Virus record (IMG/VR): IMGVR_UViG_3300031697_000459
Location: 1-40,370 of that record
Direction: 5' to 3' (one strand)
DNA length: 40,370 nt
DNA from: a virus
Under the pieces are notes generated by a model, which saw only the letters and a list, made by a program, of their open reading frames with translations, ran no database searches and had not been told where the DNA came from. Each line of letters begins with the position of its first letter. Position 1 is the stretch's first letter. This document shows, piece by piece, positions 1-40,370 of the stretch. Made by a program: the position numbers and the translations under genes.

Positions 1-555
1 AAGCTCAGTTAACCGTGGGGCATCTGACTTTTCAACATGGCGGATCTCCTTCTCTCCTCCTGATGTGGAAACTTTAATTGAAGAGAGTAGCAGTCCTGTT
101 TTGTACGATATTGCACTTATCTGTTCGTAATGCATTTCAGCCTGTTTTAACCCGAAGACCATCCCCTTGTCTAAAAATAATAAGCGCTGGTCAGTGACGA
201 CAATCAGCCAAGTGTTGCCATCTAAAAGTCCGCTTCCGAGCCCTTTTATTGTTTCGTCGTTTCTTATTGTTTTTGGTAGGTATTTAATTTCTTTTTTTGT
301 AAACCAAGTGTCAATAGTACCTAATTTGTAGAGCTGTTTGTTTATTCTTTTGCTTGAAGTGTATGCTTGTAGCTGCCTGGGGGGTCGTTTCTTTGTAGCA
401 GGTTGTACGCTTTTCGGTTCAGCTACTGGCACTGATTTTTTATGCTTGGTCTTGATCCTGGCAAAAATAACACCACAATTGCTGCATTCAATAGATCCTG
501 CTGCTCTTGGTGTATTGCATTTTGGACATGTTTTTATGTTTCCGTCTGTGCTCAT
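1..555 (-). CDS. zinc-ribbon plus PH-domain protein, partial at left edge
   Basis: An open frame enters at the left edge and starts with ATG at 555; 185 codons are visible. The N-terminus holds a short zinc ribbon (CPKC at residues 10-13, CSNC at 24-27), then a basic linker, then a segment from about residue 85 with the pattern of bacterial PH-like domains (LLDGNTWLIVVTDQRLLFLD, then KQAEMHYEQISAISYKTGLL). Such domains occur in small cytoplasmic or membrane-associated bacterial proteins of mostly unknown role. Joining the right edge to position 1 keeps the frame open for 19 more residues before a stop, which would give about 204 residues, a sensible domain end. Role in the phage unknown. Confidence 0.7.
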   Translation of the reverse strand, partial: MSTDGNIKTCPKCNTPRAAGSIECSNCGVIFARIKTKHKKSVPVAEPKSVQPATKKRPPRQLQAYTSSKRINKQLYKLGTIDTWFTKKEIKYLPKTIRNDETIKGLGSGLLDGNTWLIVVTDQRLLFLDKGMVFGLKQAEMHYEQISAISYKTGLLLSSIKVSTSGGEKEIRHVEKSDAPRLTEL

Positions 556-618
556 GCCGACTCCATATGTTTACCTTCTGACATAATTAAAATTGGGTCA
601 GACCCTTTTTGTTCAGAT

Positions 619-1446
619 CTATCTGTTAATGTTATTTTTTGCCTGAGTCTGTTTTTTGATACAATATTCAACCATCGAATAATCTTTGCCCCACTTTTGC
701 TCGCATCTTGTTTTGATGTCTCCGCGATATTGCTGCACATTTGAATTTGCCTTGCTCTGTTTTTTTATGCAATATTCAACCATCGAATAGTCAGATCCCC
801 ATTTCTGTTCGCATCTTGCTCTGATCCCGCCTCGATGTCGCTGGACGTTTGAATTTGCTTTGCTCTGTTTTTTTATGCAATATTCAACCATTGAATAGTC
901 AGTACCCCATTTTGCTTTGCAGTTGGAATAAATTGTATTTCTGCTAAAACTTGCGGCTGCTGCATTCCTCTCCTGCACTTCGTTCATCACATCAAATCGT
1001 GTTTTTCTTCCCGGGTTGTAATCATTGTTAACGATAATTGTTGGAGGATTTTCTTTTAAATATATTTCATGTAGTTTGACTTGTGATCTTGTCAGCAGGT
1101 CTTTGGCTTCCGTCAAAACCCCAGGGAATTTATTGATTACATTGTTTGCAACTTTTAATGATTTCTCATAATCTTCAGTCTTGAAATACATGCTTCCTAG
1201 TTCTAGCCAGGACCATCCTGTTCCATGTTGTTGTATGGAAAGGAGGTATGATTTAATTGACAGTTCGTATTCTTTGTTTTTTCTATATTGTCTTGCTTTG
1301 AAAGCGTAAAGTTGTGCACGTTTCACCTTGTCATCTGTTGCTGCAATTTCCTCGTCCAACTCTTGTATATTTTGTGATATGTCCTGGGTATATGCATGTA
1401 GTGACAATGGGTACAATAGGAAAATAATAGTGATTAATGTTTTCAT
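619..1446 (-). CDS. secreted TPR-like protein with Cys-rich tandem repeats
   Basis: 275 residues when started at the ATG at 1446, which has an AGGAC ribosome site and opens directly on a signal peptide (MKTLITIIFLLYPLSLHAYT); the longer frame from 1506 would bury that signal. Residues about 45-125 look like TPR-type helices (FKARQYRKNKEYELSIKSYL, WLELGSMYFKTEDYEKSLKV). The C-terminus carries nearly three copies of a 36-residue repeat with the pattern CxxKWGxDYSMVEYCIKKQ. I recognise the W-DY-M-YC pattern from hypothetical bacterial proteins, with no known function. It is probably exported to the periplasm. It lies between two other minus-strand genes with short gaps and may be co-transcribed with the one at 1520-2134. 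Likely an accessory (moron) gene or host flank. Confidence 0.7.
   Translation of the reverse strand: MKTLITIIFLLYPLSLHAYTQDISQNIQELDEEIAATDDKVKRAQLYAFKARQYRKNKEYELSIKSYLLSIQQHGTGWSWLELGSMYFKTEDYEKSLKVANNVINKFPGVLTEAKDLLTRSQVKLHEIYLKENPPTIIVNNDYNPGRKTRFDVMNEVQERNAAAASFSRNTIYSNCKAKWGTDYSMVEYCIKKQSKANSNVQRHRGGIRARCEQKWGSDYSMVEYCIKKQSKANSNVQQYRGDIKTRCEQKWGKDYSMVEYCIKKQTQAKNNINR
622..921 (-). repeat. 108-bp tandem repeats inside the Cys-rich protein gene
   Basis: Three consecutive units at 814-921, 706-813 and 622-705 (last one truncated at the stop). They encode 36-residue repeats with fixed Cys, Trp, Tyr and Glu-Tyr-Cys positions. The DNA is nearly identical between units 1 and 2, indicating recent duplication. 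Confidence 0.85.
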
Positions 1447-1519
1447 TTTGTCCTGATTCGGCCGTTTGTTTTTGCGGTGAAACGGTGGTTGCCCCCAGTG
1501 TTCCACCCTTCTAATAATA

Positions 1520-2134
1520 TTATCTTGTGAGTTTTGATGAGAATTCTAAGGTTGTGATTTTCTCTCTTGTTCCATTGAATTTACCATACATATCAACTTT
1601 ATATGTTTTGTTGGTGATTGTTTTTTCGTTGTACCCGTTGAAAACTATACCCATTCCTGGTTTCATGAATATCGTTTTAGAAGTGTATCCGGCAGGTAGA
1701 TCATAGATACTAGCATCATCATCTCCGAATATCTTATTGTCTTCTTCCACGTAAAGAAGCTCAATTTCCAATCTGTCAATTGCTTCTTCTCTGTCGTTTC
1801 GCACAACGAATTGTATCCTGGGGTGATAGAGCGACTCTTTTTGTGAAGAATTTCGTCCAAGGTACCACTCCATTTTAATATCTTCTATTGTGATGTTAAA
1901 TTTATCCCAAGTGAGTGATGTTTTATTCTCTGGGACAATGGCACCTGTTTTGACAGTTTGTTTGGGTTTGGGTGGGTTCTTTAAATGATAACCAGGAGGG
2001 CATACATTGTTTGTGTAGGTTGATCGGCCCTTACTATCGATGCATTCTTTGAAATCTCCAGCTGATATTAACATTGGAGAAGTGAGATACAAAAATAACG
2101 TAGTTATAAACAGGCTGAACGGTTTGATATGCAT
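1520..2134 (-). CDS. secreted protein with DUF4124-like N-terminus
   Basis: 204 residues. The N-terminus is a signal peptide (hydrophobic LFITTLFLYLTSPMLISAG, cleavage likely after ISA). Residues 27-48 (FKECIDSKGRSTYTNNVCPP) resemble the short beta motif of DUF4124, found at the start of many proteobacterial envelope proteins. The remainder (about 70-204) is beta-rich with no family I recognise. Two cysteines around residues 31 and 45 could form a disulfide in the periplasm. It is the promoter-proximal gene of the left minus-strand group (this gene, then 619-1446). Function unknown; host-envelope modification is a guess. Confidence 0.65.
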   Translation of the reverse strand: MHIKPFSLFITTLFLYLTSPMLISAGDFKECIDSKGRSTYTNNVCPPGYHLKNPPKPKQTVKTGAIVPENKTSLTWDKFNITIEDIKMEWYLGRNSSQKESLYHPRIQFVVRNDREEAIDRLEIELLYVEEDNKIFGDDDASIYDLPAGYTSKTIFMKPGMGIVFNGYNEKTITNKTYKVDMYGKFNGTREKITTLEFSSKLTR

Positions 2135-2283
2135 GACGAGTTGGTTTTGTTGAGTTGTGGTGATTCTAATATGAGCACATGAATTGTTTGATTTGCCTGT
2201 TGTTCTCGTAGTTTATGGCTGGTTTGTTTTTTAGAAGAACCGGGGCAGACCTCAGAAACTACGTAGAGTTTTTCCTTAGACAG

Positions 2284-2766
2284 TCATTTTAAACTTTTTA
2301 TCTTTGCTAGTATTTTTTCCCTGTAGAGCATACTCAATACATCAGAGTGTGCGTCAAGTTCACGCTTAATACCCGCTTCGATTCGGTTAGCACGGCGTAA
2401 AGGGCAGATAGAACTTACTACAAGAAAGCCTAGTAATACCACCAAAATTGGAGATATGAGGATTGGCTTAGTGCTCATTTGGCCGATGGCGATAATTAGG
2501 CTCAAAGCTACCAGAGCAAAGAATGATACTCTGAAAACAGCATCCCATACCGCTGTTTTTAATATCTGTTTGTCATAGCGTGTTGAAGCAGTTTTGAGCG
2601 CATCAGTCGTTAATTGCAGGGCGCCATCAAAGTCACTGATGTTGTCCAGATTGTTCGTGACCATCGTGACGAAAACATTATCCTTCACGTCGTTACCTGC
2701 CTGAACAGCCAACTTGTTTTTAATGGCCGATTGGCTCATCTCCCCCTCTTTTTCATCCATTGCCAT
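2284..2766 (-). CDS. two-helix membrane protein downstream of repressor
   Basis: 160 residues, starting 7 bases after the repressor stop, so the two are almost certainly one transcript. Residues about 70-120 form two transmembrane segments (VSFFALVALSLIIAIGQM and LISPILVVLLGFLVVSSI) followed by a basic, helical C-terminal tail. The N-terminal part is soluble and acidic. Three in-frame Met codons near the start (residues 1, 3 and 10) leave the exact start open. Co-expression with the repressor in the lysogen suggests a lysogenic-conversion or superinfection-exclusion role; this is inference from position. The short motif VQAGNDVKDN resembles IQAGRDAKGN in the repressor next door. Confidence 0.65.
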   Translation of the reverse strand: MAMDEKEGEMSQSAIKNKLAVQAGNDVKDNVFVTMVTNNLDNISDFDGALQLTTDALKTASTRYDKQILKTAVWDAVFRVSFFALVALSLIIAIGQMSTKPILISPILVVLLGFLVVSSICPLRRANRIEAGIKRELDAHSDVLSMLYREKILAKIKSLK

Positions 2767-2773
2767 TCTTTAT

Positions 2774-3742
2774 TTATTTGTCCTCAAGCAGGGTTTTAAT
2801 ATTCAGAAGACGTTCTTTGAAACTTTCAATGGTTTTGGAGCCGCCGTACTGGCGGATCAGCTTGATGAGTTCCCGTTCTTCCTCAGATAACTTTTTAGCA
2901 CCACCTTCTACAATGTTTCCTTTAGCATCTCTTCCGGCCTGAATTGAAATGCCGTTACCGGCTGACGATTGGTTGGTGGCTATACGTTTTGTGGCTTCGG
3001 GTGTTATTTTTGGCCCTTGCCAAGTTTCGTTCGTTGGGACTGTTGCCCATGTCAATGGATTGAGCAATCGGCGATAAAAAGTTTCTAAGGCTGGATAGTT
3101 AGATTTTCTTTTGTTGTTTGAAAAACCACATTCACAAGCATTAAATGCGGCAGAATAATGCTCATTGCATTTTGGGCAGAATAGAGTCTTGCCTGCTTTT
3201 CTCTTGTTTTCTAGCTCTTTAAATTTGCCTACAACATCGAGGATTATCCCTTTGCGTTTATAGGGAGAATTTTTAATAGTGCAGTGTGTGATTCTGTGTC
3301 CGCCTGCTCCTTTTCGACCTTCCTCAAATGGTGCGTTTTTTCCACCTCTGCCATGCTGATGCCATTTTCTGCAATGTATGCAATAGAAAAGTAAGTGAAT
3401 TTCTTCATCATCATAAGCCTTTACAACCGGAAAGATACTGCCATCGCCTGCATCTTCAATATCAATCACTTCAGGATCAACCTCGAAAAAAGAACGAAGG
3501 TTTACCTCGGAAATATTATTCATTTTCCATTCATCAGGAATTGGAGGTTGGCGGTCAGAGTCCAGCCAGGTCCACGGTACATTGCAAGCTGCAGCAATTT
3601 TCTGAAGTATGTTGATCCGAGGTTTCTTAATTGTTCCTTTAAGGTATCCACGCATAGTTGACTCGGATACTTCGCAATAATTCGCAAAGCCCAAAGTGGA
3701 AAGACCTTCTTTTAAAAGGTGTAGTTTTTCTTGGGTCTTCAT
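2774..3742 (-). CDS. probable phage repressor: HTH plus zinc-binding domain
   Basis: 322 residues. Residues 1-60 form a CI-type helix-turn-helix (LSTLGFANYCEVSESTMRGY, then a second helix ending PWTWLD). The middle has two metal-binding clusters: CIHCRKWHQHG with HRITHC around residues 118-150, and CPKC with CECGF around residues 185-205. The C-terminus is a charged helical tail (SEEERELIKLIRQYGG). There is no LexA-like Ser/Lys peptidase region, so induction would not be by classical self-cleavage. It is transcribed away from the early genes and faces an operator-like intergenic region, as expected for the lysogeny repressor. The zinc module is unusual for CI proteins. Function by position and HTH; the DNA target is inferred. 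Confidence 0.72.
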   Translation of the reverse strand: MKTQEKLHLLKEGLSTLGFANYCEVSESTMRGYLKGTIKKPRINILQKIAAACNVPWTWLDSDRQPPIPDEWKMNNISEVNLRSFFEVDPEVIDIEDAGDGSIFPVVKAYDDEEIHLLFYCIHCRKWHQHGRGGKNAPFEEGRKGAGGHRITHCTIKNSPYKRKGIILDVVGKFKELENKRKAGKTLFCPKCNEHYSAAFNACECGFSNNKRKSNYPALETFYRRLLNPLTWATVPTNETWQGPKITPEATKRIATNQSSAGNGISIQAGRDAKGNIVEGGAKKLSEEERELIKLIRQYGGSKTIESFKERLLNIKTLLEDK

Positions 3743-3862
3743 ATGTTATGTGGATTCAATATGTTACGGTACATAAGTGCACCCTGTGTGCGATATTGCG
3801 CGAATATAAATATTGACTCGCAACTGTTCGTGAGATAACCTGGTCTCATGATCGAGACAAAT
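3743..3862. promoter_or_regulatory. repressor upstream region with operator-like repeats
   Basis: Direct repeat ATATGTTA at 3741-3748 and 3759-3766. Near-palindrome TATGTTACGGTACATA at 3760-3775. Inverted repeat ATATT-GCGCG-AATAT at 3793-3807. A weak plus-strand promoter candidate lies at 3813-3841 (TTGACT, 17 bp, TAACCT). Regular spacing of dyads just upstream of an HTH gene is typical of a lysis-lysogeny operator; assignment of each site is inference. Confidence 0.5.
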
Positions 3863-4354
3863 TCAAACTTTTCCATACTTGCTGGCCATCATAACAATAA
3901 TGTTATCGAGGGCATTTTTGGCTTGATTCAATCCTTCAAGAGTTTCTTGAAACCCTTGATGAGCACCTGCCTGGCCGACGGTATTGCCATACTGTTCCTC
4001 ATTAAAGTGAGTCACCAGGTGTATGTAATATGCTGACTGGGAAAGGATATAATCGTTTGCTGCTGTTACCAGCTCCGGAAAGTAAAGCAGACACAGAGCA
4101 AGAGCTTTCCTTGCGTCAGGCGATTGAGCTAGAGCGTAAAGTGATGACCTCGTGGTTTGGTTATTCACTTCTACCATCCACCCTAGAGAGTCTGAAACGT
4201 GAAAAAACATCTCTTCATACTTTTGGCGAAGCATTATCCGCCTTTGGTGTTTTTTCTCAGAAGACGCTCGAAGCAATGATATTGCTTGGGAGAGAGCTAC
4301 ACCAGAGAGTGCGGCAGCTGCTGCAATTATTGCGGTGGTAATTTCAATATTCAC
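3863..4354 (-). CDS. membrane-anchored helical protein, antisense to early region
   Basis: 163 residues if started at GTG 4354; an ATG at 4423 in the same frame is the alternative but would overlap the divergent gene at 4364. The N-terminus is a single hydrophobic helix (IEITTAIIAAAAALSGVALS), then a positively charged segment (SEKKHQRRIMLRQKYEE) and an all-helical domain with amphipathic composition. No family recognised. The gene is placed between repressor and Cro-like gene on the repressor strand, so any rightward promoter in 3743-3862 would read through it antisense. This placement fits a moron acquired inside the immunity region; superinfection exclusion is a possible role (inference). 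Confidence 0.55.
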   Translation of the reverse strand: MNIEITTAIIAAAAALSGVALSQAISLLRASSEKKHQRRIMLRQKYEEMFFHVSDSLGWMVEVNNQTTRSSLYALAQSPDARKALALCLLYFPELVTAANDYILSQSAYYIHLVTHFNEEQYGNTVGQAGAHQGFQETLEGLNQAKNALDNIIVMMASKYGKV

Positions 4355-4363
4355 GAGGGTTTT

Positions 4364-4582
4364 ATGACTCAAATACAAATCATCGGCCTGCTTATGTACC
4401 GCACCAACATGCGGATTGAGCATTGGGCCAATAGCAAAGGTTTTACGAAATCCACCGTGTACCGAGTTGTTTCCGGAGAGATGGCAAGAGGTTCGAGCAC
4501 GGAAAAGGTGCGGAAGGCGATCTCCGCAGATGTGGGGAAGGATTTGATCGAGCTTTGGCCAGAAGCAGCACAGACTCAATAA
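4364..4582 (+). CDS. small Cro/Ner-like HTH protein
   Basis: 72 residues from the ATG at 4364, preceded by GAGGG at 4356-4360. An in-frame upstream start exists at 4286 but that extension is antisense to the neighbouring gene and looks non-coding. Residues about 18-45 (HWANSKGFTKSTVYRVVSGE) form a helix-turn-helix, followed by RGSSTEKVRKAISADVG and a short C-terminus (LIELWPEAA). The pattern is that of small phage control proteins that recognise operators. It is divergent from the membrane protein at 3863-4354 with only nine bases between start codons. By position it is the lytic control counterpart of the repressor. Confidence 0.65.
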   Translation: MTQIQIIGLLMYRTNMRIEHWANSKGFTKSTVYRVVSGEMARGSSTEKVRKAISADVGKDLIELWPEAAQTQ

Positions 4583-4726
4583 TTTTAGATTCCCCGGCCC
4601 TTTGTTCGTTCTCTGAACGCAAAAATGGCTTTGTTTGTTGGTACTTACGATCCTAGCAGAGGGCAGGGGACTTTGGCAACTATATTCTCGCATATGTACA
4701 GCATAGCAGCACAGGAGATTCGGTAA
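4583..4726. promoter_or_regulatory. gap after Cro-like gene with CGTTC-TCT-GAACG dyad
   Basis: A perfect 5-bp inverted repeat with a 3-base centre lies at 4607-4619. No T-run follows, so it looks more like a protein-binding site than a terminator. The remainder leads into the AGGAG ribosome site of the 4727 gene; no strong promoter is seen. Confidence 0.3.
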
Positions 4727-5194
4727 ATGACCAAACAATTACAAACTTGGCAGATCTGGCACGCAATGCGGAAGACCATTGGTGACAGTTTTGTCATGGC
4801 TGTCCTTGGTCGTCGTAACGCCAGGACTATCAGGATGTATGCTCAGGATCCTCGATACACTGTTGATCGGAGCAAGGATCCCATTGAAGCGTTGGGAATT
4901 CTGTTTGATGAGTTGGCAACATATGGCCGGAGAGATATTGCGGAGCTTGGCATTAAGCATCTACAGCGATCTATTGGGTGTGATGAAACTCTGAGCTGTC
5001 CTGATCAGCTAAAAGAAACAATTGATGCAGAAGTCTTGGCAGACTTTCAGGCTGTTGCCGACCTTAAAGAATCAATTGATTCAGGTGCAAATATTAAGGA
5101 TGTCCACAACCTTATGACTGATGCTGTCCACGAGATAGAGCGGACCTATACAAAATATTGTCAGGAGCTAACACCTGATCACGGTACGAAATAA
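4727..5194 (+). CDS. early protein of unknown function, possible CII-like regulator
   Basis: 155 residues, ATG at 4727 with AGGAG upstream. The whole protein is predicted helical. Residues 1-60 contain a segment that could be a DNA-binding fold (TWQIWHAMRKTIGD, then RRNARTIRMYAQDP), resembling the N-terminus of CII-type phage regulators, but I cannot confirm a helix-turn-helix. The C-terminal half is acidic and may be coiled-coil (LKESIDSGANIKDVHNLMTD). It begins a run of five tightly packed small genes (to 5930), so it is presumably the first gene of the early operon. Function not assigned. Confidence 0.55.
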   Translation: MTKQLQTWQIWHAMRKTIGDSFVMAVLGRRNARTIRMYAQDPRYTVDRSKDPIEALGILFDELATYGRRDIAELGIKHLQRSIGCDETLSCPDQLKETIDAEVLADFQAVADLKESIDSGANIKDVHNLMTDAVHEIERTYTKYCQELTPDHGTK

Positions 5195-5196
5195 CA

Positions 5197-5388
5197 ATGG
5201 CGCTGCAACCGCTTGCACAATCAGCAATAACTGCCGCCACACTTCGAAAAATGGCAAAAGACTTGATTCTTCAGGCGGAAGCCTTGGAAGCAGAATCAGC
5301 ACCCCAGAAACCACTAAAAAACGTTGAATTCCTGTTCACGAAAGAGAAGAGAAAGCAGCGTAAGGATTTAGTATGGAACGGTTCATAA
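5197..5388 (+). CDS. small early protein, unknown
   Basis: 63 residues, starting two bases after the preceding stop and overlapping the next gene by 16 bases, which supports translation in an operon. It has a helical Ala/Leu-rich N-terminal half (ITAATLRKMAKDLILQAEAL) and a strongly basic end (FTKEKRKQRKDLVWNGS). No family recognised. The basic tail could contact nucleic acid, but this is speculation. Confidence 0.5.
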   Translation: MALQPLAQSAITAATLRKMAKDLILQAEALEAESAPQKPLKNVEFLFTKEKRKQRKDLVWNGS

Positions 5389-5621
5389 GAGATTATCTCC
5401 CCTTACTGGTTGTGGCTGTAGCAATTGTAACCATGGTTATATCTTCGATTCTATCCCTGGCTGATCATGCATCAAAGCCCGCTGTGCACTCAGCTTCCTA
5501 TGCAGTACTTCACTCTCAACCTCCCTATTCTCCTTCAGTACCAACTGATCAGGGGCGCGCCACCTTGGTGAGCCTAAGCGGGTCGGCCCCTGATCACCTT
5601 ATTGCAGAGGTGGTGCAATGA
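5373..5621 (+). CDS. small single-pass membrane protein
   Basis: 82 residues. Residues 8-30 form a transmembrane helix (YLPLLVVAVAIVTMVISSIL); the rest is a polar Ser/Pro-rich tail (SASYAVLHSQPPYSPSVPTD), probably extracytoplasmic. It overlaps the genes on both sides by a few bases, as in a compact early operon. No family recognised. Confidence 0.45.
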   Translation: MERFIRDYLPLLVVAVAIVTMVISSILSLADHASKPAVHSASYAVLHSQPPYSPSVPTDQGRATLVSLSGSAPDHLIAEVVQ

Positions 5622-5776
5622 GTGATGCGGATAATGTCGTTCTGTTACAACGTTGGCTCTCAATACTCTTTGATGCTGCAGTGGACCAGGGCAACGGTGA
5701 AAGCCTAATCCCCAATGAAGACCTGGAAGATGCAAGAGAAGCTGCCTTTGGTGTGAAGGTTGAGATCAATGAATGA
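5618..5776 (+). CDS. short acidic early protein
   Basis: 52 residues. ATG at 5618 overlaps the previous stop (ATGA). Acidic and helical (VVLLQRWLSILFDAAVDQGN, then NEDLEDAREAAFGV). No recognisable family. Kept because it fits the overlapping start-stop pattern of the operon and its end overlaps the next gene. Confidence 0.5.
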   Translation: MSDADNVVLLQRWLSILFDAAVDQGNGESLIPNEDLEDAREAAFGVKVEINE

Positions 5777-5930
5777 TGAAATCATATACACCTGTTCAAG
5801 GTGTGGAAAGGAAATACCAGGCCATGAGGCTGAGCGTGTTGGGTTGAAAGTGTACTGCAGTGAGTGTGCTGATGAGTACATGATTGATGATGCAATCAGG
5901 CAGTTGGTCGCAGCACCGGGTAGATCATGA
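5769..5930 (+). CDS. small zinc-ribbon protein
   Basis: 53 residues, ATG at 5769 overlapping the preceding gene by eight bases. It contains CSRC near residue 9 and CSEC near residue 32, a treble-clef or zinc-ribbon arrangement (C-x2-C-x20-C-x2-C). Such mini zinc proteins are common in phage early operons and often bind nucleic acid or protein partners. A terminator lies about 65 bases downstream, so this is the last gene of the operon. Confidence 0.55.
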   Translation: MNDEIIYTCSRCGKEIPGHEAERVGLKVYCSECADEYMIDDAIRQLVAAPGRS

Positions 5931-5994
5931 CACAATTGTTAATCGTGTGCCTGGTGCAGGCATCAAATAAGGCAGTCCCCTCTGTGATCGATCG

Positions 5995-6031
5995 GCCCCT
6001 TCTTGGTTTGCTAAAGAGGGGGCTTTGTTTT
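5995..6031 (+). terminator. intrinsic terminator after small early genes
   Basis: Stem GCCCCTTCTT (5995-6004) pairs with AAGAGGGGGC (6014-6023), ten pairs including one G-U, with a nine-base loop, followed by TTTGTTTT. The open frame that runs across it (5927-6190) is therefore probably not a gene. The rest of 5931-6192 shows no gene. Confidence 0.75.
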
Positions 6032-6192
6032 GCCGCTCCCCCTTCCCCCTCTCCCATAAAAGCCAGCCAAGAATTAAACACTCCCCAGACTCCACGGGTC
6101 CTTCTGGAAGAAAGACATTCACGGGTGCGTAAGAGCTCGACAGAATCGCACGGATTAACTTTTAAAAACATCGGAAAAACGGAATCTTAGAT

Positions 6193-6489
6193 ATGAGTGC
6201 AAATGGTGGTAGCGGTGGAAAACCGCAATGTCCTCGGTGTGGTGGTGTCGTGGTCTGGAAGAATGGGACTTCCCGTGCAGGGAAACAGCAATATCGGTGC
6301 CGTGATTGTGCCCGTGTTTTTGTTGCTGAGCCTCACCTTCCCAAAGTGATAAAAGAAATTGCAGACCGGATGCTCCAGGAGGAGTTCCCTGTTCCTGATA
6401 TTGCGAGGGTTCTTTCCGGCCATGTCTCCCGCCGTTGGCTTTATAACCGTAGGGTGAGTTATGTCAGTAGCAGATATCAACTCCTATAG
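6193..6489 (+). CDS. InsA-like zinc-ribbon DNA-binding protein
   Basis: 98 residues. Residues 13-45 follow the InsA/IS1-type N-terminal zinc ribbon: CPRCGGVVVWKNGTSRAGKQ then YRCRDCARVF. The rest (KVIKEIADRMLQEEFPVPDI) looks like a short HTH. In IS1 this domain precedes the transposase, but there is no DDE transposase here; the gene overlaps the helicase start by 29 bases, so it behaves as a phage gene. Likely role: regulator or replication accessory that binds DNA. Start ATG at 6193 has only a weak ribosome site. Function inferred from the domain only. Confidence 0.6.
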   Translation: MSANGGSGGKPQCPRCGGVVVWKNGTSRAGKQQYRCRDCARVFVAEPHLPKVIKEIADRMLQEEFPVPDIARVLSGHVSRRWLYNRRVSYVSSRYQLL

Positions 6490-8032
6490 GGATAAAGTTG
6501 AAAAGAGAGTCGAAGCTGAAAAGAGCAAGGGGGCGGGGAAAAAGGAGGGCGGTAGTGAAGAGCCTCCAGTTGATTTCATCCGTAAGTGCTATATGGCAAA
6601 TGAGGTTGGGGATTCATTGCTTTATAACTCAGTGCACCGTGGCAAGTTTGTTTACAATGTTATTACAAAAAATTGGATGACCTGGGCGAATCCGCACTGG
6701 GTCGATGACCATAACGATTCAACTCTTGCTGCCATGGAGGGTGTTGTCGATCAATATCTTCGTTTGGTGGATGTTTATGACGGTGAAATTGGTAAGGCAG
6801 AAAGCGCTGGAGCATCCAAAAAGCTGATAGATAAAAAGGTATCTATTCTGAAGCGAATTTCAAGCAGACTTCGTGGTGATGCTGGCCGTAAGAAAATTCT
6901 CAACTGCAGCCGGTCCAATGCGGATCCGCTCACCGTCCATCCAAAGCAGCTCGACCGGGAGCCGTGGTTATTTCCTTGTGCAAATGCTGTTGTAGATTTG
7001 CGTACTGGATTGGATCGCCCTGGGCGTCCTGAGGATTATCTGACAAAGGCGTCCGCAATAGAATGGAAAGGTATTGATGAGCCATGCCCAAACTGGGATG
7101 CCTTCCTGCAGGCTATTTTGGATGAGGATCAAGATGTCGTTGATTTTTTGCACCGTGTTCTCGGTTATTCGATAACAGGGCTCAATATGGAACGTATTTT
7201 CCTTGTTCTTTTTGGTAAGCATGGCCAGAACGGTAAAGGTACCATGATGGAAATCCTCTACCATGTGCTTGGCAGGATGGCTGGGCCTATCCAGTCGGAA
7301 ATGCTTATGAGCCAGAAGTTTTCAAAGTCGAGCTCTGGGCCATCCCCTGATCTGATGGCATTAAAGGCGAGGCGTTTGGCGTGGGCTTCGGAGACTGAAG
7401 AAGGTCAATCTTTTGCAGCAGGGCGTCTCAAGCTCTTCTCCGGTGGTGATCCTCTGGTTGGTCGTGGGCTGAATGATAAGGACCAGACTACTTTTCTGCC
7501 ATCGCATACGCTGTTCCTGCTCACCAACACTCTTCCCCATGCACCAGCCCATGACAATGCTTTCTGGGAGCGAATAAAGGTAATCGATTTTCCATTTTCT
7601 TTTGTGCGGCGCAAGCCAACAGCTGACCATGAACGGCAAGCGGATCCCAACCTGCTGGATAAACTGAAGGCAGAATCTTCCGGTATCCTGGCCTGGCTGG
7701 TGCGTGGTTGTCTGGCCTGGCAAAAACAAAGCATGGCGCCACCGGAAAAAGTCCTGAACGATTCTTTAAAATATCGAAGAACAGAAGACGATCTGCAGGA
7801 TTTTATCGAGCAGTGCTGCAAAGTGGACAAAGAGGATCCTAAACTCAGGGAACCTGCCTCTGCGATGTATGGAAGATATAAGACCTGGTGGGCGGATCAG
7901 TCTCCAGCCAGACCCATGTCATCCAAAAAATTTGGCGATATTATGTCCCGCAAGGGCTTCGATCGCATCAAGTCCAATGGCAAGATGCAATACATCGGCA
8001 TCTGTCTTGTGGTCACAGCAGAGGATAAATAA
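6461..8032 (+). CDS. P4/D5-type SF3 replicative helicase (primase C-terminal family)
   Basis: 523 residues. Residues 1-240 match the D5 N-terminal-like region that precedes the helicase. Walker A is GKHGQNGKGT near residues 251-260, Walker B in RRLAWASETEEG near 305-315, motif C and arginine finger in LLTNTLPHAPAHDNAFWERI near 352-371. The family forms hexameric ring helicases that open origins in phage P4, poxviruses and plasmid-like elements. The final 80 residues form a winged-helix-like module also present in the antirepressor at 16462-17244. The repeat-rich possible origin starts right after the stop, and the primase is beyond it. The active sites look intact. Confidence 0.9.
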   Translation: MSVADINSYRDKVEKRVEAEKSKGAGKKEGGSEEPPVDFIRKCYMANEVGDSLLYNSVHRGKFVYNVITKNWMTWANPHWVDDHNDSTLAAMEGVVDQYLRLVDVYDGEIGKAESAGASKKLIDKKVSILKRISSRLRGDAGRKKILNCSRSNADPLTVHPKQLDREPWLFPCANAVVDLRTGLDRPGRPEDYLTKASAIEWKGIDEPCPNWDAFLQAILDEDQDVVDFLHRVLGYSITGLNMERIFLVLFGKHGQNGKGTMMEILYHVLGRMAGPIQSEMLMSQKFSKSSSGPSPDLMALKARRLAWASETEEGQSFAAGRLKLFSGGDPLVGRGLNDKDQTTFLPSHTLFLLTNTLPHAPAHDNAFWERIKVIDFPFSFVRRKPTADHERQADPNLLDKLKAESSGILAWLVRGCLAWQKQSMAPPEKVLNDSLKYRRTEDDLQDFIEQCCKVDKEDPKLREPASAMYGRYKTWWADQSPARPMSSKKFGDIMSRKGFDRIKSNGKMQYIGICLVVTAEDK

Positions 8033-8405
8033 TGGTGAATTCACAAAAGATCATCCCTTCATCCCCGTATCCTCCCCGTATCCTCCCCGCGTTAACTGCT
8101 TGCCACGACAATGCTTTTTTCGATTTCGGGGATGAAGGGATGAAAATCCCTATACGCACACACGGAACGAATACTATAGGAGAGATAGGGTTGCCGTGTG
8201 TGTATGTATATATATCCTCCCTTACTCCCTATTTATATAAAAAGAAGGAAGAAAGAAGAGGTATGTTATTAATATTGCAGACGTTATTTTCTGGTCTGTT
8301 TTGGGGAGGATTGACAAAAGTTTATCCCCGTATCCTCCCCGTGTATCTGTCGTTCGTACGTATCTTCCTGATAAATCAACACAATAGTACAGGGAGGATC
8401 ATCCC
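8033..8405. repeat. iteron-like cluster and inverted repeats, candidate replication origin
   Basis: No convincing gene in this 373-base gap. A perfect 17-bp inverted repeat pairs 8051-8067 (TCATCCCTTCATCCCCG) with 8127-8143. An 11-bp unit CCCCGTATCCT is tandem at 8063-8073 and 8074-8084 and recurs at 8326-8336. The core ATCCTCCCC occurs at 8069-8077, 8080-8088, 8332-8340 and inverted at 8303-8311; shorter ATCCTCCC at 8214-8221 and inverted at 8392-8399. A 9-bp hairpin CACACACGG/CCGTGTGTG is at 8157-8165/8194-8202, next to an AT-rich stretch (8203-8270). Position between helicase and primase suggests the origin; regulatory binding sites are the alternative. Confidence 0.6.
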
Positions 8406-9824
8406 TTGTTAAATATCACCGATCTCTACACTCAAGATGTGGGCGAACCAAGAAGAGCGGGCCCACGTGAAGCCCAGGGGCCATGTCCTGGTTGCGGCGG
8501 AAATGATCGCTTCTGTCTCTACCCGAAACAGGGTGAAGGATACGCCCAGGGAATGGGAACATATCACTGTGGCCATGGCAAAGGCGGTAACGGTTGCGGC
8601 AAAGGTGGTGATGTTATCCAGTATCTGATTGATTTTCGTGGAATGACTTTCAAAGATGCCTGCGGATATCTTGGGATTGAGATCAAAGGGGCATCCAGTG
8701 CGATGAAGTATCGTGCTCCGGATGCTCCTAAAAACTGTTCTCGCCAAATATTCACTCCGGCTGTTCTCAACTATTCGGATCAGGTAGAAGAGCCACAGCT
8801 GTGGAGTAAAAAGGGAATGGAGTTTGTGGAGCGCTGCCACCTGGCTCTGCTCGAACGACAGACAACCATCGATTATCTGGCAGGCCGTGGGATCTCAATG
8901 GTCTCCATCAAAAAATATAAACTCGGGTTCCATGAAGGTCAGGAACGTAAGGGCGAAAAGTATCAACCCTCGTTCCGTCCGTGGCCTGCATGGGGCCTGC
9001 GCAACGAGAAAAAAGAAAATGGTCGTGGCCGTATGCTTATGCTCCCTGCAGGGCTGGTTATTCCGTATACGGTTGGCAAATTGCTTCACCGGCTCACCAT
9101 TCGTCTTCTTCGTCCTGATCCTCAGAACCCTAAAAAGAAATATCATTACGTTGTTGGCTCCATGCGCGATGTGTGGCTCTCTAATCCATCAGCTAAGGCT
9201 TTCGTGACCTCAGAGGCGGAACTTGACTGTATAGCCGTTGACGAGGCCGCTGGGGATATTGTGGGGACGGTTGGTATTGGTTCGACAGGTGTTAAGCCGG
9301 AAAAGAGGGCGGATGAGGCGCTTTCCCGTTCACTCTGTATTCTGGATGGCCTTGATTACGATCAGGCTGGAGCCAAGGCTGGTGCCTGGTGGGATGAAAC
9401 CTATTCTCAGTCAAGACGCTGGCCGGTGCCGGAAGGAAAAGATCCTGGAGAGGCCTTTGCTGCAGGTGTTGACTTGCGGCTGTGGATCCTTGCTGGACTT
9501 CCTCCGGTTTTTCAGGAAGAAAAAGAGCCTGCCCGGGTTGAAGAAATTGAGCCTCCTGTGGCGGCGGATCCACTGCCTCCAGTTCAACTTGGTAGCCGTG
9601 CCGATTTAACGGAGCTCAAACAGCTCCTGCAGGAGTCGAATGGTGCATTTTGTCTCTATGATCTTGGTAGTGGTCTCAAAAGAGAGATACCTGCTGGCTG
9701 GTGTGAGAAAAATCCTGAAAAGAATAATCGCATGAATGATCTGTTTTATCGCTCAGATGTTGTGGGTGACTTTATGATGGAGCTGGCTGACGGATTGTAC
9801 CGATATCAGTCTGTGCCTGGGTAG
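8406..9824 (+). CDS. DNA primase with CHC2 zinc finger and TOPRIM domain
   Basis: 472 residues. Start is TTG at 8406 with a strong GGGAGG site at 8392-8397. Zinc finger: CPGCGGNDRF from residue 27, with Cys27, Cys30, Cys55, His57 and Cys64 as candidate ligands. The helix GGDVIQYLIDFRGMTFKDAC follows, as in CHC2 domains. TOPRIM-like core: FVTSEAELDCIAVDEAAG from about residue 266 (catalytic Glu) and LCILDGLDYDQAGA near 308 (acidic pair). The C-terminal 90 residues, after a Pro/Glu-rich linker, are unassigned. It synthesises primers for phage replication with the helicase encoded upstream. Domains appear complete. Confidence 0.88.
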   Translation: MLNITDLYTQDVGEPRRAGPREAQGPCPGCGGNDRFCLYPKQGEGYAQGMGTYHCGHGKGGNGCGKGGDVIQYLIDFRGMTFKDACGYLGIEIKGASSAMKYRAPDAPKNCSRQIFTPAVLNYSDQVEEPQLWSKKGMEFVERCHLALLERQTTIDYLAGRGISMVSIKKYKLGFHEGQERKGEKYQPSFRPWPAWGLRNEKKENGRGRMLMLPAGLVIPYTVGKLLHRLTIRLLRPDPQNPKKKYHYVVGSMRDVWLSNPSAKAFVTSEAELDCIAVDEAAGDIVGTVGIGSTGVKPEKRADEALSRSLCILDGLDYDQAGAKAGAWWDETYSQSRRWPVPEGKDPGEAFAAGVDLRLWILAGLPPVFQEEKEPARVEEIEPPVAADPLPPVQLGSRADLTELKQLLQESNGAFCLYDLGSGLKREIPAGWCEKNPEKNNRMNDLFYRSDVVGDFMMELADGLYRYQSVPG

Positions 9825-9833
9825 GGGGAATAA

Positions 9834-10367
9834 ATGGAAATCTTCAAATCAAAAGCAGCTGTATTCCGCTATCTGGAAGAGCAGGGCGATTGGGCTGTCA
9901 GCCGATCGCAGTTTTACGATCATTGTAAGGATCGTCTGCTTCGTCCTGGTAAGGATGGACAATTCACCCTTGCCGATGTGAATAAATATGCAAAGCAAAA
10001 TCTGAAAGAAGCAGCCACGGGCAGGAAGGCGTCAGACAAGCTGGATAAGATGCATGAAGAGAAGATGGGAGTCGAGCTTGATCAGGCAAAGGTCAAGCTC
10101 GAAAAGGATCAGCACGATCTGGATACTCGCAAGGGAAAGTATGTGAGCCGTGATGAGTTTGAGCTGGCCATCGTCTCCAGGGCGGTGGCCTTTATGGCTC
10201 ATCTCAATCATGCAATCCAGGCAAATACTCCTGATTGGATCGATCTTGTTAATGGGGATCAATTGCGTGCTGCAGAACTTGTGCACGCTGTGTCGGAGGT
10301 TGTTGAACAGCGTATGAGTGATTTTGCTGCTGATGCTGAATTTGATGTGATATTTGAGGCGACTTGA
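9834..10367 (+). CDS. terminase small subunit, Nu1-like
   Basis: 177 residues, ATG at 9834, ten bases after the primase, with GGGGGAAT upstream. Residues 1-50 form a winged-helix-like DNA-binding region (MEIFKSKAAVFRYLEEQGDW, SRSQFYDHCKD), followed by a long helical/coiled-coil segment (LDQAKVKLEKDQHDLDTRKG) and a helical C-terminus. This is the order seen in Nu1-type and other phage small terminase subunits, which recognise the packaging site. The large subunit lies 3 kb downstream, beyond the integron-like element, whereas these genes are normally adjacent. The family call rests on domain order and context. Confidence 0.65.
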   Translation: MEIFKSKAAVFRYLEEQGDWAVSRSQFYDHCKDRLLRPGKDGQFTLADVNKYAKQNLKEAATGRKASDKLDKMHEEKMGVELDQAKVKLEKDQHDLDTRKGKYVSRDEFELAIVSRAVAFMAHLNHAIQANTPDWIDLVNGDQLRAAELVHAVSEVVEQRMSDFAADAEFDVIFEAT

Positions 10368-10639
10368 TGAATGAAACGGCACATATAGGTGGAAATAGCT
10401 ATGAGTTGGCCCGGGAGATGCGTAAAAGGATGCCCTGCCCGATTCATAATAATTTACAAACCAGGATTGCAAAGACATCGTTTGTTGAAATGTGTCTGCG
10501 TCATCAGCAACAATCAAAAGTCCCTGCAGCTGTAAAGTTTAGCCCTGGGCGGTCGCACTGTGTTGGGTGTGCTACTGGGAAGTTGATTGAGGATGGGAAG
10601 AAATTTAATAAGCCGGATTCTGTTGTTTGGCTTGGGTAA
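10367..10639 (+). CDS. small Cys/His protein whose stop lies in an attC core
   Basis: 90 residues from ATG 10367, whose A is the last base of the previous stop (TGATG), so translation is probably coupled to the small terminase. Cysteines and histidines (CPIHNN at 24-29, CLRHQQ near 44, RSHCVGCATG near 64-73) could make a zinc site. No family recognised. Its TAA stop is bases 4-6 of the inverse core GGGTAAC of the first attC, the same arrangement as the last gene of both following cassettes. It may be a cassette gene that lost its left boundary, or the phage gene next to which cassettes inserted. Confidence 0.6.
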   Translation: MNETAHIGGNSYELAREMRKRMPCPIHNNLQTRIAKTSFVEMCLRHQQQSKVPAAVKFSPGRSHCVGCATGKLIEDGKKFNKPDSVVWLG

Positions 10640-10768
10640 CGTTTGAAAATAAGGGGAAACAAGCGGAATTAGCACGAAACGCGGCATGGAAACCAGTTGT
10701 TTCCAAAAAGGAAATAGCTGGCCTGAAAATGGACGTGCTTGTTTTCCCTCTTGATTGCGTTGTTAACT
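10634..10768 (+). repeat. integron attC site 1 (135 bp)
   Basis: Inverse core R'' GGGTAAC (10634-10640) and core R' GTTAACT (10762-10768) flank imperfect arms AAGGGGAAACAAGC (10651-10664) and GCTTGTTTTCCCTCTT (10737-10752). These pair with unpaired bases on one side, as expected of folded attC sites. A terminal hairpin is AGTTGTTTCC / GGAAATAGCT (about 10695-10719). Arms and length match attC site 2. Confidence 0.85.
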
Positions 10769-10788
10769 TTTTTATTGAGGATTTGAGA

Positions 10789-11025
10789 ATGAAAAATAAA
10801 TTAACTGATTTGAACAATCATCTTTTTGCACAATTGGAAAGGTTGGGCGATGAGGATCTGGAAGGTGATAAGTTGAAAGAAGAAATTGTACGCTCTTCTG
10901 CCATCACTAGCGTGGCCAAAGAAATTATAGCAAATGGTGCTTTGGTGCTTAACGCACAAAAGGCTATCGCTCAAGGTGATCTGTTCGGAAAACCTGTTCC
11001 AGCAATGCTTGAGGGTAGCAAATAG
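10789..11025 (+). CDS. cassette A protein 1: small helical protein paired with HNH gene
   Basis: 78 residues from ATG 10789, with GAGG at 10777-10780; the longer frame from 10627 would run through attC1. Sequence is helical and acidic (LTDLNNHLFAQLERLGDEDL, then SSAITSVAKEIIANGALVLN). I recognise this type of 75-85-residue protein as a frequent upstream neighbour of phage HNH-endonuclease genes, function unknown. Its stop TAG overlaps the GTG start of the endonuclease, so the pair is one translational unit inside cassette A. Confidence 0.7.
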   Translation: MKNKLTDLNNHLFAQLERLGDEDLEGDKLKEEIVRSSAITSVAKEIIANGALVLNAQKAIAQGDLFGKPVPAMLEGSK

Positions 11026-11627
11026 TGCCGTTTCGATACACAGATGAAATGTTGGGATTTCTTGAGATTGGATTTAAGAGCATGCCTGTGGCTGAGTTGA
11101 CAAATGCTTTTAATCAGAAATACGACACCAACAAAAAGAAAACAGCTATCCATGGTTTGCTTACCAGGAAAGGTTTTACTTGTGGTCGCAGCGGACATTT
11201 TAAAAAAGGTCAAAAATCATGGAACCATGGAAAAAAAGGTTACATGGGGCCCAACCGCACCAGTTTTAAAAAAGGCAATCTGCCACATAACCACAAACCA
11301 TTATGGAGTGAGCGGATTAGTAAGGATGGTTATGTGGAAATATCGGTTCCGGAACGAAACCCACACACGGGTTTTAAGACAAGATATAAGCACAAGCATG
11401 TCTGGCTTTGGGAACAACAGCATGGCCCTGCACCCAAAGGTTATGCTGTTGTTTTTAAAGATGGAAATAATAGAAATTTCGAGGATGATAATTTAAGGCT
11501 TATAAGCAGGGCTGAATTGCTTTATCTGAACAGAAACGGATATTCAAAGTTGCCTGTTGAGTTTAAGCCGACAATGAGAAAAGTCGCGAAGGTAGCCGTT
11601 AAAGCGGCTGAGTTGGGGAGAAGTTAA
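11025..11627 (+). CDS. cassette A protein 2: HTH plus HNH-family endonuclease
   Basis: 200 residues, GTG start at 11025 (TAGTG overlap) with GAGGG upstream. Residues 1-50 are an HTH (LGFLEIGFKSMPVAELTNAF then IHGLLTRKGFTCG). Residues 55-92 are the Gly/Lys/His-rich linker typical of the family (GHFKKGQKSWNHGKKGYMG). Residues 123-158 form the HNH core (HKHVWLWEQQHGPAPKGYAV, then KDGNNRNFEDDNL). Where many relatives have His before KDGN there is Phe (VVFKDGN), so catalysis may be altered. Such proteins often act as free-standing phage nucleases or nick near packaging genes. The TAA stop sits in the attC2 inverse core. Confidence 0.82.
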   Translation: MPFRYTDEMLGFLEIGFKSMPVAELTNAFNQKYDTNKKKTAIHGLLTRKGFTCGRSGHFKKGQKSWNHGKKGYMGPNRTSFKKGNLPHNHKPLWSERISKDGYVEISVPERNPHTGFKTRYKHKHVWLWEQQHGPAPKGYAVVFKDGNNRNFEDDNLRLISRAELLYLNRNGYSKLPVEFKPTMRKVAKVAVKAAELGRS

Positions 11628-11756
11628 CGTCTCAAGCTAAGGGGAAACAAGCGGCCAAGCACGGGGCGTGGGCCGCAGTGAGTTGTTTCCATTTTGGAAC
11701 ATACTGAATTCGGAGAACCGCCGTGCTTGTTTTCCCTCTTGAGCGTTTTGTTATGC
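11622..11756 (+). repeat. integron attC site 2 (135 bp)
   Basis: R'' AGTTAAC (11622-11628), R' GTTATGC (11750-11756). Arms CTCAAGCTAAGGGGAAACAAGC and GCTTGTTTTCCCTCTTGAG pair imperfectly; inner arms AGCACGG and CCGTGCT extend the stem; terminal hairpin AGTTGTTTCC / GGAACATACT. Same length and same arm sequences as attC1, so both belong to one attC family. Confidence 0.88.
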
Positions 11757-12160
11757 GAATTTTACATTTAACGTTGAAAAAGCAATGGTTTGACATGATC
11801 CTGTCCGGCGAAAAGAAAGCCGAATACCGGGAGGTAAAGGACTACTGGGCCAGGCGGCTACTGGTAACAAAACCATACGGTGAGATTGAGTGGGCAGTAT
11901 GGGAGGAGATGTTGTGTGATCTTCGTCAGCCGTTCAAGCGCCACACTGATGTTTCCGAGCTGTTGACCTTTTTTGATCTGCGCTTTCGAGACTACGATGC
12001 TATCAAATTTCGGAACGGTTACGCAAAAAACGCCCCCTCATTCCTGGTCGAGTGCAGGGGTGTTGCAGTAAAAAATGGCCGTCAAAAATGGGGAGCAAAG
12101 CAAGGCGAATTTTATTTTGCTTTGCGGCTCGGCAATATTTTGCATGGGGAGCAAATATGA
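11753..12160 (+). CDS. cassette B protein 1: ASCH-domain protein
   Basis: 135 residues if started at the ATG at 11753, which lies inside the core site GTTATGC; a GTG at 11723 inside attC2 is the alternative. N-terminus MRILHLTLKKQWFDMILSGE and KKAEYREVKDYWARRL match the ASCH signature (beta strand, then helix ending SGEKKxExR). The C-terminus returns to beta strands (PSFLVECRGVAVKNG, GEFYFALRLG). ASCH domains have a PUA-like fold and are thought to bind RNA or modified nucleotides. No ribosome site of its own is obvious. It overlaps the next gene (ATGA). Confidence 0.8.
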   Translation: MRILHLTLKKQWFDMILSGEKKAEYREVKDYWARRLLVTKPYGEIEWAVWEEMLCDLRQPFKRHTDVSELLTFFDLRFRDYDAIKFRNGYAKNAPSFLVECRGVAVKNGRQKWGAKQGEFYFALRLGNILHGEQI

Positions 12161-12378
12161 GCATAGCTAAAAAATTGTATGACAGGGCTTTCTCCGGAGC
12201 GAGAGATCCGCGCAGCGATGCGTATAAATCAGGAGTTTTGTCAGCCTTGATGTACAGGTCCGGAGAAGGCCCAAGCCCCAAAGAACACATGCCTTTTGTT
12301 GCTGGCACCGCTGAGTTTGATGCGTGGTGCGCCGGGCTGGATGAAGGGTACAATCGGTGGCGGATTTACGCCGCATAA
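12157..12378 (+). CDS. cassette B protein 2: small protein, unknown
   Basis: 73 residues, ATG at 12157 overlapping the ASCH stop, with GGGGAG upstream. Sequence is mixed and small-residue-rich (YDRAFSGARDPRSDAYKSGV, then FVAGTAEFDAWCAGLDEGYN), compatible with a compact helical protein. I have the impression of similar small proteins in phages and mobile gene cassettes but cannot assign a family. The TAA stop is bases 4-6 of the inverse core GCATAAC at 12373-12379. Confidence 0.7.
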   Translation: MSIAKKLYDRAFSGARDPRSDAYKSGVLSALMYRSGEGPSPKEHMPFVAGTAEFDAWCAGLDEGYNRWRIYAA

Positions 12379-12447
12379 CAGGCGATATAAAGCCACATGG
12401 CACGATAACCAATAATATTAACCGACAAAGCAGGCCAAGGAGGAAAC
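12373..12447. other. partial attC or attI candidate upstream of intI
   Basis: Starts with GCATAAC (12373-12379), the exact complement of cassette B's own core GTTATGC, so it is the left end of cassette B's attC. No matching arm or R' core follows before intI at 12448, so the site is truncated, diverged or fused to an attI. On the minus strand three GTTA-type motifs occur here (GTTAATA, GTTATCG, GTTATGC), as in an attI with integrase-binding repeats. No LexA box is visible. Confidence 0.5.
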
Positions 12448-13416
12448 ATGAGCAAACCAATATTGATGGAACAAATACGAAATACCATGGCTTTCATGCA
12501 TTATTCTCGCAGGACCGAAAAATCATATGTTGGTTGGATTGTAAGGTATCTCCGGTTTTATGACTTCAAAACTCACCCTAAAGACTTGCACGAAATTGAC
12601 ATTGAGCGCTTTCTCACTTACTTGGCAAGAGAGCGTAATGTGTCAGTTTCTACTCAAAAACAAGCTCTTAATGCAATAGCGTTTTTATATAAAAAGGTGC
12701 TCAAAATTGAGATGGCGAGTTTCGCAAATTTTTCCAGGGCCACAAAGCCAAGGCGGCTCCCTGTTGTTTTGTCTCATCAAGAGGTCGATGCTGTTTTGGG
12801 AAATCTTTCAGGCGTACATTGGCTTGTTGGGATGATTATGTATGGTGGTGGACTTCGTTTAAATGAAGCCCTTTCTCTTCGCATTAAGGATATAGATTTC
12901 GATCGTCAGGTGTTAAATGTTCGAGACGGAAAAGGCGGCAAGGATCGTGTCACAGTTTTACCAAAATCATTGACAGAACCACTTAAAACACACCTGCTTT
13001 TTGTTCACCGGCAACATCAGCAGAATTTGAATGCAGGATTTGGAACAGTTTACCTGCCTCATGCTCTGGCAAGAAAATACCCTTCTGCCGAGTCTGAATG
13101 GGCATGGCAGTATGTTTTCCCTGCGACGCGTATTTCAATAGATCCTCGCAGTAAGGCAGAGCGTAGGCATCATTTACACGACTCAGCTATTTCAAAGGCT
13201 GTTCGTCGGGCTGTTAAAAAATCAGGAATAACAAAACAGGCAAGTAGTCATACATTCAGGCATTCTTTCGCTACTCATCTTCTGGAGGCTGGATATGATA
13301 TCCGCACTATCCAGGAGCTGCTTGGCCATAAGGATATTTCTACGACCATGATTTATACCCATGTTGCTAAACGGGGAACCTCTGTTCTTAGTCCTGCAGA
13401 TAGGATGGCAGCGTAG
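12448..13416 (+). CDS. intI: integron integrase IntI (tyrosine recombinase)
   Basis: 322 residues, ATG 12448 with AAGGAGG at 12437-12443. Catalytic residues Arg137 ([10 protein letters not shown]), His268 and Arg271 ([20 protein letters not shown]), His294 (LLGHKD) and Tyr303 ([12 protein letters not shown]) are all present. Residues 207-253 carry the insert that separates IntI from Xer[22 protein letters not shown] and [17 protein letters not shown], the same pattern as in IntI1 (ALERKYP, DPRSGVVRRHH). It should recombine single-stranded attC hairpins with attI or other attC sites. The gene abuts the large terminase (four-base gap). It is the only tyrosine recombinase seen, and it is full length. 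Confidence 0.96.
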
Positions 13417-13420
13417 CCAT

Positions 13421-15301
13421 ATGACAGCACCAGCCCCCTCAGCAGATCTCAGTCGTACAAAAGTAGTCCGTCTCAGGACATCTCCCCCCTGGTTGCCAGA
13501 AAAATTCCGCAAGCGCACCAAGCGGATCCGCGTCTCCTTCAAACCCTCCCCTGGTGAAAAAAAGGTATTCAGAAAACGTAAAAAGATCCCACCATCGGTA
13601 TGGGCCCCAAAAAATCGTACCGTAACCTATGGCCCCCTGGCCGGATCACGATGGGATAATTCATTTATGCCCCATTTTAGAGGGATAATGGATGCCTCGT
13701 TTTTCCCCTCTGTCAAAGTAATTGGCAATTGTAAAGCACCACAAACAGGATCCTCTGCCGGGGTGGAGACTATTCTAGGCTATGTTGCAGATATGCAGCC
13801 TGGGCCGGCCTTTCTTGTATATCCGGATCGTGATACATCATCGAAACGATCAACGGATTACCTGCAGCCGATGTTCACCAAGTCCCCAAGGTTGCGCCAG
13901 CTGCTCACCGGATCATCCGATGATCTGGCATCGCTCCGGATCAATCTCCAGACCATGCTCATCTATATGGGTTGGGCGGGATCTGTTACTTCACTCGGTA
14001 ATATTTCCGCTCGGTATCTGGTTGGTGATGAGATCGATAAATGGCCTGAACAGCCTTCCAAAAAAGAAGCCCGTTCGCTTGATCTCTTCTTTGAGCGGTA
14101 CAGATCATACAAATATGGTGCCAAGGCCTGGCTCTCTTCCACTCCAACCGTTCCCAGCGGTAGTATCTGGAAATTTCTCACCGAAGAGGCTCAGGTTGTT
14201 TTTGATTATAAGGTGAAGTGTCCTGATTGTGGCAAGATGGAGCTTATGGATCCCACACGTATCAAGGGGCCAGAAGGGGAACGGGATCCCAAAAAGATAC
14301 TCGAGGAGAAACTTGCTTATTATGTCTGTGCACAATGTGGATCCCAATGGGATGATCGTGGGCGTGATAAAGCAATACAGGCTGGTGTCTGGTTTGCCCG
14401 GGATGATGGCCGTGAAATAAATATTTACCTTTCAGAAAAACGTCCTGAAAAAATATGCTTTCATTCCCCTGGGTGGATCTCTCAGCTGGTGTCCCTGTCT
14501 GAAGTGTTGTCCAGGTTCTTTAAAGGCCTGAAAGACAAGAAGGACATGCACTATTACGACACTCAGATCAAGGCAGAGCCCTATGTGGATTTTGAGACCA
14601 TGCGGGAAGAGGATCAGATCCTCAAGCTGAAAGACGATAGGCCTGCAGGGTTAGTTCCTGGTATGGGAAGGGTTGCAGCACTGACTGCAGGCGTTGATAC
14701 CCAGGACGATGGTTTTTATTTCGAGATTCGGGCTTTCGGCTGGGGAATTGAGCAGGAGTCGTGGCAGGTTCGTTTTGGTTTTGTAAAAACATTTGATGCC
14801 CTGGCGAAGATTCTTTTTGAAGATGCATATCAGGATGCAGAGGGATTGTTTTATCCGGTGCACCTTGCTGTCCAGGATGCCATGGGCCATAAAACATCCG
14901 AGGTGTATGACTTTTCCAGAAAACACCCGGGGCGGCTGCAGCCCTATAAAGGTGGATCCGGACGTCGGGCAACGCCACACACTTTTTCCACAATCGATAC
15001 TTATCCTGGTACCAATAAAATTATCCCTGGTGGCGTTCGCCTGGTGACCTGCGATACTCATCACTACAAGGATGATCTGGCCTCAAAGCTGCGGATTAAT
15101 CCGGATGATCCTGGCGCCTGGCATATGCATTCTGAAGTAACCAAAGAATTTGCCCAGCATCTCTGTGCGGAATATGTGGATACCAGGATGCTGTGGCAGT
15201 GTCCGAAAAACAAGCCTAATCATTATTTTGACTGCAGCTTTATGGCCCTGGTTGCGGCTGATATTTTACAGATCAAATACTGGCAGAGAGAGGCAGCATG
15301 A
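13421..15301 (+). CDS. terminase large subunit, GpA family
   Basis: 626 residues from ATG 13421, five bases after the intI stop; the longer frame from 13361 would run inside intI. GpA features: ATPase region about residues 60-250 (SSAGVETILGYVADMQPGPA, LVGDEIDKWPEQPSKKEARS as Walker B-like segment); zinc cluster CPDCGKMEL near 266 with CAQCG near 303; nuclease start GVDTQDDGFYFEIRAFGWG near 424; C-terminal FDCSFMALVAADIL. It packages DNA into proheads, cutting at cos in lambda relatives. It looks intact. The small subunit gene ends 3 kb upstream, so the pair has been split by the integron-like element. Confidence 0.92.
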   Translation: MTAPAPSADLSRTKVVRLRTSPPWLPEKFRKRTKRIRVSFKPSPGEKKVFRKRKKIPPSVWAPKNRTVTYGPLAGSRWDNSFMPHFRGIMDASFFPSVKVIGNCKAPQTGSSAGVETILGYVADMQPGPAFLVYPDRDTSSKRSTDYLQPMFTKSPRLRQLLTGSSDDLASLRINLQTMLIYMGWAGSVTSLGNISARYLVGDEIDKWPEQPSKKEARSLDLFFERYRSYKYGAKAWLSSTPTVPSGSIWKFLTEEAQVVFDYKVKCPDCGKMELMDPTRIKGPEGERDPKKILEEKLAYYVCAQCGSQWDDRGRDKAIQAGVWFARDDGREINIYLSEKRPEKICFHSPGWISQLVSLSEVLSRFFKGLKDKKDMHYYDTQIKAEPYVDFETMREEDQILKLKDDRPAGLVPGMGRVAALTAGVDTQDDGFYFEIRAFGWGIEQESWQVRFGFVKTFDALAKILFEDAYQDAEGLFYPVHLAVQDAMGHKTSEVYDFSRKHPGRLQPYKGGSGRRATPHTFSTIDTYPGTNKIIPGGVRLVTCDTHHYKDDLASKLRINPDDPGAWHMHSEVTKEFAQHLCAEYVDTRMLWQCPKNKPNHYFDCSFMALVAADILQIKYWQREAA

Positions 15302-15537
15302 TGGCAGGAGTTACGGTGAGCAGGATTGCAGCGGCAAGCAAAGAGGCTGCTGCAGGGGTGGATTATTCTTCACGGTTTGGTGCTGTTTGTCCTTGGTGTG
15401 GGAAGCGGACTAAGGTGCAGACTACGAAACCGTGGGAAGATAATATGCGGATCAGGTATCACCGTTGTGAGAATGAGCGGTGCAGCCTGGCTGTCCTGGG
15501 TACTAATATTAAGTCGCTTGAAGTGGATGTGGCATAG
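15298..15537 (+). CDS. Ogr/Delta-like zinc-finger regulator
   Basis: 79 residues if ATG 15298 is used (15301 is also possible); it overlaps the terminase stop. Residues 31-68 contain C-x2-C-x22-C-x4-C: CPWCGKRTKVQTTKPWEDN, then YHRCENERCSLAVLG. This is the spacing of the Ogr/Delta family, small late-transcription activators of P2-like phages that contact RNA polymerase. Here a late-gene activator in a siphophage is plausible but unproven; some relatives are merely structural zinc proteins. No Ogr binding site was identified. Confidence 0.65.
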   Translation: MMAGVTVSRIAAASKEAAAGVDYSSRFGAVCPWCGKRTKVQTTKPWEDNMRIRYHRCENERCSLAVLGTNIKSLEVDVA

Positions 15538-15554
15538 AGAATTTGGAGGAAGGT

Positions 15555-16025
15555 ATGGGGCTGAAAGAGAATCTTGATAAACTATTTGAGAGCCCCCAAC
15601 CTAATGGTTGGGAGCCCGGTCCTATCCAATATCTTTATGATGATGAAGTCCTTTTTATTCCTAATACGGAAGATTTATCACAGCAAAAATGCACAGGCTG
15701 CAGAGAGAAGCAACGAAGAGCCAAGGAAGTACCTTCTGAGCGTACAAGAAGTTTTTTCTCGGGTTGGTTGCGCTATTTTTTTCCATGGCGTTGGCAACAT
15801 GTGCATCACCGTATTGCTGACGATTTTTGCGAATGTTCTTTGCCGCATCCAAAGGTGTTTGTGCTTCACCAAAGAGGGCAACAACTCCAAGAGATATACT
15901 CAAAACAAGTCCCACCCAACACAATATTAATAGCGGTAAACCCTTCGGATTATCCGGGATGTAATTGCTTTGAAGCGAGACCAGTATCGTTAGCGCGCCT
16001 GAAGCAAGAGTCACAACATGCTTGA
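15555..16025 (+). CDS. possible phage gene, interrupted or antisense from 15661
   Basis: A strong ribosome site (GGAGGAAGGT) precedes ATG 15555, and the first 35 codons read like a protein (MGLKENLDKLFESPQPNGWE, IQYLYDDEVLFIPN). From 15661 the frame is antisense to the membrane-protein gene 15661-16104 and reads like non-coding sequence. I interpret it as the start of a phage gene truncated when the minus-strand gene was inserted. A 7-bp hairpin CCCAACC-TAAT-GGTTGGG sits at 15595-15612. The full 156-codon frame may be translated but is unlikely to be conserved. Confidence 0.3.
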   Translation: MGLKENLDKLFESPQPNGWEPGPIQYLYDDEVLFIPNTEDLSQQKCTGCREKQRRAKEVPSERTRSFFSGWLRYFFPWRWQHVHHRIADDFCECSLPHPKVFVLHQRGQQLQEIYSKQVPPNTILIAVNPSDYPGCNCFEARPVSLARLKQESQHA

Positions 16026-16104
16026 TCCAGTTGTAATATGCCTCTCGATGCATTGTTATAAGACGACGTTCAATGTCTTCAAAAGTTACCGTTTTACGTT
16101 CCAT
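15661..16104 (-). CDS. three-helix membrane protein (moron)
   Basis: 147 residues from ATG 16104, with AAGGAG eleven bases upstream; the frame extends further upstream but reads as non-coding there. Three transmembrane segments: HVVTLASGALTILVSLQSN, LPLLILCWVGLVLSISLGVV and VLPWLFVASLCSLCIFAVIN. A soluble segment between helices 2 and 3 is polar (AKNIRKNRQQYGDAHVANAM). The gene is opposite to the surrounding late genes, the classical position of a moron expressed from its own promoter in the lysogen. Superinfection exclusion is possible (inference). No family recognised. Confidence 0.65.
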   Translation of the reverse strand: MERKTVTFEDIERRLITMHREAYYNWIKHVVTLASGALTILVSLQSNYIPDNPKGLPLLILCWVGLVLSISLGVVALFGEAQTPLDAAKNIRKNRQQYGDAHVANAMEKNSATNPRKNFLYAQKVLPWLFVASLCSLCIFAVINLPY

Positions 16105-16187
16105 TTTGGCCTGCTCCTTGTAGTGATTGTTTATGTATGGGGATACATTCCATCTTACATGAAGCAGGCCATTTTTTTCAAAAATCT

Positions 16188-16309
16188 TTGACAAAAGCTG
16201 AGGTTTCGGGCTATGCTCTCTTTGTTGCTGGGATACTAGTGACCGGGATTTGCAGCCCGACCTCAAAGGGGACATCCGCCTTCTCTTTATTGACTGGCGG
16301 TTTTTTTTT
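16188..16309 (+). ncRNA. promoter-to-terminator unit, possible small RNA or leader
   Basis: TTGACA (16188-16193), 18-bp spacer, TATGCT (16212-16217), then an intrinsic terminator CCGCC (16276-16280)/GGCGG (16296-16300) followed by nine T. A transcript from about 16224 would be some 85 nt, with an internal hairpin CGGG/CCCG near 16240-16257. Alternatively it is an attenuated leader of the antirepressor gene at 16462. The rest of the 357-base gap 16105-16461 shows no gene. Confidence 0.4.
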
Positions 16310-16461
16310 ATGTCCTTTGTTTGGCGATCTCTTTTGGTCGTTGGGCAGGAAGCCTTCGGGCTTGCCGTTTCTTTGGGGCGGTCTGCAAACCTGTTCAACG
16401 GCCATTTTTCGTTTTGCAGCGGAAAGTGGTGAAGATTTATTTCACCCAAAGGAGATTTACC

Positions 16462-17244
16462 ATGCACGAAGTAACAACTTTTCAGTACCAGTCTTGCCAG
16501 TTTCGTTCTATTACACTTAGTGATGAATTATGGTTTGTTGCCAAGGATGTTTGCGATATTCTTGAGCACAGCAATCCAACAGAAGCGTTAAGGAGTCTTG
16601 ACGATGAAGACCTGACCTCAGAGATCCTTAGGTCAGGTGGTCAAAATCGAGAAATGCGGCTGGTGTCAGAACCTGGTCTTTATCACCTGATTTTAAAATC
16701 CCAAACAGCAGCAGCGAAAAAATTCAAACGCTGGGTAACCCACGAAGTCCTCCCCCAAATCCGAAAAACCGGAACCTACTCCCTCACCACTCCCACCTGG
16801 TCAGGGCAACTCACTACAGATAAATTACAGGAAGTGGCATTTGCCACCCGCAATGCGGCCATGATTGTTCGTGGTATGGGATTTTCCTATAACCGTCCGC
16901 TTATGCAGCGGCTGGTCAATGATATGGTGATAGAGTCCACCGGCTATGATCTTCTGGAGCGTCTGCGATCAACGGGCCTGCTGCCGGAAGAAACCCATGC
17001 TGTTGAGTCAGACAGACAGATGGTTGCCGATTTTGTGGGAGATTGCTGCGATCTTGACGAAGAGGGAAGAACGTCCGCTTCAGAGCTTTATGGTGCCTAC
17101 TCCAGATGGCAGGCCCAGTGGAACAAATCTCGGCCCATGAGCAGGAAAAAATTCGGGGATTGCTTGAGTGGCAGCTTTGACAGGTTGAAGTCCAGTACTA
17201 TTTATTATCTGGGGATTAGCTTACGACAGGAGGTTTTGGTATGA
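16462..17244 (+). CDS. BRO-N antirepressor fused to helicase-type C-terminal domain
   Basis: 260 residues from ATG 16462 (AAAGGAG upstream). Residues 1-110 are a BRO-N domain: LWFVAKDVCDILEHSNPTEA, VSEPGLYHLILKSQTAAAKK, WVTHEVLPQIRKTGTYSL. BRO-N proteins bind DNA and act as phage antirepressors. Residues 187-256 (FVGDCCDLDEEGRTSASELY, SRPMSRKKFGDCLSGSFDRL) match the C-terminus of the phage's own helicase (ARPMSSKKFGDIMSRKGFDR). The shared module suggests both proteins contact the same DNA site or partner. The gene is followed with ATGA overlap by a small acidic protein. It probably relieves repression or controls replication. Confidence 0.82.
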   Translation: MHEVTTFQYQSCQFRSITLSDELWFVAKDVCDILEHSNPTEALRSLDDEDLTSEILRSGGQNREMRLVSEPGLYHLILKSQTAAAKKFKRWVTHEVLPQIRKTGTYSLTTPTWSGQLTTDKLQEVAFATRNAAMIVRGMGFSYNRPLMQRLVNDMVIESTGYDLLERLRSTGLLPEETHAVESDRQMVADFVGDCCDLDEEGRTSASELYGAYSRWQAQWNKSRPMSRKKFGDCLSGSFDRLKSSTIYYLGISLRQEVLV

Positions 17245-17465
17245 AACTTATAGACCACTACCGCATGAACGAGAAAGTTGAAAGCGTAAATGACTGCGTG
17301 ATAGTAATGATGACTGCTGAGAAATTCATTTATGAATACATCGACAGGATGGACGATGGTGAGGACTTGAATACGTTCACTTTTGATGGGTTATGCAAAA
17401 CCTTGCGTATGTCTATTGAATCAATAGGTAGATCCGTTGATGATATGCGAATACTTTTAGATTGA
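17241..17465 (+). CDS. small acidic protein downstream of antirepressor
   Basis: 74 residues, ATG 17241 overlapping the previous stop, with CAGGAGG upstream. All-helical and acidic (VIVMMTAEKFIYEYIDRMDD, LCKTLRMSIESIGRSVDDMR). No family recognised. Co-translation with the antirepressor suggests a partner or modulator. The operon ends at the terminator 17513-17554. Confidence 0.6.
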   Translation: MKLIDHYRMNEKVESVNDCVIVMMTAEKFIYEYIDRMDDGEDLNTFTFDGLCKTLRMSIESIGRSVDDMRILLD

Positions 17466-17512
17466 GTCCGTGTCATTTTATGTAAATGGTCTTCTGATGG
17501 ATGAGTAGAAAC

Positions 17513-17554
17513 AAAAAAAGCCGCCATGCAAAACTGCATGGGGGCTTTTTTTTT
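17513..17554. terminator. bidirectional intrinsic terminator
   Basis: Stem GCC-G-CCATGCA with loop AAAC and TGCATGG-G-GGC, flanked by A7 on the left and T9 on the right, so it can work on both strands. It lies between the converging genes 17241-17465 (+) and 17582-17779 (-). Confidence 0.85.
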
Positions 17555-17581
17555 GCATCTGTGATGCCGGAGGAAATTCTT

Positions 17582-17779
17582 TTACCCAAGAACATCTTTC
17601 AGATTATACCCAGATGTTGCTAAGAGGCACTTAGAGTATAGAGTGAGAAAATATTTCCTTGCGTCTCCCTCTGGCACATCTTCATAGTAGGATATTTCCT
17701 TCATGAGATCAAAAGCGACGCGCTCTTTGCTTGAATCCTGGATGCTGATTGATCCGTCAATCGTTCTGCTGTCTGACAT
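17582..17779 (-). CDS. small protein, unknown, minus-strand moron
   Basis: 65 residues from ATG 17779, with AAGGAG seven bases upstream; the frame could start at 17818 but lacks such a site there. Sequence SKERVAFDLMKEISYYEDVP and GDARKYFLTLYSKCLLATSG suggests a compact helical protein. No family recognised. It lies downstream of the toxin-antitoxin pair on the same strand but is separated from it by a strong terminator, so it probably has its own promoter. Confidence 0.6.
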   Translation of the reverse strand: MSDSRTIDGSISIQDSSKERVAFDLMKEISYYEDVPEGDARKYFLTLYSKCLLATSGYNLKDVLG

Positions 17780-17886
17780 TGTGTTGCTCCTTGTCGGTTG
17801 AAATGCTTGTTTTGTCAATCGGTTACTGATTGGCTTGTGTTAGGAACTGTAAACATATGCTTGAAATAAGCAAGGGGAGGGAGGAA

Positions 17887-17975
17887 CAAAAAAAGCTCCT
17901 GTCAAAATAACCCCGCTATTAGTGTACGCGAACGGTCTTCTGTTGGGGCCGTTCAAGGGGAGATGCTGACAGGAG
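17887..17975 (-). terminator. large nested-stem terminator after the toxin gene
   Basis: On the minus strand: outer stem CTCCTGTCA (17975-17967) with TGACAGGAG (17904-17896), then CCCC/GGGG (17960-17957 with 17914-17911), then hairpin GAACGG/CCGTTC (17954-17949 with 17935-17930), and a run of seven T after the outer stem. It is much larger than a normal terminator, so a structured RNA element is possible. Confidence 0.65.
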
Positions 17976-17986
17976 TGCTATGAGGT

Positions 17987-18445
17987 TTATATAAGGTTGT
18001 ATCTTCTTTTTTGGCTTGGGGAGATAGTTTGAGCACCTGTGACTTTTTCTGTTGCTGCTCCCAAGTCTGCATCGCCAATAGTGCCGATATGTAATGCGGG
18101 ATCGTTGGTGATGATATTTTTCAGATCGTCAAATGTCATGTCATGTATCGACGAACAATCAAGATAAGAGTCATGATCCAGATACTCGTTGCTTCCGGCA
18201 TCTAGTGGTAAGTGAAGTGCTTGCAGGCTGGCATTCCAGTTAACATTTGGATTTATTTCACTGTTAATAAAAAGATAGCCAACACAAATTTTATTGTCGC
18301 TAATGGCTAGAACAACCAATCGCTTTGTTTTTGGAGGTGTGGTTGTGTCGACGTGAATTCGTAATACGGCTCCAGGTTTTATCGCCCTGACAACGAAATC
18401 TTCTCGCGCGTGTTCAGGGAATAGGCTGCCCAGAGAGGGAGACAT
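17987..18445 (-). CDS. putative toxin of a Panacea TA pair, PemK/MazF-like
   Basis: 152 residues, ATG 18445, five bases after the antitoxin gene. Residues 15-60 resemble the PemK/MazF beta barrel (VVRAIKPGAVLRIHVDTTT, KRLVVLAISDNKICVGYLFI), and SYLDCSSIHDMTFDDLKNI recalls the later strand region. MazF-type toxins are ribosome-independent mRNA endonucleases; catalytic residues cannot be fixed by eye. Panacea antitoxins pair with many toxin folds, so the neighbour supports a toxin role more strongly than the fold does. Membership in a prophage fits a maintenance or anti-phage function. Confidence 0.6.
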   Translation of the reverse strand: MSPSLGSLFPEHAREDFVVRAIKPGAVLRIHVDTTTPPKTKRLVVLAISDNKICVGYLFINSEINPNVNWNASLQALHLPLDAGSNEYLDHDSYLDCSSIHDMTFDDLKNIITNDPALHIGTIGDADLGAATEKVTGAQTISPSQKRRYNLI

Positions 18446-18450
18446 AAGTC

Positions 18451-19002
18451 TTACGCAAAAGCCATGCTGTTTACTGCATTATGCCGAATATAGGAAATCA
18501 TATCTGAATCCGCCCCAGCTTCAAGCGCCATTCTTTTGTATGACATTTTACAGTCTTTACTGGCAGTTTTCCATGCTGATCCATGTGACTTGTTAACCAG
18601 ATCCCAGAATCTAAGATGGACATTGTCTTCAATGGCTTTTTTCAAAGCTTCCAAGTCTGATTCAGACAAAACGTCCATATCTGGATCTTGTTTTGCCTCA
18701 ACCCACTTTTCTCCATATACTTTAAAAAAAGGTGTGTACTTTTCCGGGGAAATAAAAGAACTGTCTCCCTTTGTACTTTTCAGCATATCGTAGATATTGG
18801 AAGGGACTGGGCCATATTGCATTGCTACAAAATAATCGCCCGTAATCGGTCTGCCCCAAGAGACAAGATGATCTCTATCGGCAAAATATAAAATTTTAAA
18901 AACTTTGTGCAGTCCAATTTTATCTTCACCTCGTGCAAGCACTTCGCGAACGATATGAAGAACAGCACTGATTGCTTTTTCTTCGTTAAACTGGAATTTC
19001 AT
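18451..19002 (-). CDS. Panacea (DUF4065/SocA-like) antitoxin
   Basis: 183 residues, ATG 19002. Residues 1-75 match the Panacea domain: VREVLARGEDKIGLHKVFKI, LYFADRDHLVSWGRPITGDY, FVAMQYGPVPSNIYDMLKST. The C-terminal half (SESDLEALKKAIEDNVHLRF, LVNKSHGSAWKT) is also typical. Panacea proteins neutralise toxins of many folds in two-gene operons; SocA is an adaptor-like relative. Here the antitoxin is first in the operon and the toxin second. It has its own promoter (19061-19089) with a palindrome just inside, suggesting autoregulation. Confidence 0.85.
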   Translation of the reverse strand: MKFQFNEEKAISAVLHIVREVLARGEDKIGLHKVFKILYFADRDHLVSWGRPITGDYFVAMQYGPVPSNIYDMLKSTKGDSSFISPEKYTPFFKVYGEKWVEAKQDPDMDVLSESDLEALKKAIEDNVHLRFWDLVNKSHGSAWKTASKDCKMSYKRMALEAGADSDMISYIRHNAVNSMAFA

Positions 19003-19021
19003 GATAAGAACCTAGTGGAAT

Positions 19022-19089
19022 CTGAATGGTCATTCAGTTTTTTTGCGTATTAAGTCGATGTACCTAACCTACTTATCGCATATTGTCAA
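19022..19089 (-). promoter_or_regulatory. promoter and dyad upstream of Panacea operon
   Basis: Minus strand: TTGACA (19089-19084), 17-bp spacer, TAGGTA (19066-19061). Between promoter and start lies CTGAATG-GT-CATTCAG (19022-19037), a 7-bp inverted repeat with a two-base centre, a possible autoregulatory operator. On the plus strand the dyad is followed by T7, so a weak terminator is the alternative reading. Confidence 0.5.
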
Positions 19090-19227
19090 TTATAAAGTCA
19101 ATATAATAATGATTGTCAGAAGGTCAAGCGTTGGGACGTTGAAGCAAAACCTAAAACAAGTCCTATTTCCCTCTCTTTTGCACATACACCATATATAGCA
19201 TATTTCATGCCAGTGCACAAAACATGG

Positions 19228-19260
19228 TACTATATATAGTAAAGTACTAGCGCTAGTACT
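19228..19260. promoter_or_regulatory. two adjacent perfect palindromes before the structural operon
   Basis: TACTATATATAGTA (14 bp, 19228-19241) and AGTACTAGCGCTAGTACT (18 bp, 19243-19260) are both perfect and separated by one base. They lie in the 348-base gap between the antitoxin gene and the first head gene. No T-run follows directly, so operator or activator sites are more likely than a terminator. The rest of the gap shows no gene. Confidence 0.6.
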
Positions 19261-19350
19261 GACTCCCTTTTTTTCTCCCCCGTCCTATCGTACCATTTCT
19301 CCAATTGAGACACGTTTTTTGAAAGAGTTTGAAAACGCCTTGGAGAAAAC

Positions 19351-19572
19351 ATGACCATCACCGAAATGCAGGAGCGTCTGACCCTGTACCTCACAGCAGA
19401 AAAAAAGATCCTTGAGGGCAATCAGTCCTGGGCGGTGGGTAATCAGTCTTTCACCAAGGCGGATCTTGCTGAGATCACAAGAACCATAAACTCCCTGCGT
19501 CGTGAAATCTCCATTGCCAAAAACGGTGGCAGCTTCGGTTGCTCCCAGATGGTGATCGGGGGCAGACGTTGA
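19351..19572 (+). CDS. small head protein (DUF6148/gpW-like)
   Basis: 73 residues, ATG 19351 with GGAG upstream. The pattern LTLYLTAEKKILEGNQSWAV, FTKADLAEITRTINSLRREI matches the DUF6148/gpW-like small proteins that lie before lambda-type portal genes and stabilise the head after packaging. Position immediately before the portal supports this. The stop TGA overlaps the TTG start of the portal (TTGA). Confidence 0.65.
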   Translation: MTITEMQERLTLYLTAEKKILEGNQSWAVGNQSFTKADLAEITRTINSLRREISIAKNGGSFGCSQMVIGGRR

Positions 19573-21126
19573 AAATAGCCACCAAAATATATGACTCCTG
19601 GACAGCTCTAGGCGGTGGCCTTCTGGCCCTCGTCTCTCCTGGGCGTGCAGCTGGCTTTCGTGCGCACCGCAATATGTACCGCTCCTTTGTTTCCGGAGAC
19701 GCCTCCGGAATGGATCGCAATTTCTTGCCCCGTTTGCGTACAGCCGACGCTGATATCAAACGAGGCCTGAAACTCACAGTAGCCCGCTGCCGTGACCAGG
19801 TGCAGAATAATCCCTATATCTCAGGAAGCCTTGAGCGCATCTGCAACAACGTAGTGCGTGGCGGGATCCTGCCCCAGTTTCAGATCAGAAACAAATCAGG
19901 CAAGCTCAAAAAAGCAGACAACCAGAAATGGGAAGGACTCTTTCGCAGATGGATGCGCTATGCCGATATCTCCGGTCACGATTCCTATCCTGCCTTGCAG
20001 AAGCTTGGCTTGCGCCATATGTGGAGCGATGGTCAGTATTTTATCCACCGGGTTTATGATGATTCTCTGCCAGGGGTGGTTCCGCTGCGTGTTGAATTTA
20101 TCGAGTTTGATCAGCTGGACAGCAGAATAGATGGTGTCCTGGATAACGGCAACATTGCCCGTCGTGGTATCGAGCTTAATGCTGCTACCGCAAAGCCAAT
20201 TGCCTACCATTTTCTAAAAAGTCACCCTGGCGATTATCTCCCTGCCCTTGATCGTGATTCCATCCGTTACCTGGCAGCAGATATTATCCATGTCTGGGAT
20301 CGTAAACGCATCTCTCAATATTCAGGTATTTCCTGGTATGCAGCCGTTGTTATGGAAGCCTACCGCATGGATGAGTACCGCCATATTGAACAGGATGGAG
20401 CAAGAGCAGCTGCTATTTTTGCCGCCTTTATAAAATCCGCATACAACGATTTTAAAATTGGCCCAGGCAATCTTCCAGCAGGAGGACAGGTTTCTCCGGA
20501 TGTTCCAACTCCCACCGGTGCCAAGGATGCCCCCACGGAATTGCAGTCTGGAATCTTACAGACTTTGCCCACCGGTACGGATGTCACCTTCGCCTCCCAT
20601 AATCGCCCTGGCAACAATTACGAACCTTTTCGTCAAAGACTCCAAGCGGGCCCAATCAGTGGGAACTGGAATGTCATACGAAGGCTTTGCCAACGATTAC
20701 ACAGATTCATCCTATGCCTCGGCCCGTTCCGGATCGCTTGAAGAGCGCCTGGGCTACAAAGGCCAACAGATATTTATGGATGAGAAGATGAACAGGGGAG
20801 TGGTTGCCTGGTTTATGGAGGCGGCTGCTTTGGTTGGCCTGGCTCCTGCCATGGTCGATTATTTCCGCGATCCTCATCAGTATCACGAAATGGTGATCAG
20901 CAGAGCTCCAGGCTGGCAGTGGGTGGATGAACGAAACGCCACCCAAGCAGCAGAAAAGAAACTGGATCTGGTGATCGAAACCCGTACAGGGCTCAATGCA
21001 GAACGCGGCCTTGTTTTTGAAGATACCGTGGAAACACGAATCGAAGAGGAAATGCTCCTCCAGAAACTTTACACCGTAATGGCTAAAACCGTGGCTATGA
21101 AAGAGGCACTTGTAAATGAAGAGTAA
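19569..21126 (+). CDS. portal protein, lambda family, with +1 frameshift near 20630
   Basis: Start is probably TTG 19569; total about 519 residues, normal for the family. Frame 1 runs to near 20630 with portal features (GMDRNFLPRLRTADADIKRG, NNVVRGGILPQFQIRN, HVWDRKRISQYSGISWYAAV). It then continues out of frame to 20741 without sense, while frame 2 resumes the portal (VKDSKRAQSVGTGMSYEGFA, GLAPAMVDYFRDP) to 21126. The switch is at CCT-TTT-CGT-C (20625-20634), where reading TTT then sliding one base gives TTC-GTC. Causes: one-base insertion in the T4 run, sequencing error, or programmed +1 shift. The portal forms the dodecameric DNA-entry vertex. Confidence 0.82.
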
Positions 21127-21712
21127 TCAACAAATTGAAAAACTCCTGCAGGCTGCCGGTATGTACCGTGGCGATTGGGCACGACATGCCACAGTTGCCA
21201 AGCGGGAAAGTACAGAAAAATCAGAATCAGGCTACCTCTGGACCCTTTCCTCAGAAAAGCCGGTTGTGGTTTTCGACTGGGATCGTTGGGATTTCGTCGA
21301 AGAGGTTCTGCTTATGGATGGAATGATGGTTCCCCCAGTGGGTCAGGTTCCTCTGCTCGATTCCCATAATCGCAATTCCGTTGATGATGTCCTGGGGCAT
21401 GTTCGTGATTTTACCGAAGCCATAGCAGGCCAATATCCTGCCCGGGATGGCAAAGTCTTTTTTGCAGCAGACGACAAATCACAACGAACTGAACAGAAGG
21501 TCATCGACCGTCATCTCTTGGATGGCTCGGTCGGTTATCACGTAGATAAAGCTGTCTGGATAGAAGAGGGAACAGAGGTTGCCGTAAATGGCCGCATTTT
21601 TCAGGGGCCGCTCAAGGTTTCCTATCTCTGGTCCTTAAAAGAGTTTTCAGTCACACCCGTTGGTGCAGATGTGCTGGCCAAGGTGCGAACTCTCTGTGGC
21701 GTTGGTCGCTGA
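21116..21712 (+). CDS. prohead protease, HK97/U35-like
   Basis: 198 residues, ATG 21116 overlapping the portal end. The catalytic triad of HK97-type proteases can be placed: His84 (VPLLDSHNRNSVDDVLGHV), Ser138 (HLLDGSVGYHVDKAVWI) and Glu176 (SLKEFSVTPVGADVLAKV, the usual EFSV/EiS motif before the C-terminal PVGAD). It cleaves scaffold and capsid N-termini during head maturation. The capsid gene follows. A conserved hairpin lies in the 73-base gap before it. Confidence 0.87.
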   Translation: MKSNQQIEKLLQAAGMYRGDWARHATVAKRESTEKSESGYLWTLSSEKPVVVFDWDRWDFVEEVLLMDGMMVPPVGQVPLLDSHNRNSVDDVLGHVRDFTEAIAGQYPARDGKVFFAADDKSQRTEQKVIDRHLLDGSVGYHVDKAVWIEEGTEVAVNGRIFQGPLKVSYLWSLKEFSVTPVGADVLAKVRTLCGVGR

Positions 21713-21734
21713 GAATAAAATATAGGGTTTCGAG

Positions 21735-21757
21735 GGGACAGGATTAAATCCAGTCCC
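21735..21757 (+). other. hairpin between protease and capsid genes
   Basis: GGGAC-A-GGAT-TAA-ATCC-A-GTCCC: nine base pairs with one A-A mismatch, three-base loop, no T-run after it. Possible mRNA-stability or translation-tuning element before the capsid ribosome site. Confidence 0.5.
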
Positions 21758-21785
21758 GCTCCTGACAAATATTTCCAAGGAGGAA

Positions 21786-23330
21786 ATGATGAACGAAAAA
21801 TTACGAAAGTTTCTTGAGGCCAACGGGCTCCGCACAGATGCTACCATGGAAGAAGCATGGGCACGTTATGAAGAGTTGCTGGCCGATGGTATTGAAGTTC
21901 CTGGCGTTGATCCTGGTCAGCGATCTGCCTCTGCAGGTTCTCCTGGCGGTGCAGATAATGACGATGGCGATGATGTTTCAAATCGCGCTGCAGCTGAACC
22001 TCCAGCTCCTGTTTCTGTGCCTGATGTGCAGGCGCAGATTGATCGTGCACTTGTTGCGGATGCAGGTCGTCGTTCTGAAATCGAAGGCCGTTTACAGACT
22101 GCATGTCTGATGGATGAAGATCATGGCGATTTTGCCCGCAATATGCTGAACGATCCATCTTTTACCGTGGAACGTGCATCGGTTGAAATTTTTAAACGGA
22201 TGAAAGAACGTGCTGTCCCCCTTGGCACAGGCGCTTATGGCGCTACTTCAGTTGGTGTCGAAGGTCGTGAAAAGCTCCGTTCTGCTGTAACCGATGGTTT
22301 GGCGCTCCGTTCCGGTATCCGGGTGGAAAATCCTGCAGAAGGTTCCCGAGATTTTCGTGGTCGTTCTCTTGTGGGTATTGCCCGTGAATGCATGGAAATT
22401 GCCGGACAGTCCGTCCGCGGTATGTCCCGCACTCAGCTTGTTGGCCGTGCTCTTGCAGCCGGATCAACCTCTGATTTTCCAATTATTCTTGCAGGGCTGG
22501 TAAGCAGCCATCTTATGCAGGCGTATAACGAATGGCCAGCAACGTTCCGGCCTTTTGTTTCCGTTGGCAGTGCCAATGATTTCAAGGCGCTCCATGCCAT
22601 GAAGATGTCAGAGGCTCCTGATCTTATGGATCTGAACGAGAACGGTGAATATAAATCGGCAAACTTCTCAGAGTCTGGAGAAAATTACCGTGTAATCACC
22701 AAGGGCCGTGTGGTGGCATTGACCCGTCAGATGATCATTAATGATGATCTTCGGGCTTTCACCCGCATCCCAACTCTTTTCGGTTCTGCAGCTCGTCGAA
22801 TGGAAGCAGATGCGGTGTATAGCCTGATCACAGCAAATGCCGCGATGTCAGATGGCACGACTCTGTTCCATGCGGACCATAAAAACCTTGCAGGTGCTGC
22901 AGCGGCGCTTTCTTCAACCAGCCTCGGTGCAGCACGTGCTGCAATGCGCAAGCAGGTTGGAATGGCTGATGCATCCATCGATGTAACTCCTGCATTCCTG
23001 CTTACAACCGTTGATGCAGAACTTGATGCAGAGATCCTGCTCCGTTCAGCTGCGCTTCCTGACGATAACAAGTCTGCAGGCGTCTACAACCCATGGGCCG
23101 GTAAGCTTACTCCAGTCGCTGATCCGCATCTCACCGGTACTGCCTGGTATCTTCTCGCTCATCCCAACCAGTTCCCAACCCTTGAGGTTGCATACCTGGA
23201 AGGTGAAGAGCAGCCATACATCGATGAGGAGCTTGATTTTGATTCTGATGCCCTCAAGATCAAAGTTCGTCACGACTTTGGTGCAGGTGTTGTTGATCAT
23301 ATCGGTGCGTATAAAAACGCCGGTGCATAA
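21786..23330 (+). CDS. major capsid protein with N-terminal scaffold-like region
   Basis: 514 residues (ATG 21786 or 21789; AAGGAGG upstream). Residues 1-160 are acidic and low-complexity (SAGSPGGADNDDGDDVSNRA, then QIDRALVADAGRRSEIEGRL), typical of a scaffold (delta) domain removed by the protease. Residues 190-514 have the capsid fold with Mu gpT-like motifs: TKGRVVALTRQMIINDDLRA, ADAVYSLITANAAMSDGTTL, FHADHKNLAGAAAALS. HK97-fold capsid, assembled as hexamers and pentamers. Good ribosome site and high codon quality agree with the most expressed gene. Confidence 0.9.
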   Translation: MMNEKLRKFLEANGLRTDATMEEAWARYEELLADGIEVPGVDPGQRSASAGSPGGADNDDGDDVSNRAAAEPPAPVSVPDVQAQIDRALVADAGRRSEIEGRLQTACLMDEDHGDFARNMLNDPSFTVERASVEIFKRMKERAVPLGTGAYGATSVGVEGREKLRSAVTDGLALRSGIRVENPAEGSRDFRGRSLVGIARECMEIAGQSVRGMSRTQLVGRALAAGSTSDFPIILAGLVSSHLMQAYNEWPATFRPFVSVGSANDFKALHAMKMSEAPDLMDLNENGEYKSANFSESGENYRVITKGRVVALTRQMIINDDLRAFTRIPTLFGSAARRMEADAVYSLITANAAMSDGTTLFHADHKNLAGAAAALSSTSLGAARAAMRKQVGMADASIDVTPAFLLTTVDAELDAEILLRSAALPDDNKSAGVYNPWAGKLTPVADPHLTGTAWYLLAHPNQFPTLEVAYLEGEEQPYIDEELDFDSDALKIKVRHDFGAGVVDHIGAYKNAGA

Positions 23331-23351
23331 TCACTGATCGCATTTGCTGAC

Positions 23352-23373
23352 GGGGCCTGAATGTTTGGGCCCC
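23352..23373 (+). other. GC-rich hairpin after capsid gene
   Basis: GGGGCC (23352-23357) pairs with GGCCCC (23368-23373), loop ten bases. It is followed by TCTTCTC rather than a T-run, so it is a weak terminator at best; possibly an attenuator or mRNA 3' stabiliser behind the capsid message. Confidence 0.5.
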
Positions 23374-23405
23374 TCTTCTCAAACCAATTTTAAGGAGTTT
23401 TTCTC

Positions 23406-23735
23406 ATGGCCACAAATCACGTACAAAAAGGGGCGGTAATGTCCTGGACCAACGGTACCGGATCGGATGTTGTCTCCGGTGAAGTAGTAGCATTCGCAGA
23501 TATGATTGGTGTTGCAGCCGGTGATATCGCAGACGGTGAAACAGGTGAACTTTTGATTGAAGAGGTTTTCACCCTCACCAAGGAAGCCCCGCTTGTTATT
23601 GACCAGGGCGATCTTGTTTATTTTGACGACACCCTAAAAGAGATCGATAAGACCAATACCAATGTTATGGCTGGTAAGGCTTTTGCGGCTGCTGGCAGTG
23701 CGGACACTACTGTTCAGGTTAAGCTGGGCGCATAA
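23406..23735 (+). CDS. DUF2190-type capsid cement/decoration protein
   Basis: 109 residues, ATG 23406 (AAGGAG upstream). The pattern NHVQKGAVMSWTNGTGSDVV, GEVVAFADMIGVAAGDIADG, GELLIEEVFTLTKE and FDDTLKEIDKT is that of DUF2190 proteins, beta-rich capsid decoration proteins found directly after capsid genes in Mu- and lambda-like phages. It stabilises the expanded head surface. Nothing odd seen. Confidence 0.85.
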   Translation: MATNHVQKGAVMSWTNGTGSDVVSGEVVAFADMIGVAAGDIADGETGELLIEEVFTLTKEAPLVIDQGDLVYFDDTLKEIDKTNTNVMAGKAFAAAGSADTTVQVKLGA

Positions 23736-23738
23736 TAG

Positions 23739-24044
23739 ATGGCTGACCTCCGCGATCATATGGCCGATGATTTGGCCACAGCTCTTGCAGATAAGGATGG
23801 GGCTGCTGTTGATATTTATCTGGATGGTGTGGGGCTTAGGGCTTTTGTCGAAGATGTCGAGTTTCAGGATAATGCCTTTGAGGGCGTTGTCCTGGCTCGT
23901 AAGCGGCTCACCCTGCTGTATGGCTCCATTGACGATCTGGTTCCGACTCAGGAGGTTGATTATAACGGGATCCGTTTCACCGTTGATTCGTTCCTTGCGC
24001 CCTTTCCGGCGCTGGAAATTATTCTGACAAGGTTTGGATCATGA
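23739..24044 (+). CDS. head-tail joining protein
   Basis: 101 residues. Beta-rich sequence (VDIYLDGVGLRAFVEDVEFQ, KRLTLLYGSIDDLVPTQEVD, GIRFTVDSFLAPFPALEII) resembles the head-tail joining family of lambda-like phages (FII-like). It follows the cement protein and overlaps the gpZ-like gene by four bases. Assignment rests on length, strand pattern and gene order. Confidence 0.6.
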   Translation: MADLRDHMADDLATALADKDGAAVDIYLDGVGLRAFVEDVEFQDNAFEGVVLARKRLTLLYGSIDDLVPTQEVDYNGIRFTVDSFLAPFPALEIILTRFGS

Positions 24045-24652
24045 TTGAGCTATGGGCAGACAAAGAAGATATTGCAGAGCTGCTGCATGATTTAAAGGTT
24101 TTACCCAAAGGTCTTGAGAAAGCTGGCGCCAGGGCAATTAATAAAACGCTGGTTTCCACTCGTGCTTTTATGGTCACGGCAGTTCGTGAGGATTACGCGA
24201 TCAAGGCCAAAGATGTACGGAGTGATCTGGTGATTAAGCGTGCCAACTGGGGGAATCTCCATGGCACTATTAATGGTTCAGGATCTCCAGGTATCCCGCT
24301 GATCTCTTTTGCCAGAACAAAAGTAATACCTTCAACCAGGCGGCTTAAATCAGGTGCTTATCGTCCCTTAACGGGTATCCCGGTAATGGTACGAAAGTCA
24401 CGGGGAAAACAGGCTGCAACGGGAGTGTTTCTGCAACGTATGCATTCCGGGCATACCGGGGCATTTAAGCGCACCGGAGTTAAATATTCAACAGGTAAGG
24501 AACAGATAGTGGAGGCCTTTGGCCCATCCCCCATAAAAATCCTGTCATCTGATCGCTACGACGAAAAAATTGAAGATTTCGCAGACGAAACCCTGCAGAA
24601 AAACTTCAAACATGAAGCGGATTTTCTCCTCAAAAAAATGGGTTTACGATGA
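24041..24652 (+). CDS. minor tail protein Z-like (tail completion)
   Basis: 203 residues, ATG 24041 overlapping the previous stop (ATGA). Pattern LKVLPKGLEKAGARAINKTL followed by basic IKAKDVRSDLVIKRANWGNL and PVMVRKSRGKQAATGVFLQR matches lambda gpZ/tail-completion proteins, which cap the tail before it joins the head. Highly basic, as usual in the family. It overlaps the next gene by four bases. Confidence 0.75.
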   Translation: MIELWADKEDIAELLHDLKVLPKGLEKAGARAINKTLVSTRAFMVTAVREDYAIKAKDVRSDLVIKRANWGNLHGTINGSGSPGIPLISFARTKVIPSTRRLKSGAYRPLTGIPVMVRKSRGKQAATGVFLQRMHSGHTGAFKRTGVKYSTGKEQIVEAFGPSPIKILSSDRYDEKIEDFADETLQKNFKHEADFLLKKMGLR

Positions 24653-25101
24653 TTGCACTGCTGCAACAGCTAAAAGAAGAAATTGAAATCCTGCTGGACG
24701 GGGAACTATACGACGATCCGGCAAATGAAGGCAGCACCACAGACGTACAGGTGGAGATCGGTTCCATTGCCCCAAAACGATCAGGGCAGCAGAACGAAAA
24801 CGATTTCCCTTTTGTTATTATCCGTCCCATGACTGGTGGTGGTGGCGACAGAAAATCAGATTTAACAGTACGGCTGCTGCTCGGTGTGTTTACAGCTGGT
24901 GATATTGTTTCCGGCATTACGGCCATTGACAAGCTGGCGGCAAGCCTGCTGCAGCTGCGCTCGAAAAGAATGTGGAATGATTTTACCATGCAGCAGCATA
25001 TCGACTGGCGGTATGGGGATAAGGACGGGCGCCATACCAATCATTATTACGAGGCAGAAATAAATCTCGGATTCAACCGGGCAAAAACACGAACGTGCTA
25101 G
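24649..25101 (+). CDS. tail terminator candidate
   Basis: 150 residues. Starts at ATG 24649 within the previous stop. Sequence: helical N-terminus (LLQQLKEEIEILLDGELYDD), a central strand region (DFPFVIIRPMTGGGGDRKSD, VRLLLGVFTAGDIVSGITAI) and a C-terminal strand (YYEAEINLGFNRA). Gene position, between gpZ-like and tube genes, is that of the tail terminator (lambda gpU-like). No single diagnostic motif, so the call is positional. Confidence 0.5.
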   Translation: MIALLQQLKEEIEILLDGELYDDPANEGSTTDVQVEIGSIAPKRSGQQNENDFPFVIIRPMTGGGGDRKSDLTVRLLLGVFTAGDIVSGITAIDKLAASLLQLRSKRMWNDFTMQQHIDWRYGDKDGRHTNHYYEAEINLGFNRAKTRTC

Positions 25102-25110
25102 GAGCAAATA

Positions 25111-25884
25111 ATGTCACTAATGCAACGCAAATTCTCCGGCTGTATCCGGGGCTATAAAGTAAACGATGCCGGTCTAAAGATCGGTGAAATATTCAGCTTT
25201 GGCGATATTGCCACCCTGAATCTTGATATTCAAAAATCACTCATCAAAGCAATTTCCAATCAGTGCGGTACAGCAGGGCAAACACTGAAATCACGAGCTA
25301 GGCCTGCTGTTGCCTCCGGTTCGATGGCCTGTAATGAGTGGCAGCCAGATGTTGTGGTTGAGGCGCTTGGTGCAACTGTATCAGCGCAAACAATCACCGC
25401 TGCAACGCTTACTGAGGAGTCGGTAACCATGGTTGGATTCGGCTATTGGAAAGAGATCGGTGAAAAACGCCTTTCCAGTACCGTGGTCAAAGATGCGGCT
25501 GCTGGCAATGAGCTTGTTGCCGGGGTGGATTACATCATTGATGAGTTTATGGGGCTGATCAAGCCGGTTGAAGGTAGCAGTTTTTTTCTGCTTGGCACGG
25601 AAGAGGCTTTTGTGACCTCAACTGCTGCTGAGGATACCACTCCCGTGTACACCATCGGAGCTGGAACTGCAGGAACTTACGCCCTCACAGGACATCTTGA
25701 AGATGCCTGGTCAAACAAAGAAGGTGAGTTCTTCCTGCGTAAATGCCGTCTGGTGCTCACCTCTTCCGTCCCTGTAGTGGCCGGAATAGATGATGAACTG
25801 TCTCCTCTTGAGTTTGAGGTAGCGCCTGAGATCGTCGAAGGGCAGTCCGGTTTCGGTACCTTTGCCGGTGAGGTACTTGGATAA
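25111..25884 (+). CDS. major tail tube protein
   Basis: 257 residues, ATG 25111. Beta-rich with tube-protein character (FSFGDIATLNLDIQKSLIKA, TESVTMVGFGYWKEIGEKR-type strand, GEFFLRKCRLVLTSSVPVVA). The region GVDYIIDEFMGLIKPVEGSS resembles the Ig-like/beta insertion common in siphophage tubes. It directly precedes the frameshifted chaperone, the standard order tube, G/GT, tape measure. It polymerises as hexamer rings around the tape measure protein. Confidence 0.72.
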   Translation: MSLMQRKFSGCIRGYKVNDAGLKIGEIFSFGDIATLNLDIQKSLIKAISNQCGTAGQTLKSRARPAVASGSMACNEWQPDVVVEALGATVSAQTITAATLTEESVTMVGFGYWKEIGEKRLSSTVVKDAAAGNELVAGVDYIIDEFMGLIKPVEGSSFFLLGTEEAFVTSTAAEDTTPVYTIGAGTAGTYALTGHLEDAWSNKEGEFFLRKCRLVLTSSVPVVAGIDDELSPLEFEVAPEIVEGQSGFGTFAGEVLG

Positions 25885-26201
25885 TGGTAAGCCATAAGCT
25901 AGCAAACAGAGATATCACGGTGCGGAAATTCACCATGAAGGATGTGCATAATTACCTCGAGGGAATGGAAAAAGACAACGCTGCTGGGGGTCGCCCCCAT
26001 GTGATGGATATCCTTTTTAACGACGATGTTACAGCTCGTGCAGTCTCTATGGCCACCGGGCTTTCCATGGAAGAGCTTGCCGGAAACTATACACACGATG
26101 AGATGCGCGCTCTCATCGATAAGGTGAGGGCTGAAAACCCTTTCTTTGTCGGGATGATGGAGCGCATCGTCAAAATAAAAGAAAAAAATCCCGAACAGTA
26201 A
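25884..26201 (+). CDS. tail assembly chaperone G
   Basis: 105 residues, start overlapping the tube stop (TAATG). Pattern ITVRKFTMKDVHNYLEGMEK, DILFNDDVTARAVSMATGLS and LIDKVRAENPFFVGMMERIV fits gpG-type chaperones that coat the tape measure before tube assembly. It ends just after a slippery A-run that allows production of the longer GT form. Confidence 0.75.
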   Translation: MVSHKLANRDITVRKFTMKDVHNYLEGMEKDNAAGGRPHVMDILFNDDVTARAVSMATGLSMEELAGNYTHDEMRALIDKVRAENPFFVGMMERIVKIKEKNPEQ

Positions 26202-26326
26202 CAATCGCTGCAGATATTGTTGCAGCAGTAAATGCGCTGATCAGTGCTGGGCACCTTGATGCCTGGCACTACACCTATCCTATTTTTGAGCAAACAATCA
26301 CATGGCTGTCAAAAAAACAAAAATAG
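25884..26326 (+). CDS. tail assembly chaperone GT, programmed -1 frameshift
   Basis: A -1 slip at A-AAA-AAT (26183-26189) moves ribosomes into a frame that continues to TAG 26324-26326 and adds 45 codons (TVTIAADIVAAVNALISAGH, WHYTYPIFEQTITWLSKKQK). The fusion would be 147 residues. This is the lambda G/GT layout, where the T part binds the tape measure. The GT end overlaps the tape measure start by 25 bases. Slip heptamer, downstream frame and position agree; efficiency unknown. Confidence 0.8.
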
Positions 26327-28263
26327 AATATCAACTCTCTCTGGATAGCGATGGTTTTAGCAAAAAGCTCTCCGTTGCCGGAAAGAAGATATCCTACACA
26401 GCCAAGCAGATTAATAGAGACTTTGCCCCGGTAACAGGGGTTTTCAAAAAACTTGCCACAAATATCACCTACGCCGGAACAGCTGCAGGAGTGGCTGCCA
26501 CAGTAGGTGGCTTCTATGCCCTGCAAACAGTCCTCAGATCATCAGTAACAGATGCCCTGGCCCTTGATCGTGCCATGTATAATATGGGTGCCAGTCTGGA
26601 TGCTGCCAACCGCCAGTTTGACGTTGGTTCGGTGAGCTCCTGGGAAACAACCCTTAAAAGCCTGCGAACCGAATTAAAGATTTTCTCCGAAACAGATCTC
26701 CGTAACGCCTCAGCCAGAACCATAGATATGACCAAGCGCCTGGGTCTTTCAGAAGAGCAGATGCGCAAAGTTATGGTAACTGCTGCTGATCTTGGTGCGG
26801 GAAAATTCGCTCTCGTTGATTCCGTCGAGCGCATTACTGCCGCCCTTCGTGGTGAAGCGGAAGCATCGGAAGCACTTGGCCTGACTCTGAACGAAGATTA
26901 CGTCAAGGGCTGGTACAAGGCAAATGATGCCACCGGTAAAGCGTGGAAGAGTCTCACCGATGTTGAAAAGGCACAGGTTCGTTTCAATATATTGCTTGAA
27001 CAGGCCGGCCCCTCTGCAGGTCGTGCTGCAGGATCATATGACACTATGTCCGGAGTGATATCAGCTGTTAAGGCATCCTATAATGAACTCTACACCTCGC
27101 TTGGCGGTATTATCACAAAGAACGCTTTTTTTGTTGAGTCGGTAAAAGTAGTCAATGAACTTCTCCAGGAGTGGAAAGGAAATATTGACGAAAACCGCAA
27201 CGACTGGATGGAGTGGTCAAAGCAGTCTGCCCTTTCTGTAATGGAGTTTACCGCTGATTTTGCTGATGGTATGGACACTGTATATCGGGCGTTGCACAAA
27301 GTTTCCGGCATTCTCAGCCTTTCCTGGGGGGGCACGGTGAAGCTTGGCCAGGGCTTTCAATATCTTTTTGAGCAGTCCAATAGATTTTTTGGAGATGATG
27401 AAAAGGCTGAATACTGGGCGCAGGCGCAGAAAGAATCTGCAGCAATAGTTGAAAACGCAATGGAATCTGCGGCAGCTGCTTTTGACAAATCTGATACAGG
27501 ATTGGAAGCGGCCAAAAAAGCAGCCGAAAGAATCAGGCAGTTAAAAGACGAGCTGGAAAAACTTGACGCAAAGCCACTGGATGAGGTGGCAACTGCTGCC
27601 AAAAAGACAGCCACCGAAATGAAAGAGGTGGATGGTGTCTGGAAAGAGACATATACGAAAATTGCAAAAGCTGGCAACGCCACCACAACTGACCAGGTCG
27701 AGGATCTCGACAAGTTTAAGGACGAAAACGGCAAAACGTGGAGGCAGATCGAAGAGGACGCTGGTAAATCCATTCAGGAAATCTATAACGAGCTGCAAAA
27801 ACTCACAGAAAAAAAGTGGGTAGCGGATGTGAACATCACAAGCTCCGGCGGCGGAGGCGGAGACGGCTACGCAGTAGGCGGAAGAGTAACAGGACCAGGC
27901 GGTATCGATAAGGTTTCTGCCTGGCTGACTAAAGATGAAGTCGTAATCAAAGAACCTTCAGTGCGTGCTGCAGGCTTGCGTGCTGCTCTTGCCTTTAATT
28001 CCGGAAACTGGGGCGTGGTTATTGAAGAACTACAAAAACGATTCTCGAACAGATTTCAGCATGGTGGAGTGGTTGGTTTGCCGAGTATGCCTAATTTTAA
28101 TTTGGGTGGTGTTGTGAGTGCCGGGGCCGGTGGTGGGTCTGTGACTATGCATATCTATGATCATGCTGAAGAAGAACAATTCACTCTCACGGCTCCCACA
28201 AAAAATGACTATGACGCGTTTGAACGTATGCAGCGCAGGAAAAAGAGGTTGTCGAGCACATGA
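26302..28263 (+). CDS. tape measure protein
   Basis: 653 residues, ATG 26302. N-terminal helices with a hydrophobic stretch (YAGTAAGVAATVGGFYALQT), long helical middle with coiled coil (residues about 395-430: AAKKAAERIRQLKDELEKLD), and a Gly-rich C-terminus with the lambda-type end (YAVGGRVTGPGGIDKVSAWL, TKDEVVIKEPSVRAAGLRAA). This protein sets tail length; 653 residues would correspond to a tail of roughly 100 nm by the usual 1.5 Angstrom per residue rule (general knowledge). Confidence 0.9.
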   Translation: MAVKKTKIEYQLSLDSDGFSKKLSVAGKKISYTAKQINRDFAPVTGVFKKLATNITYAGTAAGVAATVGGFYALQTVLRSSVTDALALDRAMYNMGASLDAANRQFDVGSVSSWETTLKSLRTELKIFSETDLRNASARTIDMTKRLGLSEEQMRKVMVTAADLGAGKFALVDSVERITAALRGEAEASEALGLTLNEDYVKGWYKANDATGKAWKSLTDVEKAQVRFNILLEQAGPSAGRAAGSYDTMSGVISAVKASYNELYTSLGGIITKNAFFVESVKVVNELLQEWKGNIDENRNDWMEWSKQSALSVMEFTADFADGMDTVYRALHKVSGILSLSWGGTVKLGQGFQYLFEQSNRFFGDDEKAEYWAQAQKESAAIVENAMESAAAAFDKSDTGLEAAKKAAERIRQLKDELEKLDAKPLDEVATAAKKTATEMKEVDGVWKETYTKIAKAGNATTTDQVEDLDKFKDENGKTWRQIEEDAGKSIQEIYNELQKLTEKKWVADVNITSSGGGGGDGYAVGGRVTGPGGIDKVSAWLTKDEVVIKEPSVRAAGLRAALAFNSGNWGVVIEELQKRFSNRFQHGGVVGLPSMPNFNLGGVVSAGAGGGSVTMHIYDHAEEEQFTLTAPTKNDYDAFERMQRRKKRLSST

Positions 28264-28643
28264 CGGTTTCTCTGGGAAATATAATTCTTGATGATGATCT
28301 GCGTCTCGATGGAGTACGCAACCAGTCAAAACTGGCCATCTCTGTCCGTCCGACTTTTGGGGCACCTGTTGCCCAAAGGTGTGCAAGATCTGGCGGTGAT
28401 ACCCTGACTCTTGTAGCAAGCTCTGATAACGACAGTGTCATGGGGATGTTTACCGGTGCTCAACTCGATCAGATTGTTGGGCTGCGTGATATTGGTGAAC
28501 CGGTGACGCTGGTTCATCATTTGGGAACATTTACAGTGATGATTCCAGCCACCGCTCTGGATGCAGTTGAGTCTTTCGAGGGGCATGTAAATCCTGATGC
28601 AGATGAATGGCACATCGGCTCAATCCCGCTAATAACAGTTTAA
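28260..28643 (+). CDS. tail protein, unknown family
   Basis: 127 residues, start overlapping the tape measure stop. Beta-rich (LGNIILDDDLRLDGVRNQSK, DTLTLVASSDNDSVMGMFTG, VTLVHHLGTFTVMIPATALD). It is the first gene after the tape measure, where distal-tail proteins lie, and length is compatible, but no signature is visible. It ends just before the ribosome site of the next tail gene. Confidence 0.55.
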   Translation: MTVSLGNIILDDDLRLDGVRNQSKLAISVRPTFGAPVAQRCARSGGDTLTLVASSDNDSVMGMFTGAQLDQIVGLRDIGEPVTLVHHLGTFTVMIPATALDAVESFEGHVNPDADEWHIGSIPLITV

Positions 28644-28657
28644 GGAGTAAATAAAGC

Positions 28658-29713
28658 ATGTCTGACCCAATCCAAAACAACGAACTACTATTCTACAAAC
28701 CACGCCTCGTAACCGACGACAACACAAACGGCGGAAGAATATCCGGCAACGAGATCATAACAAACACCCTCCAAAACACATTCGGCCATGCTTTCTCTGC
28801 TGATCGTGAAGCAGGCCTCACCAGTTATCGCTGGGTTTACATGCTGGTAAGCAATGCAAACAAAAAATCCCTAATGGCATCCCTCTTTCGTTTCTTCGAA
28901 CCAACGGCAGGCGATGATTTCTGCTGTTTTTTTGATGGTGATGGCATAGATACCCAGGCCGATATCGTCGGCACTGAACGAAAGTTTTCGGTCGGTACGC
29001 TCAATACTGCTGTAACTGCAGGGGGTAGTACCCTGCTCGTTGATCTACAGGATATCTCGCACGCCAGCGGCAATGATAAAGTTTTAGACGTTGGCGACGA
29101 TGTAATGATCTCCAGCAAAGCAACATTTGACGCAGTCAGCGGCACGATAGAACAGAAGGCAATCGGTTCCATCACATCCATTGTCGATACCCTGGCAACC
29201 GTTGTGCTCTCCACTGCTCTTGCTAATGATTATGCGGCCTGGGATAACGATCTCAGAACCGGAACAAAGATAATGTTCTGCAAGAATTTTGGTGATATCA
29301 CAACATCTTTTGACTCCTGGGTGGAAACATTCTCCACCGATGGTGCCTATGATGAGGCTACATATCAGCCGATCCTTGATAATCAGGGAACCATGGATAT
29401 GGAGATCACCCATTCATTCACCGATGATGCTGGAAATTTCACGGCAACGTCCGACGATCCCGATCTCTCCGACCTCGGATCAGGCAGTACCGGAGTTGAT
29501 TTCTCCCCAATAAACACAATCCTTCCCGGCGGTCATCCTCTCTACACCCTGGAGGCTGCAGGCTGGAGTGGTAGCCCGAAAACAGGAGATACCCTGGTAT
29601 TCAAAATCAAAGGCTCTTATGTAAAAGTTATTGAAAAACGGGTTATCCCACCACTCTGCGGCCCGCTCACTGGAAACAAACTCACACTTGTTGTTGGCGG
29701 CGAATCAGCATAA
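28658..29713 (+). CDS. tail structural protein, unknown
   Basis: 351 residues, ATG 28658. N-terminus YKPRLVTDDNTNGGRISGNE; repeated strand segments (GTLNTAVTAGGSTLLVDLQD, VGDDVMISSKATFDAVSGTI, STALANDYAAWDNDLRTGTK). It could be a tail-tip or baseplate-like protein with a jelly-roll or beta-helix-like middle. No family recognised. It sits between a small tail protein and three Cys-containing tail proteins. Confidence 0.6.
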   Translation: MSDPIQNNELLFYKPRLVTDDNTNGGRISGNEIITNTLQNTFGHAFSADREAGLTSYRWVYMLVSNANKKSLMASLFRFFEPTAGDDFCCFFDGDGIDTQADIVGTERKFSVGTLNTAVTAGGSTLLVDLQDISHASGNDKVLDVGDDVMISSKATFDAVSGTIEQKAIGSITSIVDTLATVVLSTALANDYAAWDNDLRTGTKIMFCKNFGDITTSFDSWVETFSTDGAYDEATYQPILDNQGTMDMEITHSFTDDAGNFTATSDDPDLSDLGSGSTGVDFSPINTILPGGHPLYTLEAAGWSGSPKTGDTLVFKIKGSYVKVIEKRVIPPLCGPLTGNKLTLVVGGESA

Positions 29714-29718
29714 CGGCT

Positions 29719-30597
29719 ATGGAAGAGCAGTCCCTTTCCATAGCTCTGACCACGCGCAGCAGTGCCGACGATTCGGATTATGTTCTGATCGAGCAGGAAC
29801 CGTGGGCCGAGGATGTTGGCCGTACCTCAAAAAGTCAGGGAATACTCGGTGTCGGCTCCATGATATTTGGTGGCACTATTCCTCTGCCAAATTGTGGCGG
29901 GTTGGCTGGTTTCGATACTCCGGTTTATGTCTATCCCTCCCGTGCCGATCTCTCGTTTATTTTCCGGGTGTCTCATGGGGAACATCAAGCAGCAACAATC
30001 ACAACCGTGATCAGGGAGGAGATACTAAACTGCTCGCTGCAGGATCAGGCAACAGCAGAGTATCCCATTGCAGCCCTGCACTCCATGCGCTGGCTCGGGC
30101 CATGCACCGATGCGGATGGTAACACGGTTCCCTGTCCTGCAATTGTTCGGCGGGGGCGGGATTTTCATTTTTCACAGCCTGTGCTCGGTTCACTCCGTCT
30201 CAAATATGGGGTGTATCGCAAAACCTATTTAGTGCGGATCGAAGAGCGGGAGGATTCAATTGAAAATAATTTTCAGTGTCTTGCCTACTGCGTATGGGCT
30301 GACGGCGGAAAATGGAGGGAGATAGAAGCACCTAGCGGATATGAAGAAACAAAGGGTAATTGCGGAAACGGAATTTATGGTGACTCGGCAACTGGATTAC
30401 TCGGCAATGGATCTGCTGGAGAAATATGCCAGCCGGAGTGGGGCCAAGGGACATACCCAAAGGCTGTAAAGGCAGACCGCAAAACAGAGTATGAATATTG
30501 CTCTCAGGAAATTCAGTCAGACACTGTGACAGAATCTGAGGAATCAGGAAGCGAACCAGGGGAGGATTGCAGTGATGGACCAATCGTTACAAACTAG
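29719..30597 (+). CDS. tail-tip protein with Cys-rich C-terminus (paralogue 1)
   Basis: 292 residues, ATG 29719. N-terminus MEEQSLSIALTTRSSADDSD resembles the N-termini of the next two gene products (MDQSLQTSLVAKSDSSTS, MTEQQLSLGLVPSS), suggesting a shared attachment segment. Cysteines (for example LPNCGG, GPCTDADGNTVPCPA, NCGNGIYGD, YCSQEIQ) are dense towards the C-terminus and may bind metal or form bonds after lysis. Function probably tail-tip assembly; no family recognised. Confidence 0.55.
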   Translation: MEEQSLSIALTTRSSADDSDYVLIEQEPWAEDVGRTSKSQGILGVGSMIFGGTIPLPNCGGLAGFDTPVYVYPSRADLSFIFRVSHGEHQAATITTVIREEILNCSLQDQATAEYPIAALHSMRWLGPCTDADGNTVPCPAIVRRGRDFHFSQPVLGSLRLKYGVYRKTYLVRIEEREDSIENNFQCLAYCVWADGGKWREIEAPSGYEETKGNCGNGIYGDSATGLLGNGSAGEICQPEWGQGTYPKAVKADRKTEYEYCSQEIQSDTVTESEESGSEPGEDCSDGPIVTN

Positions 30598-31573
30598 CCT
30601 GGTTGCAAAGAGCGATTCTTCCACCAGCAATAGCCGTTGGGTAAAACTCTCCCAACCCGTGGAAAGTGGCATGGATAAAACAGCTTCCATGTTTGATATC
30701 GCCCAGATGATTGCTCGGGCAAGTGCTGGAGAGTCTGCTTTTACATACAAAAAAAATAATTGTCCTGCAGGATTGACAGACACCGGAGTCACCGTCCGGC
30801 TTGACTTTGAGGCATGGCCATCGCTCTTGGCACCATTTACTTACACCCTGTCATCAAATATCGGGGAGATTTTCCCGGCTGTAGTGATCGACGAATATAC
30901 AGAATTTTCTGTTGTTTTTGAAATGTCAGACCACGTTGACCTCGGTTTCATCTTGGCATCAATCAGCAGCATCAAATGGGAAACCGATTGCTACGACGAA
31001 AACTGGCAACCGCTTGCTGAAAAACCAGATATCACCATGGATGGCCTGACCACCCTCAAAGCAGATCAGCCCATTTTTGCGGTTGTTCGTGTTCTCGGTA
31101 CAAAAATCGGAGCTAGGCACCGGGTAACTGCGCAGTTGATAAAAGCCTATCCCGTGCGGCCAGACGCTCCAATCCCAGAAGAGGGAATAACAGCAGACGA
31201 TCTTGATGCGTATTGGGCCTACACAGATATCTATACCTGGAACGGTACACCACTCGACGAAACAGACACCATTGATATGACCGGGTTGAGCCTGGATAAT
31301 CTTTCTATCACCATAACTGCAAAATGGATGAATGCAGACGGTGAGGAAGAATCCGTACAGATGCCGCTTACTATTCCGCAATGCGTCACGGATTTGCTCT
31401 CTGTTTGCGATGGTGATCTGGAGAGTTTTAACGGTGGTATCTTTAGTTCCGGAACAAGAATATGTGGTGATGAAGATAATGACGATCATCTGACCGTTTA
31501 CACCTCCGGCTGCACAGGCAAAGTGCTCGACGAGCGCAAAACAAAAGACGACCCTGATAGCTGGTGTGAATAA
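30575..31573 (+). CDS. tail-tip protein (paralogue 2)
   Basis: 332 residues from ATG 30575 (GGGAGG upstream). N-terminus as in the neighbours. Middle part beta-rich (LDFEAWPSLLAPFTYTLSSN, FAVVRVLGTKIGARHRVTAQ). Low-charge, acidic, with several cysteines near the C-terminus (CDGDLESFNG, TSGCTGKV). It overlaps the next gene by one base (TAATG). Probably a tail-tip component; unknown family. Confidence 0.55.
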   Translation: MDQSLQTSLVAKSDSSTSNSRWVKLSQPVESGMDKTASMFDIAQMIARASAGESAFTYKKNNCPAGLTDTGVTVRLDFEAWPSLLAPFTYTLSSNIGEIFPAVVIDEYTEFSVVFEMSDHVDLGFILASISSIKWETDCYDENWQPLAEKPDITMDGLTTLKADQPIFAVVRVLGTKIGARHRVTAQLIKAYPVRPDAPIPEEGITADDLDAYWAYTDIYTWNGTPLDETDTIDMTGLSLDNLSITITAKWMNADGEEESVQMPLTIPQCVTDLLSVCDGDLESFNGGIFSSGTRICGDEDNDDHLTVYTSGCTGKVLDERKTKDDPDSWCE

Positions 31574-33669
31574 TGACTGAACAACAGCTCTCTCTCGGTC
31601 TCGTCCCTTCCTCGGTTATCACTGATCCATTCTGGTTGAATATTGAGATCAAAAAAGATCCGCTGCAGGACGGAATGAGCGTGGCCGAAGCCGCTGAGAT
31701 GATCGATGCCACCTACAATATAAAAGCCTGCGAGCCAGCAGCTTTGCAGGATATCTGGCAACAGCCGGACACGGGCAGTGAACCGGATATCTGGACAGCA
31801 TCCAAAGAAACCATTGCAGCAGCAGTGGAGTCCCTCGATGCAAAAAAACGCTTTGCAGATTCGATCACAGACTACACCCAAAACTGCGCTCATAATCAGT
31901 TGCAGCCTATTTCAGATTTAATTGCCTACGATGTCACCCTGAAGATTTTCCGTTCTCACGCCAGTGAGTTGTATAAATTGCAGATGGCAAACGGTACGGC
32001 TGGTGCAGCGATAAAACGTGTCGGTAGGGTTGTGCATACTATCACTATTGATAACAGCTCTTCCCATACATTTGACAATCCGATAATCAGACGGCCAGTA
32101 ATGAGCTGGCAGGGATTTGATGGCCCGAAAATTCGGCTTATCGGAAATACCGCCTATTGGGATGGCACCGTAACAGGAATTCTTCGTGCCGAATTTGATA
32201 CCGAATGGGACGAGGTGACGGTTCATGTCACAGGTGATTTTAATGATAGTGAAATGGTCGAGGGGACAGACAGCAGCGTCATGGGCGTTGGCTGGTATTC
32301 CGGTACTGAAAGCGGGGACGAGATCGACGATTATCAGGATGTGCAGTGTTCTGTGCTCGCCTTTTATCATCACCAATATTCCGAGGTTGTTTTAAGCAGG
32401 CCGGAAAAAGATGAATCCACAACTGATACGGATAAATTGAATATCTGCCATTTTGTGACCTCCATGGCCGGGGCTGGTGGTGATAGTGATAGTGGTGGTG
32501 ATGGTGCCGAGGATGATGAGGGAAAACGTCCGGATTGCAGACAGCATGTAAATGAGCACATTGTCTGTGAGTGCGATGGCAAGGAAAAATCGAACAATCA
32601 TTACGAGATTGTTCCCTGCCCGGACGGTGTTTCTGAAAATGCTCTGTTGGATGGTGTGGAGCGAACGATATACAAGGATTGCGGGATTCGAGACAAAGTA
32701 TATGACCCTGCATTTTACGAGGCTGTATGCTGTGAGTCGTGGCCGTTTGTTGGTTTTAACGAAAAAGAAATGCCTCATTGTGAAAGACTAATCAAAGGCT
32801 TTGCCAGAAAGCCAACAGAGCCGGAAGAACTTAATTACCCTGAAGGAACCAACTTTATCACCGTTTCCCCTGCTGATGGAATATGTGGAACGTGGACAAT
32901 CACTCAGCGAATAGTAAACAGGCAATGCTGTGATGAGGTTGAACCGCTTGTGGTGAGTGACTCGTCCGTGGAAGTTCTGGCACCGAGTAGCTGGGGGACG
33001 ATTGCTGTTACTGGCGGGAAAATGCCTGTTACTTTCAAAATTAATGGTGCTGGAATTTCATTTTCTGGTGGGCGTAACGAGATCACTGTGGATGGGAACC
33101 AGGCAACTGTTATTTCAGACGATGAATTTTGTGGGATGGCATACTGGACTGCGAAGGATGGCTGTTCGTCAACTTCTGGCACGATTCGGTCTACTCAGGG
33201 GCGTTGGGAGTCAATTGACCCTGATTCCCTTGGTGATGTTGAGTGGACACCGACAGAATTTAATATTGCCGGAAACGCTTATAGTTGCGGGGGGTCTTGG
33301 TGGCTTGGCAGGGCGTATAACGGCAAATATAAAGTTGAGATGTTTTTTGCAAACGCTTCCTGGGGTGACGTGGTGGATTGCCCTTCGGACAGGTCCGATG
33401 CAGATAAATTTATTAGCAGTATTAACGCTATTCATTCAACTGAACCGGCGCAGCTTGTAGACCGTGGGCCAATTGTTGAGTTTTATTACAACTATTCAGG
33501 TAGGACAACATATCAAAATGATTTTTTAGACATCGATGCTCCTGGCTGGGGGTATTGGTTGACATCCCCACCATATATAAATTGTCATGCCAGTGGCGGC
33601 AGCGTAGTACAAAGGACGGATATATCTAATTGCGTACATGATGGATCAGCTTGGGAGTGGACATGCTAG
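31573..33669 (+). CDS. large tail protein with acidic linker (paralogue 3)
   Basis: 698 residues, start coupled to the preceding stop. Residues 1-70 share the N-terminal pattern of the two upstream proteins. A Gly/Asp linker (GAGGDSDSGGDGAEDDEGK) near residue 300 separates the N-terminal part from Cys-rich strands (CRQHVNEHIVCECDGKEKSN). An Ig-like segment follows near residue 455-540 (VEVLAPSSWGTIAVTGGKMP, FKINGAGISFSGG). The C-terminus ends in CVHDGSAWEWTC. Base composition turns AT-rich in the last 400 bases. Likely a tail-tip or host-contact protein. Confidence 0.6.
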   Translation: MTEQQLSLGLVPSSVITDPFWLNIEIKKDPLQDGMSVAEAAEMIDATYNIKACEPAALQDIWQQPDTGSEPDIWTASKETIAAAVESLDAKKRFADSITDYTQNCAHNQLQPISDLIAYDVTLKIFRSHASELYKLQMANGTAGAAIKRVGRVVHTITIDNSSSHTFDNPIIRRPVMSWQGFDGPKIRLIGNTAYWDGTVTGILRAEFDTEWDEVTVHVTGDFNDSEMVEGTDSSVMGVGWYSGTESGDEIDDYQDVQCSVLAFYHHQYSEVVLSRPEKDESTTDTDKLNICHFVTSMAGAGGDSDSGGDGAEDDEGKRPDCRQHVNEHIVCECDGKEKSNNHYEIVPCPDGVSENALLDGVERTIYKDCGIRDKVYDPAFYEAVCCESWPFVGFNEKEMPHCERLIKGFARKPTEPEELNYPEGTNFITVSPADGICGTWTITQRIVNRQCCDEVEPLVVSDSSVEVLAPSSWGTIAVTGGKMPVTFKINGAGISFSGGRNEITVDGNQATVISDDEFCGMAYWTAKDGCSSTSGTIRSTQGRWESIDPDSLGDVEWTPTEFNIAGNAYSCGGSWWLGRAYNGKYKVEMFFANASWGDVVDCPSDRSDADKFISSINAIHSTEPAQLVDRGPIVEFYYNYSGRTTYQNDFLDIDAPGWGYWLTSPPYINCHASGGSVVQRTDISNCVHDGSAWEWTC

Positions 33670-33896
33670 AAGCGTTTACAAATAAGGAAGTACAGACAGC
33701 TAAACAAGTTCTTACTCTATGTTCAAGGAGAGGATTTACCATGGAACAGTCCCTTGCTCATATCGAGAAAAATATCAGAAGAGCGATTCAAACTGTTCCC
33801 TGTCCAGAGTGCGGAAATGCTATGACAAATAGGAGTGCTGATGGCTTGTATTTATGGATGTGTGCAGAGTGTCGATATAGTGAGGTTGAAAAATGA
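33663..33896 (+). CDS. small zinc-ribbon tail-region protein
   Basis: 77 residues from ATG 33663, seven bases inside the previous gene. An HTH-like or helical N-terminus (TNKEVQTAKQVLTLCSRRGF) is followed by a zinc ribbon CPECGNAM (about 51-58) and CAEC (about 70-73). Such small proteins occur between tail genes in related phages, but I cannot assign a role. It overlaps the next gene (ATGA). Confidence 0.55.
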   Translation: MLEAFTNKEVQTAKQVLTLCSRRGFTMEQSLAHIEKNIRRAIQTVPCPECGNAMTNRSADGLYLWMCAECRYSEVEK

Positions 33897-36800
33897 GTTT
33901 AGCTGGATGGAACGAAGATCAAAAGATAAAGCTGACTGTCCCTGCCCAATCATCCGAGCTTATAGATTCCCCTGTACTTGTAAATTTGTCTGGTGCGTCT
34001 GGTGTTGGTGGTTTTGATTGTTCTGCTGTCTTTGATGATATTAACAATGGGAATGACGAATATACAAAACTATTGATTCATTCTGATTCTGTTGATGGGA
34101 GTACAGTTTTTACTGACTCGTCCTCTTCTGCGCACACTATCACGGCCCATGGTGATGTTCACCATGAAGTAGATCAAAAGAAGTTTGGAAATACTTCTAT
34201 GTATTTTGACGGTGCTAGTGATTATTTAAGTGTTCCTGATTCTGAGGATTGGAATCTTGGCGCAGATCATTTTACGCTAGATTTTTTGGTGTATATGTCA
34301 GATGTTACCACTACTTATGCCTTATGCGGCCAATGGACTAACGAAAACAGAGGCTGGGTTCTTTATCATGCTAGTGGTAATTTGCAGTTTTCGATCACGA
34401 CTAATGGTTCAACTTCAATAAATTATGTGACAGCATCTGGCTTGGCTATTAATTGTTTGGCGCATATAGCAGTAGTGAGAAGCGGCCCTGATCTACACAT
34501 ATTATTAGATGGTGTTTTACTAGAAACTCACAATATCGGTTCATCCGTTATTTATAATTCAACACAATTTTTGGAAATTGGAATTGCTAATAATGGCGAA
34601 TATGGTGACTATTTAGGATATATAGACGAATTTAGAATTTCAAAAGGAATAGCTAGGTGGACAGAAAATTTCACTACGCCTACTGCTCCTTACAATTCAA
34701 ACAAGAAAATAGCTGTAGAGCTTGCTGACACTGGAGTTCAGACACAAGTTGAAGTTGAGAATTGGGAAAGTGACAAGGCCATTTTGCATGTTAAAGTTCC
34801 TACTATTTCCGCAACTGTACCCACAATACTCAACCTGTATTACGACTCAGAGCAACTAGACAATACGACCTATATAGGCGATACCGGAGACACGCCAGCT
34901 CAGGCAGTTTGGGATAGTAACTTTGTAGCTGTTTATCATATGTCTCAAGACCCATCTACCGGTGGTGCATGTATCTTAGATTCCACCGCAAATGCCAGAC
35001 ATGCGACACCAAGCGGATCAATGACGAATACCGATCTGATTGATGGTTACACGGGCAAAGCGTTAATATTTGATGGAATCGATGATTACCTTCAGACGGG
35101 AACATCTGACCTGTCGGCATTGGAGACGGGATTTACATTAGAAATATTCGCAGATTGGGCGCTTACCTCGAACTGGTTTGGCCTATTATCCTGTGGTGTT
35201 GCTGATACAGGACAGCCAGTAATCGGCAGATATCTGGACACATCATTTATTAATAATGGTGTGTGGGGAGACAATATACAATCATCAAGAACAATCACTG
35301 CTGGTTTTAAACAATATGGGTTGCTTTTCGAATCCGGTGTCACGAATGCATTTTCAGAGGGAGCGATAGACAGTACCGGGAATGCAGTAACAATACAGTC
35401 GCTATCAAATAATGTTATTACAATCAACAGTACTGGATATACTGGTCAATATTCTCAATCGACAATCCAGGAAGTCAGGGTCTCCGATGTGGCCCGTTCC
35501 GTGGATTGGATAGCGCTTACAAATAACTCATTACGTGACAATTTAATTACGTTTTCTGCTGCTGGAGGCGGCGGAACGATATCCGTCCTTGCAGCGCTTG
35601 GCCAACCCTACGACCTGGCCCGTGATCCCGTGATTGCCGCACTCGCTCAGGACTATCACCTAACAGTCGCAGTCAAAAACGCCCTCTCTCAAATCTGGGC
35701 GCACGTCCTCGAACAAGCCCTAAACCAGCATTACGGTGATGCGGATCAAATCCTCGCAGAACTCTCTCAATACTATAACGATGCTCCCCACGTACTTCGT
35801 GCGCTAGTCCAAAAATACGACGATATGGCGGCAGTCGCGGCAGCGCTCGGCCAGCAATACAACATGATGTTCAAAGCCGAAACCGCACTCACCCAGGAAT
35901 GGGCAATCTGTGGCGATCAGGCAATTGCAGCGCTGGTGCAGGAATACGACATGCTGCAACACGCTGAAGTAATGGCGGCGCTCGGCCAGTATTGGGGATT
36001 ATTTCGGGACAGGCAGGACGTCCAGGCACCACTTTTCTATATCATGGCGGATGGGGTTTTTCTCAATCCTGCCGAGTTTGGCTGGACAATTTCTGCCAGT
36101 TCAGCGGCTATTGAATGCACCGTCCCTCTGTTTGACCAGGCTGTCTGGAAATCCATACAGCTCCGTGGCCATATGGAAATACACTGGAACGGAATCACCT
36201 ATGAATTTTTTATTGAGGAAAAACCGCGTACCAGAGCTATCAGCGGCAAAGAGTTTACAGCCAGTTATATTTTAAAAGGGCTGTCTCTTACCGCCGGCCT
36301 CGAGGCTCCATATGCTCGTCCTGTTACTAAAGACTGGCCGATCACTACCATGGCCTCGGTCATTGTTGCGGAGCTTGCCGAAGGGGTTGAAATCGCCTGG
36401 CAGATTGATGATTTTCCGGTTTTGGGTGGCACGTTTAACGTTGTCAATCAGACACCACTCACCGCCATTAAATCGTTGATTGGCACTCCAACAGTCGAGG
36501 CAGTTGTTCAGACCAGCCATGATGGGAAACTGATTATCAGACGTGAGTTTCCAGTGTCTCCGAATAAATGGCACGAGGTTGTGGCGGATCATACTGTTAT
36601 TGATGACGGTGGTGTTTTTTCCGATTCCGACAACCGGGATGTGATGCCCGGATATAACTATGTGGAGATCAGTGACCAGGAAGCGGCGGACAGCAGCAAG
36701 CGGCTTGAATCCGAGAATATTTCCGACACTACCAAACGGGTGCGCGGCTATTCCGTGCCCTGGGATGATGATTTTCCACTCGACACATCCGGTGGAAGTT

Positions 36801-37120
36801 GGGTGGCCATTGTTGATAATGGTGTGCTGGTCGAAAGAGTGACGGAAACATGGAAAGAATTTGTTGACGGTGCCTGCTCTGTTTCCAAACCTATTTATGA
36901 CCGTGACCTGCAGGGCAATGTCTCTGCATTATCTGTCACCTGGCTGGAGGATGATCTTGGCGAAGTAACAGCCAGTGAAGATGGCAGTCTGAGCAGCGCG
37001 ATCCCCGGCAACTCGCTGGCTACTATCAGTTATCTGACAAAATATCGTGAATGGACGGTTACTGACGATGAAATCGAATCCGTACAGGTTTTTATCCCAG
37101 GCGAGGAGGTTGCAGCATGA
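33893..37120 (+). CDS. tail hub/receptor-binding protein with LamG domains and repeats
   Basis: 1075 residues. Domain order: residues about 55-255 LamG-like jelly roll (YFDGASDYLSVPDSEDW, LGYIDEFRISKGIARWTENF); residues about 265-345 DUF2341-like strands (KIAVELADTGVQTQVEVENW); residues about 345-555 second LamG-like domain (LIFDGIDDYLQTGTSDLSAL); residues about 566-705 ten copies of a 14-residue repeat ALxQxY; residues about 705-1075 tail-hub-like C-terminus (MADGVFLNPAEFGWTISASS, NYVEISDQEAADSSKRLESE). LamG domains bind carbohydrates, so host recognition is likely. The first half is AT-rich and the second GC-rich, indicating mosaic origin. Hub plus adhesin in one chain is unusual. Confidence 0.7.
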   Translation: MSLAGWNEDQKIKLTVPAQSSELIDSPVLVNLSGASGVGGFDCSAVFDDINNGNDEYTKLLIHSDSVDGSTVFTDSSSSAHTITAHGDVHHEVDQKKFGNTSMYFDGASDYLSVPDSEDWNLGADHFTLDFLVYMSDVTTTYALCGQWTNENRGWVLYHASGNLQFSITTNGSTSINYVTASGLAINCLAHIAVVRSGPDLHILLDGVLLETHNIGSSVIYNSTQFLEIGIANNGEYGDYLGYIDEFRISKGIARWTENFTTPTAPYNSNKKIAVELADTGVQTQVEVENWESDKAILHVKVPTISATVPTILNLYYDSEQLDNTTYIGDTGDTPAQAVWDSNFVAVYHMSQDPSTGGACILDSTANARHATPSGSMTNTDLIDGYTGKALIFDGIDDYLQTGTSDLSALETGFTLEIFADWALTSNWFGLLSCGVADTGQPVIGRYLDTSFINNGVWGDNIQSSRTITAGFKQYGLLFESGVTNAFSEGAIDSTGNAVTIQSLSNNVITINSTGYTGQYSQSTIQEVRVSDVARSVDWIALTNNSLRDNLITFSAAGGGGTISVLAALGQPYDLARDPVIAALAQDYHLTVAVKNALSQIWAHVLEQALNQHYGDADQILAELSQYYNDAPHVLRALVQKYDDMAAVAAALGQQYNMMFKAETALTQEWAICGDQAIAALVQEYDMLQHAEVMAALGQYWGLFRDRQDVQAPLFYIMADGVFLNPAEFGWTISASSAAIECTVPLFDQAVWKSIQLRGHMEIHWNGITYEFFIEEKPRTRAISGKEFTASYILKGLSLTAGLEAPYARPVTKDWPITTMASVIVAELAEGVEIAWQIDDFPVLGGTFNVVNQTPLTAIKSLIGTPTVEAVVQTSHDGKLIIRREFPVSPNKWHEVVADHTVIDDGGVFSDSDNRDVMPGYNYVEISDQEAADSSKRLESENISDTTKRVRGYSVPWDDDFPLDTSGGSWVAIVDNGVLVERVTETWKEFVDGACSVSKPIYDRDLQGNVSALSVTWLEDDLGEVTASEDGSLSSAIPGNSLATISYLTKYREWTVTDDEIESVQVFIPGEEVAA
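35590..36010 (+). repeat. ten 42-bp repeats encoding ALxQxY motifs
   Basis: Coding repeats of about 14 residues: ALGQPYDLARDPVIA, ALAQDYHLTVAVKN, ALSQIWAHVLEQ, ALNQHYGDADQILA, ELSQYYNDAPHVLR, ALVQKYDDMAAVAA, ALGQQYNMMFKAET, ALTQEWAICGDQAIA, ALVQEYDMLQHAEVMA, ALGQYWGLF. They are conserved in protein but diverged in DNA. Probably a helical solenoid or spacer between adhesin and hub. Confidence 0.8.
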
Positions 37121-37647
37121 ATACTCCTGCAACGCTGGTTCTGGAATTTGGTGCCGGGGTGGATTCTAACGCCCTGGTTGTCCCTGAATTTGATCCTGTC
37201 CGTAATATTGATTCCTCTGGTGATCCAAAAACTTCATTTGTCATCAATGAAGATACGGATATTTATTTTCTGATTCATTTAGAGGCAGGGCTGCAAATAG
37301 AATGGATCCGCCCGACCCATGGCAGTGTGCAGGATTTGGGTATGTCTTGTCAGTTGCGGGAGGAGCGCTGCGGTTTCTCTTTTGACGATGATTCCAGATA
37401 TAAGGATTTAAAATATTTTCCTGCAGAACAGCCAGCGAGTTTCTTTTATGGCAATACTCCGGTTTTGCAGCCTATCCGGGGGCGGCGTTTAACGGTGGAT
37501 GGTGACAACGGTCTGCCTGCTATTGCTGATATCAGCTACAAAGTTGATTTTCATTCGTTTTTGTTTCGTGCGCCCACCGACGTTGCGATCCGCGAGGGGA
37601 AAACGGATTATCCGATTGAGATCAGAATAAAAATAGGAGTGGTGTAA
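37117..37647 (+). CDS. tail protein, unknown
   Basis: 176 residues, overlapping the previous gene (ATGA) and the next (TAATG). Beta-rich with acidic stretches (VLEFGAGVDSNALVVPEFDP, ETDIYFL-type strand, RGRRLTVDGDNGLPAIADIS). A tail-tip partner of the 1075-residue protein is likely from the coupling. No family recognised. Confidence 0.55.
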   Translation: MNTPATLVLEFGAGVDSNALVVPEFDPVRNIDSSGDPKTSFVINEDTDIYFLIHLEAGLQIEWIRPTHGSVQDLGMSCQLREERCGFSFDDDSRYKDLKYFPAEQPASFFYGNTPVLQPIRGRRLTVDGDNGLPAIADISYKVDFHSFLFRAPTDVAIREGKTDYPIEIRIKIGVV

Positions 37648-37997
37648 TGGCTGTTCGCGTTGTTTGTCATCGTCTGCCCTGTGTAATTCTTGCTGATGGA
37701 ACGCCGTGCGAGGAATGTCGCCGGGCCGATCCGGTGAGTGGGCCTCTTATTTCGACGGCTGAAGTGGCTCGGGCCAAGGGAATTGCTATCCTTGATCGTG
37801 AGGGGCAGGACTGGCAACCTGTTACTGCCGAGATTCCTGCGGATAAAAATATGATGCCAGGTGATTTGATCGACAAAATAGACGAGGAGGGGCCGTATAA
37901 AGCGCAACTCGAGTCCATTACATACACTGTTAAAATCACTGATAAGGAATTCACGGCAACTGCCAGTTTGGCTATGAGGAGGGTTGCAGATGAGTAA
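37647..37997 (+). CDS. tail protein, unknown, with CxxC
   Basis: 116 residues. ATG 37647 within the preceding stop. Cys pairs in the N-terminus (LPCVILADGTPCEECRRAD) might bind metal; the C-terminus is beta (LESITYTVKITDKEFTATAS). It belongs to the tail-tip operon; function unassigned. Confidence 0.5.
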   Translation: MAVRVVCHRLPCVILADGTPCEECRRADPVSGPLISTAEVARAKGIAILDREGQDWQPVTAEIPADKNMMPGDLIDKIDEEGPYKAQLESITYTVKITDKEFTATASLAMRRVADE

Positions 37998-38187
37998 TGC
38001 AGTGCGACAGACCGGGAAGATTATTTCACGCTCTGGCCGGAATTATAGCCTGGCGTTTGATGGTGGCGGCAGATTTAGCGCAGAGTCGGATACTCAATAT
38101 CCGGTTGGTGTGCGAGTTGATGTGCTGGCTGGAATTATTGTTGCGAGGGCTGGTGTTGAGCAGAAAATAAAATATTATCAGGTGTAA
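37990..38187 (+). CDS. small beta-rich tail protein
   Basis: 65 residues from ATG 37990, preceded by AGGAGGG; the frame from TTG 37984 is less likely. OB-like or SH3-like strands (TGKIISRSGRNYSLAFDGGG, YPVGVRVDVLAGIIVARAGV). It is the last gene of the tail-tip operon. No family recognised. Confidence 0.5.
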   Translation: MSNAVRQTGKIISRSGRNYSLAFDGGGRFSAESDTQYPVGVRVDVLAGIIVARAGVEQKIKYYQV

Positions 38188-38219
38188 TCGGGAATTATCC
38201 CAATTTTGAAAGAGGTTTT

Positions 38220-38963
38220 TTGATGCGACATTATTTGAATTTTGGTGGTGGTTTGCTGCTTGTTTGTCTGTTGCTGTTTGTTGGAGGTTGTGCTGCTCCA
38301 GAGTCTGCTGTGACCAAGCGATATGATATCGATATGCAGACCGATGATGGTCACAATGTCTTGGTGCTGGTGCTCGATGCCGACGTGGACAGCAATACGG
38401 CTGTCAGACAGGATGCCAAGACAGATGCACGAACAAAACTCGATGCTGCTTTGGCACAGAATGGCTCTACTCAGCAGAACGCACGGGATAGTGCTGGTGC
38501 TGCTATGGATGGGATAAAGAGCATCTTGGATGCAACAAACGATTCCAGACAGACGGAGAGCAATAACGACAATTCTCGCCCTGCAGCTGCAATTCCTGTG
38601 GTTGCGCCAACACAATCCGCCCTTGAAAAAGCAGAGGTGCAAAGCGGAGAGTTCAACACTACGGAAACCCACTCCCTGGAAGCGCTCAAGGGAAACAATA
38701 AAAAGTTCACCTGGTTGCCTGAAACGGGATCATATTACGGCGGGGAAATCAAGTTTAGTTTTCCCGGTTGCGCTGATCTGCTGGTGCCGGATGCGACCAC
38801 GACCATCGGGGCCGATGGTAGCAAAGGGACGAATCAAGCCTATTGCTTTTGCGGGACTGATTTTCCGGTGGGATCGCATGAAAACCTGAACTATCGAGCC
38901 TCTGTTTTTGCACCTCCTGGGTGTGCTGCTGATACTGTAATTATGGCCTATAATAAGGAATAG
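38220..38963 (+). CDS. phage lipoprotein
   Basis: 247 residues, ATG 38220 (AGAGGT upstream). Lipobox LLFVGGC with Cys23 as the lipidation site after a clear signal peptide. Residues 30-140 are polar/helical low-complexity (ADVDSNTAVRQDAKTDARTK); residues 150-247 contain cysteine-bearing strands (FSFPGCADLLVPDATTTIGA, AYCFCGTDFP, VFAPPGCAADTVIMAYN). Prophage lipoproteins can exclude phages, or help lysis like spanins. It is the first gene of the lysis group. Which role applies is not visible. Confidence 0.7.
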   Translation: MMRHYLNFGGGLLLVCLLLFVGGCAAPESAVTKRYDIDMQTDDGHNVLVLVLDADVDSNTAVRQDAKTDARTKLDAALAQNGSTQQNARDSAGAAMDGIKSILDATNDSRQTESNNDNSRPAAAIPVVAPTQSALEKAEVQSGEFNTTETHSLEALKGNNKKFTWLPETGSYYGGEIKFSFPGCADLLVPDATTTIGADGSKGTNQAYCFCGTDFPVGSHENLNYRASVFAPPGCAADTVIMAYNKE

Positions 38964-38965
38964 TC

Positions 38966-39349
38966 ATGTACCTGTTTGCTCCAGCAGAATATTTCCAGCT
39001 CAGTCCTGCAGCACACAAAGCAATATGCAATGGCTGCGGGACATCCGGCTGGAAAGGCCGCCTTGTGCCTGGGCATTTGCTCTGGCTATCTATCAAAGAG
39101 GCGTGTGATATACATGATTATATGTATCACGTTGGTAATAGCATAGCTGATAAAGAAGAAGCTGATCGAGTGTTTCTGAATAATATGCTCAGAATTGTGG
39201 AGGCTGAATCTGTGTGGTTGCTGAGGCGTTGGAGACGGCATATGGCCATTGATTATTACGGAGCTGTGCGGGATTTTGGCGGCCCTGCTTTTTGGACTGA
39301 TAAAAACGATCTGCAATGCATGCAAGTGGTGATCGCCCATGCAGGTTGA
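38966..39349 (+). CDS. phospholipase A2-like protein
   Basis: 127 residues, ATG 38966, three bases after the lipoprotein. It contains CNGCGTSGW (residues 21-29), which could be the glycine-rich Ca2+ loop, then EACDIHDYMYHVG (residues 45-57) with the PLA2 catalytic His-Asp pair (CxxHDxxY), and ADRVFLNNM (66-74), the usual following helix. PLA2 enzymes release fatty acids from phospholipids; in a lysis region it could damage membranes or help lipid turnover. Arrangement and residues are typical, but activity needs experiment. A DUF1353-like protein is the alternative. Confidence 0.65.
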   Translation: MYLFAPAEYFQLSPAAHKAICNGCGTSGWKGRLVPGHLLWLSIKEACDIHDYMYHVGNSIADKEEADRVFLNNMLRIVEAESVWLLRRWRRHMAIDYYGAVRDFGGPAFWTDKNDLQCMQVVIAHAG

Positions 39350-39794
39350 TAACAAGGATATCGGGGTTGCAGCGTTTGTAATCACCCAGCTCTGTGTAAT
39401 ATTTGGAGTTGGGCGTACCTATGGGGTGCTGATCAAACGAGTGGAGATCCTGGAGGAATCAACAACACAGTTTTTCGAAAAAGTTTCTGTCCTCGATGAT
39501 GAAATTGAAGCACAGATTGACAAAAGAATGCTGCAGCTGGATTTGAAGATATCCGAGATTGATGAACGATTCATCACCGAAAACGGGGAACCTCGATATA
39601 TCAGCTATAGAGCACATGACAAGATGCAGGCACATTGCCAGAATCATCTGCTTACTGAAATGAGACACCAGAGAGAGGCGGTGGAAAGGATGGACAAACA
39701 GCTGGAAAATTTAACAGGGAAGTTCGTGGCTGTCCTTGAGACTCTTGCTGTACTCAATTGTCGTTATGAAAAGCAAAGCACTAAAGAAGGGTAG
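39339..39794 (+). CDS. membrane-anchored coiled-coil protein, holin/spanin-like position
   Basis: 151 residues, overlapping the previous gene by eleven bases. One N-terminal transmembrane segment (VAAFVITQLCVIFGVGRTYG) followed by a long coiled coil (KRVEILEESTTQFFEKVSVL, KQLENLTGKFVAVLETLAVL). The layout resembles small phage membrane proteins encoded immediately before endolysins. Could be a holin-like or spanin-like protein; neither family is clear. Confidence 0.55.
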   Translation: MQVDNKDIGVAAFVITQLCVIFGVGRTYGVLIKRVEILEESTTQFFEKVSVLDDEIEAQIDKRMLQLDLKISEIDERFITENGEPRYISYRAHDKMQAHCQNHLLTEMRHQREAVERMDKQLENLTGKFVAVLETLAVLNCRYEKQSTKEG

Positions 39795-39796
39795 AA

Positions 39797-40171
39797 ATGC
39801 TATTTGTCAAATCAATATATTGGCTGGCTCTCAATATTTACCATGAGGCCAGGGGCGAACCACTAGAAGGTAAAATCGGGGTTGCTCATGTGGTGATCGC
39901 AAGAACCACAAAACGGAGGAAATCCGTTGTCGAGGTGATACAACAGCCTCAGCAGTTCTCTTGGTACTCGGATAACAAACCAGACGACGTCACCGACCAC
40001 CATGCGTTTGAGATGTGCTTCGAGGCAGCTGCTATTGCAATGGATCAGCGATTACAGGGAAATACTATGCAGGGTGTAGATCATTACCATTCTGTTGATG
40101 TTAATCCTGGATGGAATCGACGTATGAAAAAGATTGCTGAGATTGGTGATCATATTTTTTATAGGGCTTGA
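39797..40171 (+). CDS. endolysin, SleB/Hydrolase_2-like
   Basis: 124 residues, ATG 39797. It contains ALNIYHEARGEPLEGKIGVA (residues 11-30) with catalytic Glu17, the SleB/CwlJ cell wall hydrolase signature, and VIARTTKRRKSVVEVIQQPQ, QFSWYSD, the usual second region. No signal peptide. Members cut the cross-linked glycan of peptidoglycan. It should release virions from the cell. The upstream membrane protein and lipoprotein probably complete the lysis group. Confidence 0.85.
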   Translation: MLFVKSIYWLALNIYHEARGEPLEGKIGVAHVVIARTTKRRKSVVEVIQQPQQFSWYSDNKPDDVTDHHAFEMCFEAAAIAMDQRLQGNTMQGVDHYHSVDVNPGWNRRMKKIAEIGDHIFYRA

Positions 40172-40172
40172 A

Positions 40173-40370
40173 ATGCACGAACTTAGAATCTACCCATATG
40201 CTTGTAATGGAAAATCATGCCACCGGTGCGAAGAACTTCTTCCGGGGTTTGTAACAAAAGAAAACGGGAAATTGTCTATCTCTGATTTTTTCCTGAAAGA
40301 GCATGACAGTTTAATAACAGAAATGCTTGAATCTTGTCCGACTTCTGCGTTGTCTCTTGATGAAATGTGA
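40173..40370 (+). CDS. ferredoxin-like Cys protein
   Basis: 65 residues from ATG 40173, two bases after the endolysin stop, ending at the last base of the window. Cysteines: Cys11, Cys16, Cys19 and Cys55-Pro (ACNGKSCHRCEELLPGF, MLESCPTSAL). The order and CP end recall single-cluster 4Fe-4S ferredoxins (CxxCxxCxE.aPg...CPtsaI), but the first spacing is four rather than two residues. It could carry a 3Fe-4S/4Fe-4S cluster or bind zinc. A phage moron of the anaerobic host metabolism is possible (inference). Confidence 0.6.
   Translation: MHELRIYPYACNGKSCHRCEELLPGFVTKENGKLSISDFFLKEHDSLITEMLESCPTSALSLDEM

Follow-up and report, generated by a model that had tools for sequence, protein, structure and literature searches.

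Integrons are usually treated as bacterial (and archaeal) devices that are occasionally picked up by phages. Recombination of the bottom strand normally ensures that cassettes enter in one orientation with respect to Pc (PMC8876359), and cassette ORFs generally lie in one orientation (PMC9668308). Integrons and CALINs have been described in phage genomes, and some phage attC sites recombine with IntI1 (Qi et al. 2023, PMC9892861). The locus described here likewise places a complete integron with attC cassettes in a tailed phage. The complete cases in the available portion of that report are pieces of host origin (Vibrio), class 1 integrons carried by P1 and a cryptic Shewanella prophage, and that portion describes neither a phage-lineage IntI in a packaging operon nor consistently antisense cassettes (PMC9892861). 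In the Spirochaetota, IntI has been reported in reverse orientation, which likewise departs from the usual divergent relation between intI and the cassette genes (PMC9668308); there it is intI that is reversed, whereas here intI, attI and attC polarity are usual and only the cassette genes are turned round. The literature searched, which included few subscription journals, held no closer precedent for phage, reversed-cassette or Desulfobulbales integrons. Phage integrons are already known; what appears to be new is the variant seen here, in which a phage-lineage integron lies in the packaging operon and its cassettes are antisense.

The window, the whole stretch of DNA analyzed, comprises the 40,370 bases of a virus record and has genes of a tailed phage (TerL of the gpA-type terminase, portal, head protein and minor tail Z); this phage is probably temperate. 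Since terS lies to the left of the array and intI, followed after 4 bp by TerL, lies to the right, the array is placed in the packaging operon (Table 1). On the minus strand the predicted order is intI, attI, cassette B, attC2, cassette A and attC1, which is the standard layout. We hold with good confidence that this is an integron of a Desulfobulbales phage, situated between terS and TerL, with the standard layout on the minus strand and with its cassette genes flipped, such that they run with the phage operon. It is complete and the phage's own, probably works, and occupies a slot that varies among relatives.

Table 1. Coordinates of the predicted integron and its neighbors in the window
Feature	Position	Strand	Evidence and remarks
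terS (terminase small subunit)	9834..10367	+	phrog_57, E 1.9e-05; left flank of integron slot
orf91, resident phage ORF, 91 aa	10364..10639	+	ORF call; stop codon overlaps attC1 outer core
attC1	10634..10768	- (canonical top strand)	R1 111.6 bits; array-distal; cores GGGTAAC / GTTAACT as on +
Cassette A, gene-bearing body, core to core	10763..11628		exact reverse-complement cores; own attC is attC1
Cassette A gene 1, 78 aa	10789..11025	+	phrog_2044, E 3.2e-30
Cassette A gene 2, HNH endonuclease	11025..11627	+	PF13392, E 8.7e-14; phrog_1891, E 9.8e-63
attC2	11622..11756	- (canonical top strand)	R1 96.8 bits; between cassettes B and A
Cassette B, gene-bearing body, core to core	11751..12379		GTTATGC / GCATAAC exact; own attC is attC2; attI-proximal
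Cassette B gene 1, ASCH-like, 135 aa	11753..12160	+	phrog_625, E 7.3e-24
Cassette B gene 2, 73 aa	12157..12378	+	ORF call
attI	12373..12447	-	core G/TTATGC (12373-12379, minus) and fixed half up to intI start
intI, integron integrase, 322 aa	12448..13416	+	TIGR02249, 435.8 bits (cutoff 265)
TerL (terminase large subunit, gpA type)	13421..15301	+	PF05876 / PF20454

Homologs of terS adjoin TerL in related phages, most of them 45-60% identical, and the slot between the two genes ranges from 3 bp to 3.7 kb, mostly without attC matches. Therefore, integron activity is only one source of variability in this slot. Closely similar phage contigs (L035 and L038 versus L036 and L037) provide a natural insertion pair, with either 3 bp or 577 bp between the two genes; the longer version carries two ORFs, no attC was seen in it, and an integron does not account for the difference. 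Further along the window, a C4 antisense RNA at 16330-16409 (+) (RF01695, 50.5 bits) lies directly before a Bro-N antirepressor-like ORF at 16459-17244, and the two look like a phage immunity module. A SocA/Panacea-domain antitoxin-like ORF at 18451-19002 (-) and its neighbor on the same strand at 17987-18445 form a possible toxin-antitoxin pair.

The initial annotation had reported that the first bases of each cassette match the inverse core of its own attC over seven bases, and both matches are exact. The end of attC1, GTTAACT (10762-10768), is the reverse complement of AGTTAAC (11622-11628), and the end of attC2, GTTATGC (11750-11756), is that of GCATAAC (12373-12379). There are five NNNNAAC words in the 348 bp before intI, with about 0.02 chance matches expected to the second core, and the + strand of the full 40 kb contains GCATAAC two times. 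Given also that an integrase adjoins the array, chance does not explain the matches, as had been argued. The central idea of that annotation, that the cassettes were mobilized as circles, also stands, with the core rule as the trace of that mobilization. The rule in itself is not remarkable, being generic to integron cassettes: it holds in 10 of 24 intervals between recognized sites in Desulfobulbales chromosomes, many of the others probably skipping unrecognized sites, and thus it marks cassettes in general.

The HNH gene of cassette A has its stop codon, TAA, inside the core AGTTAAC, the ASCH-like gene starts within GTTATGC at the ATG, and the second gene of cassette B, for which searches of domain and phrog profiles gave no family match, stops within GCATAAC at the TAA. 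Some relatives of the ASCH-like gene in phrog_625 are annotated as 'ASCH domain-containing protein' in phage records, and most lie outside recognizable cassettes. A gene of this kind does lie in a cassette with matching cores (GTTATCA / TGATAAC) in an AT-rich viral contig that probably belongs to another host (L284:122-622). A contig with a TerL fragment 85% identical to that of the window (L043) has counterparts of orf91, phrog_2044 and the HNH gene, with order and slot unchanged, the similarity to orf91 being judged by eye; that slot has no IntI and no confident attC match. The IMG/VR contig L303 has the order terS, phrog_2044, HNH, attC, three cassettes, attI, intI and TerL, such that the phrog_2044/HNH pair lies outside the array. 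The genes of cassette A may therefore have been resident as a pair and later bounded by attC sites, rather than captured from afar.

The integrase matches the V. cholerae IntIA (VchIntIA, PDB 2a3v) from end to end (E 8e-87) and belongs to the same protein family over its full length, including the IntI-specific region; by TIGR02249 and the full-length 2a3v alignment, it has both the IntI-specific insert and the catalytic residues. The two differ in setting, in that the window IntI sits in a phage operon. Related integrases are found near related TerL genes in L040 and L303 (both IMG/VR) and in the Desulfobulbales prophages L217, L218 and L225. The dN/dS of intI is about 0.07-0.09 within the group of L040, L217 and L225 and within the pair of L218 and L303, indicative of strong purifying selection on the phage IntIs related to that of the window. 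In the first group, IntI (78-84% identical) and TerL (76-78%) diverge together and appear to be co-inherited. In the pair, IntI is 83% identical despite a TerL identity of 49%, which suggests transfer of IntI between phages. Phage and chromosomal labels cluster in the IntI tree (6 changes, as compared to 23 in shuffles); the phage IntIs are not united in a single clade with good support, and the long branch that leads to the window IntI has a weakly supported position.

The attC sites and the terminase point to the host. Shared arms, GGGGAAACAAGC ... GCTTGTTTTCCCTCTT, are found in both window sites, which have a similarity of 0.74, and in each site they form a hairpin ahead of the R' core. A simple search for R''/R' with folding energy failed to separate attC sites from background and was dropped, and a first stem scan with strict scoring gave no match. 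A viral scan with the conserved arm gave 54 matches, nearly all due to chance; the one true relative is a single other phage contig with this attC family (L087). The arm pair was found at 19 loci in GTDB genomes, about a dozen of Desulfobulbales type (Desulfocapsa, Desulfobulbus and related MAGs). Loci in Mediterranea, Paenibacillus, Flagellimonas and others look like chance inverted repeats. A covariance model, R1, was built from 12 sites, both window attC sites among them, with compensatory changes at 5 pairs. Each of the 11 genomes to which it was applied, all of them selected on the results of the arm scan, gave matches. In several Desulfobulbales loci (L108, L121 and L124) the attC 3' ends read GTGTACGCCCG(A/G)CATGGGC instead of GTTRRRY, which looks like the insertion of group IIC-attC introns in attC sites. 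Among 258 Desulfobulbales genomes, 136 encode an IntI (E <= 1e-60), the closest of which has 55% identity to the window IntI, and 21 have a window-type TerL, up to 70% identical. The host therefore most likely belongs to the Desulfobulbales, which are sulfur-cycling bacteria.

The sedentary chromosomal integrons of the Desulfobulbales (Desulfocapsa sp. MC-05, L145; L243) have the same intI-attI-array layout and strand geometry as the phage integron, and the same attC family, polarity and core rule. They differ in the direction of their genes. Both cassettes of the window carry phage-type genes on the + strand, antisense to attC, and these genes therefore run toward intI and in line with terS, intI and TerL. 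The usual, if not strictly defining, integron trait of sense cassette genes expressed from Pc is absent from the window and from the related phages. When direction is called by longest ORF, 10 of 12 cassettes from six phages, which are related, so that their cassettes are only partly independent samples, are co-directional with intI, with one opposite and one tie. In the latter two (the third cassette of L218 and the second of L303), plausible genes are co-directional on reading, to give 12 of 12 by inspection. In the chromosomal intervals between R1 sites, the longest ORF is co-directional with intI in 2 cases (+) and opposite in 21 (-), so that 21 of 23 run in the canonical direction, away from intI (Fisher p = 5e-6 against the phage cassettes). 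For chromosomal cassettes obtained by the same chain method as the phage ones (6 + and 17 -), p = 6e-4. In these comparisons direction rests mostly on longest ORFs, and many arrays are incomplete.

That the locus is a relic, a piece of a host chromosomal integron that was picked up once and is decaying with immobile cassettes, is unlikely. Such a relic would have attC sites of the host family, as found here, and could well have only two cassettes and a poorly folding attC1. It would not account for an intI that is intact over its full length, for the strong purifying selection on related phage IntIs or for a gene direction unlike that of host cassettes. In addition, the window IntI is at most about 55% identical to the sampled Desulfobulbales IntIs, and therefore it is no recent copy of any of them.

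The structure of the attC sites favors a canonical top strand on minus. The initial annotation had proposed to fold each attC as a single strand. This bears out attC2, with z = -3.7 on the - strand, whereas attC1 folds weakly on its own (z = -0.8). Apart from that weak fold, the sites have the inverted repeats, the R'' and R' cores and the extrahelical bases on one arm that characterize attC. The R1 scores of Table 1, from a model trained partly on these two sites, apply to the + orientation, with 16 bits for the reverse. An RNAalifold consensus in the + orientation has extra unpaired bases on the right (3') arm, and these also occur in most of the other phage sites and of the chromosomal sites beside intI. 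Exceptions or unclear cases are L010, L246, L247, L248 and L255, and the local alignment of attC2 hides these bases. Phage L005 has the pattern T-N6-G, and the chromosomal L259 has T-N6-C. Three loci (L254, L255 and L257) were set aside as unclear. In attCaadA7 and VCR, the extrahelical bases belong to the 3' arm of the bottom strand. By this pattern, + is the bottom strand of the window sites, and the canonical top strand is minus. When the bottom strand of known attC sites is folded, such bases (T12'', G20'') are all found on a single side (PMC3053210).

The site at 12373-12379, which the initial annotation had taken for a third, closing attC, is 75 bp upstream of intI. It has no L'', L' or R' and no fold (z = +0.2), and it is better described as the junction of attI with a cassette. 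L040, L217, L225, L218 and L303 have a junction core in the corresponding position; in the first three, conservation extends from the crossover to the attI side (AAC/ATCCAACTA), and the cassette side differs. The putative attI of the window is recognized by a crossover core that adjoins intI. Phage and chromosomal attI alike (L040, L217, L225, L145 and L243) contain a palindrome-like GGACA..TGTCC, with some imperfect copies, at a distance of about 10-20 bp from the crossover; it might serve as an attI element or as a site where a repressor of intI binds.

These features bear on the plus-strand reading of the initial annotation, which may be extended to three plus-strand attC sites with sense genes, in an array that runs into intI with a truncated last attC. 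The core rule holds on that reading as well, and stop codons that overlap RYYYAAC cores, as seen here, are usual for sense cassettes. Both the polarity of the extrahelical bases and the covariance model place the canonical strand on minus, however, and there is no third attC; the site at 12373 is where attI lies in related phages and in Desulfobulbales chromosomes. We regard the plus-strand account as quite improbable.

The phage might also use IntI as its lysogeny integrase, with attI and attC as attP-like sites for entry into host arrays. The window, a stretch that is possibly incomplete, gave a single match to an IntI-like tyrosine recombinase, and host chromosomes do carry matching attC sites. 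Yet intI is located within the packaging operon with ordinary cassettes alongside, and related prophages (for example, L219-L224) reside in bacterial genomes and have no IntI in the region that was retrieved, so this role is very doubtful.

An integron that serves for cassette exchange is consistent with the arrays of the related phages. In L040, L217, L218, L225 and L303 the core adjoining intI is the complement of an attC R', and with the window phage included the resulting chains total 12 cassettes in six phages. In a permuted-core control for this chain test, a stem score of 26 was reached by 9 of 330 controls as compared to 16 of 66 observed, and single weak links were therefore not trusted. 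L217 and L218 have a cassette in common, of 362 bp and 78% identity, which starts and stops at both cores with different flanks. It is the attI-proximal (first) cassette in L217 and the fourth in L218, and its gene was found only in those two when sought in IMG/VR and the 258 Desulfobulbales genomes. This common cassette gives indirect support to IntI-dependent excision and insertion. No relative of the window phage was found with the same integron but other cassettes, and L216 (with an Rctr41k IntI) has no cassette by the core rule. Chance inverted repeats or the tandem duplication of a phage segment, the alternative named in the initial annotation, has only the similarity of attC1 to attC2 in its favor and is neither needed nor credible, given core matches far beyond chance, an adjoining integrase, family-wide conservation with compensatory changes, unrelated genes in the two cassettes and the exact ends of the L217/L218 cassette.

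Other IMG/VR contigs with IntI, for which viral status is established for some and not for every one, mostly have the same gene direction (L002, L003, L005, L010 and L021), with L019 unclear or opposite. A tail protein is beside IntI in L002 and a phage-type integrase in L003 and L005. In L003, L005 and L011, a second tyrosine recombinase, of phage-integrase type, is closely 3' of intI. A prophage region of G128 (L221:10443-11603) has two attC sites of the window family with a gene between them in the phage direction; the core rule fails there, and an IS-like transposase is alongside.

In the proposed working of the phage integron, IntI would recombine the folded bottom strand of attC, here the + strand, with attI or with other attC sites. 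Cassettes would leave as circles and re-enter between the G and TT of the core, such that the first bases of a cassette would be the complement of its own inverse core. The cassette genes and intI would run with the packaging operon, rather than away from intI under Pc. The phage could thereby swap small accessory genes (HNH, ASCH-like and others) within that operon, where a cassette promoter would not be needed, and the supply would be a pool of phage cassettes with genes pointing this way. We infer that IntI is catalytically active, that cassettes are co-transcribed with the late genes, that recombination takes place during the lytic phase and that there is a selective reason for the flipped genes. 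A broader proposal, on which we are evenly divided, is that Desulfobulbales phages own integrons as a lineage trait, with their IntIs sited in the packaging region, and exchange a separate pool of antisense cassettes that would suit phage operons and not bacterial integrons, with the flipped direction as a barrier against the host pool despite common attC types.

In short, the window integron looks like a standing part of the phage genome, under selection in relatives and with genes that run in a direction suited to the phage. On confirmation, it would be a dedicated phage recombination system for swapping small accessory genes. Some of the variation between terS and TerL would be explained as well, and a common attC family would provide a route for gene trade between phage and host chromosome. 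The flipped cassettes offer a testable case for how cassette pools separate.
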